From Clostridiales bacterium (GTDB lineage: Bacteria; Bacillota; Clostridia; Lachnospirales; Lachnospiraceae), in the NCBI GenBank assembly GCA_023663185.1, contig JAMPHY010000012.1:33264-97263 (forward strand): a DNA stretch of 64,000 nt, given 5' to 3'. The notes beneath the pieces are model-generated. The model saw nothing but the letters and a program-made list of their open reading frames with translations. It searched no databases and was not told the origin of the DNA. Shown here one piece after another: positions 1-64,000 of the stretch. Every line of letters begins with the position of its first letter. Within the stretch, counting starts at the first letter, position 1. A program made the position numbers and the translations under genes.

Positions 1-1
1 T

Positions 2-556
2 TACGTAACTTTATCCACAGAATTTGTTAAGGCTGAATCAATCGAAGAAGAGAAGGCAAGACTTGCAAAAGAAAAAGAAGCAAGAAAAGCGGCTCAGGAA
101 GCGGCAGCTAAGAAAGCAGCTCAAGATGAAGCAAAATCATCTTCATCGTCTTCATCATCGAGCAGCAGTTCTTCTCAGAGTCCGGTTACTTATGCGGTAT
201 CCGGCGGTAGCGAAGCAGGTCAGGCAGTTGCCAATTATGCGCTTCAGTTTGTCGGCAACCCTTATGTTTACGGCGGAAGCAGTCTGACAAACGGTACTGA
301 CTGTTCAGGATTTGTTATGAGCGTATACAAGAACTTCGGCGTAAGTCTGCCTCATTCTTCATCGGCAGACAGAAGCGTGGGGGCGGCAGTAGACGGATTG
401 GCAAATGCGCAGCCCGGCGATATTATATGTTATTCAGGACATGTGGCGCTTTATATAGGCAACGGACAGATTGTTCATGCCTCTACCAGCAAAACCGGTA
501 TAATAGTATCAAATGCTTCATATCGTTCCATTCTTTCTATAAGAAGAATTTTCTAA
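2..556 (+). CDS. NlpC/P60 family cell-wall peptidase, C-terminal part (5' end outside window)
   Basis: This is the 3' part of a secreted peptidoglycan hydrolase of the NlpC/P60 family, which cleaves stem-peptide bonds such as D-Glu-mDAP. The frame is open from the left edge, so the start and signal peptide lie outside. Visible first is an Ala/Lys/Glu-rich helical stretch, then a poly-serine linker, then the catalytic domain. The domain shows the nucleophile motif TDCSGFV, the His motif GHVALYIG, and a second His in IVHAS. The Ser-rich linker separating a coiled-coil-like N-terminal region from NlpC/P60 is typical of clostridial secreted hydrolases. It ends just before the hpf promoter. The family call is secure; the exact physiological role is not known. 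Confidence 0.9.
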   Translation, partial: YVTLSTEFVKAESIEEEKARLAKEKEARKAAQEAAAKKAAQDEAKSSSSSSSSSSSSSQSPVTYAVSGGSEAGQAVANYALQFVGNPYVYGGSSLTNGTDCSGFVMSVYKNFGVSLPHSSSADRSVGAAVDGLANAQPGDIICYSGHVALYIGNGQIVHASTSKTGIIVSNASYRSILSIRRIF

Positions 557-558
557 CA

Positions 559-588
559 TTGCAACATATAGGAAGAATATGGTATAAT
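559..588 (+). promoter_or_regulatory. sigma-A promoter of hpf
   Basis: A TTGCAA -35 box (559-564) and a perfect TATAAT -10 box (583-588) are separated by 18 bp. This lies right after the upstream stop codon and gives a 5' leader of about 160 nt before hpf. Confidence 0.6.
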
Positions 589-604
589 GTCCGTATAGCA
601 ATGA

Positions 605-723
605 GCAGTGCCAAAATTGTAAATGACAAATTGACTGCTTGCAGGCAAATTGGTCATTTTCAATTTTGATAGGGCGAATGCCCGCGAATGAGAAAAACCG
701 AAGGTTTTTCGAATATGCACTGC
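605..723 (+). ncRNA. Structured leader or small RNA element upstream of hpf
   Basis: The segment folds into a closed multi-branch structure. An outer 7-bp stem GCAGTGC (605-611) / GCACTGC (717-723) encloses three hairpins. The first is a long imperfect hairpin (about 612-668), with arms containing AAATGACAAATTG and CAAATTGGTCATTT. The second is GGGC-GAAT-GCCC (672-683). The third is GAAAAACC-GAA-GGTTTTTC (692-710). The element lies between the promoter and the hpf ribosome binding site, so it is probably transcribed as the leader. It could be a cis-regulatory RNA or a dispersed structured repeat. I do not recognise the family; the pairing is seen directly, the function is inference. Confidence 0.5.
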
Positions 724-754
724 GGATATGACAAAATGAAAGGAACGATTGACT

Positions 755-1282
755 ATGAAATTTGTGATTGTTGGAAAGAATATCGACGTAACAGAAGGGT
801 TAAGAACAGCAGTAGAAGATAAAATCGGTAAGCTGGAGAAGTATTTTTCGGAAGAGGCGGAAGTCCATGTTACATTGAGCGTGGAGAAAGACAGACAGAA
901 GATTGAAGTTACAATTCCTATGAAGGGCAACATTATTCGTTCGGAGCAGGTCAGCAGCGATATGTATGTTTCGATTGATTTGGTGGAAGAAATCATAGAA
1001 AGACAGTTGAAAAAATACAAGACTAAACTTACGGACAGGCAGCAGTCGGCAGGCTTCTTTAAGCAGGAATATATTGATAAAGATTTTATGGACGAAGAGG
1101 ACGTGCAGATTATCCGTACCAAGAAATTCGACATCAAGCCGATGTATCCAGAAGACGCATGTGTGCAGATGGAGCTGCTTGGACATAACTTTTTCGTATT
1201 CTGTAATGCGGAGACGAATCAGGTCAATGTGGTATATAAGAGAAAAGGAAATACTTATGGTCTGATTGAACCGGAAGAATAA
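755..1282 (+). CDS. hpf: Ribosome hibernation-promoting factor, long form
   Basis: Long-form HPF binds the 30S decoding centre in starved or stationary cells and drives 70S dimerisation into inactive 100S particles. The 175-residue product has the N-terminal S30AE/YfiA fold (residues 1 to about 100, with KFVIVGKNIDVTEGL and charged helices). It also has the C-terminal dimerisation domain (about 118-175, with IIRTKKFDIKPMYPEDACVQMELLGH and the NVVYKRKGNTYGLIEPE end). The length matches the long form. The ATG at 755 is preferred over an in-frame TTG six bases upstream because the AAAGGA site at 738-743 is well spaced for it. It is monocistronic, with its own promoter and terminator and an unusual structured leader. 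Confidence 0.95.
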   Translation: MKFVIVGKNIDVTEGLRTAVEDKIGKLEKYFSEEAEVHVTLSVEKDRQKIEVTIPMKGNIIRSEQVSSDMYVSIDLVEEIIERQLKKYKTKLTDRQQSAGFFKQEYIDKDFMDEEDVQIIRTKKFDIKPMYPEDACVQMELLGHNFFVFCNAETNQVNVVYKRKGNTYGLIEPEE

Positions 1283-1288
1283 ATAGTG

Positions 1289-1320
1289 AACCTGTGGGTT
1301 GACATAACCCGCAGGTTTTT
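1289..1320 (+). terminator. Rho-independent terminator after hpf
   Basis: A 12-bp stem, AACCTGTGGGTT (1289-1300) with AACCCGCAGGTT (1305-1316, one G-U pair), with a four-base loop, is followed by a T run. It sits immediately downstream of hpf. Confidence 0.9.
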
Positions 1321-1359
1321 TTCATATTATAAATGGTAAGAAAGGAATGAGTTTATAAT

Positions 1360-2442
1360 ATGAAAAAAATAAGATGGGGTATTAGTCTTGAATTGGTTTT
1401 GCTTGCGGCTACAATGTGCATGATTATTGTCAAAGACATACGTTTAAACAGCAATGAAAAAACGCTGTCTGTGCAGGAAGAGGCGGGCGAAGATAAAGAA
1501 GCAATAGAAGTATCGTCGGACGGAAGCTATATAAAATGGGTGGATTTTAATATCACCTGCGAGGCAATGAGTGAAGCCTATGAGCTTGACGTGGATACAT
1601 ATAATGATGAAATACATCTTAACTGGATAGAGCTGCTTGCGTATGTGGGAACATTAAACGGCGGTAAGTTTGATAAAAAAAGCGTCTCAAAAATACAAAA
1701 AACGGCTGAAAAACTTAAGTCCGGTGAGACAACGATAGAAGAGTTGACAAAAGATATGGAGTATTACGATTATTATAAAGAAGCATATGAAGCTGTACTT
1801 GGTGGAATGGTTGGAGAATTTTCCATAGAAGTGCCTAAGGGTGAAACAGGAGAAAAGGAGTGGAAAGAATACTATGGACTTAAGGCTTTTTCACCGATTG
1901 CCAAAGGCTTCGACTACAGCCACTATGACGATTTTGGCTCGTCCAGAAGTTATGGCTACGCCAGACAACATTTGGGGCATGACATGATGGGGCAGATAGG
2001 TACGCCGATTATTGCGATAGAATCAGGATATGTCGAAGCGCTTGGCTGGAATCAGTACGGCGGCTGGCGCATAGGTATACGCAGCTTCGATGGTAAACGC
2101 TACTATTATTATGCTCATTTGAGACAGAATTTTCCTTATAATAAGGAGCTAAAAGAGGGGAGCATAGTGACGGCGGGAGACGTTATCGGCTATATGGGGC
2201 ATACCGGATACAGCACTACGGAGAATGTGAATAATATAGAAGTAGTGCATTTGCATTGGGGATTAGAGCTTATTTTTGATGAATCGCAGAAAGAGAGCGA
2301 TAACGAAATCTGGATAGATTGCTATGAACTTACTAAGTTTCTTTATCGTAACCGCAGCGAGACGATGAAGGAGGCAGAGACGAAGGAGTGGAAAAGAATT
2401 TATAATATGAAAGATCCGGCAGTAGAAAAAGCGATAAAGTAA
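1360..2442 (+). CDS. Membrane-anchored M23 (LytM/peptidase) domain protein
   Basis: The 360-residue protein has an N-terminal hydrophobic segment (about residues 8-24), read as a signal anchor or signal peptide. A helical region (about 45-160) follows, then a lysostaphin-type M23 domain (about 185-320). The domain keeps the zinc ligands: HLGHDMMG supplies the first His and Asp, the AHL motif is present (YYYYAHLRQ), and HLHWGLEL supplies the HxH. M23 enzymes are endopeptidases that cut peptidoglycan cross-bridges, and degenerate ones activate other hydrolases; here the ligands look intact. An AAAGGA site precedes the ATG. It stands alone between the hpf terminator and the thl promoter. A sporulation or cell-division role is possible, but nothing in the context shows it. 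Confidence 0.85.
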   Translation: MKKIRWGISLELVLLAATMCMIIVKDIRLNSNEKTLSVQEEAGEDKEAIEVSSDGSYIKWVDFNITCEAMSEAYELDVDTYNDEIHLNWIELLAYVGTLNGGKFDKKSVSKIQKTAEKLKSGETTIEELTKDMEYYDYYKEAYEAVLGGMVGEFSIEVPKGETGEKEWKEYYGLKAFSPIAKGFDYSHYDDFGSSRSYGYARQHLGHDMMGQIGTPIIAIESGYVEALGWNQYGGWRIGIRSFDGKRYYYYAHLRQNFPYNKELKEGSIVTAGDVIGYMGHTGYSTTENVNNIEVVHLHWGLELIFDESQKESDNEIWIDCYELTKFLYRNRSETMKEAETKEWKRIYNMKDPAVEKAIK

Positions 2443-2447
2443 AGTCA

Positions 2448-2476
2448 TTGCAAAAATCAAACCTCTATGCTACAAT
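2448..2476 (+). promoter_or_regulatory. sigma-A promoter of the butyryl-CoA operon
   Basis: TTGCAA (2448-2453) and TACAAT (2471-2476) are separated by exactly 17 bp. The leader from here to thl is about 115 nt. Confidence 0.65.
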
Positions 2477-2504
2477 AGGAACGATGGACAATGGTGGAAT
2501 ATAG

Positions 2505-2531
2505 GTAACTGTGAAGGGACTGAACGGTTAC
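2505..2531 (+). other. Hairpin in thl leader
   Basis: GTAACTGT (2505-2512) pairs with ACGGTTAC (2524-2531), one pair being G-U, around an 11-base purine-rich loop. There is no T run, so it is not a simple terminator. It may stabilise the mRNA or be a small dispersed repeat. Confidence 0.45.
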
Positions 2532-2597
2532 GAATATAGTAGTCATTGCAGATACTAAACAATAGTTTTATTATTACACTAAATGGAGGAGAAGGAT

Positions 2598-3782
2598 ATG
2601 TCTAAAAAAGTAGTTTTGGCAGGCGCATGTCGTACTGCAATCGGAACAATGGGCGGTGCACTCAGTACAACTCCGGCACCAGTTCTTGGCTCTATTGTTA
2701 TTAAGGAAGCATTAAGCAGGGCGGGCGTTCCCGCAGAAGCAGTAGACCATGTATATATGGGGTGTGTTATTCAGGCAGGTTTAGGACAGAACGTGGCGCG
2801 TCAGGCGTCTATTAAAGCAGGCTTACCGGTTACTACTCCGGCTGTTACTGTAAACGTTGTATGCGGTTCCGGACTTAACTGTGTCAACATGGCGGCACAG
2901 ATGATTATTGCAGGAGATGCAGACATAGTGGTTGCAGGCGGTATGGAAAATATGTCTATGGCTCCTTATGCAGTTATGCAGGGACGTTACGGCTATAGAA
3001 TGAATGATGGGAAGCTTGTTGATACCATGGTAAATGATGCATTGTGGGACGCTTTTAACAATTATCATATGGGAATTACTGCTGAAAATGTGGCTGAGAA
3101 ATATGGACTCACAAGAGAGCAGTTAGACGAATTTGCAGCATGGTCACAGCAGAAATGCGAGAAGGCTCAGGCGGAAGGCAAATTCAAAGACGAAATTGTG
3201 CCGGTAGAAGTAAAGAAGAAAAAAGAAACCGTTATCGTGGATACAGACGAAGGTCCTCGCGCAGGCGTGACAGTGGAGAGTATTTCCAAACTCCGCCCCG
3301 CATTTAAAGCAGAGGGTGGTATTGTTACTGCGGCTAATGCTTCCGGTATTAACGACGGAGCAGCGGCAATCGTGGTTATGAGCGAAGAAAAAGCTAAGGA
3401 ATTAGGCGTTAAACCTATGGCGACATTCGTAGCAGGCGCACTCGGCGGCGTAGATCCTTCCATCATGGGCGTAGGACCTGTTCCGGCGACCAAAAAGGCA
3501 ATGGCTAAGGCTGGCATGAAGATTGACGACTTTGATTTGATTGAGGCTAATGAAGCGTTTGCAGCACAGTCGCTTGCGGTTCAGAAGGATTTAGGCTTCA
3601 GCAACGACGTACTGAATGTAAACGGCGGTGCAATCGCACTCGGACACCCGGTAGGAGCATCAGGCTGCCGTATCCTTGTCACCCTGCTTCATGAGATGGA
3701 GAAGCGCGACGCGAAGAAAGGTCTGGCAACCTTATGTATCGGCGGCGGTATGGGCTGCGCTACAATCGTAGAAAGAGATTAA
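2598..3782 (+). CDS. thl: Acetyl-CoA C-acetyltransferase (thiolase)
   Basis: This enzyme condenses two acetyl-CoA into acetoacetyl-CoA, the entry step of butyrate formation in the cytosol. The 394-residue product matches biosynthetic thiolases. It has the acyl-enzyme cysteine in [11 protein letters not shown] (Cys about 89), NEAFAAQ, the catalytic His in [14 protein letters not shown], and the second active Cys in CIGGGMGCA. The ATG at 2598 follows GGAGGA at 2585-2590; an in-frame ATG at 2583 overlaps that site and is unlikely. It is the first gene of a six-gene operon whose products together convert acetyl-CoA to butyryl-CoA. Confidence 0.96.
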
Positions 3783-3808
3783 GTTGAAAAATCAGAGATT
3801 TTCCAACT
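3782..3808 (+). other. Intergenic hairpin between thl and crt
   Basis: A 12-bp stem with one mismatch (3782-3793 with 3797-3808) closes a three-base AGA loop and begins in the thl stop codon. No T run follows, so read-through is expected. It may be an mRNA stabiliser or processing site that tunes thl relative to the downstream genes. Confidence 0.55.
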
Positions 3809-3840
3809 CGTTATTGATAATTATAGAAGGAGATAATCAC

Positions 3841-4626
3841 ATGGAATTTGTATTATATGAAGTAAAAGGACAGGTGGGCGTTATCACCATCAGCCGTGAA
3901 AAAGCGCTGAATGCTTTAAATTCCACTGTTCTTGAAGAATTGGACAAGACATTAGATTCAGTTGATTTGGATAATGTCAGATGTCTGATTTTAACAGGAG
4001 CAGGCGAGAAGTCATTTGTAGCAGGCGCGGATATCGGAGAAATGAGCACGCTGACTAAGGCTGAGGGAGAAGCGTTTGGCAAGAAGGGAAATGATGTATT
4101 CCGTAAATTAGAAACTTTTCCTATTCCGGTTATCGCTGCGGTAAACGGCTTTGCGCTTGGCGGCGGCTGCGAGATTTCCATGAGCTGTGATATCAGAATT
4201 TGTTCAGAGAACGCAGTATTCGGACAGCCTGAGGTAGGTCTTGGCATTACCCCCGGCTTCGGCGGCACGCAGAGATTGGCAAGGCTGGTTGGACCGGGCA
4301 TGGCAAAACAGATGATTTATACGGCAAGAAATATTAAGGCTGACGAGGCGTTAAGGATAGGTCTTGTAAATGCAGTATATCCTCAGGAAGAGCTGATGGC
4401 GGCGGCAGAGAAAATGGCGTCCGGCATTGCTAAGAATGCGCCGATTGCCGTTCGTAACTGCAAGAAGGCAATTAACGATGGTCTTGAGGTTGATATGGAT
4501 AAGGCGATTGTCGTTGAAGAGAAGCTTTTTGGCGACTGCTTCGAGACGCAAGACCAGAAATACGGCATGGCGTTCTTTTTAGACAAGAATAAAGAAAAAG
4601 TAAAAGAGCCTTTCAAGAACTGTTAA
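3841..4626 (+). CDS. crt: 3-hydroxybutyryl-CoA dehydratase (crotonase)
   Basis: Crotonase dehydrates 3-hydroxybutyryl-CoA to crotonyl-CoA. The 261-residue product has the enoyl-CoA hydratase fold. The oxyanion-hole segment is GAGEKSFVAGADIGEM. The second conserved block, NGFALGGGCEISMSCDIRI, is followed by GQPEVGLGITPGFGGTQRL with the catalytic Glu. The start at 3841 follows GAAGGAGAT; in-frame sequence upstream of it lacks family similarity and contains the thl-crt hairpin. It lies between thl and hbd in the operon. Confidence 0.96.
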   Translation: MEFVLYEVKGQVGVITISREKALNALNSTVLEELDKTLDSVDLDNVRCLILTGAGEKSFVAGADIGEMSTLTKAEGEAFGKKGNDVFRKLETFPIPVIAAVNGFALGGGCEISMSCDIRICSENAVFGQPEVGLGITPGFGGTQRLARLVGPGMAKQMIYTARNIKADEALRIGLVNAVYPQEELMAAAEKMASGIAKNAPIAVRNCKKAINDGLEVDMDKAIVVEEKLFGDCFETQDQKYGMAFFLDKNKEKVKEPFKNC

Positions 4627-4664
4627 GGCACAACATATAAATATAAAATTTAGGAGGTTTTACG

Positions 4665-5504
4665 ATGAAAGTAGGTATTATCGGCGCCGGCACAATGGGT
4701 TCAGGTATTGCTCAGGCTTTTGCCCAGACGGAAGGGTATGAAGTGTTCTTATGTGATATCAATGAAGAATTCGCTGCAAACGGTAAAAACAAAATTGCAA
4801 AAGGATTTGAGAAGCGTATTGCAAAAGGAAAAATGGCACAGGAAGACGCAGACAAGGTTCTTGCCAAGATAACAACAGGCGTAAAGACTATCTGTACAGA
4901 TTGTGACCTGATTGTAGAAGCGGCTTTGGAAGTAATGGATATTAAGAAACAGACCTTCAAAGAGCTTCAAGATATATGTAAGGCTGATTGTATTTTTGCA
5001 ACCAACACATCATCTCTTTCCATTACGGAAATCGGCGCAGGAATTGACAGACCTGTCATTGGTATGCACTTCTTCAATCCTGCTCCGGTTATGAAGCTGG
5101 TTGAGATTATCCGCGGTGAGAACACCACAGACGAGGTATTTAATAAAGTTAAAGCGATTGCAGAAGAAATCGGCAAGACTCCTGTTGAAGTAAATGAGGC
5201 AGCAGGCTTCGTTGTCAACAGAATACTTATCCCGATGATTAACGAAGGTATATGCGTACTGGAAGCAGGCGTTGCAAGCGTTGAAGACATTGACGCGGCA
5301 ATGAGACTCGGCGCTAATCACCCGATGGGACCGTTGCAGCTTGGCGACTATGTAGGTCTGGATATCGTGCTGGCGATTATGGAGGTCATCTATGCAGAGA
5401 CAGGCGATTCCAAATACCGTCCTGCTCCGCTTCTTAGAAAGATGGTACGCGCGGGCAAGTTAGGCTGCAAGACCGGAAAAGGATTTTACGACTATAGTAA
5501 ATAA
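4665..5504 (+). CDS. hbd: 3-hydroxybutyryl-CoA dehydrogenase
   Basis: Hbd reduces acetoacetyl-CoA to 3-hydroxybutyryl-CoA with NAD(P)H. The 279-residue protein begins with the Rossmann motif [19 protein letters not shown]. It carries the catalytic His region [16 protein letters not shown]. It continues with [17 protein letters not shown] and the C-terminal helical domain with [13 protein letters not shown]. Length and motifs match clostridial Hbd. A strong AGGAGGT site precedes the ATG. The gene order thl-crt-hbd-bcd-etfBA is the arrangement known from several Lachnospiraceae butyrate producers. Confidence 0.96.
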
Positions 5505-5524
5505 TAATGGAGGAATAGAAAATC

Positions 5525-6691
5525 ATGGATTTTACTTTAAGCAAAGAGCATGAAATGGCGAGAACTCTTTTTAAAGACTTCGCTGAAAATGAAGCAAAAC
5601 CTCTCGCACAGGAGATTGATGAAAACCATCGTTTCCCAAGAGAGACTGTTGACAAGATGGCAAAATTAGGCTTTCTCGGAATCCCGATTCCGAAGGAGTA
5701 CGGCGGACAGGGCTGCGATCCTTTAACATATGTAATGTGTGTTGAGGAGCTTTCTAAAGTCTGCGGTACGACAGGCGTTATCGTATCTGCGCACACTTCG
5801 CTTTGCTGCGATCCGATTCAGACATACGGAACGGAAGAGCAGAAGCAGAAATATTTGATTCCGCTTGCTAAAGGTGAGAAGTTGGGCGCATTCGGACTTA
5901 CAGAGCCGGGAGCAGGCACTGACGCGCAGGGACAGCAGACTAAGGCTGTGCTTGACGGCGACGAGTGGGTATTAAACGGCTCTAAATGTTTCATTACCAA
6001 TGGTAAGGAAGCTGACGTATACATTATAATCGCTATTACAGGAACCGTTGAGAAGCGCGGCAAAACAAGTAAGGAAATATCTGCGTTTATCGTAGAGAAG
6101 GGAACGCCCGGCTTTACTTTCGGAACTAAAGAAAACAAGATGGGTATCTGCGGTTCTTCTACTTATGAATTGATTTTCACAGACTGCCGTATCCCGAAGG
6201 ACAACTTATTAGGACAGAAGGGAAAAGGCTTCAACATAGCAATGCACACGCTTGACGGCGGACGTATCGGTATCGCTGCACAGGCATTAGGTCTTGCTGA
6301 GGGCGCTCTTGAGACGACTATTTCATATGTGCAGGAGAGAAAGCAGTTCGGCAGGTCTATCAGCGCATTCCAGAATACACAGTTCCAGCTTGCAGATATG
6401 GCTACTAAGGTTGAGGCTGCTAAGATGCTTGTGTATAAGGCGGCAATGAAGAAGGGTGAATACGCAAAGAATCCTAAGCTTTCATATTCTGTAGAAGCAG
6501 CTATGGCTAAACTCTATGCGGCGGAGGTCGCTATGGAGGTAACTACCAAAGCTGTTCAGTTACACGGCGGTTACGGCTATATCAAGGAATATGATGTAGA
6601 GCGTATGATGCGTGACGCAAAGATTACGGAAATTTATGAAGGAACCAGCGAAGTTCAGCGTATGGTTATTTCATCTAATCTTTTGAAATAA
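5525..6691 (+). CDS. bcd: Butyryl-CoA dehydrogenase
   Basis: Bcd is an FAD-dependent acyl-CoA dehydrogenase that reduces crotonyl-CoA to butyryl-CoA. In anaerobes it works with EtfAB, which couples this to ferredoxin reduction by flavin-based electron bifurcation. The 388-residue product has the N-terminal helical domain, FGLTEPGAGTDAQGQQT, the C-terminal block QLHGGYGYIKEYDVERMMRDAKI, and the catalytic-base Glu in IYEGTSEVQRM. The ATG follows GGAGGAATAG. The gap to hbd is only 20 bases. The bifurcating mechanism is inferred from the family and from the adjacent etfBA. Confidence 0.96.
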   Translation: MDFTLSKEHEMARTLFKDFAENEAKPLAQEIDENHRFPRETVDKMAKLGFLGIPIPKEYGGQGCDPLTYVMCVEELSKVCGTTGVIVSAHTSLCCDPIQTYGTEEQKQKYLIPLAKGEKLGAFGLTEPGAGTDAQGQQTKAVLDGDEWVLNGSKCFITNGKEADVYIIIAITGTVEKRGKTSKEISAFIVEKGTPGFTFGTKENKMGICGSSTYELIFTDCRIPKDNLLGQKGKGFNIAMHTLDGGRIGIAAQALGLAEGALETTISYVQERKQFGRSISAFQNTQFQLADMATKVEAAKMLVYKAAMKKGEYAKNPKLSYSVEAAMAKLYAAEVAMEVTTKAVQLHGGYGYIKEYDVERMMRDAKITEIYEGTSEVQRMVISSNLLK

Positions 6692-6716
6692 ATAATATGT
6701 AAAGGAGATAAAATCG

Positions 6717-7499
6717 ATGAAAATCGTTGTATGTATTAAGCAGGTACCCGATACAAAGGGCGGCGTAAAGTTCAACCCGGACGGTACATTAGACAGAGGC
6801 GCTATGCTTGCAATCATGAATCCCGATGATAAAGCCGGCTTAGAAGCGGCGCTTAGATTAAAAGACGAATATGGCGCAGAAGTTACGGTTGTAACAATGG
6901 GACTTCCCAAAGCGGAGGAAGTGCTGCGCGAGGCTATGGCAATGGGCGCAGATAAAGGTATTCTGGTAACTGATAGAGTTCTGGGTGGTGCAGATACATG
7001 GGCTACTTCCACTACGATTGCGGGAGCAATCAGAAACCTTGAATATGATTTGATTATCACGGGACGTCAGGCTATTGATGGAGATACCGCACAGGTAGGT
7101 CCGCAGATTTCAGAGCATCTTGACATTCCTGTCATTTCTTATGCACAGAACATTAAGATTGAGGGCGACAGCGTTGTTGTTGAGCGTCAGTATGAAGACA
7201 GATATCATGTCGTAAAGGCAAAGATGCCTTGTCTTATAACGGCGCTTTCCGAATTAAACGAGCCCCGCTATATGACTCCAGGCGGAATCTTTGATGCGTA
7301 TGCACAAGAGATTACCGTATGGGGCAGAGCGGACTTAAAAGATGTAGAAGATTGCAACTTAGGATTAAACGGTTCCCCGACCAAGATTGCTAAGGCGTCC
7401 GATAAAGTAAGAAAAGGCGCAGGCGAGAAGGTTACTCTTGATACGGAAGAGTCGGTTAGCTATATTGTCGGCAAATTAAAAGAGAAACATGTAATCTAA
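6717..7499 (+). CDS. etfB: Electron transfer flavoprotein, beta subunit
   Basis: EtfB forms a heterodimer with EtfA and passes electrons from NADH to Bcd and ferredoxin. The 260-residue protein starts KIVVCIKQVPDTKGGVKF, typical of EtfB. It has the nucleotide-binding region around LIITGRQAIDGDTAQVGPQISEHL and the conserved block PCLITALSELNEPRYM. It follows bcd by 25 bases with an AAAGGAGAT site. Its position beside bcd and the fermentative context favour a bifurcating ETF. Confidence 0.95.
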   Translation: MKIVVCIKQVPDTKGGVKFNPDGTLDRGAMLAIMNPDDKAGLEAALRLKDEYGAEVTVVTMGLPKAEEVLREAMAMGADKGILVTDRVLGGADTWATSTTIAGAIRNLEYDLIITGRQAIDGDTAQVGPQISEHLDIPVISYAQNIKIEGDSVVVERQYEDRYHVVKAKMPCLITALSELNEPRYMTPGGIFDAYAQEITVWGRADLKDVEDCNLGLNGSPTKIAKASDKVRKGAGEKVTLDTEESVSYIVGKLKEKHVI

Positions 7500-7525
7500 G
7501 GTGAAAGGGAAGAGAGGTGAGTGTG

Positions 7526-8569
7526 ATGAATTTAGAAGAATACAAGGGAGTATATGTCTTTGCGCAGCAGGTAGACAATGAAGTAAGCAGTATCGCATTT
7601 GAGCTGCTTGGTAAAGCCAAAGACCTCGCAAAAGATTTGAATACAGATGTAACGGCAGTACTTATAGGTTCAGAAGTTGGAAGCCTTGCAGATAAGCTTG
7701 CAGAGTACGGCGCAGATAAAGTTATAGTTGTAGATGATCCGGAATTAAAGGTATATAGGACAGAACCTTATACACACGCTCTGGCGTCTGTAATTAATAA
7801 ATATAAACCGGAAATTATGCTGGTTGGCGCAACCGCAATCGGAAGGGATTTAGGACCGAGAGTTTCCGCAAGAGTCGGCACAGGCCTGACAGCAGACTGT
7901 ACAGTTCTGGAAATCGGTGATTTTCCGCTTCAGGCTATTCCGGGACAGGAGCAGAAGCACAATCAGTTATTGATGACTCGTCCTGCATTCGGCGGAAATA
8001 CAATAGCTACAATCGCATGTCCTAATAACCGTCCTCAGATGGCTACGGTGCGTGCAGGCGTTATGCAGAAAATTGCGCCTGTTAAGGGAGCAAAAGCTGT
8101 AGTAGAGCAGTTCAATCCGGGCTTTACGCCTGATAATAAATATGTTGAAATTCTCGACGTAGTAAAGGCAGTTACCGATACCGTAGATATTATGGACGCT
8201 AAGATTCTTGTATCAGGCGGACGTGGCGTAGGAAGCCCTGAGAACTTCAAGATTCTTGAGGACTTGGCGGAAGTGCTCGGCGGTACGGTAAGCTGTTCTC
8301 GTGCGGTAGTTGATTCAGGCTGGAAGCCGAAAGATTTACAGGTTGGACAGACAGGTAAAACAGTACGTCCGAATGTATATTTTGCAATCGGTATCTCAGG
8401 AGCAATCCAGCACGTTGCAGGTATGGAAGAATCTGACATTATTGTCGCTATTAATAAAGATGCAGATGCGCCTATCTTTGATGTGGCTGACTACGGTATC
8501 GTAGGAGATTTGAATAAGATTGTTCCTAAGCTGACAGAAAGCATTAAGGCGGAGCTTGCGGCAAAATAA
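7526..8569 (+). CDS. etfA: Electron transfer flavoprotein, alpha subunit
   Basis: EtfA partners EtfB and holds the mobile FAD in its C-terminal domain. The 347-residue protein has an N-terminal ETF domain (VYVFAQQVDNEVSSIAFELLGKA). The FAD signature region contains LVSGGRGVGSPENF, VGQTGKTVRPNVYFAIGISGAIQH and INKDADAPIFDVADYGIVGD. The ATG at 7526 is best spaced from the GAGAGGTGA site; two in-frame GTG codons lie just upstream. It is the last gene of the butyryl-CoA operon. No butyryl-CoA:acetate CoA-transferase or kinase is encoded here, so the final step must lie elsewhere. Confidence 0.95.
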   Translation: MNLEEYKGVYVFAQQVDNEVSSIAFELLGKAKDLAKDLNTDVTAVLIGSEVGSLADKLAEYGADKVIVVDDPELKVYRTEPYTHALASVINKYKPEIMLVGATAIGRDLGPRVSARVGTGLTADCTVLEIGDFPLQAIPGQEQKHNQLLMTRPAFGGNTIATIACPNNRPQMATVRAGVMQKIAPVKGAKAVVEQFNPGFTPDNKYVEILDVVKAVTDTVDIMDAKILVSGGRGVGSPENFKILEDLAEVLGGTVSCSRAVVDSGWKPKDLQVGQTGKTVRPNVYFAIGISGAIQHVAGMEESDIIVAINKDADAPIFDVADYGIVGDLNKIVPKLTESIKAELAAK

Positions 8570-8613
8570 TTATTAAGTTAAGGATTGGATAAAGTAGTAA
8601 TAAAGCAAGGATA

Positions 8614-8663
8614 AAGGAGTTGCAGCATTAGCGAGTAAAATCGTGAAGCGGCAGCTCCTTTTT
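8614..8663 (+). terminator. Rho-independent terminator of the butyryl-CoA operon
   Basis: AAGGAGTTGC (8614-8623) pairs with GCAGCTCCTT (8651-8660), and a TTTTTG run overlaps the stem end. The 27-base loop is long for a terminator. Confidence 0.7.
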
Positions 8664-8690
8664 GTTTATGGTTTGTATATGACTGGACGC

Positions 8691-8838
8691 GGCATGAACT
8701 CATATGTTTCCCCTTGAGGCACGCTCTCGCTCCGTGTAAAATCGCAGCGGTACTAAGCTCGAAAGCTTGAAAAGCAGCTTTTTCACTAAGTACCGGCGTT
8801 TTACAAGGACCTCAATGGGAAACATATGAGTTCATGCC
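8691..8838. repeat. Long palindromic element A (148 bp)
   Basis: Two perfect 22-bp arms (8691-8712 and 8817-8838) are extended inward by TTGAGG/CCTCAA (8714-8719 / 8810-8815). On the 5' side an unpaired insert beginning CACGCTCTCGCTCCG (8720-8734) follows. Pairing then resumes with TGTAAAA/TTTTACA (8735-8741 / 8799-8805) and CGGTAC/GTACCG (8748-8753 / 8790-8795), around an inner AAGCTCGAAAGCTT region. No ORF or target-site duplication is evident. It shares its insert and its AGCGGTAC and CTAAGTACCG boxes with element C (18916-19055), and the insert with 41923-41938. The rest of the 8570-9015 gene-free stretch holds the operon terminator and the promoter at 8948. Confidence 0.85.
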
Positions 8839-8947
8839 GTTATAGGCTGTGAATAGTGACGGGTTCATGTTACTTATATGCTTAATTAATCTTGACAATA
8901 GCTTTCATTATGAAACTCACAGTTGATTTTATGAAAAAATGCGTCTA

Positions 8948-8976
8948 TTGAATACAACCAATGCTTTTGTTATGAT
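8948..8976 (+). promoter_or_regulatory. sigma-A promoter of the XRE-ABC operon
   Basis: TTGAAT (8948-8953) and TATGAT (8971-8976) are separated by 17 bp, about 40 bp upstream of the XRE gene start. Confidence 0.6.
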
Positions 8977-9015
8977 ACAACCAGAAAGCGAAAAAGAGAA
9001 AGGACGGTGTTTTTC

Positions 9016-9906
9016 ATGTCAAGTATATTAAGTGAAAGAATTGCTGCGCTGCGGAAAGAGCGGGGGCTGACTCAGGAGCAGTTGGGAAAATTGGTAGGCG
9101 TATCCTCGCAGGCTGTTGGTAAATGGGAAAAAGGCGGCGCGCCGGATATAGATTTGCTGCCTATTCTTTCTAAGCAGTTAGGAGTGAGTATTGATGCGCT
9201 CTTTGGCATGGAAGCGGGGGAGCAGGAGAAAGAAAGGGTAGATGCGGTAGTTGGACGCTGGCTTAGAGGCTTTCCCGATGAAGAGCGTATGAATCAGTTC
9301 TGCCATATGGTTTGGGCGGCGGTAAAATATTTTCTGCCCGCCGGATATGATTTGCCCGACTTGGGGTATTTGGAAAGCTGCCAGCCGGAAGTGTCCAAAG
9401 ATTCATTAATGTATAGTAAGCTGCGGCATGGCGGCGGAATTTTGTTGGACGTACATGCGGAAGATATGAATTTTGTTACTCTTTGGCCAGAACCCAAAAC
9501 AGGTTATGCCGCGTGGCTTGCTTCAAAAGAGGAGTATCGGCAGTTGTTTTCATTATTGGCGAAGCCGGGCTGTCTTGAACTGTTAGAAGATTTATACAGT
9601 AGGAAAATCCGCTACTATGTGCCGGAGATGGTATCTAAGCAATCAGGGCTTCCCATAGGGCAGGTTCGGGAGCTGTTAGACGAGCTGACAGAATGTAATA
9701 TCCTGCAGGTTTTAGAACTGGAATTGACCGAGGGAGAAGTCCGCGCCTATCAGCTTACTGAGCCTTTGGCGTTTGTGCCGTTTTTGTATATGGCGCGTGC
9801 CTTGATACAGGGCAAAATGAACTACCTTTTATTATATGATGATGATGTGCCTATATTCAAGAAGAAAGCATGGAAGGAGAAGAAACAAAATGAGAAAGAA
9901 TGTTAA
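9016..9906 (+). CDS. XRE-family transcriptional regulator
   Basis: The 296-residue protein has an N-terminal helix-turn-helix of the Cro/CI type (about residues 4-60: LSERIAALRKERGLTQEQLGKLVGVSSQAVGKWEKG). A long C-terminal region follows that I do not recognise, possibly a sensor domain. The ATG at 9016 is well spaced from AAAGGAC; an in-frame GTG at 9007 would sit too close. The stop codon overlaps the start of the downstream ABC exporter by 17 bases, so the two are co-translated, and the regulator probably controls that exporter. The ligand is unknown. Confidence 0.85.
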   Translation: MSSILSERIAALRKERGLTQEQLGKLVGVSSQAVGKWEKGGAPDIDLLPILSKQLGVSIDALFGMEAGEQEKERVDAVVGRWLRGFPDEERMNQFCHMVWAAVKYFLPAGYDLPDLGYLESCQPEVSKDSLMYSKLRHGGGILLDVHAEDMNFVTLWPEPKTGYAAWLASKEEYRQLFSLLAKPGCLELLEDLYSRKIRYYVPEMVSKQSGLPIGQVRELLDELTECNILQVLELELTEGEVRAYQLTEPLAFVPFLYMARALIQGKMNYLLLYDDDVPIFKKKAWKEKKQNEKEC

Positions 9907-11539
9907 AAAGACTGCCACCATGATACATTATCTTAATAAATTCAAAGCTCCCCTCATATTATCATTGCTGCCTCTCTTGATTGTCTGTGGAATGCAGGCA
10001 GCGGCGAGCTTGATTACGGCGGAAGTTTTTCAGCAGGTATTTGAGAAAGATATAGACGGGCTGGCTATCTGGATGCTTATCCTAGCTGGAGCATGGTTTT
10101 TGATTATGGTATTTAGTGCGCTAGAAGGACTGCTTCAAGGCTGGAGTATCCGTAAGCTTAACAATGCTGTACGGGCTGATATGACCGCAACTCTCTCTGT
10201 TATGGATTATAGTCACTATCATAGCGCTGATACCGGAGAATATCTTTCCCGTTTTACTAATGACGTCAATCAGATAGAAAATATGGCTTGGAAACCGTTT
10301 TTTCAGTTTGCGCAAGCTGCGGCAATGGCAGTATTCAGTGTGATTGCACTTTTGACAATCCATTGGTCGCTGCTATTAGCGGCGTTAGTAACTACTTTGG
10401 TGATGGTGTTTGTCCCGCAATTATTCAATAAAAAGATGGAGCGGTTGGGTGATGTTTGTACTAAAGAACAGGCTGAGGCTACAGGTATATTCAAAGATTT
10501 GCTCTCCGGCTGGGACGTACTTAAATCTTTTGGGAAAAACAGAAGGTTTATCGATGGTTTTCATCATGCCAGCGAGCAGATTGAGCGGCCAAGATTCCGT
10601 CTTGCGTATACGAAGGGCTGCGTAGAGGCGGGGGTAGGCTGCGTCAACGTTCTTTGCCAGCTATTGATTACCGGTTTGGTAGGGCTGCTTGCCATCTGGG
10701 GCTATACTCAGGCAGGTTCAGTGGTGGCAGGCGGTAATTTGTGCGGTATGTTATCAAATAGTTTGGGAAGTATGGCGGGACTATTGCTGGCATTTTCATC
10801 ATCGAAGCCATATTTTGAGAAGATTACGGTCCATGCCGAAGACTTGCAAATTAGGAATGGTATAGAAATGGAAAAAATTAACAGTGAAATTTCCGTAGAA
10901 AATCTCAGTTTTGGGTATGGTGAGAAGTCCATTTTTCAAAACTTATCTCTTCAATTTAAAAAGGGCGGTAAATATGCGCTCACAGGTCCTTCCGGCTGTG
11001 GAAAGTCTACATTGCTGAAAATTTTGCTGGGCTGGATTACAGAATATGGCGGAGAGATTTGCTTTGATGGTAAAAATGCTAAGGATTTCACCGCGGAACA
11101 GCTCCAACAGCATATGGGCTATATTGAGCAGAATGTGTTTTTATTCAATTCTACGATTAAAGATAATATTACCTTAGGGGAGACTTTTACAGATGAGAAG
11201 ATAGAGAAGGCTTTACATGACAGTGCCCTTATAGGAGACTTATCTTCAATGCCCGATGGAATCGAAACCGTTGTGGGCGAAGATGGCGCGAACCTTTCCG
11301 GCGGACAGAAGCAGCGGGTGGCGATTGCCCGCGCCCTAATCCATGACCGCTCCATTCTGCTTGTGGACGAGGGCACCAGCGCGCTTGATAAGGAGAATGC
11401 AGACATCGTGGAAAATAGCCTGCTTGCCAATCCGGAACTGACACTGATTTTGGTAAGCCATCATCTTACTCCTGAGAGAAAGGAACAGTTTAATCATGTG
11501 TATGAGTTACAGTCAGAAGTGCTTGCGCCTGTAAATTAA
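9890..11539 (+). CDS. ABC exporter, fused permease and ATPase (half-transporter)
   Basis: This is a type-I ABC exporter half-subunit of 549 residues. The N-terminal membrane domain (about residues 18-310) contains several hydrophobic segments. The C-terminal ATPase has Walker A GPSGCGKSTLL, the signature LSGGQKQRVAIARAL, Walker B SILLVDEGTSALD, and the switch His in LVSHHL. Such proteins export peptides, lipids or drugs as homodimers or heterodimers; no partner half-transporter is adjacent. The start at 9890 follows GGAAGGAGAAG, located inside the end of the XRE gene. Its 3' end overlaps the convergent anti-sigma gene by 27 bp. The substrate is not predictable from sequence. Confidence 0.9.
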   Translation: MRKNVKKTATMIHYLNKFKAPLILSLLPLLIVCGMQAAASLITAEVFQQVFEKDIDGLAIWMLILAGAWFLIMVFSALEGLLQGWSIRKLNNAVRADMTATLSVMDYSHYHSADTGEYLSRFTNDVNQIENMAWKPFFQFAQAAAMAVFSVIALLTIHWSLLLAALVTTLVMVFVPQLFNKKMERLGDVCTKEQAEATGIFKDLLSGWDVLKSFGKNRRFIDGFHHASEQIERPRFRLAYTKGCVEAGVGCVNVLCQLLITGLVGLLAIWGYTQAGSVVAGGNLCGMLSNSLGSMAGLLLAFSSSKPYFEKITVHAEDLQIRNGIEMEKINSEISVENLSFGYGEKSIFQNLSLQFKKGGKYALTGPSGCGKSTLLKILLGWITEYGGEICFDGKNAKDFTAEQLQQHMGYIEQNVFLFNSTIKDNITLGETFTDEKIEKALHDSALIGDLSSMPDGIETVVGEDGANLSGGQKQRVAIARALIHDRSILLVDEGTSALDKENADIVENSLLANPELTLILVSHHLTPERKEQFNHVYELQSEVLAPVN

Positions 11540-12310
11540 CCCACTCGCCACAACCCCAACCGCGCCTATTACTATCGTTATAAACGCCACCCTTGAAAAC
11601 CTTATCATGAAGCCTTCAAAGGTATCAAGATAGTATAGCCAGGAGGCGTACTGCTGGGCGAGGGAAAGTCCGGTTATATCAAGGCATAGCAGCCAGCCGC
11701 AGTTTTTGTTTTTCTTAACTATGCAGATAAAATGCCAGATTAGGAAAACAAACTGGATAATAAAAGCAATGATGAACTGCGCCTCCAGAAAATGCCCGCA
11801 CTGTGATATGTCAAGTCCAAACGGAATCACTCCGGCTGAGATTTTGTGCATAAAATATAATAGCATTGACGTAATATATACGTCGGTTAGAAAAGAGACT
11901 GCGCCGGTAATGTATTCAGCCTTGCCGGGCGTCTTTTTATCCTTATAATCTATGCCGATAAGAAGCGTCATGAAGATGAATGTTATGAACAGCGCCAAAT
12001 AAGCCGTGTGTGATAAAAAGACCGTATTTGTAAATGCGCAAAATCCGGTAACGGTCAAAAGTACCATGAGTAAGCCGCAAACCGCATTCTGATATTTCAT
12101 TCTTCTTTTAAGTCTCTTTAAGCCGTCCAGTGATTTTTGCTCTAATTTTTCGCCGGTTAAGGCGTTCTCCTTATATAAGGCAAGCATTCGGCGGCATTCG
12201 CTGCAGCCTTCTATGTGCTCGTCTACGCAGAGCGTAGTCGCCTTAGAGCAGATTCCGTCGATATATGACGGAAGCAAATCTTTTATTATGTCACAATTAA
12301 TCTTCTCCAT
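11513..12310 (-). CDS. Membrane anti-sigma factor with zinc-finger N-terminus
   Basis: The 265-residue protein begins with a zf-HC2-like anti-sigma motif, CVDEHIEGCSECRRML (His-x3-Cys-x2-Cys), which in this family clamps an ECF sigma factor. Several membrane segments follow (about residues 95-260). Its start overlaps the end of the sigma gene by 14 bases, the usual coupling for such pairs. It would keep the sigma factor inactive at the membrane until a signal arrives. Its 3' end runs 27 bp into the convergent ABC exporter gene. The signal is unknown. Confidence 0.85.
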   Translation of the reverse strand: MEKINCDIIKDLLPSYIDGICSKATTLCVDEHIEGCSECRRMLALYKENALTGEKLEQKSLDGLKRLKRRMKYQNAVCGLLMVLLTVTGFCAFTNTVFLSHTAYLALFITFIFMTLLIGIDYKDKKTPGKAEYITGAVSFLTDVYITSMLLYFMHKISAGVIPFGLDISQCGHFLEAQFIIAFIIQFVFLIWHFICIVKKNKNCGWLLCLDITGLSLAQQYASWLYYLDTFEGFMIRFSRVAFITIVIGAVGVVASGLIYRRKHF

Positions 12311-12776
12311 AATGAACCTCCTTGATTAATGTCATTTTTGCCCGGAAAAAAGTAACCCGCGCATTATTTTCGCTTATTTTAAGAATGTCTCCGATTTCTT
12401 TAAAAGAAAGTCCGCCAAGAACTCTTAACTCTACGACTTTTCTTGTCTCTAAGGGCAGCTTATAAAGTACGCTCCATACATCTGCAAGCTCGATTTTGGC
12501 AATAGCCTGCTGTTCCGTGTTATCGCCGGATTCATATTCAGCGTTTAGCACTTCCAGCGTCATGCGCTTATCTTTTGCCCAATGCTGATATAATAAATGT
12601 TTGGCAATCTGGCACAGCCAAGTAGACATTTTACAACTGCCGTCATAAGAATCAATGGATTCGATAGCCTTTAAGAATGTCTCCTGCATTAAATCCTCCG
12701 ACAGCAGCGCATCGCCGCATCTTTTATACAAAAAGAAAAAAACAATCTGAGAATATTCCCTGTATAGTTCGTCCAT
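12297..12776 (-). CDS. ECF-type RNA polymerase sigma factor
   Basis: The 159-residue protein has sigma-70 region 2 (about residues 10-75: DALLSEDLMQETFLKAIESI and WLCQIAKHLLYQHW) and region 4 (about 100-152: LPLETRKVVELRVLGGLSFKEIGDIL). There is no region 1 or 3, which defines the ECF class. It is co-transcribed with the overlapping membrane anti-sigma gene. A possible autoregulatory promoter lies upstream at 12803-12830. The regulon is not evident from this window. Confidence 0.9.
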   Translation of the reverse strand: MDELYREYSQIVFFFLYKRCGDALLSEDLMQETFLKAIESIDSYDGSCKMSTWLCQIAKHLLYQHWAKDKRMTLEVLNAEYESGDNTEQQAIAKIELADVWSVLYKLPLETRKVVELRVLGGLSFKEIGDILKISENNARVTFFRAKMTLIKEVHYGED

Positions 12777-12802
12777 TCGTAAGCAACCCCGTTTCTACTC
12801 TA

Positions 12803-12830
12803 TATATCGGATTTTTAGTGTATTCGTTAC
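12803..12830 (-). promoter_or_regulatory. Candidate ECF (self-regulated) promoter
   Basis: On the minus strand, GTAAC (12826-12830) and CCGATATA (12803-12810) are separated by 15 bp, just upstream of the sigma gene. The -35 AAC core and the -10 CGAT resemble ECF promoters. The -10 also equals the sigma-28 -10 seen in the flagellar genes, but the -35 does not fit sigma-28. Confidence 0.35.
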
Positions 12831-12872
12831 AAATATTTTTATTTTGTGCTGGTAGTGGCTATTCAAAAAAGA

Positions 12873-12901
12873 TTGTTCTTATATATCGCATATGCTATAC
12901 T
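12873..12901 (+). promoter_or_regulatory. sigma-A promoter of the AlbA-type regulator gene
   Basis: TTGTTC (12873-12878) and TATACT (12896-12901) are separated by 17 bp, about 50 bp upstream of the start at 12956. Confidence 0.5.
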
Positions 12902-12955
12902 AATATATGATAAAATGGTATTGTGTGAGCATTTTAAAAGACGGAGTGATTTTAT

Positions 12956-14311
12956 ATGGCAGAAAGCCAAAATGTAGAATGGAAACAATCGTGGCGAGAT
13001 GAATATCTGAAATGGATATGCGGTTTTGCTAATGCACAAGGTGGAAAAATATATATTGGAGCAAAAGACGATGGAACGATTGTAGGTCTTAAAGACAGCA
13101 AAAAGCTGTTAGAAGATATACCGAATAAAATTCAGAATAAACTTGGTATTGTGGCAGATGTAAACCTATTAACAGAAGGCGGTTTGGAATATATTGAGAT
13201 TGTTGTGAATCCTTGGGCATTTCCAGTAAATTGTGATGGTGAATATCATTATCGCAGTGGTAGTACAAAACAACAGTTGAGAGGAAATGCACTAACGAAT
13301 TTCCTTATGGCAAAGACAGGAATGAAATGGGATGCAGCAACCATATCTAATGTTTCGGTTTCAGATTTGGACAAAGAAAGTTTTGATATTTTTAAGCGAG
13401 AAGCGCTTCGTAGTGGACGTATGGCAAAAGAGGATTTGGACATTTCTAATGAAGAACTGTTGGAAAAATTAGAACTAATTGTAGATGGTAAATTGAAACG
13501 AGCTGGTGCATTATGCTTTTATAGAAATCCTGAAAAAGTCATCGGTGGTTGTTATGTAAAAATTGGAAAATTTGAAGGAAGTGAATTATTATATCAAGAC
13601 GAAGTACATGGTTCGCTGCTCATTATTGCGGATAGGGTAATTGATTTAATTTACTTGAAATATTTAAGGGCATCAATTTCATATTACAAGGATACAAGAG
13701 TGGAGACCTATCCTTTTGCACGAGAAGCAGTGAGAGAAGCTGTGTTTAATGCGCTCATTCATTGTAACTGGGCAGATAACGTACCGATTCAGATTCGCAT
13801 AGAAGAAGATGTTATGTTTGTCAGCAATTGCAGCATGCTTCCGTTTGGTTGGACTGTGGAGACTCTTTTGGAAGCCCATACATCAAAACCGTATAATCCG
13901 GATATAGCGAGAGTGTTTTACCGTGCAGGATATATTGAAAGTTGGGGGCGCGGCATACAAAAAATATGCGATGCCTGCAAAGAATTAGGAGCTGATGCAC
14001 CGGAGTATATTGTTCATGGTGAAGATATTATGGTAAAGTTTAAGGCACTACAAGATGTCAAAGCGTCAGCCTTTAAAGCTTCAAAGCCTCAAAATGATGC
14101 TTTAAAAGATGCTTTGGAAGATAAATTAATGATGCTTTTGAAGGAAAATCCATATTTAACACAAAAGGAAATGGTTAAGAAATTATTTGTATCAAGGGCG
14201 ACGGTTCAACGTCTTATCAAAAAATTAGATAGTGAAAAGAAATTGGAGCGTGCAGGTGGAAAACGATATGGTTATTGGGTGATTCATAATGAATATGATA
14301 GAACTAACTGA
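12956..14311 (+). CDS. AlbA_2/Schlafen-type ATP-binding putative transcriptional regulator
   Basis: The 451-residue protein belongs to a family annotated as putative transcriptional regulators. The N-terminal AlbA_2 domain (about residues 3-130) shows WICGFANAQGGKIYIGAKDDG and YHYRSGSTKQQL. The middle section resembles a GHKL-type ATPase module (about 245-355: REAVREAVFNALIHCNW and RAGYIESWGRGIQKICDAC). The C-terminal winged helix (about 385-445) has YLTQKEMVKKLFVSRATVQRLIKKL. Its last 23 bases overlap the ABC ATPase gene at 14289, implying translational coupling and perhaps control of that transporter. Lower GC and more A-rich codons than the neighbours hint at lateral transfer. Some relatives have been linked to phage defence or mobile islands, but nothing here proves that. 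Confidence 0.8.
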   Translation: MAESQNVEWKQSWRDEYLKWICGFANAQGGKIYIGAKDDGTIVGLKDSKKLLEDIPNKIQNKLGIVADVNLLTEGGLEYIEIVVNPWAFPVNCDGEYHYRSGSTKQQLRGNALTNFLMAKTGMKWDAATISNVSVSDLDKESFDIFKREALRSGRMAKEDLDISNEELLEKLELIVDGKLKRAGALCFYRNPEKVIGGCYVKIGKFEGSELLYQDEVHGSLLIIADRVIDLIYLKYLRASISYYKDTRVETYPFAREAVREAVFNALIHCNWADNVPIQIRIEEDVMFVSNCSMLPFGWTVETLLEAHTSKPYNPDIARVFYRAGYIESWGRGIQKICDACKELGADAPEYIVHGEDIMVKFKALQDVKASAFKASKPQNDALKDALEDKLMMLLKENPYLTQKEMVKKLFVSRATVQRLIKKLDSEKKLERAGGKRYGYWVIHNEYDRTN

Positions 14312-14963
14312 CATCACAAGTGCATATGGCAGAAAAAGAGTGCTAAACGGCGTTACACTGTGCGGCAGGCGTGGAGAGTGTATAGGCATAGTAGGATCTA
14401 ACGGCTGCGGCAAATCCACGCTGCTTTCCATTATGGCGGGAGTTCTGACATCACTGTCAGGAAGTATAAGTTATTATGGCAAAGACGCCCTTAAAAACCG
14501 GAGCGTTTTTAAGAAAATGACAGGTTATGTACCGCAGGAAAATCCGCTTATGCCTGAACTCAGCGTATACGATAATCTGCGCTTGTGGTATACGGATAAG
14601 GCGGAGCTTAAAAAAGAATTAGAGCAGGGTTTTTTACAGATATTAGGGATTCCTGAATTTATAAATACGCCTGTTTCTAAGCTCTCCGGCGGCATGAAAA
14701 AAAGAGTCAGTATAGGCATAGCGCTATCAGGTATGCCGCCCGTTTTGATATTAGACGAGCCGAGCGCAGCGCTGGATTTAGTATGTAAGGAAGATATCAG
14801 GCGGTATTTAAAGCTTTATTTGGAAAGAAAAGGAACTGTTGTGATTACGACGCATGAAGAAAGGGAGCTGGAACTATGCGACAGCCTGTATGTAATGAAG
14901 GACGGGCGGCTTAATGCGGTTGATAAGTCGCTGCGAGGCGAAGCGTTGACAGCGATGTTTTAA
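14289..14963 (+). CDS. ABC transporter ATP-binding protein
   Basis: The 224-residue ATPase has Walker A GSNGCGKSTLL (about residues 37-47), a Q-loop region (GYVPQENPLMPELSVYDNL), the signature LSGGMKKRVSIGIAL, Walker B PVLILDEPSAALD, and the switch His in TTHEERE. It resembles ATPases of ABC-2 exporters. Its start lies inside the end of the upstream regulator gene, with only a weak ribosome site, consistent with coupled translation. It probably powers the two ABC-2 permeases encoded at 16413 and 17663, although palindromic element B separates it from them. Confidence 0.9.
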   Translation: MNMIELTDITSAYGRKRVLNGVTLCGRRGECIGIVGSNGCGKSTLLSIMAGVLTSLSGSISYYGKDALKNRSVFKKMTGYVPQENPLMPELSVYDNLRLWYTDKAELKKELEQGFLQILGIPEFINTPVSKLSGGMKKRVSIGIALSGMPPVLILDEPSAALDLVCKEDIRRYLKLYLERKGTVVITTHEERELELCDSLYVMKDGRLNAVDKSLRGEALTAMF

Positions 14964-14971
14964 ATATTGGT

Positions 14972-15056
14972 AAGTTCAGGCAAAGTGAATAAAAACGTAG
15001 CTCCATGCCTGAAAAGCGGTAAGTCGCTCCTTATTTTATTCACTTTGCCTAAACTT
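14972..15056. repeat. Long palindromic element B (85 bp)
   Basis: Two 23-bp arms (14972-14994 and 15034-15056) pair with a single mismatch. The 39-base interior contains AAAAGCGGTAAGTCGCTCC, which shares TCGCTCC with element A and resembles the AGCGGTAC box of elements A and C. It lies in the gap between the ATPase gene and the membrane-anchored gene of the ABC-2 cluster. No T run follows the 3' arm, so it is not a classic terminator. Confidence 0.8.
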
Positions 15057-15080
15057 TAAATTATTTAAGGAGGTATTAAA

Positions 15081-16400
15081 ATGGAACAGTATGGAGAAAT
15101 CAGGATTCCTGAGATTGAGGAAAAACATAACAGAAATAAAAAGACTGTGATTGCGGCTATAATCGGCTGCATTGTTTCGGCGATAGTGTATATTACCGCG
15201 GGAGCATTAATTGTAAAGGCATATAATGTATATAATTCGGACGAAGCGGTGCTTTACAGGAGCTTGAGCAATCTGGTAAAAGAAATAAGCGAGCAGCAAA
15301 AGCTTCTGGTAGAGGCGGGTGTGGCTTCAGGTGCAGGCGGAGCAGGGGCGTCAAAAACGGAAATATCGCTTAACTTAAGCGGCGACGAGCTTCCGTTTAC
15401 CATAGGCATAGACGAGACCAACCTAAGAGATGGGAGCGCACATAAACTGCAGTCTGAGATGGAACTCAGCATTATGAACTATACATTTATGGAATGCGAT
15501 ATATATGGTGATGATGAGCGGATTGTTGTTTCGCTGCCTGATATATTTGAGCAAAATCTGGAATTTTCACCGAAAAATGTAGACAAGCAGTATAATAAGT
15601 CGTTGTTTGCAGAAATGTATGGTACTATTGATGAAACGGGACTTTCTTTTGATATGTTTGCGGAGCAGGAAAGTGACTTAATAAGTGTTGAGAAGTTTAA
15701 AGAACTATGGGAGGCTGAGAAACCTGAGGAGTCTATCCAAATCAGCAAGGTCAAAAGCACTGATAAACAGAGTGGATACAGTACATACCGTATTGTCATT
15801 CCTAAAGAGTGGATTATGTTTATGGAATCTGAAATTAGAGATTCCGTTATGGAAAAAAACGGTGTTACCGACTTTTATATTACGAATGACATTGCCCTGC
15901 TTATTGATATTGAGAAAAATAAGCGGATTACCATGATTTCGTTGGAGGAACCAATGCAGTATTCTGTTGAGTATGAGGGTTATGTCGGAATTGCCAAACT
16001 TGACGGAAGTGTCAGTTTTTTAGGAGAAAATAGAAGTGTTGACGATATGGAACTAAATATTGAAACACAGATGCTGCTTAGTATGTTAGACAGCGATGGA
16101 GAAAGCTATGTATGGGAAGACATTCTTCCGGAAGAAGAACAAGTGAATATAGGTATTACACTAAAGTATGACTATAATGAAAATGACGGAAGTGTCACAT
16201 ATGATTTAGATAATATATTGATATCTATGGAAGAGCTTGGCGACATCAAGCTGACAGGAGAAATCAATGTAGAACCGCTTGACGAGAAAATTACGCAGCC
16301 CAAAGGCAAGACTATAAAGATATTTGAAATAACCGAAGAAGAATACGAGGATTTGGAAGAGCAGCTTATTGACAGCTTGCTTGGGATTATGGGTTATTAG
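15081..16400 (+). CDS. Membrane-anchored hypothetical protein of the ABC-2 transporter cluster
   Basis: I do not recognise this 439-residue protein with confidence. It has a short charged cytosolic N-terminus and one transmembrane segment (about residues 24-46). A large acidic, beta-rich extracellular region (about 50-435) carries many Asp/Glu and repeated strand-like segments. There is no signal-peptidase site. A strong AAGGAGGT site precedes the ATG. It lies between an ABC ATPase and two ABC-2 permeases, all on one strand with short gaps. It may therefore be an accessory or substrate-binding component, or a protein the transporter senses or exports. Confidence 0.7.
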   Translation: MEQYGEIRIPEIEEKHNRNKKTVIAAIIGCIVSAIVYITAGALIVKAYNVYNSDEAVLYRSLSNLVKEISEQQKLLVEAGVASGAGGAGASKTEISLNLSGDELPFTIGIDETNLRDGSAHKLQSEMELSIMNYTFMECDIYGDDERIVVSLPDIFEQNLEFSPKNVDKQYNKSLFAEMYGTIDETGLSFDMFAEQESDLISVEKFKELWEAEKPEESIQISKVKSTDKQSGYSTYRIVIPKEWIMFMESEIRDSVMEKNGVTDFYITNDIALLIDIEKNKRITMISLEEPMQYSVEYEGYVGIAKLDGSVSFLGENRSVDDMELNIETQMLLSMLDSDGESYVWEDILPEEEQVNIGITLKYDYNENDGSVTYDLDNILISMEELGDIKLTGEINVEPLDEKITQPKGKTIKIFEITEEEYEDLEEQLIDSLLGIMGY

Positions 16401-16412
16401 ATTGAAAGGGGC

Positions 16413-17666
16413 ATGGATATTGTAGTGAAAAGCACTTTCATCTTATGGAAATTGGAACTTAAGCGCATGATAAAACTTATGCCGTCCATGCTGTTTGAAG
16501 CGTGTATACTGCTGCTTATCCTAGCGGCAGTTGCTTTTGGTGCGGGTAAGCTTCTTTATCAGGACTCGCCTTTAATCCGTATAAACATTGCGGTTATTGA
16601 AGAAGAGGAAAATCCGCTTACGGATATGGCAGTTAATTATATACAGGGTATGGAAAGCATTGCCGAGCATTGCAGCTTTAATATCGTAACGAAAGAGGAA
16701 GGCTTTAAGCTGCTTAATGAGGGAAATGCCGCTGCTGTCTTATATCTGCCCGCGGGTATGATAGAGGGGATTATGAACGGCAATAATGTGCCGGTACAGG
16801 TCTTTTTCCCTGAAAATGCAGGGATAGAGTCAGCGCTGCTCAAAGAGCTGACAGACGCAGGTCTTAAAATGCTGCGGGTGGCGCAGGCGGAAATATATGG
16901 TATTTATGATACTGCGAAAGAGTACGACACGCTGGACATGCTTTCTGTAATGGAAACCGATATAGATATGTATAATCTTGCTTTTGCGCTTGACAGATTG
17001 GCACTTTATGAGATACAGCAAGTATCTGCTACGGGGAGTCTTAACTTTGGACAGTATATGGCAGCATCGGGCGCAGTATTTTTTCTTATGCTTATGGGAA
17101 TGACGTGTTATCCGATGATGCAGCCTTATCCTGCTGCGCTGCGCGCCCAGCTTAAGCGGAGTGAAATAGGTTTAGGAAAACAGTGCTTCGGCAAATGGTT
17201 GTGTGGACTTTGCAGCATTGCGATAAGCGCTGCGTTTTTTCTGCTGATTGTCAAATCTGTATTGAAAGCGTTTAACTACTCTGAATGGCTGCCGACAATG
17301 AGCTTAGGGCAGATAGGAACCGCAGTTGTTATTCTTATATGTATTTCGACCTTTATATTTATGATATTTCAGATGGCGGCAAACGGGAGCGCGGCAATAC
17401 TGGCGCTATTCTTTATTTCCATGATTATGCAATATTTTTCGGGCGGTATTCTGCCGTCGGCGTTCTTACCTGCGGCGGTCTGGAATGTCGGGAAGCTTCT
17501 GCCCACTAAATATCTGATTGAAGCTGCCGGAAGTATGTATACGGGCGCAGGCAGTTTTAGGGTTATAGGAATTTTACTTGGCTTTACGGCAGCATTCGGC
17601 ATTGTGGCATATATCGCGGCGCATGGTACGGTGGCATATGCAGCGCGGGGAAGGAGCAGGGTATGA
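16413..17666 (+). CDS. ABC-2 type permease, first subunit
   Basis: The 417-residue membrane protein has one N-terminal transmembrane segment (about residues 25-48). A soluble extracytoplasmic domain follows (about 50-205), then five or so C-terminal membrane segments (about 210-410). This is the layout of ABC-2 permeases of the YhgE/ABC2_membrane_3 kind. It follows the membrane-anchored gene by 12 bases with a GAAAGGGG site, and its stop overlaps the next permease start by four bases (ATGA). With the second permease and the ATPase at 14289 it probably forms an export complex; the substrate is unknown. Confidence 0.85.
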   Translation: MDIVVKSTFILWKLELKRMIKLMPSMLFEACILLLILAAVAFGAGKLLYQDSPLIRINIAVIEEEENPLTDMAVNYIQGMESIAEHCSFNIVTKEEGFKLLNEGNAAAVLYLPAGMIEGIMNGNNVPVQVFFPENAGIESALLKELTDAGLKMLRVAQAEIYGIYDTAKEYDTLDMLSVMETDIDMYNLAFALDRLALYEIQQVSATGSLNFGQYMAASGAVFFLMLMGMTCYPMMQPYPAALRAQLKRSEIGLGKQCFGKWLCGLCSIAISAAFFLLIVKSVLKAFNYSEWLPTMSLGQIGTAVVILICISTFIFMIFQMAANGSAAILALFFISMIMQYFSGGILPSAFLPAAVWNVGKLLPTKYLIEAAGSMYTGAGSFRVIGILLGFTAAFGIVAYIAAHGTVAYAARGRSRV

Positions 17667-18910
17667 GAAAATATGCGGTCTGCTTTTATCTGATGTTTAA
17701 ACGCATATTGAAGACGCCCGCTTTTGTATTTATGCTGTTTGTCATGCTTGTTATTGCGGCAGCAGTTTCAATGACGGAACAGGGTGAAAAAGAAGGAACC
17801 GTCATTGGCATTGTGATAGAGCAGGCTGAAATAGCAGAGGTATCCGCGGTTTATGAAGAATGGAAACAGGATTTTACATCTCAGCTCAATTCTCAGGAAG
17901 GTATATTACAGTTCCGGTTTTATGAGAATAAAGACAGACTTATTCGGGCTGTGGAGCGTAACGAGGCGGATTGCGGCTTCATAGTTCCTTACGATTTAAA
18001 AGATATGCTGACGTCGGAAACATGGCGCAGCGCAGTCACGGTATATATTTCCTCTTCCTCAGCTCTAACGCAGATGGCTAAGGAGAAGATATCGGCGGCA
18101 GTTTTCACCTTGTACTCGGAAGAGAGTTATGTAAACTATATTAAAAATTCGCAAGCCTTCGCGCCAGCGCAGACCGGCATGGACGATAATGTGAATAATG
18201 ACAAGGATAATAATATAGAAGAGATAGTTGATTTTGCCAAAAACGCCTACGAGTCACATCTTATAGATGGAAGTACGTTTGATTTTGTATATAATGAAGA
18301 GAGTAATGCAAGTGAGATGGCGGAAGACGATAGTGGTAGTAATAAAGCTGATATATCAGTGAATGATAATGACAACAGTGTCATAAATAGCGCAGATGAG
18401 CCAAAATATGCAGGTATACAAAATAATGTAGACATACAAAATATCCAGAACCCGACAGAGACTACTACATTCAGGCTTAGAGGCGTACTTGCCGTCTGCA
18501 TATTCATAAGCGGCATGTGCGGACTTCTGACAGACTGGAAAGACAGGCACGAGAAACGCTTCTTACGAATTGCGCCGCCGTGGACAATCACGCTTGCTAA
18601 TGTCTGGATACCGACGATTTATACGTCCGCCGTATCATATGCAGTTTTACTTTTAACCGGACAAATATCCGGTGGCGGAAATTTGTTAAAGGAATTACTC
18701 AGACTTTTAATTTACCAATTCCTGATTGTGATATATTGTAGTATAATCAGATTAGCATTAAAAAAACAAGAGACAATAGCGGCGGCAATACCGATTTTAA
18801 CACTCGCCTGCATAATATGCTGTCCCGTCTGGATAAGACTTGCAACATACGTGCCGGTATTTAGAGTACTGGAGAAACTTTTCCCCGCCACTTACTACCT
18901 TATTCCATAG
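17663..18910 (+). CDS. ABC-2 type permease, second subunit
   Basis: The 415-residue protein repeats the layout of its upstream partner: an N-terminal membrane segment (about residues 14-34), an extracytoplasmic domain, and C-terminal membrane segments (about 275-410). The extracytoplasmic part includes an Asn/Asp-rich low-complexity stretch (about 175-265) unlike the first permease, probably a flexible linker. It is translationally coupled through an ATGA overlap. The two permeases likely form a heterodimer with the ATPase at 14289. Confidence 0.82.
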   Translation: MRKYAVCFYLMFKRILKTPAFVFMLFVMLVIAAAVSMTEQGEKEGTVIGIVIEQAEIAEVSAVYEEWKQDFTSQLNSQEGILQFRFYENKDRLIRAVERNEADCGFIVPYDLKDMLTSETWRSAVTVYISSSSALTQMAKEKISAAVFTLYSEESYVNYIKNSQAFAPAQTGMDDNVNNDKDNNIEEIVDFAKNAYESHLIDGSTFDFVYNEESNASEMAEDDSGSNKADISVNDNDNSVINSADEPKYAGIQNNVDIQNIQNPTETTTFRLRGVLAVCIFISGMCGLLTDWKDRHEKRFLRIAPPWTITLANVWIPTIYTSAVSYAVLLLTGQISGGGNLLKELLRLLIYQFLIVIYCSIIRLALKKQETIAAAIPILTLACIICCPVWIRLATYVPVFRVLEKLFPATYYLIP

Positions 18911-18915
18911 CGTAA

Positions 18916-19055
18916 GTTGTACAATATATATAAAACAACGCAGGGTACTATGCCGCCGTCGGTACTTAGGCGCTGTACTTTAGCGCCTTATGTACCGCTA
19001 CTGGCGGCAACGTAGCGGAAGCGTGCCCTGCATTGTTTTATATATATTGTACAAC
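18916..19055. repeat. Long palindromic element C (140 bp)
   Basis: Perfect 23-bp arms (18916-18938 and 19033-19055) are followed inward by GCAGGG/CCCTGC (18940-18945 / 19026-19031), TGCCGCC/GGCGGCA (18951-18957 / 19003-19009), GGTAC/GTACC and AGGCGCT/AGCGCCT. The unpaired insert 19010-19025 lies on the 3' side. Read on the minus strand, the element matches element A: GGCACGCTTCCGCTACGT versus GGCACGCTCTCGCTCCGT, then AGCGGTAC, an inner hairpin, and CTAAGTACCG. It fills the gap between the second permease and mtnA. Confidence 0.88.
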
Positions 19056-19095
19056 GTAACTATTAAAGAATCTTATAAGCAAGAGGAGAACATAC

Positions 19096-20169
19096 ATGAA
19101 AAAAACCATACTGGACTATGAAACCGTAGCCCTCGATGACGAAAACAACGCCCTAGTCATTATCGACCAAACCAAGCTGCCAGGCACAACAGAAATAATA
19201 AGCCTAAAGACAGGAGAAGAAATCTGGAACGCAATATATCTCCTTAAAGTGCGCGGCGCCCCGGCAATCGGAGTGTCAGCAGCATTTGGCATTTACCTTC
19301 TTACTAAAAGGGTTGAGACAAAAGACTTTGACACATTTTATCAAGAGTTCACCAAACAAAAAGAATACCTTAATTCTTCCAGACCTACGGCGGTCAACTT
19401 GTCATGGGCTCTAAACCGCATGGAAAAGGTATGTCTTGCGAACCGTGAGAAGCCCGTATCAGAAATCAAAGAGATTTTAAAGAACGAAGCTATTTCCATC
19501 AAAGAAGAAGATGTCAAGGTCTGCCGCGCAATCGGTGAATACGGCTTAAGTCTGGTAAAACCGGGCGACGGCATTCTGACACACTGTAATGCGGGGCAGC
19601 TTGCAACCTGTAAATACGGAACCGCTACTGCGCCGATTTATTTAGGTCAGGAAAGGGGCTACAACTTTCATGTATATGCCGACGAGACCAGACCGCTGCT
19701 GCAAGGGGCAAGACTTACGGCGTATGAGCTTTACTCGTCAGGCGTAGATGTGACGTTGATTTGTGATAATATGTCGGCAACCGTTATGCGAAACGGCTGG
19801 GTAAACGCCGTATTTGTCGGCTGCGACAGAGTGGCGGCTAACGGCGATACTGCTAATAAAATAGGAACGTCCGTTGTGGCGACGGTGGCGAAGCGGTATA
19901 ATATACCGGTATATATCTGCGCGCCAACCTCCACGATTGATATGACGGCGCTAAGCGGCGCAGATATTAAAATAGAAGAAAGACCTGAACATGAAGTGAC
20001 GGAAATGTGGTATAAAGAGCGTATGGCGCCTGTGGGAGTAAAAGTTTTTAATCCTGCGTTCGACATTACGGACAACGACCTGATTGCAGGCATAGTTACG
20101 GAATACGGAGTTGCGAGAGCGCCGTACACACAGTCGCTTAAGGAGATATTCAGCAAAGGGGTGCAGTAG
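19096..20169 (+). CDS. mtnA: S-methyl-5-thioribose-1-phosphate isomerase
   Basis: MtnA isomerises methylthioribose-1-phosphate to methylthioribulose-1-phosphate in methionine salvage or related thio-sugar shunts. The 357-residue protein belongs to the eIF2B-like isomerase family. It shows LKVRGAPAIGVSAAFG, the catalytic-Cys region ILTHCNAGQLATCKYGTATAP, VYADETRPLLQGARLTAYEL, the catalytic Asp region VGCDRVAANGDTANKIGT, and YICAPTSTID. An AGAGGAG site precedes the ATG. No mtnK, mtnB or mtnD is adjacent. It is followed two bases later by a small unknown gene. Confidence 0.95.
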   Translation: MKKTILDYETVALDDENNALVIIDQTKLPGTTEIISLKTGEEIWNAIYLLKVRGAPAIGVSAAFGIYLLTKRVETKDFDTFYQEFTKQKEYLNSSRPTAVNLSWALNRMEKVCLANREKPVSEIKEILKNEAISIKEEDVKVCRAIGEYGLSLVKPGDGILTHCNAGQLATCKYGTATAPIYLGQERGYNFHVYADETRPLLQGARLTAYELYSSGVDVTLICDNMSATVMRNGWVNAVFVGCDRVAANGDTANKIGTSVVATVAKRYNIPVYICAPTSTIDMTALSGADIKIEERPEHEVTEMWYKERMAPVGVKVFNPAFDITDNDLIAGIVTEYGVARAPYTQSLKEIFSKGVQ

Positions 20170-20170
20170 A

Positions 20171-20392
20171 ATGAATGAAGATGCTATGATTGAGGAGATT
20201 ATGAACCATCTGGATTCAGAGTCGGTAAACGGCGTGTATCGTATGAGCGTGCTTATGGACGAAAATTCTAAGAAGGATAAGAAAGTCTCTAAGCAATGCT
20301 GTAATATGTACGGCAGACCGGCGGCGGAAACCGTGGGACTCCTAGATATGTACACGGATATGAGCGCAGGAAAACCTGATAACGAGCGATAG
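20171..20392 (+). CDS. Small hypothetical protein downstream of mtnA
   Basis: This 73-residue product starts MNEDAMIEEIMNHLDSESV one base after the mtnA stop, with AAAGGGG just upstream inside mtnA. It is acidic and helical in the first half and contains a conserved-looking QCCNMYGRPAAETVG segment with paired Cys. No membrane segment is present. I do not recognise the family; its placement suggests co-transcription with mtnA. A longer in-frame start inside mtnA is unlikely because that part is only the shadow of mtnA. Confidence 0.7.
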   Translation: MNEDAMIEEIMNHLDSESVNGVYRMSVLMDENSKKDKKVSKQCCNMYGRPAAETVGLLDMYTDMSAGKPDNER

Positions 20393-20403
20393 TCGGATAT
20401 TAT

Positions 20404-21072
20404 TCAGGTAAAGAATTTTTTATACTGCCATAGACGCAAGAACTTATATTTTCGTAATATCAGATAATCAATACCGGCGTTTATGGCAGCTTTTCCGTCT
20501 CTGTCCATTCTGTCGCCGATCATGATAACCTTGCTTTTATCCTGAATACCTAACTGTTTTAGAATAAAATCTATTCCCGCAGGGTTTGGCTTGAATGCTC
20601 CGATTTCCTTTTGAGCGCCATAGAAGCAGGGAATATTGCCGATACTAAGTGCTTTTTGTTTATCTTCCGGTGGATAATCGGAATAAATAGCTGATTTTAT
20701 GCCGTATTTTGCAAGGAGTTGTATTAAGTACAGCATGTACGAATCCTGATATCGTTTAATATACTTTAATGGTTTATCGTATATCCATTTTTGAATAATT
20801 GTTATTATCTGTTCCTTTTCCATGCCGTATTTTGTAGCAAGAATATCATATAAGGACTCTTCATTGCTGTCGATTTGCGTTGTTTTTTCCTTTATTCGTC
20901 GAAAGTGAAGAATTATATTCAGTTCTTTTAAGCCGTCTTTTCTAAACAAAGCGTTGAATAACAGAAGAGAAGCCATCTTTATTTGCATGGCGCGCTGAAA
21001 ATAAAGCGTACCGTCCATGTCAAAAATAATCAGGTGGTATTTACTGAAATAATTTATACTAAATTGCTTCAT
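20404..21072 (-). CDS. HAD-superfamily hydrolase
   Basis: The 222-residue protein has HAD motif I IIFDMDGTLYF (nucleophile Asp, residues about 16-26) and a helical cap domain (about 30-110). Motif II is around SAIYSDYP, a Lys lies in the GAFKPNP region (motif III), and IGDRMDRDGKAAINAG is motif IV. It probably dephosphorylates a sugar- or lipid-linked phosphate. It is encoded downstream of a UbiA-type prenyltransferase on the same strand. This pairing recalls polyprenyl-phosphate-ribose systems, in which the 5-phosphate is removed after transfer, but that link is inference. Confidence 0.85.
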   Translation of the reverse strand: MKQFSINYFSKYHLIIFDMDGTLYFQRAMQIKMASLLLFNALFRKDGLKELNIILHFRRIKEKTTQIDSNEESLYDILATKYGMEKEQIITIIQKWIYDKPLKYIKRYQDSYMLYLIQLLAKYGIKSAIYSDYPPEDKQKALSIGNIPCFYGAQKEIGAFKPNPAGIDFILKQLGIQDKSKVIMIGDRMDRDGKAAINAGIDYLILRKYKFLRLWQYKKFFT

Positions 21073-21163
21073 TTATTAAAGTTTCCTTTCCACTCGTTAC
21101 TATTCCTGCCGTATATGATTGTGGTTTCCACCCGCTTTCCCGTGCTGTAGCAGATGGCTTATG

Positions 21164-22093
21164 TTATGGTATATTTATCAGATACGGAGATATAAATTTA
21201 TGCAGTATAGGGATTTCCACAACTGTCAAAATAACCAGTAAAACGGCAATAACGGCGATAATGGAAAGCAACCCCTTTTCCTTATAGAGTTTTTCAGGTT
21301 TTTGTACAGAAGAATCATCATTGTATGCAAGCGTAATGTAGTAGGCAAAAAGTGCAAACAGAGCCGGCATTGCCAGCAGATATTCAATTCTGTATTTTAC
21401 GAGAAAAATTCCAATAAAAAATGTGGCGCACAAGGCATAAAAGAATGATGTTCCAAATAAAATCTTTTCATTATAATATATAAAAGACTTACGATACTGC
21501 CCGGCAAGTTTAGGATTGCCTATCATTTTGTATTCGGCAAGACGCTTTGTTCCCATGAGAAACGCTCCCGCCATCCAATAACCGAGAAGAATGCTCGCAG
21601 GCGGAAAAAATCTGTCTGTTATAAGAAACCAGCCAAGCAGAAGTCTAATCATATTGTTTACTGATTCCGTGATTACGTCAAGAAAGACGATATCTTTTGT
21701 CCTAAAGGGCTTGACGTTATAAATTATACCCATAACAAGAAGCCATATTTCAGCCATGATAAAGTAACGGTTTATAAAAAGCGCAAATGTAATACCCAAA
21801 GAGGCAAGTAAAAAATACTCCGCCAAAACATACTTTAGTTTCATATTGCCGGTAACTACCGGTCTGTTTTTCTTAGTGGGATGGAATTTGTCAAAATCAG
21901 CATCCAGCCATTCGTTAATCACATAATTAGCGGAAGCTATCATACATGTGGCACAAAAGCCTATAATGATGTTTAATAAATGGAATTGTCCACGGCTATC
22001 CTGAACAATCAACAGCGCAAGCATGACTCCGGGGAAAATAAATATGTTTTTAACCCAATGGTCTGGTCTTGCAATTTTCACATAATTTAACAT
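21164..22093 (-). CDS. UbiA-family prenyltransferase (polyprenyl-phosphate phosphoribosyltransferase-like)
   Basis: This is a polytopic membrane protein of about 309 residues. It has the UbiA aspartate motif in NYVINEWLDADFDKFHPTKKNRP (two Asp-rich turns) and a second conserved loop, DVITESVNNMIRLLLGW. The HPTKKNRP segment is characteristic of the decaprenyl-phosphate phosphoribosyltransferase branch, which makes polyprenyl-phosphoryl ribose-5-phosphate, a furanose donor precursor. The ATG at 22093 is spaced for the AGGTGAG site; a GTG at 22105 overlaps that site. It lies between a large membrane protein and a HAD phosphatase, suggesting a short cell-surface glycan pathway. Confidence 0.82.
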   Translation of the reverse strand: MLNYVKIARPDHWVKNIFIFPGVMLALLIVQDSRGQFHLLNIIIGFCATCMIASANYVINEWLDADFDKFHPTKKNRPVVTGNMKLKYVLAEYFLLASLGITFALFINRYFIMAEIWLLVMGIIYNVKPFRTKDIVFLDVITESVNNMIRLLLGWFLITDRFFPPASILLGYWMAGAFLMGTKRLAEYKMIGNPKLAGQYRKSFIYYNEKILFGTSFFYALCATFFIGIFLVKYRIEYLLAMPALFALFAYYITLAYNDDSSVQKPEKLYKEKGLLSIIAVIAVLLVILTVVEIPILHKFISPYLINIP

Positions 22094-22131
22094 ATAATCT
22101 CTCACCTGCTTTCTTTTTTATTCCTATGATG

Positions 22132-23865
22132 TTATAGCTTCGGAGACAGACGCCATACCCAGATTGTGTATGGGGAAACATCATCCTCGTACTTTCCGAT
22201 ATATGTGAATCCAAGTTCTTCGGCATTATTTATTTCAATTCTAGAAAATAGATATTCGCCGCCTAGTTCCCTAAAGGCGTCAGTATCAATAAGAAGTCTG
22301 TTATCTGTTACATTCATAGTTCTTACAGGCGTCCAGACAGATTCGTCTGTACCTAAAAATATATAGGCTCTTGCGCCCCAGTTGTCAAAATAAGTACGGC
22401 TGACATCGGATTCATTTAACGCAGGAGCGATTATTTCCCGAAACTTTTCCTTATATGACTGGGGGTAATAGCTCAAGCAGCCGTCCAGAGTCGAAATGTC
22501 ATTGTAGGAAAGTACGGCTGGATGAAACCCGTACGCTGCCGAATATTCGCCGTTGTAATCAATGTCTTTCTTTATTTTTTGAAACAGGTCTTCGGAAAAA
22601 AATTCCCTGTAAGATAAAGTCTCTGATTCTTTTTGTTTTACCAGTCGATATGCGTGTACATAGACCGTATTATAAAAATCGTTATATAAGGACTGTGTTC
22701 CAAGAGGAACCAGCATAGTTATGCACATAATCAAGACAGCGCATTTTTTATATGATTTTTTAGTAAGACGGACTGCAATTATGACGATTTCCAAGTACCA
22801 CAGGAAAGGGTTAAAAAATACTGTCCTATCAAACTGCCATCCCTTTAAAGGCGGAATAACAGTTTCGATGAAAGTTCTGAAACTTTCGCATGTGTATAGT
22901 CCGTTGATAATACAGTTGAAAATAATAAGCAGTAAAATCAAATTGAAATAGTCTTTTATTATTTTGTGCCATTTCTTTTTTCTTATATAGTTTATATTAA
23001 GAAGAAGGGCGAACAGCAATACGGTGGGAAATACAAAAATGCGGTGTAAATCTTCCGCGTGGAAGACACTGTCCTTAAACACTGTAAAAATATTGCCGAT
23101 AATGACCGTGGCATTATCGCTTCCCATTACCATTGTATCTCGTATGGTAAATTCACCTGATATGAGAAATAGAAAGAACAGCCTATGCTCCGCCACAATA
23201 TATCCGCATGATAAAACAATGAGAGCAATAAAAAGCCTTATTTGGATTTTTCTTTTTATGATAGAGCGTGTGATGGCATATACCAGCAGATATCCTGCCA
23301 GAAACATGCCAAAAAAGAAAAAATATGATACTAACGGATATAGAAAAAGCAAAATAAAATTATAATTTCCGCATTTTTTCTCTATGCGCCTTATCAGATA
23401 TATGAACAATGGAATAGAAGAAAAGGAGAAAGAAAACGCAGGATATAGCGGAAGCAGTCCGTATGTGAAGCTGCCTAACACGATAATCCACTCATAGTTC
23501 TTATATTTTTCGTCCAGAATTTCCCTTCCAAGCAGGATGCCTGAAAATAAAGCTATTATAATTTTAAGAAAATATCCGGCAACATAGGCAATACGCGTAG
23601 GAAACAGCATATACAGCAGGGAATAGAGCGAAAGTTCGGATAAGAAAAAATCCCTGCTTATTCCGCCCAGAAAAGGAAGCTCCTTATTATGCGACCAAAA
23701 CGCATGGTTCAATTTTAAAATCTGATAGTCGGTGATATGAATATCCAGATTGTCATGAATGCCTATATAAATATCCTCACCGGCAATGATAAAGATTAAC
23801 GCTTCAAATGCGATAATCGCAAATACCAGATACCAATGCCAATTTGCCCAAAATTTGTTTTTCAT
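22132..23865 (-). CDS. Large polytopic membrane protein, possible GT-C-like glycosyltransferase
   Basis: This protein of about 577 residues has around 10-12 membrane segments and a soluble C-terminal domain (last 150 or so residues). The N-terminal loop after the first helix, GEDIYIGIHDNLDIHI, has acidic residues in the place typical of GT-C enzymes, which transfer sugars from polyprenyl carriers outside the membrane. It resembles uncharacterised membrane proteins related to YfhO. The start at 23865 (before KNKFWANWHW) fits this layout and a purine-rich site; an in-frame ATG at 23970 would add a second hydrophobic segment and lacks a ribosome site. The next gene encodes a UbiA-type enzyme, supporting a surface glycan role. 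Confidence 0.65.
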   Translation of the reverse strand: MKNKFWANWHWYLVFAIIAFEALIFIIAGEDIYIGIHDNLDIHITDYQILKLNHAFWSHNKELPFLGGISRDFFLSELSLYSLLYMLFPTRIAYVAGYFLKIIIALFSGILLGREILDEKYKNYEWIIVLGSFTYGLLPLYPAFSFSFSSIPLFIYLIRRIEKKCGNYNFILLFLYPLVSYFFFFGMFLAGYLLVYAITRSIIKRKIQIRLFIALIVLSCGYIVAEHRLFFLFLISGEFTIRDTMVMGSDNATVIIGNIFTVFKDSVFHAEDLHRIFVFPTVLLFALLLNINYIRKKKWHKIIKDYFNLILLLIIFNCIINGLYTCESFRTFIETVIPPLKGWQFDRTVFFNPFLWYLEIVIIAVRLTKKSYKKCAVLIMCITMLVPLGTQSLYNDFYNTVYVHAYRLVKQKESETLSYREFFSEDLFQKIKKDIDYNGEYSAAYGFHPAVLSYNDISTLDGCLSYYPQSYKEKFREIIAPALNESDVSRTYFDNWGARAYIFLGTDESVWTPVRTMNVTDNRLLIDTDAFRELGGEYLFSRIEINNAEELGFTYIGKYEDDVSPYTIWVWRLSPKL

Positions 23866-24086
23866 ATCAATTCCCCATTTCCTATTACAGACTGATAGGT
23901 TGCGGAAAGCTGAAAAACAAATAAAAAAACAGAATACGGATGACAAAATAAGCATAAACTTATCCTTCATCTATATTCTGCATTCATTGCAATTCTTTTC
24001 ACAGAAGGCTCTACTATCATTAAGTCGGATAGTATTCACCTACTTTAAAAGCTTTCACATCTCTGCTGCGTAAAAACAGAATTAAC

Positions 24087-24110
24087 TGTACGGCACTCTT
24101 TTACCGTACA
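24087..24110 (-). other. Hairpin in leader of the membrane-glycan operon
   Basis: TGTACGG pairs with CCGTACA around a 10-base loop. It lies about 20 nt downstream of the minus-strand promoter start point, in a leader of about 260 nt. It may be an attenuator or a protein-binding site; no T run follows. Confidence 0.4.
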
Positions 24111-24130
24111 ACCGCTACCAATCTGAATAC

Positions 24131-24159
24131 ATAATAACACAATTCATTTTGGCAGTCAA
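24131..24159 (-). promoter_or_regulatory. sigma-A promoter for the minus-strand glycan genes
   Basis: Read on the minus strand, TTGACT (24154-24159) and TATTAT (24131-24136) are separated by 17 bp. Confidence 0.6.
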
Positions 24160-24241
24160 TACAATTTTTACCAGTAAAATTTACGCACAATTTACTGCAC
24201 AATGTACCTAATGATTTGCTTATTAAAGTTTGGGATTATTA

Positions 24242-24269
24242 TTGAAAAAGCCATATAATCTGTTATAAT
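24242..24269 (+). promoter_or_regulatory. sigma-A promoter of beta-galactosidase gene
   Basis: TTGAAA (24242-24247) and TATAAT (24264-24269) are separated by 16 bp, about 45 bp upstream of the ATG. Confidence 0.65.
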
Positions 24270-24313
24270 TTAAACTAATTTAAGTTGTGCAGAGCAATGA
24301 AAGGAGCAGAGAA

Positions 24314-27300
24314 ATGTCGCAATTTGATTACGTTAAAATAAAAAATCCACGTATATTTAAGGAAAATGTGCTTCCGGCACATTCCTCTCATATCGTCTAT
24401 AAGAATAAGGACGAGCTTTTTGAAGGGGAAAGTTCGCTAAGGAAATCTCTGGACGGCGTCTGGAAGTTTTCTTATGCGGTAAATAAGGCTTCCGCAATAG
24501 AAGGATTTGAAAAGCCGGAATACGACTGTACTCCGTGGAATGATATAAGAGTGCCCGCGCATATTCAGATGGAAGGTTATGACGTTCCGCAGTATGCGAA
24601 CGTTCAATATCCGTGGGACGGCAGGGAAGAGACCGAGCTTGGCGTCACGCCTGAGCGGTTTAATCCGACGGCAAGCTATGTAAAATATTTTGAAGTGCCT
24701 GATAATATGAAGGGACAGGAAATCCGCATCTCTTTTCAGGGCGTGGAGAGCGGAATGGCGCTCTGGCTAAATGGCAGTTATGTCGGTTACAGTGAGGACA
24801 GCTTTACTCCCTCGGATTTTGACCTTACGCCTTATTTAAAAGATGGAGAAAATAAACTTGCGGTTCAGGTATATAAATGGACTTCGTCAAGCTGGTGCGA
24901 GGACCAAGACTTTTTCCGCTTTTCAGGAATATACCGCAGCGTATATTTATATGCTGTGCCCTCAACATACTTAGAAGATATCAGGATTAAGACTTTATTT
25001 GACGGGGACGATTTTACGGTGTCAGAGCTTGAAATACAGACTAAGACAGTCGGCGCCGGCAGCCTTAAGCTTAAATTAATAGACGACGAAGCGGTTTTGT
25101 TTGAGCGTGTAGTCGAACTTAAGGAAGCTAAGGAAGTTAAGGAAGTTAAGGGCGGCAAGGAAGCAGAACTTAAGACCATTAGTGAAAAAATCCAAAACCC
25201 TATGCTTTGGAGTGCGGAAACGCCGTACCTTTACAAGCTTGAAATCGAAATAACAGACGCGGACGGACAAAGCGCGGGATACACGGAGCAGTATATCGGC
25301 TTCCGTAAATTTGAAATTAAGAATAACCGCATGTTAATCAATGGGAAAAGGATTGTCTTTAAAGGCGTCAACAGACATGAATTCAGCTCTATATCGGGAC
25401 GTCATGTTTCCTATGAAGAGCTGGAACAGGACATCGTGACTATGAAAAAGAACAATATCAACGCCATACGCACTTGTCACTATCCCGATGATGTTAAAAT
25501 CTACGAGCTTTGCGATAAGTACGGTATATATATGATAGCGGAGTGCAATATGGAGACGCACGGTACATGGGGCGCATACTTAAGCGGTTTTGCCGATGAG
25601 AACTACATTCTTCCCAATGATGATGAAAATTGGGAAGCAATGCTGCTTGACCGCGTTAATTCCTGCTACCAGAGGGATAAGAACCACCCTGCAATCCTTT
25701 TATGGTCCTGCGGAAACGAGTCCTACGGCGGAAAAGTCATCTACAGAATGTCAGAGCTTTTCAGAGAGCTTGACGATACCAGAGCCGTACACTATGAAGG
25801 TATATACAACGACAGAAGATATAACGATACTTCCGATGTGGAGAGCCGTATGTATCCTAAGGTGTGGGAGATTGAGGAATATTTACAGGCTCCCGACGCT
25901 AAGCCCTATGTATGCTGCGAGTATTCACATGCGATGGGCAACTCCTGCGGCGCGCTGCACAAGTACACCAATTTGGCGGATAAGGAGAACTCCGGCTATC
26001 AGGGCGGCTTTATCTGGGATTATATTGACCAGTCCCTTTATAAAAAGGACAGATACGGCAAAGAATTTCAGGCATACGGCGGCGATTTTGCAGACCGTCC
26101 GTGCGATTATCAGTTCAGCGGCAACGGCATAGTTTATGGCGGTGACAGAAAGCCTTCACCGAAGATGCAGGAGGTAAAATACGATTATCAGAATTTGACC
26201 GTATATATTAATGAGAAAAGTTTTGAAGTATGGAATAAGAATCTGTTTGTAAATGCAGATACTTTTGCGGCAAAAGCGATACTCTTAAGAAACGGCGTAA
26301 AGATTGCGGAAAAAGAACTTGCCTTAAGCGTAGAGCCTGAGAGCAGGAGAGAGTTCCCGATTCCGTTTGAAATTCCGCGCCATGCGGGAGAATATGCGCT
26401 TACGATATCTTTCCATTTAAAGAGCGACACGCTATGGGCGAAGGCGGGGCATGAGGTTGCTTTTGGACAGAGCGTTATTGACGTAGTTAAAGAAGAAAGC
26501 GCGCCGAATAATGCGCCGCTTACCATCATACACGGCAAGCATAACATCGGCGTCCGCGGCGCAGAGTTTGATGCGCTGTTTGCTAGAGGCAGCGGGCTTG
26601 TGTCCTATCGCTATGCGGGAAAAGAACTAATAGAGCGCATACCGCAGCCTAACTTCTGGCGTGCGCCGACCGATAACGACGAAGGCAACAATATGCCGGG
26701 CAGATATGCACAGTGGAAAATTGCCAGCCTCTATCTTAAGGTTAAAGGCGCGCCGACAGTTTCAGAAGAGGAAGCTTACGTTGAAATTACGTATCTTTAT
26801 CAGTTACAGACGACGCCCGACGCCGAATGTCAGTTGACATACCGCGTATACGGCGATGGTACGATTAAGACTACGCTCTCTTATGAGCCGGTAAAAGAGC
26901 TTGGAGATATGCCGGAATACGGCATGATGTTTATGTTTAACGCCGATTACGACCATCTGGAATGGTATGGAAACGGACCGGAAGAGACATATGCAGACCG
27001 CAAAGAAGGCGCTAAGCTGGGCGTTTATCGCAATATGGTAAAAGATAATATGGCGAAGTATCTTGTTCCTCAGGAATGCGGCAATAAAACCGGAGTCCGT
27101 TATGCCAAAATCACGGACAGAAAAGGAAGAGGCGTTATTTTTGTAGGAAATGAAATGAATTTTTCCGCGCTTCCCTATACTCCGCACGAACTTGAAAACG
27201 CAAGGCACAGCTATGAACTTCCGGAAACGCATTATACTGTTGTCAGAGTATCAAAAGGACAGATGGGAGTCGGCGGCGACGATAGCTGGGGCGCGCTTGT

Positions 27301-27367
27301 GCACCCGGAGTATTTGCTGGATATCTCGGAAAAAATGATTTTTACTTTTACATTCAGGGGAATATGA
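24314..27367 (+). CDS. lacZ: Beta-galactosidase, glycoside hydrolase family 2
   Basis: The 1017-residue enzyme hydrolyses terminal beta-galactosides such as lactose and has the length and layout of E. coli LacZ. It has an N-terminal sugar-binding jelly roll (SYVKYFEVPDNMKGQEIRISFQGVESGMALWLNG), immunoglobulin-like domains, the TIM barrel, and the C-terminal beta-sandwich (PNFWRAPTDNDEG, WYGNGPEETYADR). The acid/base Glu lies in LWSCGNESYGG (about residue 469), and the nucleophile is the Glu of CCEYSHAMGNS (about 536). There is no signal peptide, so it is cytosolic. The ATG at 24314 follows AAAGGAGC. A short Lys-Glu-Val repeat (about residues 269-286) looks like a loop expansion. No lactose permease is adjacent. 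Confidence 0.95.
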   Translation: MSQFDYVKIKNPRIFKENVLPAHSSHIVYKNKDELFEGESSLRKSLDGVWKFSYAVNKASAIEGFEKPEYDCTPWNDIRVPAHIQMEGYDVPQYANVQYPWDGREETELGVTPERFNPTASYVKYFEVPDNMKGQEIRISFQGVESGMALWLNGSYVGYSEDSFTPSDFDLTPYLKDGENKLAVQVYKWTSSSWCEDQDFFRFSGIYRSVYLYAVPSTYLEDIRIKTLFDGDDFTVSELEIQTKTVGAGSLKLKLIDDEAVLFERVVELKEAKEVKEVKGGKEAELKTISEKIQNPMLWSAETPYLYKLEIEITDADGQSAGYTEQYIGFRKFEIKNNRMLINGKRIVFKGVNRHEFSSISGRHVSYEELEQDIVTMKKNNINAIRTCHYPDDVKIYELCDKYGIYMIAECNMETHGTWGAYLSGFADENYILPNDDENWEAMLLDRVNSCYQRDKNHPAILLWSCGNESYGGKVIYRMSELFRELDDTRAVHYEGIYNDRRYNDTSDVESRMYPKVWEIEEYLQAPDAKPYVCCEYSHAMGNSCGALHKYTNLADKENSGYQGGFIWDYIDQSLYKKDRYGKEFQAYGGDFADRPCDYQFSGNGIVYGGDRKPSPKMQEVKYDYQNLTVYINEKSFEVWNKNLFVNADTFAAKAILLRNGVKIAEKELALSVEPESRREFPIPFEIPRHAGEYALTISFHLKSDTLWAKAGHEVAFGQSVIDVVKEESAPNNAPLTIIHGKHNIGVRGAEFDALFARGSGLVSYRYAGKELIERIPQPNFWRAPTDNDEGNNMPGRYAQWKIASLYLKVKGAPTVSEEEAYVEITYLYQLQTTPDAECQLTYRVYGDGTIKTTLSYEPVKELGDMPEYGMMFMFNADYDHLEWYGNGPEETYADRKEGAKLGVYRNMVKDNMAKYLVPQECGNKTGVRYAKITDRKGRGVIFVGNEMNFSALPYTPHELENARHSYELPETHYTVVRVSKGQMGVGGDDSWGALVHPEYLLDISEKMIFTFTFRGI

Positions 27368-27413
27368 AGTAATATATATTAAATACTATAATTCAAAATG
27401 AGGGAGAGGACAA

Positions 27414-28361
27414 ATGAGCAAAGTAGCAAAGAACTATGAGCAGTTGGCGGCAGCGCTTGGATTTAGGCTGGACGCGGTAAGAGACGTAATTTATGGACAC
27501 AGGGCGGAATTTGAATTTATGATATACGCCCCTAATCCGTCGTATCCGTATATGCTTTCTATTACGACCAGCGCAAAATTTCCGGCAGGGCAGTTATATA
27601 AAGACGATATCAAGCAGTATGTGAAAAGTGAGAAGGCTATTGCCAGCTTGGTTCAGAACGGCAACCTTCTGCAATTAGCGATAGCAAATACGCCTAATCA
27701 GAACAAATTGCGTGACAAGCTCAATATTGGAATTAATTCATTGATTGGCTTTATGAAGAGCAGAGGATTTGTCCCCTGCTGTCAGTTCTGCGGGCAGCAG
27801 GCAGAGACAGCGGGATATGTGAGCGGAAGCAGCTATATGCACTTATGTCCTGAATGTGCCGGCAAATTGCGTCGTGACGTTACAGTGGCAACGCAGAAAA
27901 CTAAGGAGAAAAAGGAAAACATAGTCGGTGGCATTGTGGGGGCGATGATAGGAGCGGTCATCGGCGTTTTATGTATTCTCTTTTTCAGTCAGGTATTGCA
28001 AATAATAGCCTCAGTGTCAGGTATCATTATGGCGTTGTGTACAATCAAAGGATATGAGCTTATGGGCGGAAAGCTTACCAAAAAGGGTGCGGTAATCAGT
28101 GTAATAATGATGTTGATAATGACTTACGCGGCTAACCGCATGAATTGGGCAATAATTGTTGCGAGATATTTTAGCATAGATATATTTGATGCTTTTAATT
28201 CTATTTCGCTGTATATTGCTGTAGGGAGAATAGAATTTGATACATATATACTAGAGTTGGTGAAGTTATATATTTTTACCGCCATTGGCGCAGCTCCTAC
28301 AATTATGGGGGCTATGCAGCAGTACAAAGAGGAAGGTCAGTTTTCACAGATTGGCATGTAG
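27414..28361 (+). CDS. Hypothetical membrane protein with zinc-ribbon motif
   Basis: I do not recognise this 315-residue protein. Residues 1 to about 115 form a soluble domain. A CxxC...CxxC zinc-ribbon follows (CCQFCGQQ and HLCPECAGK, about residues 121-148). About four membrane segments complete it (about 170-310), the first rich in Gly and Ile. It follows lacZ by 46 bases, with a possible TATAAT at 27387 and a good GAGAGGA site. A signalling or membrane-organising role is possible but unsupported. Confidence 0.7.
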   Translation: MSKVAKNYEQLAAALGFRLDAVRDVIYGHRAEFEFMIYAPNPSYPYMLSITTSAKFPAGQLYKDDIKQYVKSEKAIASLVQNGNLLQLAIANTPNQNKLRDKLNIGINSLIGFMKSRGFVPCCQFCGQQAETAGYVSGSSYMHLCPECAGKLRRDVTVATQKTKEKKENIVGGIVGAMIGAVIGVLCILFFSQVLQIIASVSGIIMALCTIKGYELMGGKLTKKGAVISVIMMLIMTYAANRMNWAIIVARYFSIDIFDAFNSISLYIAVGRIEFDTYILELVKLYIFTAIGAAPTIMGAMQQYKEEGQFSQIGM

Positions 28362-28365
28362 GGGC

Positions 28366-28394
28366 TTGAATTTTTGATGTTTTTGGAGTATAGT
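28366..28394 (+). promoter_or_regulatory. sigma-A promoter of the 28452 gene
   Basis: TTGAAT (28366-28371) and TATAGT (28389-28394) are separated by 17 bp. A small hairpin GATGC/GCATC lies in the leader just downstream. Confidence 0.5.
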
Positions 28395-28451
28395 TTCAAT
28401 GATAATAATAAGGATGCGCTAAAGCATCGGGAATAAAAAGGGGGAAGCTTT

Positions 28452-28880
28452 ATGGCAAAGCTCATTATAACGGTAGAGGGCGGAAAAATAACGCAGACTC
28501 TAAACTTTTTGGACAGGAACATCAAGGACAACAGGTACATCTACGACAATGGGAACGAGTCGGGTATCATGGACGAACCGGAAGAAATTTATGCGGATAT
28601 TCCGGGAAATCAGCGCATAGCTGAAAGCTATCACGAGATTCTTGATGCGGTTAATTTAGGGAAGACGCAGATTACGGACATTATGCGCAGCTTAAACGAA
28701 TTGGAAGCCGAGATGGATTCATATGTAATTCCTGCGGATAATACGGAACAGGAGCATGTAATTACATTAAACGGCAGGGATATGAAAAAGCTTGCCGATA
28801 TACGTAAGCCGCTTCCGCTTGAGAATGATAAGCACATAGAAGAAACACTGAAAATGCTCATACATGGAATAAGAATATAG
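28452..28880 (+). CDS. Hypothetical 142-residue protein
   Basis: I do not recognise this protein. It is acidic, has no membrane segment, and begins MAKLIITVEGGKITQTLNF, like a small beta-strand domain. A helical, charged second half follows (about 60-142). A GGGGGAAG site precedes the ATG. It has its own promoter and is followed by a terminator facing a convergent gene, so it seems to be monocistronic. A start-proximal phrase such as KLIITVEGGKI can occur in FHA or ubiquitin-like domains, but the match is too short to use. Confidence 0.65.
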   Translation: MAKLIITVEGGKITQTLNFLDRNIKDNRYIYDNGNESGIMDEPEEIYADIPGNQRIAESYHEILDAVNLGKTQITDIMRSLNELEAEMDSYVIPADNTEQEHVITLNGRDMKKLADIRKPLPLENDKHIEETLKMLIHGIRI

Positions 28881-28923
28881 AAGCGGTAATAATTACATAA
28901 ATAACTACATATAAATAAAGAAG

Positions 28924-28982
28924 AGCGCCAAATGACTGAAAAAGAGAGAGAGTACAACACACACTTGTCATTTGACGCTTTC
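28924..28982. terminator. Hairpin terminator between convergent genes
   Basis: AGCGCCAAATGAC (28924-28936) pairs with GTCATTTGACGCT (28967-28979) with one mismatch, and a short pyrimidine run follows. Placed between the 28452 gene and the convergent 29020 gene, it may act in both directions. Confidence 0.55.
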
Positions 28983-29019
28983 TTATCTATATTATATGCC
29001 TATAATAGAAATAAATCAA

Positions 29020-32000
29020 TTAATTATTCATTTTACTTCCGCACTTAGGGCAGACGTCGCCCTCCGTGTAGACATGTCCGCAGCGGTAACAGCATTTTAC
29101 ATCATGCTTTTCCTTAGCCATATATTCAAGGCTTCTTGATTCGGGCTTCTCATGAATGTAATTGATAAAATCATTCAGAGCGTTTACAAATGCGTCCCAC
29201 TGGTCGCGCGTAATATTATTAGGAAGCTTTTCTTTGTTACCGCCAAGATATTTCACATATATGCCCTTGCCAAAGAAACCTTTATTTGCCTTTATCTCCG
29301 TGATATCAGAGATATTGATTCTGCCGGAGTTAAGAAGCGAATGATAAAAAATATGGTCGGGCGTTAAGATAAAGCCGTCCTTACCGCTGTGGTTACGGGA
29401 AGCGTCGCAGACCATAAGAGGATATTCGTAATCGTCTCTTGGGCTGGCGTAGCTGTCTATGGCGCTCATCATTGCTTCGCGGTCCTCTTCGTCAAGCTCT
29501 TCATCTTCGGCGGCTTCCGTCTGAGACTGCAGTTTCCTAAGCTCTGCACGTGCATCGTAGAAATAGAGGCTGTCGCAGTCTGTCATATTTTCTTCAATGT
29601 CCTGCTTTAACTTGCGCATTAACTGTGAACTTTCGTCAGTCTTTAGCTTAGTAAGACGGCGCTTAACCATTTCTAAAGCGTCGGTTTTGATTTCCGGAAG
29701 GAACATTCCTTCTTCAATCTGCGCATATACTTTCTGACCTTCTTCAAAAGAAAGACTCGTAATGCTTGGACAGATTTTATCAATCTGTTCTTCGTCTATT
29801 TCGCGAAGTTTATCATACAATTTTTCCAGATAAGGCGCTTTATTCTCTTCCTTATAGTCCCTTGCCTTTAATTCTTCATATAAATTCCACAAAGAAGCAC
29901 GGTCTTTCTTGCCGCCGCGTTTCATCATGGCGGATATTTCCTCTATCTCCGCCAAATTTTTCTTTTCTTCAAGCTGTTCGCTGTACGGAGTCAAATCAAC
30001 GCCTTCGTACTTGTCGATTTTTTCCAGATATACGGCTAACTGCTTTCTATCCAGATGAAGAGGAATGTGCGCAATCAGGTCTTCAACTTCAACCGCAGCG
30101 CGCTCTAACCTAATCTGCTCTAGTTTATTAAGCGCGTCTTGCTTTATGTCATCAGGGCAGTTGCGTTTCGATACCTCGTCCATAATTCTTTCAATTTCTG
30201 CGTAGGTCTTATTTCTGCTTAGCTCTATCTTTTGCTCCAATATAACAGCCTGCGCCTTATTAAGATAGGTATCGATTTTTTCTAAGTATTCATCTCTTTC
30301 ACTGGGATAAAGGACTTCTTCACCCTCAATTTGATTTCTTAAATCCGTAAGCTCTTTGAAGGATAGATTTCCCAATACTCCCATGCGCGCTGCATATTTA
30401 GCGTTTAACTTAGTACGCAGGGTTTCTTTAACTGCCGCCAGATAGCTTCTTTCTTCTTCGGTTTCTGGATTGCCCTCCGTGCGCGCCTCGTTCTTATGCT
30501 CCAAATTCTTTAGAATTAAGCGCAGCTCATCAGTAGTCTTGCCGGAAAGCAGCAGTATTTCCTGCCGTATCGCAAGCTTCTCCTGCTCCTTTCTGATTCG
30601 CTCTGCTTCTTCTCTTTCGGCACGTTCTTTTTCCGCCTTTTCCCGTTCGATTTTTTCGCGTTCAATTCTTTCTTTTTCGGCTTTTTCGCGCTCGATTCGT
30701 TCTTGCTCGCGCTTTTCGCGTTCGGCTTTCTCCTGCTCAAGCCGCTCACGCTCCAAGCGCTCTTTTTCCGCTTTCTCTTTAGCGAGCCTTTCCTGTTTTT
30801 CTTCTTCCCATTTGAGCCTTTCAAGCTCCAATTTCTCCCGTTCGATTCGTTCACGGTCGAGTCTTTCCTGCTGTAAGCGCTCCCGTTCAAGCCTTGCTTG
30901 CTCCTGACGCTCTAAATCTGCGCGCTCCCATTCTAATTTCTCGCGCTCCAAACGTTCACGCTCAGCCTGAAGCCGCTCCATGCGTTCGCGTTCACGACGC
31001 TCATATTCTTCTTTTTCACGTTCGAGCCTTTCCTGTTCGGCTTTTTCCCATTCTAACCTTTCACGCTCGCGGCGTTTCTGTTCAGCTTGAAGCCGTTCGA
31101 TTTTTTCATATTCTAACCGCTCCAGCTCAGACCGTTCTAACTCGGCTTTTTCTAACGCCTGCCTTTCCTGTTCAAGTCTTGCCTGCGTTTCTGCTTCTTT
31201 GGCGAGTCTCTCCTGTTCAGCCTTTTCAAATTCAAGCTCCGCCTGCCTTAATTGTTCGCTCGCTATTCTTTCCTGCTCAGCTTGCGCACGGGCTGCTTCT
31301 TCCAGTGCTTGCCTTTCCTTCTCAGCCTGTGCCTGCGCGCGTGCAGCTTCCTCCTGTGCAAGCCTTTCCAGCTCCTGCTCTTCACGTATAGCTTGCGCGC
31401 GTTCGGCGTGCGTTTTATTCCATGCTTTTTGCACGTCAACCGCTCCAGACTCCGCAGAACCGTCGTCCGCGCCGCCATTTGCGCTGCCGCTGTTAAGCTC
31501 ATTTATATATGAAGAATCAAACATGGAGCCGCCATTTGCGCCGCCACGCTCGGATTCAAATTCATTAAACTTATAGTTGGCGGTCCGCTCGGCATTTTCG
31601 CCCAAGATAGAGAGATAGTCCTCATACGCTGTGCGGTCTTCGCCGAATTTCAGACTGTATACGTCGCCCTCCTGCAATAATCTCTTCGGACGCGGCGTAT
31701 AGAAGGAATTACAGTTATGACAGGTGTAGGTTCTTGCCATAAACACTCTGCCTTCCTCCGTGTCAATCAACAGCTCCTTGCCTGACGGATACATAGCCAT
31801 ATATAGTTTCTGCCGGCATTTTGGGCAAAGGTTGTCCGTTATATAGAAGTCATGTCCGATTCTTGAGAAGGCGGAATTATCCTCATTTCCGGAATGTTTA
31901 ACGAAGTCGCAGGTTTCTTTTTTCCACACCAGATTGTGCCAGAGTCCGATTTCGGCATTGTCCTCATCTTCTTCGGTTATGCGGGAACGTTCTTTATCGA

Positions 32001-32562
32001 CTGGCGCATCAATGTCTTCGCGGCGGCTTTCATTATCATCTGACTTTGCAGTACTCTTTCCGGCGGTTATAAGGTTCTGTCCTTCCTTTAATTTTCCATC
32101 GTTTTTAAGAAACTTTAATACTTCAAGTATGGCGTCCTCGTAGGTAATCTGGATACCGCCTTTATAGAATCTGAAATTTTCTGAATTGAAAACCGGTTCT
32201 ATGCCCGCAGGTCGCAGCACGCTTTCAAACAGAGCATTTAACGCCTTGTAGTCTTTATCCACGCGCAGAGCGCCTATGCTGCCCCATTTGCCGAAAGCGT
32301 ACAGACTCATATTTATGACATTTTCCAGCATACTGTCGTTTGGCATATCATCGATATTTTTGCTGCCGATTGGTATTTCCAGAATATTTGTATATATTTT
32401 TTTATTGTCAAAACTGAAAATCAGCGAGCGCACATCGCCTGCAAGAATCAGATTGTTGTTTACTATTACGAAAACATCGGTCCATGTAACAGTAACATTC
32501 ATGGTTCTAATCAATTTTGAAAAAACGTTTTTAAGTTTGGGATTTGCTTTCAGCAATATCAT
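29020..32562 (-). CDS. Giant coiled-coil protein with zinc ribbons (hypothetical)
   Basis: I do not recognise this 1180-residue protein. The N-terminal globular domain (about 1-165) is followed by two CxxC pairs (CPKCRQKL and CHNCNSFY, about 245-290). A highly charged Glu/Arg/Lys/Gln coiled coil runs for about 280 residues (about 380-665), built on repeated QERLEREKAE-type heptads. A helical region (about 680-1020) follows, then a domain of about 100 residues that looks PH-like, with KDGFILTPDHIFYHS. A C-terminal zinc ribbon (CCYRCGHVYTEGDVCPKCGSK) ends the protein. It lacks a signal peptide or membrane segment, so it is probably cytosolic. The coiled coil could act as a spacer or scaffold. 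An AT-rich region with likely promoters lies upstream. Confidence 0.75.
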   Translation of the reverse strand: MILLKANPKLKNVFSKLIRTMNVTVTWTDVFVIVNNNLILAGDVRSLIFSFDNKKIYTNILEIPIGSKNIDDMPNDSMLENVINMSLYAFGKWGSIGALRVDKDYKALNALFESVLRPAGIEPVFNSENFRFYKGGIQITYEDAILEVLKFLKNDGKLKEGQNLITAGKSTAKSDDNESRREDIDAPVDKERSRITEEDEDNAEIGLWHNLVWKKETCDFVKHSGNEDNSAFSRIGHDFYITDNLCPKCRQKLYMAMYPSGKELLIDTEEGRVFMARTYTCHNCNSFYTPRPKRLLQEGDVYSLKFGEDRTAYEDYLSILGENAERTANYKFNEFESERGGANGGSMFDSSYINELNSGSANGGADDGSAESGAVDVQKAWNKTHAERAQAIREEQELERLAQEEAARAQAQAEKERQALEEAARAQAEQERIASEQLRQAELEFEKAEQERLAKEAETQARLEQERQALEKAELERSELERLEYEKIERLQAEQKRRERERLEWEKAEQERLEREKEEYERRERERMERLQAERERLEREKLEWERADLERQEQARLERERLQQERLDRERIEREKLELERLKWEEEKQERLAKEKAEKERLERERLEQEKAEREKREQERIEREKAEKERIEREKIEREKAEKERAEREEAERIRKEQEKLAIRQEILLLSGKTTDELRLILKNLEHKNEARTEGNPETEEERSYLAAVKETLRTKLNAKYAARMGVLGNLSFKELTDLRNQIEGEEVLYPSERDEYLEKIDTYLNKAQAVILEQKIELSRNKTYAEIERIMDEVSKRNCPDDIKQDALNKLEQIRLERAAVEVEDLIAHIPLHLDRKQLAVYLEKIDKYEGVDLTPYSEQLEEKKNLAEIEEISAMMKRGGKKDRASLWNLYEELKARDYKEENKAPYLEKLYDKLREIDEEQIDKICPSITSLSFEEGQKVYAQIEEGMFLPEIKTDALEMVKRRLTKLKTDESSQLMRKLKQDIEENMTDCDSLYFYDARAELRKLQSQTEAAEDEELDEEDREAMMSAIDSYASPRDDYEYPLMVCDASRNHSGKDGFILTPDHIFYHSLLNSGRINISDITEIKANKGFFGKGIYVKYLGGNKEKLPNNITRDQWDAFVNALNDFINYIHEKPESRSLEYMAKEKHDVKCCYRCGHVYTEGDVCPKCGSKMNN

Positions 32563-32825
32563 TGTGACACCTCGCCAGAGCTTATTGATAAATGTATAAA
32601 ATATTATATACTTTATATTATCACATTTTTGATGAAAAAAATATCATATTTTTCCTATTTTCCACTATTTTCATTCTTTCTATAAAAAAATGACGAAAAA
32701 ACGGTAAAAAAAGTCGCAAAACAGGCTTTTGCACGCTTGCAATCATTTTTTTGTCATTATAATATTTTTACATATAAATAATAGAAGATAAAAGTTGAGA
32801 TTATTATTTGGGGCTGCATTAATAC

Positions 32826-33473
32826 ATGTATATCGCTTATCTTGTCAAAGAAATGATGACATCAGTAAACAGTATCTATAACAATCTTAATATCATGCGG
32901 TTAAATGAGTATGAGGATAACATATATCTGGAAGAGGCTTTTTGTTCGGCGGAATATCTGCTGAAGCTGGTAAGCGGCGCGTTTGCTGCGCTAAATAAAG
33001 ATGAAGAGGGTGAAGGTATAGTGTATAAATCTCATAAGAGGCTGCAGGTTCGTACCTTTGGCGAATTTGATATTTTTATCGATGGAGAGCTGATTGAATT
33101 TACTAATCATAAGGCGAAAGAACTCTTTGCCATATGTATTGATAACTGCGGCGGGGAAGTCAGCATGAAAACGGTCATAGATATACTCTGGGAAGACAGG
33201 GACTATGACGAGAAGGTAAAGCGTCTGTATAGAAAAGCAGTCGTATATCTGAATACGCTTTTTGACGAACATGGTCTTAATGAGGTGTTTACCAACGGCA
33301 GAGGGCGCTGTCATATAAACAGACATAAGATTAACTGTGATTATTATGAGGTGTTAGATGGAAAAAATATAAAAGACACCTTATTTAATGGCAAATATAT
33401 GTCGAACTATTCATGGGGAGAAGAAACCTGCGGAACCCTATGCCGCATGGCGTCCGTACAGCTTTATGAGTAG
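32826..33473 (+). CDS. Winged-helix (SARP/OmpR-type DNA-binding) regulator
   Basis: This 215-residue protein has a helical N-terminal part (about 1-70). The C-terminal DNA-binding domain (about 75-185) resembles the winged helix of SARP/OmpR-type regulators: LQVRTFGEFDIFIDG, then EFTNHKAKELFAICIDNCGGEVSMKTVIDILW, and a basic helix KVKRLYRKAVVYLNTLF. No receiver or TPR domain is visible, so its input is unknown. It lies alone, about 50 bases upstream of the flgM sigma-28 promoter on the same strand, and is a candidate regulator of motility. It is preceded by 263 AT-rich bases with a possible TTGCAA/TATAAT pair at 15-bp spacing near 32736-32762. Confidence 0.7.
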   Translation: MYIAYLVKEMMTSVNSIYNNLNIMRLNEYEDNIYLEEAFCSAEYLLKLVSGAFAALNKDEEGEGIVYKSHKRLQVRTFGEFDIFIDGELIEFTNHKAKELFAICIDNCGGEVSMKTVIDILWEDRDYDEKVKRLYRKAVVYLNTLFDEHGLNEVFTNGRGRCHINRHKINCDYYEVLDGKNIKDTLFNGKYMSNYSWGEETCGTLCRMASVQLYE

Positions 33474-33522
33474 ATTTAAATTTGCATAGAAATAAAATAA
33501 ATTAACAAAAATAAGAAGAACC

Positions 33523-33550
33523 CTAAAGTCTGAACAAAAATATCCGATAA
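33523..33550 (+). promoter_or_regulatory. sigma-28 promoter of the flgM operon
   Basis: CTAAA (33523-33527) and CCGATAA (33544-33550) are separated by 16 bp, the Firmicute sigma-28/SigD form. It lies about 60 bp upstream of flgM. Confidence 0.9.
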
Positions 33551-33613
33551 ACTTAATAACAGTTAGTTATTTATGCGCAGACTTTGCAAACTATTAAGAA
33601 GGAGGTATGAAGA

Positions 33614-33901
33614 ATGCGTATTGAAGCATATACACAGGTACAGCAGTTATACAACGCGAAGAAAACCCCTAAGACAGCACAGCAAAAGAGTGTCAGCAAT
33701 TATGACAAGATACAGATTTCCAGCATCGGCAGGGATTTTCAGGTCGCAAAATCAGCAGTAGGAGCAAGCAGCGATATCAGGGAAGATGTTACCGCGCCTA
33801 TTAAAGCAGGAATTAAGAGCGGTACTTACCATGTGAGCGGCGAGAGCTTTGCAGAGAAATTAATGCAGGAATATGAAGCAAGAACCGGTTTTCAGGCATG
33901 A
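33614..33901 (+). CDS. flgM: Anti-sigma-28 factor FlgM
   Basis: FlgM binds sigma-28 and blocks late flagellar transcription until the hook is complete, when FlgM is secreted. The 95-residue product has the disordered polar N-terminal half and the conserved C-terminal binding region, with IKAGIKSGTYHVSGESFAEKLM. A strong GGAGGT site precedes the ATG. It is the first gene of the operon flgM-flgN-flgK-flgK-flgL-fliW-csrA, driven by a sigma-28 promoter, so it represses its own operon. Confidence 0.93.
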   Translation: MRIEAYTQVQQLYNAKKTPKTAQQKSVSNYDKIQISSIGRDFQVAKSAVGASSDIREDVTAPIKAGIKSGTYHVSGESFAEKLMQEYEARTGFQA

Positions 33902-33920
33902 TGAAAAGTGAGGTTACGGC

Positions 33921-34439
33921 ATGGCAAGCTTGATGGAAGACTTAATAGATGTTCTGGAGAAAGAAAGTGAAGAGTACAGGAATTTATTGAATTTGTCCAT
34001 GCGTAAGACTCCGGTCATCGTGTCTGAGGACTTAGAACAATTAGCGAAAATCACGGACGAAGAGCAGCTTATCGTGAGCAGAATCAATCATTTAGACAAT
34101 GTCAGAAATGAGGCTGTGAAAGATATAGCAAATGTACTTAACAAGGATGTTACGACACTAAAAATTGCAGATTTGATTAAAATGCTCAGTTCAAGACCAC
34201 AGGAGCAGCAGAAGCTGGCGGCGGCATTCGATGCGCTTAAGGAAGTTGTACGAAATGTCGCAAGAATTAACGAGCAGAACAGGGAACTTATTCAGAGCGC
34301 TTTGGATATGGTGCAGTTCAATATGAACCTGATTCATTCGATGAAAGCGGCTCCGGAGACAGCCAATTACAATAAAGGCGCTTATAATACAGGCGATGTA
34401 ATAGGCACAGGTCCCAAATCATTTGATGCAAAGCAGTAA
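33921..34439 (+). CDS. flgN: FlgN-family flagellar export chaperone
   Basis: FlgN is the cytosolic chaperone for the hook-filament junction proteins FlgK and FlgL before export. The 172-residue product is helical, begins MASLMEDLIDVLEKESEEY, and shows the LSMRKTPVIVSEDLEQLAKITDEEQLIVSRINHLD pattern typical of FlgN. It lies between flgM and flgK, the usual order. The C-terminal 25 residues are polar and probably disordered. Confidence 0.92.
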   Translation: MASLMEDLIDVLEKESEEYRNLLNLSMRKTPVIVSEDLEQLAKITDEEQLIVSRINHLDNVRNEAVKDIANVLNKDVTTLKIADLIKMLSSRPQEQQKLAAAFDALKEVVRNVARINEQNRELIQSALDMVQFNMNLIHSMKAAPETANYNKGAYNTGDVIGTGPKSFDAKQ

Positions 34440-34473
34440 ATTTTAGAAAGAAATTGTTAAGGAAGGTAACGTT

Positions 34474-36153
34474 ATGTCATTAATGAGCAGCCTTTATCTT
34501 GGCGTATCAGGATTACAAACTTCAAATAATGCGCTTAATACTACGGCGCACAATATGTCAAATCTGGACACCACCGGATATACGAGACAGCAGGTGGCTC
34601 AGGACACCAGAAGCTATATTACTATTTCCAAAAATCAGACGACGAGCTGGCAGCAGCTTGGTCTGGGTGTCAGGTATTCCCAAACAAGACAGGTAAGAGA
34701 TTATTTTTTGGACAAAAACTACCGTCGTGAATCAGGCAGAAGCGCCTTTTACGAGGTTTCATATAATGCGATGGAAGAGATAGAGAATATCTTAGGCGAA
34801 TCCTATGAAGGACATGAATTTTCGCAGTCCATTACAGATTTGTGGGACGCAGTGGAAGAGCTTAGTAAAAACCCTACGCTTCCGGTTAATCAGAATTTAT
34901 TCGTAACACGTTCCTATGAGTTTATCACAAGGGCTACCGCCGTATACGACAGTCTTTGCGATTACCAGAATAATATGAATAAGATTGTTAAGACAGATGT
35001 GGATACGATAAACGCCTATGCGCAGGAAATTGAAGAGCTGAATGTTCAGATTGCTAAAATAGAAGGTGGAGTGGAACACGCCAACGACTTAAGAGACCGC
35101 AGAAATTACATATTAGATGAACTTTCCAAATTGGGAGAGGTATCATATGCAGAGAATATAGAAGGTTATGTGAGCGTCAGATTTGAAGGCGCTGACTTAG
35201 TAAAAGGAAGCCTCGTAAATCATATGTCGCTCTATACGGATCCATACACCGGCTTCTATACTCCATATTGGGAGATGTATGCAAATTATGCTTTTGACGA
35301 GTACGGCAATAAATACCTGCCGAAAGAAAGTCTGGACGCTGCAAAAGTATTTGATTTAAAGATGACAATATCTTCTGATTTGAATACAGATATCGGTTCG
35401 TTAAAGAGTACGCTTCTTGCAAGGGGCGACCATCATGCTACGGCGCAGGAGCTTAAAGATATCAATCCTGACGGCAAGTATGAAGAAGGCTGGTACGATA
35501 TCAATATTTCACAGTCAATCATTATGAATATAGAAGCTGAGTTCGACCAGCTCATTAACTCAGTAGTAACTAAGATTAACGGAATATTGGCAGAAGCGGC
35601 GGAGGCGGAGACCAAGTTATATCCGGATTCCACTTATCTTCGGGATTCAAACGGGGAGCCGTATAAACTTTTTGAACAGATTATTGAAAACAATAATACC
35701 TATACCCTTCCGGACGGAACTGTTGTAGAGTGTGGCTGGAATGTAGGCAACATTGAGATAAACATGGACTTACGGCAGAATCCGACGTTGTTAAAATTCA
35801 GACTGCATGACAGCTCGGAAGATAACGCCACGATGGAGAAGCTTAAGACCGCTTTTGAGGAAAGTATATATACTTTAAATCCGAATGTACAGACTCCGGT
35901 ATGCTTCGGAGATTATTATAAAAATCTTGTTGCACAGGTGGCAAATTCAGGCTCGGTATTCCATGACATTATGGAGAGTCAGGAAATTACGGTGGATTCG
36001 CTGTTTAGCGCAAGGGAACAGGTTATCGGCGTTTCTTCCGATGAAGAATTAACCAACATGATTATGTATCAGAACGCTTACAATGCTTCAAGCCGTTATA
36101 TCAATGTTATAAGCGAAATGCTTGAGCACATACTTACTTCGCTTGGAAGATAA
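34474..36153 (+). CDS. flgK: Flagellar hook-associated protein 1 (FlgK), first copy
   Basis: FlgK forms the first junction ring between hook and filament. The 559-residue product has the conserved N-terminal rod/hook motif LYLGVSGLQTSNNALNTTAHNMSNLDTTGYTRQ and the C-terminal helix NMIMYQNAYNASSRYINVISEMLEHIL. Coiled-coil regions (about 100-200) and a variable outer domain lie between. Length is normal for FlgK. A GGAAGG site precedes the ATG. A second, divergent flgK follows 30 bases later, so this copy could be structural while the other is specialised, or both may form the junction. Confidence 0.93.
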   Translation: MSLMSSLYLGVSGLQTSNNALNTTAHNMSNLDTTGYTRQQVAQDTRSYITISKNQTTSWQQLGLGVRYSQTRQVRDYFLDKNYRRESGRSAFYEVSYNAMEEIENILGESYEGHEFSQSITDLWDAVEELSKNPTLPVNQNLFVTRSYEFITRATAVYDSLCDYQNNMNKIVKTDVDTINAYAQEIEELNVQIAKIEGGVEHANDLRDRRNYILDELSKLGEVSYAENIEGYVSVRFEGADLVKGSLVNHMSLYTDPYTGFYTPYWEMYANYAFDEYGNKYLPKESLDAAKVFDLKMTISSDLNTDIGSLKSTLLARGDHHATAQELKDINPDGKYEEGWYDINISQSIIMNIEAEFDQLINSVVTKINGILAEAAEAETKLYPDSTYLRDSNGEPYKLFEQIIENNNTYTLPDGTVVECGWNVGNIEINMDLRQNPTLLKFRLHDSSEDNATMEKLKTAFEESIYTLNPNVQTPVCFGDYYKNLVAQVANSGSVFHDIMESQEITVDSLFSAREQVIGVSSDEELTNMIMYQNAYNASSRYINVISEMLEHILTSLGR

Positions 36154-36183
36154 TGAGAAAATTACAGATTAAGAGGTGATAAT

Positions 36184-38010
36184 ATGCCGTCTACATTTTT
36201 TGGATTAACAATTGCATCTTCGGGACTGCGCGCAGCCAATGCAGCGCTTAATACTACCGGAAATAATATCAGTAACGCCAGCACGGAAGGTTACAGCCGT
36301 CAGGAAGTTATGACAGAGGCAAGCAACGCGCTCCGCGTTTTCGCTACATACGGTTGTGCGGGCGCAGGCGTTGATACTATTGCGATAGAACGTGTAAGAG
36401 ATACGTTTTATGACGGAAAATACCGTGATAATGAGTCAAGGCTCGGAGAGCAGGACGTCAAGGCGTATTATATGCGTATGATAGAAGATTATTTGACGGA
36501 CGATAAAATAACCGGATTTAAGACCATCTATGATAAAGTATCCGCCGCTTTACAGGAGATAACCAAGAACGGCAGTTCTACCTCGACTAAGAGGGATTTT
36601 ATCTCGACAATCCAGACGCTGACAGATTACTTTAATAACCAGTACGGTAATCTGCAGAACCTTCAGGCAGATGTCAACGACGAGATTAAGATGCGCGTAG
36701 ACGAGATTAACTCGATAGCGCAGGATATAGCCACAGTCAATAAGCAGATTAACGTCATTGAAGTAAGAGGCGTTACGGCAAATGAGTTGAGAGATAAAAG
36801 AGATGTGCTTATAGACCGTCTCTCCGCGATTGTGAATGTTAAGGTAGTCGAGATGCCGATGTACGACCAGAAGGGTAATCCGTCCGGCTGTAACAGATGT
36901 ATCATCAAGATAGCCGGAGAGCAGACTCTTGTAGATAACGACGACTACAACCAGCTTGAATGTATAGCCAGAAAGAGTTATGAAAAAGTAAATCAGTCCG
37001 ATATCGACGGTCTTTATGATATCCAGTGGACGAACGGTTTGGATTTCGGTCTCTACAATGCGTCTATGACCGGAGAACTCAAAGGTTTGATACAGATGCG
37101 CGACGGTAATAACGGAGAGTATTTCAACGGAACCGTAGGCGATATTTATTATAACAGAGACACTACGAAAGTGACTATCAATACTACCGCTGACTATTTA
37201 GAGGGCATGAGCAAATCCAAGCTTTCGGATAAGGGCGGAAAGATTGATATAGGAAGCCAGATTTATTATTATACCGACTGGTCGTATGACGGCGACGGCA
37301 AGTATACTTTTATTATAGATAATAACAGAAGCGACGAGCCGTTAATAGCGGGTAAACAGGGTAAGGAAGTAAGTATAGGCGCAGAGGTCAAATATGAGGG
37401 AGTTCCTTATTATATGGGGCAGATGAACGAATGGCTCCGCGACTTCTCCAAAGCGCTCAACAATATTTTTACAGAAGGCTGGACAGAAGATAATAAAGAT
37501 GCGGGAATCCTTTTCACAGCTAATTATGCGAATGGCGACGGACAGTATTCAGAGTCAGAGTTAAACGACTCCGAAAGAAACGGCAGAGGTTACTACTATC
37601 TGACGGCAGGAAATGTGGCGATTACTACACAGCTTGATAAAGATCCGTCTAAGCTCGGAACCAGAAGCGACGCAAGCAACGGCGTGGAAGAATGCGAGCA
37701 GGTTAAGAAGGTTATTTCTCTTATGTCGGACGTTAATCAGTTCAGCTTCCGTGGAAGAGACTCAGGCGGTTTTCTGGAATGCGTGCTTTCAGATGTATCG
37801 CTCAATGCAGGCAATGCGAATACGCTTTATAATACCTATTTAAGCCTAGAGACCAGCATTGATAACCAGAGAATTTCTATTTCCGGCGTAGACGAAGACG
37901 AAGAGGCGGTGAGCCTTGTGAAGTATCAAAATTCCTATACTCTTGCTTCTAAAATGATTTCTACGCTGACAGAGATTTACGATAGATTGATTTTACAGAC
38001 AGGCGTTTAA
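36184..38010 (+). CDS. flgK: FlgK-like hook-associated protein, second copy
   Basis: This 608-residue protein has the same architecture as the upstream FlgK: N-terminal FGLTIASSGLRAANAALNTTGNNISNASTEGYSRQE and a C-terminal EEEAVSLVKYQNSYTLASKMISTLTEIYDRLI-like helix. The C-terminal VSLVKYQNSYTLASK motif is the classical FlgK/FlgL type. The middle region is clearly different from the first copy, including a distinct insertion with many Tyr and Asp residues. Tandem flgK genes are unusual, so one may have taken a new junction or cap-like role. GAGGTGAT precedes the ATG. Confidence 0.9.
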   Translation: MPSTFFGLTIASSGLRAANAALNTTGNNISNASTEGYSRQEVMTEASNALRVFATYGCAGAGVDTIAIERVRDTFYDGKYRDNESRLGEQDVKAYYMRMIEDYLTDDKITGFKTIYDKVSAALQEITKNGSSTSTKRDFISTIQTLTDYFNNQYGNLQNLQADVNDEIKMRVDEINSIAQDIATVNKQINVIEVRGVTANELRDKRDVLIDRLSAIVNVKVVEMPMYDQKGNPSGCNRCIIKIAGEQTLVDNDDYNQLECIARKSYEKVNQSDIDGLYDIQWTNGLDFGLYNASMTGELKGLIQMRDGNNGEYFNGTVGDIYYNRDTTKVTINTTADYLEGMSKSKLSDKGGKIDIGSQIYYYTDWSYDGDGKYTFIIDNNRSDEPLIAGKQGKEVSIGAEVKYEGVPYYMGQMNEWLRDFSKALNNIFTEGWTEDNKDAGILFTANYANGDGQYSESELNDSERNGRGYYYLTAGNVAITTQLDKDPSKLGTRSDASNGVEECEQVKKVISLMSDVNQFSFRGRDSGGFLECVLSDVSLNAGNANTLYNTYLSLETSIDNQRISISGVDEDEEAVSLVKYQNSYTLASKMISTLTEIYDRLILQTGV

Positions 38011-38053
38011 GGGACTAAGCTGAAAATCAAAGATTAGAAAGGGTGATACGATT

Positions 38054-39958
38054 ATGAGAATGACAAATAAAATCATGCGCAACAATTCGCTTTACAATAT
38101 CAACCAGAATAAAATTCTGGAGGACAGATTGAGCAATAGCATGACTAACCAGAGTAAGATAACCAGACCGTCCGACGATCCGGTGGTGGCAATCAGGGCG
38201 CTGCGTCTTAGAACTAATGTCAGCACGGTAACGCAGTATTATGATAAAAATGCGCCGGACGCAGACCAGTGGCTTTCGGTTACAGGAGATGCGCTTGATA
38301 CGGTAGGGGCTGTTTTAAAGAGTCTTTACAGTCAGGTAACGGACGCTTCTAAGAAGTCATTGACATATTCGGACCTTAAGATTATATATGAGCAGATGGA
38401 ATCTTTGACGAAGGAATTTTATGCAAGCGGTAACGTGGATTATGCGGGAAGATATGTATTTTCAGGTTTTAGGACCGATACCCCGATTACGTTTACCGAA
38501 GAAAATATTATGGATTTCAATAAAGAGACCGAGAACAGAAAGACCTATGTAATTGAGGAAGAATTTGGCTATAGCGATATTTCAACTATCAATTATACTA
38601 ACTGGAAGGATGCAAAAGATGAACTCGGAGTTACTAATGAAACTCTGTATCGTTTCAGATTATCATATGATAATTTGAACAATTCCGCGGCAAACGGAGA
38701 AAAAATTAAATCCGAAGATTTCCAGCTTTATATAGATATGGCGGGTGAACCTGCAGCTGTACAGGTATATGATGACGCCGAAACTGCATATCGGGCTGTA
38801 ATTGCCGAATCAGCTAAAGGCAACGAGATAATGGCTTATGTTCCCTCTACCGGCGAATTGGTGTTCAGCAAGGCTTATTATGATGGCACAAGCGGCGTAG
38901 GACCGACGGCAATAACCGAGAATATGCAGGTAAGGGTAAAGTATACCAAGAGCGAATGGGTGGCAGGAGATATTAACCCGGTACATTATTTCCACTGTAT
39001 AGGAACTGACGAGCGTAATGCAAACGACGCCATGAAGTTAGAGTCGGCGGAAGACGCATTAAGTAAGATACAGTCTGTATATGCTGATACTCAGGAGGTA
39101 TTGAAGAGTCTCCGTGCCGGAAGCAAGGACGCTGTCGATGATGCTAAGGAAACAATAGACGAAGCGCTTAAGGAATTAAACAGCGTAGTGCCGGCAGAAG
39201 GCGATACCGATACGGAAGATGCTCTTGCTGCTGCGATAACTGCACTGACTACGGCTAAAACTGCGGTAGACGCTGCTGATTCCACTAATTCGGCTTCACT
39301 GGTTCAGGCACGCTTGGATACCATGTCGGCGTTAGACGATATACAGAAGGCTGAGGATAAAGCGCAAATCGAAGTCAACAGAATAAGAAATCATCTGGTT
39401 GAGTACAATCCCGATGATCAGTCTCAGGATATCTACTATGATGTAGGCTTCAATCAGGAGATACAGGTCAATACGGTTGCGGACGAAGTATTTACGCATA
39501 ACGTTGGAAGAGACGCAGACGATTTTACCATATATCTTGAGCAGCTTAGAACTGTTGAAGAAAAGATAGACGATATCAAAGGCAAGATGACTGAATATGC
39601 GGAGGACAGTACCGAGTATAAGAATCTGAAACTGGAGCTGGACGCAGTAAATAAGGCGTACACCTATGTGCGCGATAATGTGCAGACCAGATTTGAAAAT
39701 CAGATTTCCAAATATCAGAAATATATCGACGACACTAATGTAGCCGTTACCAATAACGGTACAAGAGGAAGCCGTCTGGACCTTATTACCAGCAGACTTA
39801 TGAATCAGAAGGCTACATTTAAAGATTTACAGAGCAATAATGAGGACGCAGATGTATCTGAGCTGGCGGTGCAGCTTAAGAGTTCGGAGCTGACATATGA
39901 GGCGGCGCTGATGGCAACAAGCAAGATTATGCAGACGAATTTAATGAACTATATCTAA
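38054..39958 (+). CDS. flgL: Flagellar hook-associated protein 3 (FlgL), extended form
   Basis: FlgL forms the second junction zone, on which the filament assembles. The N-terminal MRMTNKIMRNNSLYNINQNK and DRLSNSMTNQSKITRPSDDPVVAIRALRLRTN and the C-terminal NEDADVSELAVQLKSSELTYEAALMATSKIMQTNLMNYI are diagnostic. At 634 residues it is about twice the usual length of about 300. The extra part lies in the middle (about 200-560), including an Ala/Asp/Thr-rich helical stretch (about 355-445). The insertion probably forms an extra outer domain. It follows flgK copy two and precedes fliW. Confidence 0.92.
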   Translation: MRMTNKIMRNNSLYNINQNKILEDRLSNSMTNQSKITRPSDDPVVAIRALRLRTNVSTVTQYYDKNAPDADQWLSVTGDALDTVGAVLKSLYSQVTDASKKSLTYSDLKIIYEQMESLTKEFYASGNVDYAGRYVFSGFRTDTPITFTEENIMDFNKETENRKTYVIEEEFGYSDISTINYTNWKDAKDELGVTNETLYRFRLSYDNLNNSAANGEKIKSEDFQLYIDMAGEPAAVQVYDDAETAYRAVIAESAKGNEIMAYVPSTGELVFSKAYYDGTSGVGPTAITENMQVRVKYTKSEWVAGDINPVHYFHCIGTDERNANDAMKLESAEDALSKIQSVYADTQEVLKSLRAGSKDAVDDAKETIDEALKELNSVVPAEGDTDTEDALAAAITALTTAKTAVDAADSTNSASLVQARLDTMSALDDIQKAEDKAQIEVNRIRNHLVEYNPDDQSQDIYYDVGFNQEIQVNTVADEVFTHNVGRDADDFTIYLEQLRTVEEKIDDIKGKMTEYAEDSTEYKNLKLELDAVNKAYTYVRDNVQTRFENQISKYQKYIDDTNVAVTNNGTRGSRLDLITSRLMNQKATFKDLQSNNEDADVSELAVQLKSSELTYEAALMATSKIMQTNLMNYI

Positions 39959-40014
39959 AATATTGCAGTATGGAACAAAATAACGGAGTATTTTGCGTAA
40001 GAGAGGGATAATCT

Positions 40015-40476
40015 ATGAAGGTAACTACAAAAGTATTTGGTGAGATTACGATTGACGATGAAAAGATTATTGATTTTCCAAATGGAATCATAGGATTTCC
40101 GGAATTGACACAGTTTGCGCTGGTGCATGATTCCGAGAAAGGCACGGAAACAATTCATTGGTTACAGTCCTTGCAGGAGCCCGGATTTGCTATGCCGGTA
40201 TTAGATCCGCTGTTAGTATGCGGCGAATATAATCCGGAGGTGGACGACGAGCTGCTTAAGCCGCTTGGAACATTAATACCGGACGAAACATTGGTGCTAG
40301 TTACCGTTACGGTGCCTAAGGATTTAACCCAGATGACTATCAACCTTAAAGGACCTTTTGTTATCAATGTAGCGGAGAAAAAGGCGACTCAGGTAATTGT
40401 CGAGGGAGACAAGTATCCGGTTAAATTCCCGATATATGATATTTTAAATGCCAATAAGAAGAAAGCAGGTGAATAA
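40015..40476 (+). CDS. fliW: Flagellar assembly factor FliW
   Basis: FliW is a small cytosolic protein that binds flagellin or CsrA. When flagellin is exported, FliW is free to hold CsrA, which relieves repression of flagellin translation. The 153-residue product has the typical start MKVTTKVFGEITIDDEKIIDFPNGIIGFPELTQFAL and the central WLQSLQEPGFAMPVLDP. It directly abuts csrA, with the csrA ATG right after the fliW stop, as in Bacillus. A flagellin target site is seen in the fliC leader of this window. Confidence 0.95.
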   Translation: MKVTTKVFGEITIDDEKIIDFPNGIIGFPELTQFALVHDSEKGTETIHWLQSLQEPGFAMPVLDPLLVCGEYNPEVDDELLKPLGTLIPDETLVLVTVTVPKDLTQMTINLKGPFVINVAEKKATQVIVEGDKYPVKFPIYDILNANKKKAGE

Positions 40477-40695
40477 ATGTTAGCTTTATCCAGAAAGAAA
40501 AGTGAAGCGCTCATAATCAACAACAACATCGAAGTAACAGTGCTGGAAATAAAGGGCGAACAGGTGAAGCTCGGCATTAATGCACCGAAGGAAGTGCCCG
40601 TATACCGTAAAGAAGTATATATCCAGATTCAGAATTCCAATAAGGAAGCTACGAACACCGACGGATTGGCAGCTTTAGAGAACTTATTGAAATAG
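40477..40695 (+). CDS. csrA: Translational regulator CsrA
   Basis: CsrA is an RNA-binding dimer that blocks translation by binding GGA motifs in hairpin loops and Shine-Dalgarno sequences. The 72-residue protein begins MLALSRKKSEALIINNNIEVTVLEIKGEQVKLGINAPKEVPVYRKEVY, which is diagnostic. It is immediately downstream of fliW, the standard flagellin-control pair. The ribosome site AGCAGGTG is inside fliW. Its last 12 bases overlap the end of a convergent glycosyltransferase gene. Confidence 0.95.
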   Translation: MLALSRKKSEALIINNNIEVTVLEIKGEQVKLGINAPKEVPVYRKEVYIQIQNSNKEATNTDGLAALENLLK

Positions 40696-41856
40696 AATTT
40701 TAAGCATTGTCGCAAGCCGCATTTCATACGTATGATGTGCGGCTGTTTTTTCGTATCCGTTTAGGGCGATTTCTATCCTCTGCGCTTCATGATGAAGATA
40801 ATAGTCCACTTTATACTTCAAGTCTTCCATGCTTTCATAGACTTCCAAATCCCTGCCGATTTCAAAATATTCAGGAATTTCCGCCTGATAGTTAGTAAGC
40901 AGAAAACCGCCGCTGCCTAATATATCCCATATGCGTAAGGATAGACCGGTTTCAATGGGGCGCATTGTCATATTTAAGTTAATGCGGCTTGCCTGAAAAA
41001 CCTTAGGCATTTGGGTTAAGGTATTCACTCCGCCCTTTACATGTACTTTAGGCAGCATGGAAGCGTCGCTGCGAGTATACAGAGATACATTGAAATGCTC
41101 CGATAACATATTTAGTGTGGCAATTCTTTCCACATTTGCAAGCTTCATGCCGATATAGCGGTGCGCCACCAGATACCTGTCGGTATCCAAGAATACGTCC
41201 TGACCTTTATAAAAGTTAGGATCCGCTGCGGCAATTTCATTGATAATCTGAGTAGGAAGCACATCATATATGAAATTATATCCGTACACCTTCATTTGCG
41301 CCTGAATTAAGCCATTCACATAGCCCTTTGTATAATCTGAAAGGGAAAGCGTATCATATATGCACTTTTCGGAATAAAGCGAACCGACGAAACTGACGTC
41401 GCTGTCATATTGATTATAATCTTCTTGCGTCATGCCCATAATTACATTTTCAAGACGCTTCACGTTTACGGCAAGAGGGAGATAATAAATATGCTCCGGA
41501 TTATAGGGGCGGAAGAACTCGTATTGCGCCCTGTCAAATAAAAAGATACGATTCCATTCGTTCTTTAGCGCGTTGGAAAAAAGCTCAGCGACAGGACTGT
41601 CAACACTCCAACAGACATAAGGCACTTTCAGACGGTTACAGGTATAGGAAATAGCAGGATAAAAATTAATGCTGAATATGAACGAGAGCTTGTGTGTCAA
41701 TATCCATTCGGTTATCTTTTCTGCACACCGCGCCGGAGTCACGCCTTTATCGGTCATTTCCATCTCTTCACGGTGTACGGTTATGCCGAAGGACTCGAAT
41801 ACCTGTATTATATCGGGTTCGCATATGCTGTTGTAACGATAGATGAGGATTTCCAT
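40684..41856 (-). CDS. CgeB-like glycosyltransferase (DUF3880 type)
   Basis: The 390-residue protein has an N-terminal Rossmann-like half (about 1-170, with FIFSINFYPAISYTCNRLKVPYVCWSVDSPVAE). The C-terminal glycosyltransferase half (about 250-390) contains NLNMTMRPIETGLSLRIWDILGSGGFLLTNYQAE, typical of CgeB-type spore-maturation or flagellar glycosyltransferases. It is convergent with the flagellar operon and its stop overlaps csrA by 12 bp. A second homologue lies at 55795-56979, where the same GSGGFLLSNYQ motif occurs. It probably adds sugars to flagellin or other surface targets. Confidence 0.85.
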   Translation of the reverse strand: MEILIYRYNSICEPDIIQVFESFGITVHREEMEMTDKGVTPARCAEKITEWILTHKLSFIFSINFYPAISYTCNRLKVPYVCWSVDSPVAELFSNALKNEWNRIFLFDRAQYEFFRPYNPEHIYYLPLAVNVKRLENVIMGMTQEDYNQYDSDVSFVGSLYSEKCIYDTLSLSDYTKGYVNGLIQAQMKVYGYNFIYDVLPTQIINEIAAADPNFYKGQDVFLDTDRYLVAHRYIGMKLANVERIATLNMLSEHFNVSLYTRSDASMLPKVHVKGGVNTLTQMPKVFQASRINLNMTMRPIETGLSLRIWDILGSGGFLLTNYQAEIPEYFEIGRDLEVYESMEDLKYKVDYYLHHEAQRIEIALNGYEKTAAHHTYEMRLATMLKILFQ

Positions 41857-41904
41857 TGTGTTATTGTCCTTTCCTTAGCGCTGTATTGTTCTGGATGCAG
41901 GTGC

Positions 41905-41977
41905 ACATATGCTTACTGAAAAGGCACGCTCTCGCTCCTGCCATAAATAATTGCTGTATTTATTTGGCTTCATATGT
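41905..41977. repeat. Short palindromic element D with shared insert
   Basis: Outer arms ACATATG (41905-41911) and CATATGT (41971-41977) enclose an unpaired insert GGCACGCTCTCGCTCC (41923-41938), identical to the insert of element A over 16 bases. An inner stem (41940-41949 with 41957-41968) follows. It lacks the AGCGGTAC and CTAAGTACCG boxes, so it looks like a degenerate or truncated member of the same family. Confidence 0.6.
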
Positions 41978-42045
41978 TATAATAACACAAAATGGAAAAT
42001 AGGACACCCGCTTAAAAAAATTATTTTGGTTTTATATCCTTCGCA

Positions 42046-42074
42046 CTAAATTATTTGTTTTTTTTTCCGATATA
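42046..42074 (+). promoter_or_regulatory. sigma-28 promoter of the flaG-fliD-fliS operon
   Basis: CTAAA (42046-42050) and CCGATATA (42067-42074) are separated by 16 bp, matching the other flagellar promoters in this window. Confidence 0.88.
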
Positions 42075-42193
42075 TACTGCAAAGGAGTATGTTCAGTCTT
42101 GATTTCTGCGCAAAAATATTAAGGCGGGACGTATTATCTAGGACGATTCTTTAAAGACACTATTAATAAAATATCACACGGAGGTGATTCATA

Positions 42194-42658
42194 ATGGCAA
42201 TTGAACCATTAAGCAGCGTAATGACTTATCAGGCACAACCGGTAGTAAAGCCACAGGTACAGCCTGTACAACAGACGGACATGGAAGTTTCGTCAGACGA
42301 TCAAAAAGTGAATGTGGATACAACCACGGCGGCTGTTGCTAAGACACAGGCGGAAAACAGTGAGAACGACGGCAACACAAACAGCGGAAACAATGCGAAT
42401 AACGGTTTACAGCAGGCTAAGAATTCACAGTCGGCTAACGAGCAGTTGAAGAAAGCGGTTGCAGAGATGAACCGCAAAATCAACAACACCGATGAAGAAG
42501 CTGTTTTCGGTATCCATGAAAAGACAAACAGAATTACTATTAAAATTGTGAATAAGGACACAAAGGAAATTATCAAGGAGTTTCCGCCGGAAAAGACTTT
42601 GGATATGATAGCTAAGGTTTGGGAGATGGCAGGAATCCTTGTAGACGAGAAAAGGTAG
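42194..42658 (+). CDS. flaG: FlaG family flagellar protein
   Basis: FlaG-family proteins are small proteins found next to fliD in many polar or peritrichous flagellates and influence filament length. The 154-residue product has a disordered Asn/Gln-rich N-terminal half (about 1-80). The conserved C-terminal domain (about 90-154) shows EMNRKINNTDEEAVFGIHEKTNRITIKIVNKDTKEIIKEFPPEKTLDMIAKVWE. A GGAGGTGAT site precedes the ATG. It is the first gene of a flaG-fliD-fliS operon with its own sigma-28 promoter. Confidence 0.93.
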   Translation: MAIEPLSSVMTYQAQPVVKPQVQPVQQTDMEVSSDDQKVNVDTTTAAVAKTQAENSENDGNTNSGNNANNGLQQAKNSQSANEQLKKAVAEMNRKINNTDEEAVFGIHEKTNRITIKIVNKDTKEIIKEFPPEKTLDMIAKVWEMAGILVDEKR

Positions 42659-42670
42659 GAGGTATTATAG

Positions 42671-45361
42671 ATGTCAATCAGAATTACGGGTATGTATTCC
42701 GGTCTCGATACTGAGAGCATTATCAGCGAGCTTGTATCAGCGCAGAGCGTTAAGAAAAGCTCTATGGTTAAAGCACAGACTAAATTGAGCTGGAAGCAGG
42801 ACGCATGGAAAGCATTAAATACTAAGATTTTTAGCTTCTATACTAATACATTAAGTAATTTGCGTTTTCAGTCTTCTTATATGAAGAAGACGACTAAAGT
42901 TTCCAATTCCAACGCGATAAATGTCGTTACGGGAGCGGACGCGGTAGACGGCGTAAGGACTGTAAGCGTTAATAAACTTGCTAAAGGCGGATATCTGACG
43001 GGTGCAGACCTGACAGGTGTGGGAAATATAGGTTATACTGACGGTGCATCTATAGGACAGATTTTAAAACGAAGCAAGCTTAATGGGAATGGTCTTAATG
43101 ACAACAGTAATCTGGAAGGAAGTTTCAACGTAGTCGGGGCGGACGGCGCTTCTTATACAATTAATGTAAACGCAAATACAACAATTAAAGATGTGGTTGG
43201 ACAGCTACAGAAAGCGGGACTGAACGCTAACTATGATGAAAGCAGCACGAGAATTTTTGTAAGTTCTAAAAATACCGGTGCAAATTATAACTTCTCACTG
43301 GTAGGAAACAATGAAGGCGGAATGAACGCTTTGGCGGTTCTTGGTCTTTTATCAACTAATGATCTAAGTAGCAGTGAATATACGACATGGGCGTCATATA
43401 AAAATGCTGACGGTACGCTTACGTCTGACGGGCAGAAAGTATATGACAAGATGGTAGCTGACAAGGTCGCAGCGTATAAGTCAGAATGGGATTCACTTAC
43501 GGCGGCTAATAAGAAGATTACGGATTCAATCAAGGCATTGGACGATAATGATGCGATTGGTTCAAAGTTTTCAGCAGATAATTCAGGTGCGAAGCTGTCT
43601 GATATTTATAATGATTTGTATAAAGACGGCGGTCTTTATGATGTAATGAAGGAAAAGAAAGCGGCTTATGATACGGCTAAAGCAGCTTATGAGCCGATTG
43701 AGAAAGCGGAGGCGGCTTATAATGCAGCTAAGGAAGCTGCTGAAAAGGCTGCGGCAGCTTATGATGTAGATAAGGATAATGCTACATTAACAGAAGCTGA
43801 TAAAGAAGCATCTAAGAAGAAGATGGAAGAAGCGCAGAAAGCAAGTGATGACGCGCAGAAGGCATATGAGGATGCTAAGGCTAAGATAGGTGATGATGAC
43901 GCTGTTAATACTGTTAAGACAGCATATGAGGATGCTAAGACAGATTATGAAACGGCAAAGACAGCATATGACGACAAGAAAGCAGTAGTTGACGATTATC
44001 TCGATGAGATGCGCAATGGTAAACTGGTTGAGAAAAAAGATGAGGACGGCAATACGGTCTACGAACCGCTTAAAGATGCAGATGGCAAAATCGTGTATAA
44101 GGCTGACGGCACAACACCAGAAGATGATACGAGCAAACCGGTTATGGTGCGTGACGGCAACGGACTCATGGACCAGTGGAATAAGTATCAGGCAGACGGG
44201 ACATTGCCTGCCGGAGTGGCGAATAAAGATGAATTTCTGACACAGATTAATTCATACAATAAGTGGCTTAATGCTTTTGAAGGAGCTGAAACAGACAGAG
44301 AAACATTGCTTAAGAATGCAGCCCGTATAGACGAGATAGCAGGAGCTGACGGCTATATTAGCATCGATGGAGACGGTAAGGCAACGGCGGCAGTCAATAA
44401 TAAGCTTGAAGATGGTGTTAAGGCGGAATTTGATGCTAAAGTTGAAGTTGCACAGGCAGCTATATCAACTGATGCGGATGGAAAATTGAACGGCAAATAT
44501 GCTGCGCTCGCAGGCGGAACCAAGATTGACGGTCAGGATGCGGAGATTATATTAAACGGAGCGAAATTTACCTCATCGACCAATAATTTTACCGTAAACG
44601 GTCTGACGCTTACTGCACAGGAAGAGACGCATGGAGAGGAGATAACACTTACGACTTCTACTGATACCGACGGTATCTATGATATGATCAAGAATTTCTT
44701 CTCAGAGTATAATAAGCTCATAAACGAGATGGATTCTTTATACAATGCGGAGTCTTCCAGTGGATATGAACCGCTTACCTCAGAGGAAAAGGATGCTTTG
44801 AGCGATACCGAGGTGGAAGAGTGGGAGAAGAAGATTAAAGATTCGCTGCTTCGCAGGGACAGTACGCTTAGAACAGTATCTAACAGTATGGTTTCCATAT
44901 TGATGCAGGGAACGACTGTAAACGGAAAACAGATGTATTTGTCCGACTTCGGCATTAGTACGCTGGGATACTTTAAGTCAAAGGATAACGAGAGAAACGC
45001 TTATCATATTGACGGCGATGCAGACGACGCCGATACGAAGGGCAATGAGGACGTATTAAAGAAGATGATTGCTTCAGATCCTGAAACAGTTATGAATTTC
45101 TTCACACAGTTGTCAACGAGTCTGTATGATAATCTGACAGATAAGATGTCATCTATTAAGGATACGAGAAGCGCATTTACCGTTTACAACGATAAGGTAA
45201 TGAAGAAGGAGTACGATGCGTACACCGATAAGATAAAGGCTGAGGAAGAGAAGCTTAACAACATGATGGATAAGTGGTACTCTAAGTTCTCTAAGATGGA
45301 GACCGCACTTGCCAAGTTGGAGTCAAAGAACAGTTCTTTATCGAGTCTGTTTGGTAATTAA
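42671..45361 (+). CDS. fliD: Flagellar filament cap protein FliD, extended form
   Basis: FliD caps the growing filament and folds flagellin at the tip. The N-terminus MSIRITGMYSGLDTESIISELVSAQSVKKSSMVKAQTKLSWKQDAWKALNTKI and the C-terminal helix EKLNNMMDKWYSKFSKMETALAKLESKNSSLSSL are diagnostic. At 896 residues it is longer than common FliD proteins (about 450-700). The extra part is a central Ala/Lys/Asp-rich helical domain with near-repeats (about residues 325-445), rich in AAYDTAK and AYEDAK patterns. Only 12 bases separate it from flaG. Confidence 0.94.
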   Translation: MSIRITGMYSGLDTESIISELVSAQSVKKSSMVKAQTKLSWKQDAWKALNTKIFSFYTNTLSNLRFQSSYMKKTTKVSNSNAINVVTGADAVDGVRTVSVNKLAKGGYLTGADLTGVGNIGYTDGASIGQILKRSKLNGNGLNDNSNLEGSFNVVGADGASYTINVNANTTIKDVVGQLQKAGLNANYDESSTRIFVSSKNTGANYNFSLVGNNEGGMNALAVLGLLSTNDLSSSEYTTWASYKNADGTLTSDGQKVYDKMVADKVAAYKSEWDSLTAANKKITDSIKALDDNDAIGSKFSADNSGAKLSDIYNDLYKDGGLYDVMKEKKAAYDTAKAAYEPIEKAEAAYNAAKEAAEKAAAAYDVDKDNATLTEADKEASKKKMEEAQKASDDAQKAYEDAKAKIGDDDAVNTVKTAYEDAKTDYETAKTAYDDKKAVVDDYLDEMRNGKLVEKKDEDGNTVYEPLKDADGKIVYKADGTTPEDDTSKPVMVRDGNGLMDQWNKYQADGTLPAGVANKDEFLTQINSYNKWLNAFEGAETDRETLLKNAARIDEIAGADGYISIDGDGKATAAVNNKLEDGVKAEFDAKVEVAQAAISTDADGKLNGKYAALAGGTKIDGQDAEIILNGAKFTSSTNNFTVNGLTLTAQEETHGEEITLTTSTDTDGIYDMIKNFFSEYNKLINEMDSLYNAESSSGYEPLTSEEKDALSDTEVEEWEKKIKDSLLRRDSTLRTVSNSMVSILMQGTTVNGKQMYLSDFGISTLGYFKSKDNERNAYHIDGDADDADTKGNEDVLKKMIASDPETVMNFFTQLSTSLYDNLTDKMSSIKDTRSAFTVYNDKVMKKEYDAYTDKIKAEEEKLNNMMDKWYSKFSKMETALAKLESKNSSLSSLFGN

Positions 45362-45441
45362 TAAGATATGTTGCATATAAGAATGGTGTGTAATAGTAAA
45401 CTGCAATAGAAATTTTGTTTACGATAATCAAGGAGGAGAAT

Positions 45442-45834
45442 ATGGCTATGCCGGCACGCAACCCGTTTGCAGAATACGCAAATAATAAGATATTGACCGC
45501 TTCCCCAGCGGAAGTGACATTGATGTTATATGAAGGAGCTATTAAATTCTGTAATATAGCAATCGTGTCCATTGAGCATAATGAGATGGAAAAAGCGCAT
45601 GTTAATATCAAAAAGACGCAGCGTATTATAGAAGAGTTTAGAAATACGCTCGACCATAAGTATCCGGTTGCTGAAGAATTTGACAAAATTTATACTTATC
45701 TTCTCCAGAGGCTGCTTGAAGCCAATGTTAAGAAGGATAAGGCAATTCTCGAAGAAGTCAATATGCACCTTAGAAGTGTGCGTGATACATGGAAGGAAGT
45801 AATGAAACGCTGCAATAATGCGGAGAAAGGGTAG
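45442..45834 (+). CDS. fliS: Flagellin export chaperone FliS
   Basis: FliS binds flagellin in the cytosol, prevents early polymerisation, and in some Firmicutes helps set the FliW-CsrA switch. The 130-residue helical product has the conserved opening PFAEYANNKILTASPAEVTLMLYEGAIKFCNIAI, then KAHVNIKKTQRIIEEFRNTLDHKYPVAEEFDKIYTYLLQRLLEANVKKD. The ATG at 45442 follows AAGGAGGAG, while upstream in-frame sequence is not family-like. It follows fliD by 80 bases. Confidence 0.95.
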   Translation: MAMPARNPFAEYANNKILTASPAEVTLMLYEGAIKFCNIAIVSIEHNEMEKAHVNIKKTQRIIEEFRNTLDHKYPVAEEFDKIYTYLLQRLLEANVKKDKAILEEVNMHLRSVRDTWKEVMKRCNNAEKG

Positions 45835-45836
45835 GC

Positions 45837-46313
45837 ATGAGTCAAAATAGTGCACAAATTTTACTGCAGAGCCTTGAAAAGAAAAATACTATATTAGATG
45901 CAATCATTAAACAAAATGATATACAAGAAGATATCCTGAAACAAGAGAAGCTTGATATGGATGCGTTTGACGCTTCGATTGACAGGATAGATACACTTGT
46001 GAATGAGCTGGAGAAGTTGGATGACGGATTTGAAACACTGTACAATAATGTGCGTGGTGAGATTATGGGTCACAAGCAGGAGTACAGAAATGAAATTGCC
46101 GGCATTCAGGAACAGATTCAGCAAATCACTGATAAGATAGTAACAATTAATGCGGGTAAGATGCGCAATCAGATGCGGGCTGACAATCACTTTAAGCAGA
46201 AAGCCAAAGAAATTAAATCCGCAGTGTCTAAAACAAATGCGAGCAAGAACTATTACAATAATATGAATAGACTCAATTATGTAGCGCCGCAGTTTTATGA
46301 CAATAAGAAGTAG
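45837..46313 (+). CDS. Helical protein after fliS, possible FliT/FlgN-type chaperone
   Basis: This 158-residue protein is almost wholly helical (about residues 5-125: LLQSLEKKNTILDAIIKQNDIQEDIL, then repeated heptad-like segments). The C-terminal polar tail ends NYVAPQFYDNKK. Its start overlaps only two bases after the fliS stop, so it is co-translated. FliT-like chaperones commonly sit here after fliS and bind FliD; sequence similarity alone is too weak to assign this. It could equally be another secretion chaperone. Confidence 0.7.
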   Translation: MSQNSAQILLQSLEKKNTILDAIIKQNDIQEDILKQEKLDMDAFDASIDRIDTLVNELEKLDDGFETLYNNVRGEIMGHKQEYRNEIAGIQEQIQQITDKIVTINAGKMRNQMRADNHFKQKAKEIKSAVSKTNASKNYYNNMNRLNYVAPQFYDNKK

Positions 46314-46343
46314 TTTATTCATGAAAAATTTACAGTATGTTCG

Positions 46344-46372
46344 TTGTTTGTTCGATTTGGTTCGGATATAAT
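46344..46372 (+). promoter_or_regulatory. sigma-A promoter of the leader RNA at 46379
   Basis: TTGTTT (46344-46349) and TATAAT (46367-46372) are separated by 17 bp; a second TATAAT starts at 46372. The transcript would begin near 46379. Confidence 0.5.
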
Positions 46373-46378
46373 ATAATT

Positions 46379-46569
46379 AAGAAATCTAAAGGATTTCTAG
46401 GAGAGATGCCTGGATAATTCCAAAGTAAAGGTGAACGGGACAGCTCACTTTCTCTATTGGGGGACATGAAACTACCATAGAATATTCCTGTTTAACAGGA
46501 CGCTGTCCAATAATAAGATTTGTTAAGCGTCTGGTTAAAAACTGGACGCTTTTGCATTGGAGTGTAAAT
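46379..46569 (+). ncRNA. Structured leader RNA with pseudoknot and terminator-like hairpin
   Basis: The leader of about 190 nt has a 5' hairpin GAAATC-TAAAG-GATTTC (46381-46397) and a hairpin AAGGTGA/TCACTTT (46428-46451, stem with a G-U pair). The loop of the latter contains GGACAGC (46438-46444), complementary to GCTGTCC (46502-46508), giving a pseudoknot or a switch. A small hairpin CCTG/CAGG (46487-46499) lies inside. The end is a terminator-like stem AAGCGTC/GACGCTT (46525-46551) before the ribosome site. Eight GGA motifs occur. I do not recognise the class; riboswitch, attenuator or CsrA-binding RNA are possible. Confidence 0.5.
46525..46553 (+). terminator. Terminator-like hairpin in the leader RNA
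   Basis: AAGCGTC (46525-46531) pairs with GACGCTT (46545-46551) around a 13-base loop that can pair further, and four T follow. It lies just upstream of the 46570 ribosome site, so it could be a regulatory attenuator. Confidence 0.5.
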
Positions 46570-47202
46570 ATGCTTGCAAAAGAAGAGTTATTGGAGCTGG
46601 ACGCGCCACCACTTATAAAAAATGTATCTTTGGAATTATATAAAGAATTTTCTATTGATTATTTATTGGCGAGGAAATTTATATATCATTTTTCTGATGG
46701 TTCAAAAATCAATATTGAATTCACGGAATGGGGAATATATCATATGCTGTCAATTCAGCACATAAATAATAGAATCAAAAATAGTGAGTTTTTTCAAAAG
46801 ATTGATGAAGGTCTAACATTTGATGATTTTAGAGTTAATGATGCTGTTAAAGTAAGATTCAAGGAACAAAAGAAAAGAATTTCTATGTTCGCCTGTACAT
46901 ATAATACTTTGAGGAAAGGTCAGGCATTTTATATCCCATCCGGCAAAGTAAAAAATACTAACAGTGTAAAAGTAGACTATATATTATATCGTATCCTTGA
47001 TAATAATAACGGTATGAATATTGGAATTAGGCAGGAAGCGGATAAATTTGTACCGCTTACTATACTTATATCGAAGCAATCATCATTAATGAACTATATA
47101 GATGTTGAAAATTTTAAGTTAGTAGAAAAACTGGAAATAACAGATATGCAGGGTAATATGGTTGAAACAATAAGTTATGCAGTCTCTAAAACAAAAATTT
47201 GA
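46570..47202 (+). CDS. Hypothetical protein next to flagellin, possible PBECR-like nuclease fold
   Basis: This 210-residue protein has no membrane segment. Its first half contains LARKFIYHFSDGSKINIEFTEWGIYHMLSIQHINN, which faintly resembles the PBECR4 (phage-type Barnase/EndoU/RelE-like nuclease) pattern of a strand-DG-strand followed by a conserved His. I am not sure of this. The ATG at 46570 follows TTGGAG; an in-frame start 18 bases upstream lies at the terminator hairpin. The low-GC composition differs from the flagellar genes around it. It is controlled by an unusual structured leader and lies directly before the flagellin promoter. Confidence 0.6.
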   Translation: MLAKEELLELDAPPLIKNVSLELYKEFSIDYLLARKFIYHFSDGSKINIEFTEWGIYHMLSIQHINNRIKNSEFFQKIDEGLTFDDFRVNDAVKVRFKEQKKRISMFACTYNTLRKGQAFYIPSGKVKNTNSVKVDYILYRILDNNNGMNIGIRQEADKFVPLTILISKQSSLMNYIDVENFKLVEKLEITDMQGNMVETISYAVSKTKI

Positions 47203-47220
47203 AAAAATTTTAAAAAAGCC

Positions 47221-47249
47221 CTAAAGTAAATCAAAGATACTCCGATATA
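47221..47249 (+). promoter_or_regulatory. sigma-28 promoter of flagellin
   Basis: CTAAA (47221-47225) and CCGATATA (47242-47249) are separated by 16 bp. The leader that follows is about 125 nt. Confidence 0.92.
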
Positions 47250-47286
47250 TATTACAAGTAAAGTAAAGAAACTTACTTAACCAACA

Positions 47287-47374
47287 GTAATGGAACCTAA
47301 GGCAGCGTACGAGCCGGAGGAACCATTACAAACAAAAATCAGCGGCAAGGATGCCGCATAAAATTCAAGGAGGA
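47287..47374 (+). promoter_or_regulatory. fliC leader with CsrA-type binding hairpin
   Basis: A 7-bp stem GTAATGG (47287-47293) / CCATTAC (47323-47329) is followed by a hairpin GCGGC-AAGGAT-GCCGC (47342-47357) that presents GGA in a six-base loop. This resembles the known CsrA recognition element (ARGGAU in a loop). The Shine-Dalgarno CAAGGAGG (47366-47373) carries a second GGA. The two-site arrangement recalls the hag leader of Bacillus, where CsrA blocks the ribosome unless FliW removes it. Confidence 0.75.
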
Positions 47375-47381
47375 ATATATT

Positions 47382-48428
47382 ATGGTAGTACAACACAACA
47401 TTACAGCAATGAACTCTAACAGAATGCTTGGTTTGACAACAAGCGCACAGGCTAAGTCAACAGAGAAGTTATCTTCCGGTTACAAGATCAACCGTGCAGC
47501 AGATGATGCAGCAGGTCTGTCAATTTCCGAGAAGATGAGACGTCAGGTAAGAGGTCTTACACAGGCAGCAGCTAATGCACAGGATGGTATTTCTGTAGTA
47601 CAGACAGCAGAAGGTGCATTGAACGAAGTTGAGGATATGTTACAACGTATGAACGAACTTGCTGTTAAAGGTGAGAACGGAACTCTTACAACAACCGATC
47701 GTGCTTCCATTCAGGCTGAAATTAGACAGTTGATGAGTGAAGTTGACCGTGTACAGAGCACAACCACATTCAATGAAATGAACCTGTTAGACGGTTCCTT
47801 CATCAAGGGACTTCAGGTAGGTGCAGAAGCTGGTCAGCACATCGAAATCAGCGTAGCTAACATGAGTATGATTGGTTTGGCTTCAGGTATCAAGAATAAA
47901 CTGTATACCAAAGTTACCTATAATAACTTGTCATCGGCTCCGACAACGATTGTAAGTACATCTTATACGAAGGATGCTTCCAGCGGTGTCGTACAGGGGC
48001 AAGAAGTTTCGAAGAAGATTAACACATGGACTACAATGAGTACAAGCGGCTATAATAAGAAAGCAATGACGAGCGAAATTGCAACAGCTCTTGTAAAGAG
48101 TTTCATGAACCTTCAGACAGGTCAGGACACGACGGTTGTTACGACTCAGGATTTCAACAGCTTGAACGCATTCATTAAGGGTGCATTGGCAATAGTATCC
48201 TCACAGAGATCTGACCTCGGTGCTATCCAGAACAGACTTGAGCATACTATCAACAACCTGAACAACATCGTTGAGAACACCACATCTGCTGAAGCGGCTA
48301 TCCGTGATACAGATATTGCTACAGAGATGGTTAGATACTCTAACAACCAGATCTTACAGCAGGCTGGTACATCAATGTTGTCACAGGCGAACCAGAGCAA
48401 CCAGTTGGCACTGTCCTTACTCGGCTAA
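47382..48428 (+). CDS. fliC: Flagellin
   Basis: Flagellin polymerises into the filament. The 348-residue protein has the conserved N-terminal D0/D1 sequence VVQHNITAMNSNRMLGLTTSAQAKSTEKLSSGYKINRAADDAAGLSISEKMRRQVRGL. The C-terminal D1/D0 sequence is LGAIQNRLEHTINNLNNIVENTTSAEAAIRDTDIATEMV, ending NQSNQLALSLLG. The variable region is short (about residues 165-265), with many Ser and Thr that could carry O-glycans. Expression is from a sigma-28 promoter with a CsrA-type leader, and a terminator follows. Codon use looks strongly biased, as expected for a highly expressed gene. Confidence 0.97.
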   Translation: MVVQHNITAMNSNRMLGLTTSAQAKSTEKLSSGYKINRAADDAAGLSISEKMRRQVRGLTQAAANAQDGISVVQTAEGALNEVEDMLQRMNELAVKGENGTLTTTDRASIQAEIRQLMSEVDRVQSTTTFNEMNLLDGSFIKGLQVGAEAGQHIEISVANMSMIGLASGIKNKLYTKVTYNNLSSAPTTIVSTSYTKDASSGVVQGQEVSKKINTWTTMSTSGYNKKAMTSEIATALVKSFMNLQTGQDTTVVTTQDFNSLNAFIKGALAIVSSQRSDLGAIQNRLEHTINNLNNIVENTTSAEAAIRDTDIATEMVRYSNNQILQQAGTSMLSQANQSNQLALSLLG

Positions 48429-48468
48429 TTGCATAACAGTTAAGGAACATTGTAAAGAAACTACCAGA

Positions 48469-48497
48469 AGAGCCGTTCGTATGAGCGGCTCTTTTTA
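48469..48497 (+). terminator. Rho-independent terminator after fliC
   Basis: AGAGCCG (48469-48475) pairs with CGGCTCT (48486-48492) and is followed by TTTTA. Confidence 0.9.
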
Positions 48498-48592
48498 TCG
48501 GGATAAATAAAAGCTTTACACTTTTAAAATCAAATAAAACAGGACGTAAGCTATATATAATAGACTTGCGCCCTAGTCTGCTTGCTATTAAG

Positions 48593-48784
48593 TTATTCTT
48601 TAATTTTGTCAATATCTGTTAGGTTTACGCCTAAAGAATTTAATACTGCTTTTAACGATAAATAATCATTTTTTAGTCCGTCATATGTTTTAACGGCATT
48701 TTCTTCTTTTGCACTTTTCATATGTGCTTGTACTTTTTGGAATTGATCAACTACATCTTTTATAATTTCACCATTGCTAGGCAT
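48593..48784 (-). CDS. Small hypothetical helical protein
   Basis: This 63-residue product is charged and helical (MPSNGEIIKDVVDQFQKVQAHMKS...), with no membrane segment. A strong AGGAGGTG site precedes the ATG, which supports a real gene. It is convergent with fliC and has no operon partner. I do not recognise the family; a regulatory or chaperone-like role near flagellin is possible but not shown. Confidence 0.65.
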   Translation of the reverse strand: MPSNGEIIKDVVDQFQKVQAHMKSAKEENAVKTYDGLKNDYLSLKAVLNSLGVNLTDIDKIKE

Positions 48785-48901
48785 ATCGTTTCACCTCCTG
48801 ATTATAAAACACTCATTCAACTGTAAACAGTATATCATAATCAGAGTGCAAAGTCTAATATATTTTGGTCAATAGTCTTATGTTCTCGCATTTACAGATT
48901 A

Positions 48902-48953
48902 CGATAAATTTATCGAATAATTTATTGAAGGCATGGATAAACTATGTTATAAT
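48902..48953 (+). promoter_or_regulatory. Promoter and palindromic operator of the Phd-ParE module
   Basis: TTGAAG (48925-48930) and TATAAT (48948-48953) are separated by 17 bp. A perfect 14-base palindrome CGATAAATTTATCG (48902-48915) lies just upstream. Type II antitoxins usually repress their own promoter by binding such sites. Confidence 0.6.
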
Positions 48954-48986
48954 ATTTATACAAATTTATTGAAAGGATATGAATAT

Positions 48987-49256
48987 ATGCTGACGATTGC
49001 ACCTGTTTCGGACTTAAGAAATTATGGTAATGTTTTAGAAAAAGTATCTGCCGGTTCACCTGTATATTTAACACGAAATGGACGGGGGGCATATAGCATT
49101 CGTGATATGCACGATGAAGAGAACTTCCAGAAAGCAGAGGCAATGATTCAACTGTTGTGTGAACTTAATGTCGGTATCCGCTCGGCAGAAGAAGAAGGCT
49201 GGATTTCGGAAGAAGATTTTCGCAGCCATTTTAAGAATGTAAGGAATGACATATGA
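48987..49256 (+). CDS. Phd/YefM-type antitoxin
   Basis: The 89-residue protein begins MLTIAPVSDLRNYGNVLEKVSAGSPVYLTRNGRGAYSIRDM, the Phd/YefM DNA-binding fold. Its C-terminal half (about 50-89) should bind the toxin. The stop overlaps the toxin start (ATGA), showing translational coupling. GAAAGGAT precedes the ATG. It probably neutralises the RelE/ParE-like toxin encoded next and represses the operon. Confidence 0.88.
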   Translation: MLTIAPVSDLRNYGNVLEKVSAGSPVYLTRNGRGAYSIRDMHDEENFQKAEAMIQLLCELNVGIRSAEEEGWISEEDFRSHFKNVRNDI

Positions 49257-49573
49257 TAGAATATAAAATTCGTTATACACCGGAGGCAATGCGTGATATG
49301 GAAGCGGTATGGAATGGTGTGTATGAAGCGTCAAAAGAGTCTGGTGTTGCGGATAGATATGTGGAAGATTTTATTGATGAGATAGAGAAGAAAAAACAAT
49401 TTCCGCTTTCCGGAATACCGCTTGTATATAGAGGGCTTTTTACTGGTTTCTATTCGGTCAATTTTAAAAAGTATAAAGCATTCTATCGTGTTTATGAGAG
49501 TTATATAGAAGTTATTAGGATTATTATGGAAAAAATGGATTATATGCAGATATTGTTTGGTGAGTCTGAATAA
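49253..49573 (+). CDS. RelE/ParE-family toxin
   Basis: The 106-residue protein shows the RelE/ParE pattern IEYKIRYTPEAMRDMEAVWN, a helical hairpin (YVEDFIDEIEKKKQFPLSG), and the C-terminal strands RGLFTGFYSVNFKKYKAFYRVYESYIEVIRIIMEKMDY. Family members are ribosome-dependent mRNA endonucleases or gyrase poisons; this sequence does not settle which. It is coupled by an ATGA overlap to the Phd/YefM antitoxin. Confidence 0.87.
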   Translation: MIEYKIRYTPEAMRDMEAVWNGVYEASKESGVADRYVEDFIDEIEKKKQFPLSGIPLVYRGLFTGFYSVNFKKYKAFYRVYESYIEVIRIIMEKMDYMQILFGESE

Positions 49574-49602
49574 TGTATATAAAAAATTTATTGACTGAAT
49601 GA

Positions 49603-50589
49603 TTACGGTTCAAACTCTATCTCCATTTTTTCATAGAAAATGCGAGCCTCTTTCCACAACCTGTTAAAATAAGTTCCTATATCAAGTTGATTAGTAGCAG
49701 CGATATAATAATCCATCAACGCTTCTTTAAACAAATTAGCCAAAACCGACAGCTCCGGATTTTCAAGAACATCATACAAATTAATAAGGCTTTTTTCTAT
49801 CTGATATAATAATTCGACAGCGGTCATATACACATCTGGCGGGCATTCTGGATTCTTTTCTATTGTCAATGTCAATTTTTTAAGTTCCGCAAGCACACCT
49901 AATACATTTACGACATATTGCATCATATTTGCTTCAGAATTATTTTCACATGCAAATGCACTGATAGCGGTATCTATAGTAATTGAATAAACTGCGCTGG
50001 AACCAAAGCTGCTTATCGACGCGTAATTAATCAGTTCAGCTAGTTCATTAGGCACATTATTACTTTTTGTATATAAGAATAACTTTCCGCCACACCTGAT
50101 TTTAGATATGGTATCGTATATTATAGGCAGTTCCGTGCATCTGTCCAAAGAAAATATAGCCGCATGGCATGACTTATTAAGCAATGTAGAAAATACAAAC
50201 GATTTCTCAGGTAGCAAAATAAAAGAGCTGTTTTCCTGCAAAAAAGTCATAAAACTATGGATTTCTTCGGACACATGTTCTTTTTCGTTCATGCCATAGC
50301 CTATAATATTTTTAGCTTGACTGCTTGATAAAAGGGTAGGATATAACTGTTCAAAAAGCAGGCAGTAGCAAATAAGATAGGGTGAATCTCCGCAATTCTC
50401 CTGTAATTTTCGCATAAAGCTGCATGAACGCGCCCAAATGGTCTCCTTCATCAAATGATAATTTACCACTAACGGTCTTACAGTAACATTAGAATAATCA
50501 TCAACATTCGGTTTTTTCATAATAACATGATGATTATCTGTGTTCTCATCAACTATAAATATATTATTGTCATCAACTTCAATTTTCAT
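49603..50589 (-). CDS. Hypothetical protein downstream of a GT4 glycosyltransferase
   Basis: I do not recognise this protein of about 328 residues. It has no signal or clear membrane segment, and alternates alpha and beta predicted segments with a helical C-terminal region (about 225-320). The ATG at 50589 overlaps the end of the GT4 gene by 11 bases and follows CAGGGAG, so translation is coupled. Its partner and location, in a run of glycosyltransferases next to flagellin, suggest a role in the same glycosylation system, perhaps as an accessory or a modified sugar-transfer enzyme. Confidence 0.65.
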   Translation of the reverse strand: MKIEVDDNNIFIVDENTDNHHVIMKKPNVDDYSNVTVRPLVVNYHLMKETIWARSCSFMRKLQENCGDSPYLICYCLLFEQLYPTLLSSSQAKNIIGYGMNEKEHVSEEIHSFMTFLQENSSFILLPEKSFVFSTLLNKSCHAAIFSLDRCTELPIIYDTISKIRCGGKLFLYTKSNNVPNELAELINYASISSFGSSAVYSITIDTAISAFACENNSEANMMQYVVNVLGVLAELKKLTLTIEKNPECPPDVYMTAVELLYQIEKSLINLYDVLENPELSVLANLFKEALMDYYIAATNQLDIGTYFNRLWKEARIFYEKMEIEFEP

Positions 50590-51724
50590 TTTGATTAAGC
50601 TCCCTGTCTGCAAGATCAAACAGAATATGCAGCCGTTCTACTATTCTGTCATAGTCAAAATATTCCATGACATATTTCCTTATCTCATAGAAGTTGTTTT
50701 CAAGGAATCCTTGATTAGCACAAAGTTCCGATAAAGCACGGGCGTATGCGGGAATATCATTTAAGGTATCCACGATTTTTCCTACTTTTCCGTCATCTGT
50801 TACATCACGCGCCGCGTCGATATTTGTGGTAATAACCGTACAGCCAAAACCTGCCGCTTCCGCAAATACATTCGGGCAGCCGCCTTCCATTTGTGAAGTA
50901 AGCGCAAAAATCTTTGCTTTTCTATAATAGGCACATAACTGCTCTCTATCGTCAATCTGACCAGTCAAGCGGACATGTCTAGCAATCTCCGGGAATTCCT
51001 TGCAAAACTCGTTGAAAAACTGTTGAAATTCAAGAGTGACAGAGCCTACCATGATGAGTTCCCATTTTTCTTTGAAATAAGGATACGACATGGCGTATGA
51101 ATATAAAAGTACGTGTGAATTCTTTTGGGCGCTGCCAATCCTGCCGACTGTAAGTATTATATTTTCCTTTTCATTATATTGGCACTTGCTCATTGCCGGA
51201 TAAAAAGTATTATAAATTCCATTGGGAACATATTCAATGCGACGTCTCCATTTATTATAGATAAAGCTTTGTAATTTGCGTGATTCGCAGCTTATTATGT
51301 CTATCTTTTTCAAAAAATCTGCATATTGTTCATCGTCTAGCGGAAGCGCGTTTATCCAGCCGGAATTAGCGTCCAGTTTTAAATAGATAATACCGCATGG
51401 GTTCAAGGTTTTATATACATGCGCAAGTTCTATGTATTCCAGTCTTGGTCCAAAAAGAAATAGTAAATCTATATTCATATAATTTTCCGCCACATATTGT
51501 ACCGCCGCCTGCATATGCGAAAGCTCCTCTGAACATGGCAAAAACTGCAGCGTTATGCCTTCAAAATATTTTAAGTAAGGATACTCTCCATTTTTCTCAG
51601 TTAAAATTACCATACTGCTGCCAAAATGCCTATAACACACATAAGGAATAACAATACGGTCCTTCATAAGCTGGACATTTTCTAATGGGTATGCGGGTAC
51701 GACGCAAATATTGTATCTTTTCAT
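50579..51724 (-). CDS. Glycosyltransferase family 4 (GT-B fold)
   Basis: This 381-residue enzyme has a GT-B fold. The N-terminal half (about 1-175) is the acceptor side. The C-terminal half carries ILTVGRIGSAQKNSHVLLYSYAM and FALTSQMEGGCPNVFAEAAGFGCTVITTNIDAARDV, the donor-binding EGGCPNVFAEA motif typical of GT4. Retaining enzymes of this family use nucleotide sugars. The AGGAGT site precedes the ATG. It forms an overlapping pair with the 49603 gene and probably acts in flagellin or surface glycan assembly. Confidence 0.88.
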   Translation of the reverse strand: MKRYNICVVPAYPLENVQLMKDRIVIPYVCYRHFGSSMVILTEKNGEYPYLKYFEGITLQFLPCSEELSHMQAAVQYVAENYMNIDLLFLFGPRLEYIELAHVYKTLNPCGIIYLKLDANSGWINALPLDDEQYADFLKKIDIISCESRKLQSFIYNKWRRRIEYVPNGIYNTFYPAMSKCQYNEKENIILTVGRIGSAQKNSHVLLYSYAMSYPYFKEKWELIMVGSVTLEFQQFFNEFCKEFPEIARHVRLTGQIDDREQLCAYYRKAKIFALTSQMEGGCPNVFAEAAGFGCTVITTNIDAARDVTDDGKVGKIVDTLNDIPAYARALSELCANQGFLENNFYEIRKYVMEYFDYDRIVERLHILFDLADRELNQNEN

Positions 51725-51770
51725 ATAATAATACTCCTATTTACAGTTTGTTTTTTATCCATATAATGTC

Positions 51771-52130
51771 CTAAATACAATACTCTTTTATGATATTTGC
51801 AATTTCTTTCTTTGTGGGAATATTCTTATCTTCTTTTTTATAATAGATAGTTATCAGATAGACTTCTTTATCATCTTTAATCACATAATATATAATACGA
51901 TAACCATTAGATTTTCCGACTTTTGTATTTGAATTAGCAACCCTTACTTTATATGTATGATTATCTGTTGGAATATCAATATCAGGTATATCATCTCCTA
52001 CAAAATTTCCAAGTTCTAAATCTTTTACAACATTGTCAATGTCATCTGTAATGTTTTTAAATTTCTTCTTTTTCTCATAATATTCAACATCCTGAAGAAA
52101 TTTAGGTGTTGGAATTACTGTATAATACAT
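51771..52130 (-). CDS. RelE/HigB-like toxin
   Basis: The 119-residue protein begins MYYTVIPTPKFLQDVEYYEKKKKFKNITDDIDNVVKDLELG and has the strands TYKVRVANSNTKVGKSNGYRIIYYVIKDDKEVYLITIYYKK, the pattern of RelE-like mRNA interferases. It follows the antitoxin gene by three bases. It is lower in GC than the glycosyltransferases on both sides, suggesting that the pair was acquired and inserted into the island. Confidence 0.85.
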   Translation of the reverse strand: MYYTVIPTPKFLQDVEYYEKKKKFKNITDDIDNVVKDLELGNFVGDDIPDIDIPTDNHTYKVRVANSNTKVGKSNGYRIIYYVIKDDKEVYLITIYYKKEDKNIPTKKEIANIIKEYCI

Positions 52131-52133
52131 ATT

Positions 52134-52289
52134 TTATTCACTTCCTTCTTGACTCCTATGTTCATTCATAAAATCTCTCCAAGACTTTTTAGGAAGTTTT
52201 CCTTCACGCATGAGTTGGACTTCCTTAAATGATTCAATTATAGACTCCTGAATAGTACAATATCTTTCATTTAACGTAGATATACTCAT
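52134..52289 (-). CDS. Small antitoxin of the RelE-like pair
   Basis: The 51-residue acidic protein begins MSISTLNERYCTIQESIIESFKEVQLMREGKLPKKSWRDFM and lacks a DNA-binding motif I can name. The ATG at 52289 follows AGGAGGTT; an in-frame start 51 bases upstream lacks a ribosome site. It is encoded immediately upstream of the toxin, so it probably wraps the toxin and represses the promoter at 52339 through a palindrome. The assignment is by position. Confidence 0.7.
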   Translation of the reverse strand: MSISTLNERYCTIQESIIESFKEVQLMREGKLPKKSWRDFMNEHRSQEGSE

Positions 52290-52338
52290 GGTATTAACCT
52301 CCTTTTTAAATCTCGTATCGTCATTTTTATCTGATTTC

Positions 52339-52367
52339 ATTATAACACCTCAATTTAAGTTATACAA
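52339..52367 (-). promoter_or_regulatory. Promoter and operator of the RelE-like module
   Basis: Read on the minus strand, TTGTAT (52362-52367) and TATAAT (52339-52344) are separated by 17 bp. TATAAC/GTTATA arms (52341-52346 and 52359-52364) form an inverted repeat across the promoter, a likely antitoxin operator. Confidence 0.6.
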
Positions 52368-52464
52368 GCAACTATATAAATCTTTAATCAATATTATTTC
52401 TATTTTTTGTTTTTTATACAAATTTATTATTGAATACGATATATAAAGCGTTAATGCGTTTATC

Positions 52465-53520
52465 TTATTTGAGCTTTTCAATGCGTTCTAATGCTTCCAA
52501 CGCTGGAGTATAATCTCCGCACCTGTGATAATGTTCTGTGGCAATATCCTTTTTACCAAAAAGCTCATATATGAAGCCAATGTGATATGAGGCAACCTTT
52601 GGCTCTACGGAATCCCGCGAAGGAGCTGTAAGCGATTTGACAAATTCGGGCAGCGCCTTAAGCGGTTGGTTGGCAAGGATATAGGCGCGCCCAATCATAC
52701 ACAGATAGTCTGCATTATCGCTGAAATATTCATAGTAAGACAAAAACTGCATAGCCTCTTTAATCTGCATATTATCTAATAGTATACTGCCGTAATTATT
52801 GATAAGTATACGTGTATAATCATCATTCGGATTCGGGTTGTGTTCAACTGCAAGCTTAAAATACTCTGCGGCGTGTTCTGTATCCCGCATCATCATATAA
52901 CATTGGGCAATCTGGAAATAAATGTAGGGATTGTCCGGCTCGTTTTTAAGTTCTTCCATAAGAAGTTTCATATTAAGCAGGGATTTCCTGTCTAAAAATT
53001 CTTTGCTGCCAAGATAACCTACATGTTCAACTACTATGGGAATCTGGTAGGAAGTGTAGGGAACATTGGCGATAGGCGTAAGTACTTCGTGAATAGGTTT
53101 TTCATAATGATAATATTTACGGTTAAAAAGCCTGTCCAACATAGTGGTCTGATAGCGGATAGAGCCGTTGTCCTCAAAATAATTAAGCATCTTAACCGAG
53201 CCTACGCTTTTGGGATTTTCCTGAATTAATTTATCAAGAGCTTCTAAATCCAGTTCTTTAACAAACTCGTCGGTATCTAACGATAAAATGACATTATGTG
53301 AAGCGCGGCTTATTACAAAGTTGCGTGCCGCGCTGAAGTCGTTAATCCATTCAAAATCATACACCTTATCTGTATACTTTAAAGCGATTTCTTTGGAATT
53401 GTCGGTTGAACCGGTATCGGCAACGACAATTTCAAAATTATAAGGCTGTAACGCCAACAGACATTTCTCAAGATGTTCCGCTTCGTTTTTGGTAATTATA
53501 CATACGGAAATAGGAATCAT
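52465..53520 (-). CDS. GT2 glycosyltransferase with TPR domain, paralogue 1
   Basis: The 351-residue protein has an N-terminal GT2 domain of the GT-A fold (about residues 1-190). It shows ISVCIITKNEAEHLEKCLLAL, the VADTGSTDNSKEI donor motif, the FEWINDFSAARNF segment, and the metal-binding DxD-like SLDTDEF. TPR repeats (about 195-345) follow, with YFQIAQCYMMMRDTEHAAEYFKLAVEH. This GT2-TPR layout occurs in protein or peptide glycosyltransferases. GGAGTG precedes the ATG. It is one of five paralogues in this island, and is probably involved in flagellin glycosylation. Confidence 0.85.
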   Translation of the reverse strand: MIPISVCIITKNEAEHLEKCLLALQPYNFEIVVADTGSTDNSKEIALKYTDKVYDFEWINDFSAARNFVISRASHNVILSLDTDEFVKELDLEALDKLIQENPKSVGSVKMLNYFEDNGSIRYQTTMLDRLFNRKYYHYEKPIHEVLTPIANVPYTSYQIPIVVEHVGYLGSKEFLDRKSLLNMKLLMEELKNEPDNPYIYFQIAQCYMMMRDTEHAAEYFKLAVEHNPNPNDDYTRILINNYGSILLDNMQIKEAMQFLSYYEYFSDNADYLCMIGRAYILANQPLKALPEFVKSLTAPSRDSVEPKVASYHIGFIYELFGKKDIATEHYHRCGDYTPALEALERIEKLK

Positions 53521-53567
53521 AATTATTCACTCCTTATATATCACAGCATTAATACTCTGACAGGAAT

Positions 53568-54629
53568 TTACTGTCTGCTTAATGCTCTAAGTCTTTCTTT
53601 TGCGGGTGCAAAACTCCCACATTGGTTATAGCAGGCAATAGCAGTAGTAATATCGCCCATAAGTTCGCATATTTCGCCAGTGCGGAAGATGGGAAGAAAG
53701 CTGTTCGCCCCATTCTGCTTGCACAAAGGTATGCCAATTGCTTTTTGATATTGTTCAAGAGCTTGTTCATACATTTGGTTCAGCCGATAGATATTCCCCA
53801 TCAGATACACGAAATCTGCCGAAGGGGAGAAAGCGTCGTAGATACTCTCGAAACCCAGCGCAGTTTCTTGTTGTCCTGTCAGCAGAAGAGCGTTTCCATA
53901 AGAAACTACCATAGCCTGAACATAGGCAAGTTCAGGGTCCAAATCATAGGAAAGCCCTTTGCTGTAATATTCACAAGCACGGGAGAAATCTCCGACTATT
54001 TCACAGGTCTTACCTAACTGGTAATACAGATACGGATTATCAGGATCTGTAACAAGCTGCTTCTCAAGGAGGGTAAAATTCCGCTCATATTTGGCAATAC
54101 ATTCTTCATCGCTCATATCATACCCGGTATGCAATATTGTGGTTTTTAACAGATATGCCGTAAAATCTTTGCTGCGGATTGGCGTAAGCTGCTCGTGTAT
54201 CATTCCAGTATAACGGTATAAGCGTTTGTCAAAAAAACGCTCCGTGTTGTCAATATTGTCTATGGCTGGAATGTCATTTTTTGTAACTATATTTTCACGC
54301 GTTACTGAACCTACGCTGTCAGCCAAGTGCTTACGAAACCAGTTAAGCTCCTCTATATCTATCGTCTTAATATATTCGTCGCAGTCAATCATAAATATCC
54401 AGTTATTAGAGGCGGCGCGCAGAGAATAATTTCTTGCCGCGCTGAAATCATCACACCACTCAAAGTCAAGTACTTTATCGGCATATTTTCCAGCAATTTC
54501 TTTGGTACGGTCTGTAGAACCGGTATCAACTACTACAATCTCAAAACCATAAGATCTGAGCGAGGACAGACATTTTTCTATTCTATTTTCCTCATTCTTA
54601 GCTATAATACATACAGATATCGGAAGCAT
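53568..54629 (-). CDS. GT2 glycosyltransferase with TPR domain, paralogue 2
   Basis: This 353-residue protein repeats the layout of its neighbours: an N-terminal GT2 domain with ISVCIIAKNEENRIEKCLSSL, VVDTGSTDRTKEIAG, FEWCDDFSAARNY and the DxD-like MIDCDEY. TPR repeats fill the C-terminal half (YYQLGKTCEIVGDFSRACEYY). It differs from paralogue 1 in the acceptor-side loops. It lies upstream of paralogue 1 on the same strand, with a gap of only 47 bases, so they are probably co-transcribed. Confidence 0.86.
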   Translation of the reverse strand: MLPISVCIIAKNEENRIEKCLSSLRSYGFEIVVVDTGSTDRTKEIAGKYADKVLDFEWCDDFSAARNYSLRAASNNWIFMIDCDEYIKTIDIEELNWFRKHLADSVGSVTRENIVTKNDIPAIDNIDNTERFFDKRLYRYTGMIHEQLTPIRSKDFTAYLLKTTILHTGYDMSDEECIAKYERNFTLLEKQLVTDPDNPYLYYQLGKTCEIVGDFSRACEYYSKGLSYDLDPELAYVQAMVVSYGNALLLTGQQETALGFESIYDAFSPSADFVYLMGNIYRLNQMYEQALEQYQKAIGIPLCKQNGANSFLPIFRTGEICELMGDITTAIACYNQCGSFAPAKERLRALSRQ

Positions 54630-54643
54630 TGCTGAATTTCCTT

Positions 54644-55720
54644 TCAGGATAATATTCCAAGTTCTCTAAGTCGGTTCACCGCCAACGGATAACCATAAGC
54701 CGCAGACTTTTTATAAAATTCAATCCCTTCCGGGAGTTTGCCTAAAGTTTCATTGACCAATCCAATATTGAAGTAGGCGATAAAAGTATTGGCACCTTCA
54801 ATTTCACTGCTTGTACACTTCGTCGCCTTGACAAATTCCATCATAGCCTTGAGCGGCATATCGTTATTGAGGTAAACAAGGCCCATGTTGCAGAGAAAAC
54901 CTGCATCATTGGCGAAGTTGTCACATATTGGTTCAAAAAAATCGAGAGCCTCTTTATGCCTCCCCGTCGAAGTCATTGAAACCATAAAGGCAGTCGCTAT
55001 TGTCAAAAGCCATGGCTGGTCAGGAGTGATATTACGTTCAAACGCCTTTTTATAATATATATAGGCATTTTCATAATCATTGATACTGTTATAGGACTGC
55101 CCTACCTGAAAATAGAAATACGGCTCGTCAGGATTTTTTTCTATTTCTTTAAAGAGCAGAGAGTTATTTCTTTCAACTTTTTTTTGTTTAGCCTCTTCAT
55201 CTCCCATATATCCGTCGTGGTCTACCGTAAGCGGTATATCATAACGCTCATAGTATGTGCCATTGGTCTTGATGTCTGTTACCTGCTCGTGTATGGTCTG
55301 CCTGTAATCATAATAACGCTTATGAAAAAGTCGCTCTACTCTATCTGGCGAATTATATATTTTTCCTCTTGAATCGTAATAGTTATTACGAAGCAGCATG
55401 CCGACTCCACGGGGATGATTTTCGATAGCTTCATATAGAGCCTCTATATCCAAATCTATCAGATATTCGTCGCTGTCCAGGATTAGGACATAATTATGTG
55501 AAGACTTTTTTATGGAAAAGTTTCTCGCTGCGCTGAAATCGTTAATCCATTCAAAATCATAAACCTTGTCCGTATATTGCAGGGCAATTTCTTTGGTGTG
55601 GTCAACAGAGCCCGTGTCAACGACTATGATTTCAAAGCCGTAGGGCACAAGCGGCGCTAAACATTTGCCGATTTTGCTTTCTTCATCTCTGGTAATAATA
55701 CATACTGAAATAGGAACCAT
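54644..55720 (-). CDS. GT2 glycosyltransferase with TPR domain, paralogue 3
   Basis: The 358-residue protein has ISVCIITRDEESKIGKCLAPL, VVDTGSVDHTKEIA, FEWINDFSAARNF and the DxD-like ILDSDEY in the N-terminal GT2 domain. TPR-like repeats follow (YFQVGQSYNSINDYENAYIYYKKAFE). A strong TGGAGGT site precedes the ATG. It is separated from paralogue 2 by 14 bases. The spread of sequence among the paralogues suggests different acceptor or donor sugars. Confidence 0.86.
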   Translation of the reverse strand: MVPISVCIITRDEESKIGKCLAPLVPYGFEIIVVDTGSVDHTKEIALQYTDKVYDFEWINDFSAARNFSIKKSSHNYVLILDSDEYLIDLDIEALYEAIENHPRGVGMLLRNNYYDSRGKIYNSPDRVERLFHKRYYDYRQTIHEQVTDIKTNGTYYERYDIPLTVDHDGYMGDEEAKQKKVERNNSLLFKEIEKNPDEPYFYFQVGQSYNSINDYENAYIYYKKAFERNITPDQPWLLTIATAFMVSMTSTGRHKEALDFFEPICDNFANDAGFLCNMGLVYLNNDMPLKAMMEFVKATKCTSSEIEGANTFIAYFNIGLVNETLGKLPEGIEFYKKSAAYGYPLAVNRLRELGILS

Positions 55721-55794
55721 ATTTAAACCTCCATAATTGCGCGATTGGTGAAACTTAGCACATCAATAGTATTCCTTCTTATTTGACTTTTGGG

Positions 55795-56979
55795 CTACTG
55801 CAACATCTCTCTAACACGGCAGCGATAAGAGTGGTATTTCGCCAGCTTGTCATGCCCGCTTGCCGCAATAGCGCGCCGCTCATCTTCATGCGTAAGATAA
55901 TAATCTATTTTATTTAATAAATCCTCTTTACTCTCATAGAATACAAAGTCTTCCTCCGGAATAAAAAAATCCATGAAGTCATTCTGATAGTTACTTAGCA
56001 AAAAGCCGCCGCTCCCCATAATATCGAAGGCGCGCTGTGGGATACCGCTTTTAATGCTGCGCAGGGAAATATTCAGGTTTATCCTGCTTTGTTTAAATAC
56101 TAAGGGCATCTCACTGTATGGCTCGATACTGCCGTGGTTAATCAGATTAGGCAGCTTAAATTCAGGATCATGTGTAAAAAGGTCAAATTTATGTTTCTGC
56201 GTTATTGCTTTAATCAGGCTTGTACGTTCTAAACCAGTAATCTTGCGGTTGATGACATACTGCGCATACAGATATTCCTTTGTTTCCACCCCATCTGGAT
56301 TGGGCTCCATCGGCAGCGCACTATATAAATCATTCATTATGGGACCTAAGGACTCCTGAATGAAGTTATAGCCCTGTACTTGCATCTGCGAAGCCATCAA
56401 TGCGTCAAGATAACCTTTTGCATAATCTGACAGTCGTGTCATTCTATCGAAAAAATTATGTTTCTCTGTATAAAGCGAACCGACAAAGGAAATATCATAC
56501 AGGAATTTCAAGTCGTTAGCTGCCAGCGTACTTGCATTCGGTTCTTCGGGATTAGCTGTCATTGGCTTAAGTCTATCCAGCCTTTCCGGATTTGCCGCCA
56601 TCGGCAGATAGTGTACGGTCTTTATACCTGCTTTATGAAATTCAAAGTACAGCTCCTTATCAAACACATAAATGGTATTGCAGGGATTTATGGTAGTATA
56701 TGAATATAACATTACGTAGGGACTGTCATAAATCCACGATATATAGCGGATATCATTCTTTTTGCATGTACCTGAAATAACGGGAAAATAGTTGAATGAA
56801 AAGACTATATCCGGAACTTCACGGCGAAGAGCAGCGGATAGCTCCGCCTCTATCACATCATCACGCCTTGAATCCCTATTGGAAAAAGGAAAGCATACAA
56901 GAGTATGACCTTCTTTACAGAAAGCCTCCTTCATATCCGTATTTCCAAAACTCGACCACTCAATAAATAATATTTTCAT
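55795..56979 (-). CDS. CgeB-like glycosyltransferase (second homologue)
   Basis: This 394-residue protein is homologous to the one at 40684-41856. It shares the VFSFNYFPVISGTCKKNDIRYISWIYDSP-type N-terminal half and the C-terminal NLNISLRSIKSGIPQRAFDIMGSGGFLLSNYQ motif. CgeB-like enzymes occur in spore coat and flagellar glycosylation loci. It sits inside the GT2-TPR cluster, which supports a common pathway. No clear ribosome site lies before the ATG at 56979, so the true start could be slightly different. Confidence 0.83.
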   Translation of the reverse strand: MKILFIEWSSFGNTDMKEAFCKEGHTLVCFPFSNRDSRRDDVIEAELSAALRREVPDIVFSFNYFPVISGTCKKNDIRYISWIYDSPYVMLYSYTTINPCNTIYVFDKELYFEFHKAGIKTVHYLPMAANPERLDRLKPMTANPEEPNASTLAANDLKFLYDISFVGSLYTEKHNFFDRMTRLSDYAKGYLDALMASQMQVQGYNFIQESLGPIMNDLYSALPMEPNPDGVETKEYLYAQYVINRKITGLERTSLIKAITQKHKFDLFTHDPEFKLPNLINHGSIEPYSEMPLVFKQSRINLNISLRSIKSGIPQRAFDIMGSGGFLLSNYQNDFMDFFIPEEDFVFYESKEDLLNKIDYYLTHEDERRAIAASGHDKLAKYHSYRCRVREMLQ

Positions 56980-57042
56980 ATAGATAGTATGACATATTTT
57001 TCATGTATAATCAACTTGCATTTTTCACCTTTAAACATACTA

Positions 57043-58164
57043 TTATTTCGGCATATCGTTCAGATAAATGAGTCGTTGCTTAGCAGGTTCAAAATTACCG
57101 CATTTTATATAATACTTACATGCTTCCTTAAGCCGTCCCATACATTCATAAATTACGCCTATGTTATAATTAGCACGGTAACTATTAGTGCCTTCTACAG
57201 AAAACTGTTCCATTGTGGCAGCTTTTTTGAATTCCTCAATCGCATTATTAAACTGCGCATTGTTCATATAGATTAAGCCCATCAAAAAAACGAAATCCGC
57301 CCTAATTGCAAAATCATCATATATACCTTTAAGCAGCAAAGCTTCGTCAAATCTTTTCATATCCAGCAGACAATATCCATAGGCTTCCACCATATTCTGA
57401 ACATATCCTTGTGTGATATCAAGGTCCATAGAGAGTCCAAGATTAAACCATTCATACGCCTTCTCATAATCTTTAAGTCTAACGCAGCTTTGACCTAATT
57501 GATAATAAATATAAGCGTCTTCACCTTTTATCTTAAGTTCTTTTTCTAATAATGCGATATTGCGAAGCGCTTTGGCGCGCATTTCTTCTTCGGAGCCGTC
57601 ATAACCGACATGCAGGAGAGTGAGCGGCGCTTTAAAAGCCGGTATAGGCGAAACAGAGCGCATATCAGAGTGCATACCGTTATTGCATTTAAGGCTGACG
57701 TCTTCCAACGAAGATTTTCGCACAAGCTGCTCATGTATAGAGCCTTCATAATGAAAATAATTCCTGTTAAATAAGCGGCTGACACGGATATTTTCGATTG
57801 AAGCCTGTCCGTTCTGGGAGAAGCGGTTGCGGATTAAAACCTGCCCGACTTCGCTAGTATGGTTATTTATTAACTGTAAAAGCATACTGCTATCAATGGA
57901 CTCTAAATATTCGTCACAATCGATACTGAGTATCCAGTCATTTGTTGCTTGAACAATAGAATAATTTCTTGCTGCGCTGAAATCATTAATCCAGTCAAAG
58001 TGATAGATTTTATCGGTATACTTTGCCGCGATTGCAAGAGTAGCGTCAGTAGAGCCAGTATCGACTAAAACTATCTCATCATAGTACGGTTTCAACCTGC
58101 TTAAGCATTCTCCGATATGCTGTTCTTCGTTTTTAGCAATCATACATATAGAAATCGGCAGCAT
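57043..58164 (-). CDS. GT2 glycosyltransferase with TPR domain, paralogue 4
   Basis: The 373-residue protein has ISICMIAKNEEQHIGECLSRL, LVDTGSTDATLAIAA, FDWINDFSAARNY and SIDCDEY in the GT2 domain, followed by TPR repeats (YYQLGQSCVRLKDYEKAYEWFNLGL). It carries an extra segment of about 20 residues (about 150-175, near KCNNGMHSDMRSVSP) not present in its neighbours. GAAGAAG lies upstream of the ATG. It is almost contiguous with paralogue 5, two bases apart. Confidence 0.86.
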   Translation of the reverse strand: MLPISICMIAKNEEQHIGECLSRLKPYYDEIVLVDTGSTDATLAIAAKYTDKIYHFDWINDFSAARNYSIVQATNDWILSIDCDEYLESIDSSMLLQLINNHTSEVGQVLIRNRFSQNGQASIENIRVSRLFNRNYFHYEGSIHEQLVRKSSLEDVSLKCNNGMHSDMRSVSPIPAFKAPLTLLHVGYDGSEEEMRAKALRNIALLEKELKIKGEDAYIYYQLGQSCVRLKDYEKAYEWFNLGLSMDLDITQGYVQNMVEAYGYCLLDMKRFDEALLLKGIYDDFAIRADFVFLMGLIYMNNAQFNNAIEEFKKAATMEQFSVEGTNSYRANYNIGVIYECMGRLKEACKYYIKCGNFEPAKQRLIYLNDMPK

Positions 58165-58166
58165 AG

Positions 58167-59213
58167 TTACACTTCTTCCAATTTTTTGGCGGCGTCATTA
58201 AAGTCTCCGCATTTACTGTAATATTCTTTGGCTTTTTCTTTATCGCCTAAAGTTTCATAGATACTTCCGATGTTATAATAAGCGCGGTAGCTGTTTACGC
58301 CTTTTCTGGAAAACTCTGACATAGTAGTAGCTTTTTTGAATTCGGCAAGCGCCTGTTCCCACATGCCTTTTTTCATATATATCATACCCATCAGATAAAC
58401 AAAATCCGCACGGTTGGCAAACAGGTCATATTTTTCCGCCAGACTTAAGGCACTGTCATATTTGGCAAGTTCAATCAGACAATAGCCGTAGGTTTCAATC
58501 ATACTTTGGACAAATTCGGCATGGGGATTAGTATCAAGTCCCAGCCCTTCTTTATAATAATAGATTGCCTTCTCCATATCGTTTAAGGAAAGGTAATTCT
58601 GACCGAGCTGAAAGTATATATAAGGATCCGGACCTTTTACGTCCAAATCGTGCAGAAGCATTTCCAGATTGCGTGTGGCGCGTATGCGCTTATCGGATTC
58701 TGTGACATAGCCTTCATGATAGAAAGTCAGCGGAAGCTGAAACAGTTCAGGTCTTGTTCCGTCTAAGCTCATTACCTGCTCATGCACGCTGCCTTCATAA
58801 TGGCAGTACTTACGGTTGAAAAGTCTGGCAATGCGTTCCGTCATAATAGAACGGACACCTTGAATAATATACGGATTATTGCGGACAATCATGCCCGCGC
58901 AGGCACATTTGTCTTTCAGCGTATATTCTATATCTGCAAGATTGATATTTTCCAGATATTCGTCGCAGTCTATTATCAGAACCCAGTCGTTTGAAGCCTG
59001 AGCGACAGAAAAGTTTCTCGCGGCGCTGAAATCGCTGCACCAGTCAAAATGATAGACCTTGTCTGTGTACTTCTTAGCAGTTTCAACGGTTCTGTCCACA
59101 GAGCCCGTATCCACGACGACGATTTCAAATTTGCACGGTCGTAGTCTCTTTAAACATTCCTCAATATGTATATCTTCATTTTTAGCAATCATGCAGACTG
59201 TAATTGGTAACAT
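58167..59213 (-). CDS. GT2 glycosyltransferase with TPR domain, paralogue 5
   Basis: This 348-residue protein has ITVCMIAKNEDIHIEECLKRL, VVDTGSVDRTVETAKK, FDWCSDFSAARNF and IIDCDEY in the GT2 domain, and TPR repeats in the C-terminal half (YFQLGQNYLSLNDMEKAIYYYKEGL). The ATG at 59213 follows AAGAAAGG; an in-frame TTG nine bases upstream is possible. It is the first gene of the minus-strand glycosyltransferase run, with a promoter at 59262-59290. Paralogues 4 and 5 are most alike, which suggests recent tandem duplication. Confidence 0.86.
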   Translation of the reverse strand: MLPITVCMIAKNEDIHIEECLKRLRPCKFEIVVVDTGSVDRTVETAKKYTDKVYHFDWCSDFSAARNFSVAQASNDWVLIIDCDEYLENINLADIEYTLKDKCACAGMIVRNNPYIIQGVRSIMTERIARLFNRKYCHYEGSVHEQVMSLDGTRPELFQLPLTFYHEGYVTESDKRIRATRNLEMLLHDLDVKGPDPYIYFQLGQNYLSLNDMEKAIYYYKEGLGLDTNPHAEFVQSMIETYGYCLIELAKYDSALSLAEKYDLFANRADFVYLMGMIYMKKGMWEQALAEFKKATTMSEFSRKGVNSYRAYYNIGSIYETLGDKEKAKEYYSKCGDFNDAAKKLEEV

Positions 59214-59261
59214 GGATATCAAGCCTTTCTTCTTAAGTTCTCAATAAATTATTGTATAGAT

Positions 59262-59290
59262 ATTTTACCATTTTATGAGTTTTCTTACAA
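59262..59290 (-). promoter_or_regulatory. sigma-A promoter of the glycosyltransferase run
   Basis: Read on the minus strand, TTGTAA (59285-59290) and TAAAAT (59262-59267) are separated by 17 bp, about 50 bp upstream of paralogue 5. The gap 59214-59466 also holds a TATAAT at 59400 that could serve the 59467 gene on the plus strand. Confidence 0.5.
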
Positions 59291-59466
59291 TAAAAAATGT
59301 GAATATACGTGCCTTTTATCATTTTTACGCACAAAAAGCGAAATTGCGTTAGAAATTTTATTAAAATGCTTTTATTTTTTAATATTTTATGGTAAAGTAT
59401 ATAATGACGGAGCGGTAATGACTTTTCTCTGTGCACAAGAATATTACATTTTAGGAGGGACTAAAC

Positions 59467-59805
59467 ATGCTGAAAGCAGAAATTCTTAAAAAAGAAATTT
59501 TATCACAGTACAGGAGCGTGAGACAGTTCGCAATTGAGATGGAGATTCCGTATTCTACATTAGTAACGGCGCTTGACAGGGGTATTGAGGGTATGGCTTA
59601 TGGAACCGTTATCAGAATGTGTGACAGATTAAACCTGAATCCTGTGGACTTTTCTCCGCTGGACAAGAAGAGCGTACTAGGTGGAAAAATCCTTGAGAAC
59701 AGGGTAATGCAGTATTATATTAAGCTGAATAAGGCAGGACGTAAAAAGGTGCTCGAACTTATGGACGATTATTCTCAGCTTGAAAAATATCAGTCAGAAA
59801 GCTGA
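59467..59805 (+). CDS. Small HTH-type DNA-binding protein
   Basis: This 112-residue protein has an N-terminal HTH (about residues 5-65: EILSQYRSVRQFAIEMEIPYSTLVTALDRGIEGMAYGTVIRMCDRLNLNPVDF) of the Cro/CI type without the usual regulatory partner. The C-terminal helical tail is polar. A strong AGGAGG site precedes the ATG. It lies between the divergent glycosyltransferase run and glf, with a likely promoter (TATAAT at 59400-59405). It may control either of these neighbours. Confidence 0.75.
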   Translation: MLKAEILKKEILSQYRSVRQFAIEMEIPYSTLVTALDRGIEGMAYGTVIRMCDRLNLNPVDFSPLDKKSVLGGKILENRVMQYYIKLNKAGRKKVLELMDDYSQLEKYQSES

Positions 59806-59822
59806 TAGGGAATAAGAAGTAA

Positions 59823-60971
59823 ATGAAATATGATTATCTGGTGGTTGGAGCGGGTTTATTCGGCGCAGTTTTTGCGCATGAGATGAACAAAAAAGGGAAA
59901 AAGCTGCTTGTAATTGATAAAAGGGAGCATATTGCCGGCAATATTTATACAGAATTGATTCTTGACGTAAATGTACATAAGTACGGAGCGCATATTTTCC
60001 ATACGTCCGATAAAAAAGTATGGGATTATGTAAACCAATTTTCAGAATTTAACCATTATATCAATTCACCAATAGCAAGGTATCATGACGAGCTGTATAA
60101 TATGCCTTTTAATATGAATACCTTCAATAAAATGTGGGGAGTAATTACGCCCACGCAGGCTAGAGAGAAAATAGAAGAGCAGATAAAGAGCCTTAACATT
60201 GATGAACCGAAGAATCTCGAAGAGCAGGCGTTATCGCTGGTAGGATATGATGTGTATGAGAAGCTTGTAAAAGGGTATACGGAGAAACAGTGGGGGCGTG
60301 ACTGCAAAGAGCTGCCGGCTTTTATCATTAAAAGACTACCGCTTCGATTTACATATGATAATAATTATTTCAACGATGTATATCAGGGGATTCCCATTCA
60401 CGGTTATACTTATATAGTAGAAAAAATGCTTGAGGGCATTGAAGTAAAAACCGCAACTTCGTATCAGGAATATATAAAGACCGCGCCCAAGGACAGTAAT
60501 GGAAGCTTCACTGACGGCTTAGGAAATACGTTCTCAAAGATTTTGTATACCGGAATGATAGACGAATATTTTGGTTACAAATTAGGACATTTGGAATATC
60601 GTTCACTGCGTTTTGAACAGGAAGAGATGCCGGAATGTGATAATTTTCAAGGGAATGCGGTTGTAAATTATACAGACAGGGAAACTCCGTATACAAGGAT
60701 TATAGAGCACAAACATTTTGAGTTTGGAAAACAGCCGGGAACTGTCATTACCAAAGAATATCCTATGGAATGGAAAGTAGGAGAAGAGCCGTATTATCCG
60801 GTAAATAATGAAAGGAATAATTCATTATACGCCGAATATCGTAAGCTTGCCGAGGAGGAGAGAAACGTTTTATTCGGAGGCAGGCTTGGCTGGTATCAGT
60901 ATTATGACATGGACAAAATAGTTGCCATCGCGCTTCAGATGGCAGAAAAAGAAACAGCCGGAGAATTTTAA
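59823..60971 (+). CDS. glf: UDP-galactopyranose mutase
   Basis: Glf is an FAD enzyme that converts UDP-galactopyranose to UDP-galactofuranose for surface or glycoprotein glycans. The 382-residue product starts with the FAD-binding motif YDYLVVGAGLFGAVFAHEMNKKGKKLLVIDKREHIAGNIYTE. It has the family blocks YGAHIFHTSDKKVWDYVNQF, EKQWGRDCKELPAFIIKRLPLRFTYDNNYFNDVYQGIP, and GGRLGWYQYYDMDKIVAIALQMAE. Length is normal. It follows the small HTH gene by 17 bases and ends in a terminator. Location next to glycosyltransferases suggests that Galf is used on a local glycan. Confidence 0.95.
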   Translation: MKYDYLVVGAGLFGAVFAHEMNKKGKKLLVIDKREHIAGNIYTELILDVNVHKYGAHIFHTSDKKVWDYVNQFSEFNHYINSPIARYHDELYNMPFNMNTFNKMWGVITPTQAREKIEEQIKSLNIDEPKNLEEQALSLVGYDVYEKLVKGYTEKQWGRDCKELPAFIIKRLPLRFTYDNNYFNDVYQGIPIHGYTYIVEKMLEGIEVKTATSYQEYIKTAPKDSNGSFTDGLGNTFSKILYTGMIDEYFGYKLGHLEYRSLRFEQEEMPECDNFQGNAVVNYTDRETPYTRIIEHKHFEFGKQPGTVITKEYPMEWKVGEEPYYPVNNERNNSLYAEYRKLAEEERNVLFGGRLGWYQYYDMDKIVAIALQMAEKETAGEF

Positions 60972-60984
60972 CTCCGGCTGTTAT
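60955..60984. terminator. Terminator overlapping the glf stop
   Basis: CAGCCGGAG (60955-60963) pairs with CTCCGGCTG (60972-60980) around an 8-base loop that contains the stop codon. The T run is short on the plus strand and there is an A/T bias on the other side, so it may also serve the convergent fliD-like gene. Confidence 0.7.
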
Positions 60985-61012
60985 CGTAATGTGCAAGGAG
61001 ACGCACTTAGTA

Positions 61013-62329
61013 TCAACAATAACTGTTAAACATCATTCCACTGTATGCGCTTGTAATATATGGCGTTGCAAAGTTCTTACCGGGATTTTTATATGCCACG
61101 ATAATGTTGTTTACATAATTCATCGGATTTAAGGAAATCTGATTAGTCTTGCGTACTAACGAACGTGTGAAATCCATAATGGAAGAAAAATTCGATTTAG
61201 CCTTGTCGTCTGTCGCATTTTTCTGAACTGTGTCCGTATCAATTTCCAAAGTTCCATCAATATTAATATTCAGTCCTGCAGAAGTCAGCCCGTCTGCATA
61301 AAGTCTGGTAATACTCCCCATTTCATGAACTATGCGGTTGCTCTTAGGGTGCGAATCACTATATTCCGCAGCGGCACGTAAAAAGGAGTTATATCCGTTA
61401 ATCAGGGAATTAATATTCTCAGTAAGCGATTCTACATCTGTCTTAAGCCCGATTGTTGCAGTTTCACCTTCTTCGCTGCTTACTCCGTTAAGCGTCAGTT
61501 CATATTCACGACCTATAGTTATCTTATTAGAAAGAGACGTATGCTCCTCTCCATTCAGAATATATCTGGCATTAGCGGCGGGAGACGCTATATAGTCCAG
61601 ACCAAAGTAATCAACAGAACCGGAGGTCTTGCTGGTCTTATGGTCTGTCACATTAAAAATATGCTGTTTAGAATCCTTTAATCCCGTTGCATTAGATTCC
61701 AGCTTCAAACTGGAATTGCCTTCATCGTCCGTTATAATCTGACTTGAAATACCTATATTGGCGTTATTAATCAGTCTTGTCAGACGTTCCTGCACACTCC
61801 TGTTGGTATCCTCTGGTTTGATACTGAACTGAAATTCATAGTTCAAGTCGTCTATATTTAAATCAAATGAATAAGTAGAGGCAGAAAGCTCTACCGGTTC
61901 ATCAGCGGGAAGATATTTCCCCATATTTACCTGATGGGACGCCAAAGCGCGCACTTCAACTTCAAGTTCGGGAACGTTAGCGCTGTTTGCCGGCGTACCT
62001 ATATAAGAAGCTGAGGCAATGTTATCGTTGCTCGAATAAGCTGCCTTCTTATTTAAAAGTTCATCTTCGTTGACGCCGCCTAAAGATGCGATCGTATTAC
62101 GAAGTTCTCTTGCATTTTCCTTCATTCCTACTGCAAATGAACATGACTCTTTGCTCGTATCCAAAATATACAAAGGAGCTTCTTTGTTCATTTTAACAAT
62201 GGAATTATACACGCTGCGCAATTCGCTCTTCTTATGCGTATCGTAGGGCGTGCTTGACTTAGGCGCATAAGTAGTCATATAAAAATTATATATATTGGCA
62301 TAATTCTGTATGCTGTTATTATAAGCCAT
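61013..62329 (-). CDS. FliD-like hook-associated protein, divergent short form
   Basis: This 438-residue protein has the C-terminal FliD domain pattern (about residues 300-400: LTENINSLINGYNSFLRAAAEYSDSHPKSNRIVHEMG then LYADGLTSAGLNINIDGTLEIDTDTVQKNA). It lacks the typical FliD N-terminal coiled coil and cap motif. The middle has a fliD-type outer domain (about 155-300). GGAAAGGAGGAG precedes the ATG. It follows an FlxA-like gene with a likely sigma-28 promoter, so it belongs to the flagellar regulon. It may be a filament-associated or specialised cap protein, not the main FliD. Confidence 0.8.
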   Translation of the reverse strand: MAYNNSIQNYANIYNFYMTTYAPKSSTPYDTHKKSELRSVYNSIVKMNKEAPLYILDTSKESCSFAVGMKENARELRNTIASLGGVNEDELLNKKAAYSSNDNIASASYIGTPANSANVPELEVEVRALASHQVNMGKYLPADEPVELSASTYSFDLNIDDLNYEFQFSIKPEDTNRSVQERLTRLINNANIGISSQIITDDEGNSSLKLESNATGLKDSKQHIFNVTDHKTSKTSGSVDYFGLDYIASPAANARYILNGEEHTSLSNKITIGREYELTLNGVSSEEGETATIGLKTDVESLTENINSLINGYNSFLRAAAEYSDSHPKSNRIVHEMGSITRLYADGLTSAGLNINIDGTLEIDTDTVQKNATDDKAKSNFSSIMDFTRSLVRKTNQISLNPMNYVNNIIVAYKNPGKNFATPYITSAYSGMMFNSYC

Positions 62330-62365
62330 AATGCTCCTCCTTTCCGTATATTTTACAAGCCTTTT

Positions 62366-63262
62366 CTATGATTTCTTATGTGTTAGCAATACTTTACCGT
62401 CTTTTTTTATTTCTTCAAGCAGCGATTTACTTGATTTTGGAACCGTTGCTCTCATATTTTCTTTTCTTGCCTGTTGTTCTTCTAACATTCTGCGGCGTCT
62501 TTCCTTTTTCTTACGCTCCTCGTCGTTGATTTCAGATAATTTGCGTGCGCTGCTATCGGTTTTAGCGTTGATTGCCTCGGATACGCTGTTGATTTTGCCC
62601 TGTATCTCAATTTTTTCTTCATCGGTTTCAGCGCTGCGCATTAATCCGCTTAACTGAGTCTGTATCTTTCCCATATTAGAAAACTGCTGCATAGTATTGG
62701 AAAAAGAAATCATCATTTCAGCTTCGTCATCGCTTAAGGTAAACGCTTCTTTATCCGGTTCGGTCTGAGCGACGGTATTCTTAATACTATTGTTATCATC
62801 GATTCTGACAGCCTTGTCATTATTATCGCTTGTGACAGAATTGTTTGAACCAGTTGTTGTCTCAGCTTCGCCGGTCTTATTGTCAGCTTTTGCAAAAGCC
62901 TCTGCCTCGGTATCTGTCTTACCAGTGGAAGCTTTGTCAACAGAAGTTTTAGCAGTTTCGCTGCTGGAAACCGCGGCGCTTTCCGTCTCTTTGCCCTGAT
63001 TATTTTCGCTTCCTTCACGACGTTTATTAATCTTATATTGTTTTAACTCGCTGTTAAGATTTTGAATTTGTTCTTTAAGCTTCTTTTTCTTATCTGATTT
63101 CTCGTCTTCGGATAGCGTGTTATTATTTGCAAGGTCACGCATTTTTCCCTGAAGACTCACAATTTGATTTTGAATATTTTTCTCATGACTGTCCTGACTA
63201 GACGCTGCCATCTGACTGGTCGGTATAGCGCTTGACATATGGTTTACACTTGTTATATCCAT
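62366..63262 (-). CDS. FlxA-like flagellar-regulon protein
   Basis: The 298-residue protein has an FlxA-like N-terminal region (about residues 25-85: QNQIVSLQGKMRDLANNNTLSEDEKSDKKKKLKEQIQNLNSELKQY). A long Ser/Thr/Ala-rich disordered linker (about 85-175) and a helical charged C-terminal part (about 180-298) follow. FlxA-type proteins are expressed from sigma-28 in other bacteria, but their role is unclear. A GGGGGAG site precedes the ATG. It precedes the FliD-like gene by 36 bases, so the two are probably one unit. Confidence 0.75.
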   Translation of the reverse strand: MDITSVNHMSSAIPTSQMAASSQDSHEKNIQNQIVSLQGKMRDLANNNTLSEDEKSDKKKKLKEQIQNLNSELKQYKINKRREGSENNQGKETESAAVSSSETAKTSVDKASTGKTDTEAEAFAKADNKTGEAETTTGSNNSVTSDNNDKAVRIDDNNSIKNTVAQTEPDKEAFTLSDDEAEMMISFSNTMQQFSNMGKIQTQLSGLMRSAETDEEKIEIQGKINSVSEAINAKTDSSARKLSEINDEERKKKERRRRMLEEQQARKENMRATVPKSSKSLLEEIKKDGKVLLTHKKS

Positions 63263-63339
63263 AATTATCTCCCCCGCGTATCGCAGTGCGGACAGCCCTC
63301 AAAAAAGCATAAAACTATCCAATTACACTTATCTTTTAC

Positions 63340-63368
63340 TATATCGGCAGAAAAATATATATTCTTTA
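63340..63368 (-). promoter_or_regulatory. Candidate sigma-28 promoter of the flxA-like gene
   Basis: Read on the minus strand, TAAA (63365-63368) and CCGATATA (63340-63347) are separated by 17 bp, one more than at the other flagellar promoters. The -10 box is identical to that of fliC and flaG. Confidence 0.65.
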
Positions 63369-63430
63369 TACTTATTCTAATATATTTTACACTTTTTGTA
63401 AATTTATTTTTTAAAATGCGGTAAAATTAG

Positions 63431-63459
63431 TTGACGAAGGCTTAATGTTGTGTTATAGT
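63431..63459 (+). promoter_or_regulatory. sigma-A promoter of rpmG-secE-nusG
   Basis: TTGACG (63431-63436) and TATAGT (63454-63459) are separated by 17 bp, about 70 bp upstream of rpmG. Confidence 0.7.
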
Positions 63460-63526
63460 AATCAAACGAGATTAGATTTAGGTCTTTTTTTTATGCTTAA
63501 AAAACAGATACGTGGAGGTGGCAAGA

Positions 63527-63676
63527 ATGCGTACAAGAATCACATTAGCATGTACGGAATGCAAGCGTCGTAATTATAATACAACTAAGGATAAGAAGAC
63601 ACATCCGGACAGAATGGAAATTAAGAAATACTGCAGATTCTGTAAGACTCATACTCTGCATAAGGAAACCAAATAA
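63527..63676 (+). CDS. rpmG: 50S ribosomal protein L33
   Basis: The 49-residue product reads [20 protein letters not shown] and continues with [21 protein letters not shown], matching bacterial L33. It keeps both CxxC pairs (CTEC and CRFC), so it is the zinc-binding form. A GTGGAGGTG site precedes the ATG. It heads the conserved rpmG-secE-nusG operon, the usual lead-in to the ribosomal L11/L1 genes. Confidence 0.97.
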
Positions 63677-63706
63677 TTGTTTTACCGCGTTTGAAAGGAG
63701 TAGACT

Positions 63707-63925
63707 ATGGGCGATTCTGCAAAATCACAAAAGAAATCAAAGATTGCAGGTTTCTTTAATGGTGTGAAAGCCGAATTTAAAAAAATAACATGGCCCGGCA
63801 AAGATGACCTGCTGAAACAATCCATTGCAGTCACAGTTATTTCAATTGTAGTAGGAGCAATCATTGCCGTGTTGGATTTTGCACTTCAGTATGGAGTGGA
63901 TTTCTTAACAACATTGACATTTTAG
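63707..63925 (+). CDS. secE: Preprotein translocase subunit SecE
   Basis: SecE clamps and stabilises SecY in the translocation channel. The 72-residue single-pass protein has the diagnostic VKAEFKKITWPGKDDLLKQS amphipathic helix, followed by one membrane segment (about residues 42-66). GAAAGGAG precedes the ATG. It lies between rpmG and nusG as expected. Confidence 0.96.
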   Translation: MGDSAKSQKKSKIAGFFNGVKAEFKKITWPGKDDLLKQSIAVTVISIVVGAIIAVLDFALQYGVDFLTTLTF

Positions 63926-63941
63926 AGCGAGGGGTAATCGT

Positions 63942-64000
63942 ATGGCAGATGCAAACTGGTATGTTGTTCATACTTATTCCGGGTATGAAAATAAAGTAAA
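63942..64000 (+). CDS. nusG: Transcription termination/antitermination factor NusG, N-terminal fragment
   Basis: Only the first 19 or so codons are inside the window: MADANWYVVHTYSGYENKV, the standard NusG N-terminus (NGN domain). A GAGGGG site precedes the ATG at 63942. The gene continues past the right edge. Confidence 0.95.
   Translation, partial: MADANWYVVHTYSGYENKV

Follow-up and report, generated by a model that had tools for sequence, protein, structure and literature searches.

This locus raises the question of whether the 148-bp palindrome at positions 8691 to 8838 of the window, that is, of the whole stretch of 64,000 nucleotides analyzed here, is part of a mobile element or a folded structure maintained for its own sake. 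The reading that we favor, at a probability of roughly 0.55, combines the two: the palindrome, here referred to as element A, would be an old MITE copy that was moved in trans via its ends and that carries a conserved folded central module acting in single-stranded form. The initial annotation had described A as a palindrome with perfect 22-bp arms, and this is what we find. The arms (8690 to 8719 and 8810 to 8839; 30 nt) are 97% complementary, the outermost 22 pairs being perfect, and the predicted RNA fold of -78.1 kcal/mol (z, -11.4) was equaled by none of 200 shuffled sequences. Based on sequence, fold, and arm comparison, the 5' arm is delimited at 8690 to 8717 and the 3' arm at 8812 to 8839, both on the plus strand. 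Between them lies a conserved core (8718 to 8811, plus strand), which runs from the box GGCACGCTCTCGCTCCGTG through GGACC and was delimited by sequence, box search, and model; model R1 matches A at 8706 to 8823 with 91 bits.

The plan of the core, followed inward from the arms, consists of a GG/CC step, a mini hairpin GC(TYNC)GC, the paired segments P2 (TNC/GNR) and P3, and a CGY/RCG step with an AG bulge; inward of the bulge come P4 (CGGTAC/GTACCG), a TAAG/CTAAG region that contains an A.A mismatch, and, last, an apex that varies. In A, fold and alignment place the AG bulge at 8746 to 8747, adjoining the helix CGGTAC/GTACCG, while sequence and alignment place TAAG and CTAAG, the 5' and 3' sides of the conserved mismatch region, at 8754 to 8757 and 8786 to 8790 (all plus strand). 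The conserved insert on the 5' side of A had been described as unpaired; the insert is confirmed, but it is not fully unpaired, as a mini hairpin, GC(TCTC)GC at 8723 to 8730 (plus strand), can form within it according to the fold. Among 35 divergent copies in the alignment, the inner pair of this hairpin, which can be read directly in the rows, is C-G 30 times and T-A 5 times. Since the insert can form a mini hairpin whose inner pair changes, the centre of the element is a three-way junction.

Element B is a copy of A in reverse orientation. The shared boxes had been reported to recur at 18916 to 19055 with different arms, and indeed the 5' box is exact on the minus strand of B and the arms of the two elements are unrelated. 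The arms of B (18913 to 18956 and 19015 to 19058; 44 nt) are 86% complementary, and its RNA fold of -81.7 kcal/mol (z, -12.3) was again matched by 0 of 200 shuffles. Its core occupies 18944 to 19027 on the minus strand (sequence, box search, and model), flanked by an arm on the 3' side of the core strand at 18916 to 18943 and one on the 5' side at 19028 to 19055 (minus strand; sequence and fold), and model R1 matches B at 18932 to 19039 with 84.6 bits. The sequence TTGTACAA is present in B as a left copy at 18917 to 18924 and a right copy at 19047 to 19054, with no strand assigned; by comparison, the relative G007 keeps a single copy, which we read as the result of an internal deletion.

Within the window, the 5' box GGCACGCTNNCGCTNCGT has two exact matches, in A (plus strand) and B (minus strand), and one match with two mismatches, at 41923. 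The latter belongs to a truncated element (41911 to 41950, plus strand) that consists of an arm and the 5' box without the 3' half and that the model scores at 12.3 bits (E, 0.2). The 3.83-Mb genome contains 41 exact copies of the box (18 forward and 23 reverse), compared with 0 for the reversed control. When 30 box loci, representing 29 distinct elements of which one was seen twice, were folded, nearly all showed the common plan as judged by eye. Script sorting divided the 42 rows of window-genome copies into 35 of arm class I, which includes A, and 7 of arm class II, which includes B; among the class I rows, L035 carries arms of a third kind and L022-2919 repeats another row. In relatives, the same core is found under many further unrelated arms, and what the initial annotation had suggested to be a family of structured elements is one family with conserved boxes and changing arms. 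Several observations were made along the way. In variant cores (L015, L023, L027, L033, L039, L090, L105, L115, and L185), CTAAGTACCG gives way to CTAAAGTACAAG together with an additional small hairpin resembling CCACTTGCAGTGG. Head-to-head pairs of elements within about 350 bp occur at G000:C44:23730-24078, G039:C25:19038-19393, and G007:C94:34184-34454. Loci of the record JAMPHJ01 (L054, L058, L062, L097, and others), which is titled Muribaculaceae bacterium, have elements placed as in G017, a genome of the window's genus, and the title therefore looks wrong.

Further copies had been predicted for related genomes, and of the 295 genomes surveyed from the order, 30 had model matches. All 30 belong to the window's own family, of which 48 genomes were listed, and they cover 13 of the 129 genera in this survey, for which stricter filters were used. 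With at most 13 matches scored per genome, 11 of the 30 positive genomes had at least 10. A survey of the phylum gave 5 positive genomes out of 398. One of these, G677, belongs to another family, far outside that of the window, and has seven model matches (loci L345 and L350), for which transfer and an older origin are both possible.

The elements that carry the core are MITEs: they are short, non-coding, and repeated, with terminal inverted repeats and target-site duplications (end types 1 and 2, in relatives). The terminal repeats lie outside the arms and are of three types, namely, TAGRCAATTGCGAAACT (type 1), CACGGAAATCAATTTTCAGTCAGC (type 2), and GTTACTATTCACAGT (type 3). Matches to the type-1 end with no more than two mismatches numbered 21 in genome G000, 34 in G007, 86 in G039, and 109 in G098, compared with 8, 5, 4, and 4, respectively, for the reversed pattern. 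Class II copies carry type-1 ends (L210). Element A extends past 8691 to 8838 and has one recognizable end, GTCACTATTCACAG, at 8847 to 8860 on the minus strand (C3:42110-42123 in the genome), a degenerate type-3 end with one mismatch to GTTACTATTCACAG; with its end type judged from this single degenerate end, A itself would also be a MITE.

Target duplications differ between the end types. In a set of 162 elements, which were kept only where the arms matched at a score of at least 24, flanking direct repeats scoring at least 10 were found at 20 elements, versus 8 of 483 swapped flanks. When type-1 ends were set exactly, duplications were detected at 29 of 64 elements versus 2 of 1,261 swapped-flank controls; they were 9 to 14 bp long, with 11 bp (the mode) and 12 bp being commonest, plus one of 18 bp, and they occurred at 23 of 50 core-bearing elements, most of which are 205 to 230 bp in length, and at 6 of 14 coreless elements of 50 to 152 bp. 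Type-2 duplications (4 of 11 elements versus 0 of 110 controls) were all 9 bp. For type 3, the numbers were 1 of 11 versus 0 of 110, the threshold being reached by none of the 9 core-bearing elements and by 1 of the 2 that lack the core; the type-3 element L174 has an 11-bp repeat in the arm-matched set, and support for the end type of A thus consists of single cases. We also noted very short coreless palindromes, of about 50 to 110 bp, that consist of ends, with or without arms (L206, L207, L208, L214, L222, L224, L230, and L241 and, with type-3 ends, L162, L169, L172, and L071); some of them have duplications at their flanks.

Empty sites, which had been named as a check on the initial annotation, were sought in relatives, and two core-bearing elements of the window's genome proved to be missing in G011, where 214- and 204-bp elements are replaced by 3 and 13 bp between matching flanks that are 77 to 81% identical. 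We infer that these two gaps are pre-insertion sites. They are the two near-clean cases among four places compared in G011, the third (near L353:1322) not being clean and the fourth (9675 to 10268) being too complex to read; at the site of B, G011 shows no remnant in our reading. The gaps of G007 at A and B were considered as empty sites and rejected, as the outer parts of the elements remain and the gaps are read as internal deletions. Repetition and presence or absence between relatives are observed directly, and the family is very probably mobile. The initial annotation had set the palindrome against a decayed MITE, a contrast that is not supported, since the carriers have the terminal repeats and target duplications of MITEs and, in the case of one end type, an autonomous IS partner.

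This IS was found on two viral contigs, on which inverted pairs of type-1 ends span 1,796 and 1,767 bp, measured end to end. Each copy (L330 and L334) has one transposase frame, of 501 and 516 amino acids, respectively, and L330 has an additional antisense open frame of similar length. The transposase scores above the Pfam cutoff for DUF772 and, in one of the two copies, for DDE_Tnp_1, while the NCBIfam cutoff for IS1182 is missed (68 and 69 bits versus 270); the type-1 partner is a distantly IS1182-like IS of 1.76 to 1.80 kb. The ends and duplications of the carriers fit a DDE-type IS, and the type-1 elements are best read as having been moved in trans by this one. Type-1 carriers are identified by ends, duplications, and a cognate IS, and type-2 carriers by ends and duplications. 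Duplications flank four of six IS copies inspected (L337, 12 bp; L340, 13 bp; L341, 10 bp; and L330, 10 bp with a one-base offset), and none was seen by eye at L338 and L334. A protein search of 11 genomes detected relatives of the transposase in four, G098 (at a contig end), G011, G305, and G345 (a weak fragment), and none in G000, G007, G017, G039, G059, G348, and G336; G305 has three copies, one with a broken frame. MAG assemblies drop repeats. Several MAG contigs of G098 end within elements or IS (L310, L312, L313, L314, L251, and L336), and the overlap between the ends of L251 and L336 makes it probable that MAG assemblies lack IS copies. Related proteins are encoded in plasmid records of Roseburia sp. 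831b and Butyrivibrio proteoclasticus B316, and a plasmid record of Agathobacter rectalis has a partial match to the transposase (38%).

An autonomous partner was found for type 1 only and not for end types 2 and 3. Other candidate movers were considered and rejected. The four matches to DDE_Tnp_1 (PF01609) in three of five genomes are in no case bounded by any of the three end types, and none of 12 lone type-1 ends inspected adjoins a transposase, the neighboring frame at L259 looking like FeoB by eye. For an autonomous element in which a gene splits the core, the candidates were 14 of 172 distinct 5' boxes (up to two substitutions) that lack a 3' box, and these were read as the ends of stretches, truncated or variant copies, and chance matches in coding sequence (such as L077 and L083). 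Viral contigs gave no exact match to the core pattern and nine end matches; apart from the IS copies L330 and L334, the other seven have no strong partner. A blastn search with A against plasmid and phage records gave no match, and two 41-kb plasmid stretches gave no match to the core model.

The initial annotation had named a known transposon or MITE family with matching terminal repeats and transposase as the explanation that would remove the need for its own. The carriers are indeed MITEs with such ends and, for type 1, a transposase; however, ends and transposase leave the core unexplained, because it is common to two or more end types whose duplications differ in length and because coreless siblings have target duplications too. 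The core is a separate conserved module, which some elements carry and others of the same end type lack, and its three-way junction, including the AG bulge and TAAG/CTAAG region, is found again under other, unrelated arms and ends.

Covariation within the core was assessed in an alignment made from sequence only (A2), comprising 26 divergent copies of 32 representatives drawn from 147 of the 162 elements and omitting L056, L080, L139, L140, L141, and L185, mostly variants at the apex. Constancy of the 5' box in A2 is a product of selection by the search pattern, while the 3' half was free. Paired cells amounted to 85.2%, compared with 72.4% after shuffling, and two-sided changes were found in 104 cells (48.1 shuffled) and at 15 of 27 pairs, giving a covariation score of 0.353 versus 0.153 for shuffled and at most 0.149 for slid controls. 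Further pair types showed no excess (40 versus 40.1 shuffled). Column pair 27-111 is paired in 26 of 26 copies and displays all four pair types. The core model was built on A2 and then run free of the pattern, and the resulting alignment A3 holds 36 model matches, including L279 from the window's genome and L124 and L141, which had first been found by the box pattern. In A3, two-sided changes occur at 25 of 27 pairs, and the score is 0.598 versus 0.190 shuffled and at most 0.135 slid, the alignment being model fitted; changes in the outer GG/CC can be read directly in its rows. Because the core covaries beyond both the shuffled and the slid controls, selection for structure is likely there, and we are fairly confident that it acts on the fold of the core. 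That shape is kept more than sequence in many related bacteria suggests that the fold does something.

The form in which the core acts is less clear. In the core helices of A2, G.T pairs outnumber A.C pairs by 33 to 6, although two columns in which the 5' T is fixed by the search pattern account for 18 of the 33, leaving 15 to 6. The model-fitted alignment gives 62 to 10, in a fit that leans to RNA by construction. When the 162 copies were folded singly, the core and apex gave 37 to 18, which turned into 7 to 15 when distinct contexts were counted, and the inner arms gave 58 to 113, so that the arms yielded no sign of RNA. The distinct-context count and the pattern-fixed columns weaken the evidence for one strand, and folding of the core as one strand is favored but not secure; we put RNA as the acting form at somewhat below even odds. 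The fold could instead act as DNA, with a one-strand hairpin, formed during replication or by cruciform extrusion, being recognized by a recombinase, a transposase, or a host protein and aiding spread or retention. We consider this rather unlikely, though it accords with several results: the carrier is a mobile DNA element with long arms, single-stranded DNA tolerates G.T pairs too, and orientation relative to genes is unbiased in the larger set (58 versus 50), where the bias of a first set (61 versus 38) disappeared. On the other hand, the duplications at 6 of 14 coreless elements with the same ends indicate that this step does not require the core, and replication-strand bias is not clear, flank GC skew being positive at 80 and negative at 68 of 148 elements (Wilcoxon P, 0.057).

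It is also conceivable, but distinctly improbable, that the elements are plain MITE debris, in which arm-to-arm correction during replication keeps the arms paired and the cores are alike by descent alone, without selection. The initial annotation had taken preserved pairing under changing arm sequences as a sign of selection for structure, an argument that stands for the core and is weaker for the outer arms on their own. In 30 of the 35 model matches, the two arms of an element match at a level reached by 0 of 1,190 swapped pairs, although arms of different lineages are unrelated, and this could reflect either selection for pairing or arm-to-arm correction; as correction alone could maintain it, outer-arm pairing is weaker evidence than the core. 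Folding is, moreover, inherent to MITEs, and the loss of inner parts of A and B in G007, with the outer parts kept, is expected of unstable palindromes. However, the two-sided changes in the core exceed both sets of controls, and correction predicts neither a conserved unpaired AG bulge and mini-hairpin loop nor the sharing of one core between two end types whose duplications differ in length. That the elements are common intrinsic terminators, leaders, or riboswitches is highly improbable. Most copies are strong hairpins between called genes (146 of 162), but no terminator-like site with a T tract after the stem was found at A (8550 to 9010), copies show no excess in convergent gaps (24 of 146, and 32 of 173 in a larger set), orientation is not fixed, and the elements are present or absent between relatives.

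To return to the reading of A as an old MITE copy with a folded central module, transposases that recognize MITE ends would move the short non-coding DNA in trans, and the conserved module at its centre would ride on several unrelated sets of ends. The module would act single stranded, somewhat more likely as RNA, produced by read-through from neighboring genes, than as extruded DNA, and a protein may bind it via the mini hairpin, the AG bulge, and the TAAG/CTAAG region. The long arms would close the module, their sequence being free to drift while pairing stays, and the benefit would go to the element, for example, if effects on mRNA processing or stability made intergenic insertions tolerable. 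Folding of MITEs is usually attributed to their inverted ends; here the core needs an explanation of its own because it covaries in detail and is shared by carriers that differ in their ends and in the length of their duplications. A bolder proposal, which we regard as possible but less likely than not, is that the folded module itself is the unit of selection, one core, in the form of RNA or single-stranded DNA, having repeatedly been joined to unrelated ends and being recognized by a conserved host factor of Lachnospiraceae. Such a core, if real, would be a gene-free parallel to IStrons. The core copies constitute a large natural data set on what mobile non-coding folds do, and with a likely type-1 transposase in hand, the role of the core in movement is testable.

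At the gathering score, Rfam 15 has no match in the window; below it, the models hit were those of miRNAs and sRNAs, the best reaching 23.7 of 200 bits (E, 0.0084). The core is not described in the literature found, including the accessible part of PMC8632094, with supplements and most subscription papers outside this scope, and the unnamed palindromic RNA candidates from microbiomes in PMC8040213, as far as its available text goes, could include this element. Like ERIC, Correia/NEMIS, RUP, and QMITE, the elements are small and non-coding, with terminal repeats, target duplications, and movement in trans. For these bacterial MITEs, folding has been described, with transcripts predicted to form long hairpins, as here, and ERIC affects mRNA stability; in contrast to the MITEs described in the available text of these sources, one covarying core is common here to unrelated ends and different duplication lengths (PMC2229807 and PMC10969869). 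IStrons, according to the accessible part of PMC4227781, join one structural RNA class to several IS families. The joining of one structured class to several transposon ends is similar, but an IStron comprises a self-splicing group I intron together with an IS, whereas the elements here have no coding gene and, in the window, no Rfam intron match at threshold. The MRSC-65-2 motif, a multicopy covarying bacterial structure thought to be selfish, for which an RNA or DNA form was left open, differs in that, by its description in the available text, it forms one long stem carrying a UYCCGG repeat and occurs across diverse phyla, whereas the core here has a three-way junction and other conserved letters (PMC11109978). 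REPs have a length of 20 to 40 bp, a GTAG tag, and Y1 transposases (available text of PMC3733652). Both REP/RAYT systems and the present family are repeated palindromes in many copies; unlike in REP/RAYT, the ends and duplications here fit a DDE-type IS, and the type-1 partner has DUF772. A further comparison is with bcr1, a small mobile Gram-positive repeat with a proposed folded core. The likeness is one of description, and the host, Bacillus cereus, differs. In the available text of PMC3733652, bcr1 is named as a MITE.

Lastly, the window contains a second repeated hairpin, at 14960 to 15068, in which the arms change around a conserved centre, AATAAGGAGCGACTTACCGCTTTTCAGGCATGGAGC, that differs from the core of A. 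Copies of it were seen in L016, L052, L071, L073, L090, L105, L113, L122, L153, L208, and L212, amounting to 13 distinct copies after filtering of loci, and the copy in L153 lies at the same place in G007. A 143-bp type-1 element, L088, has a centre similar to that of this hairpin.
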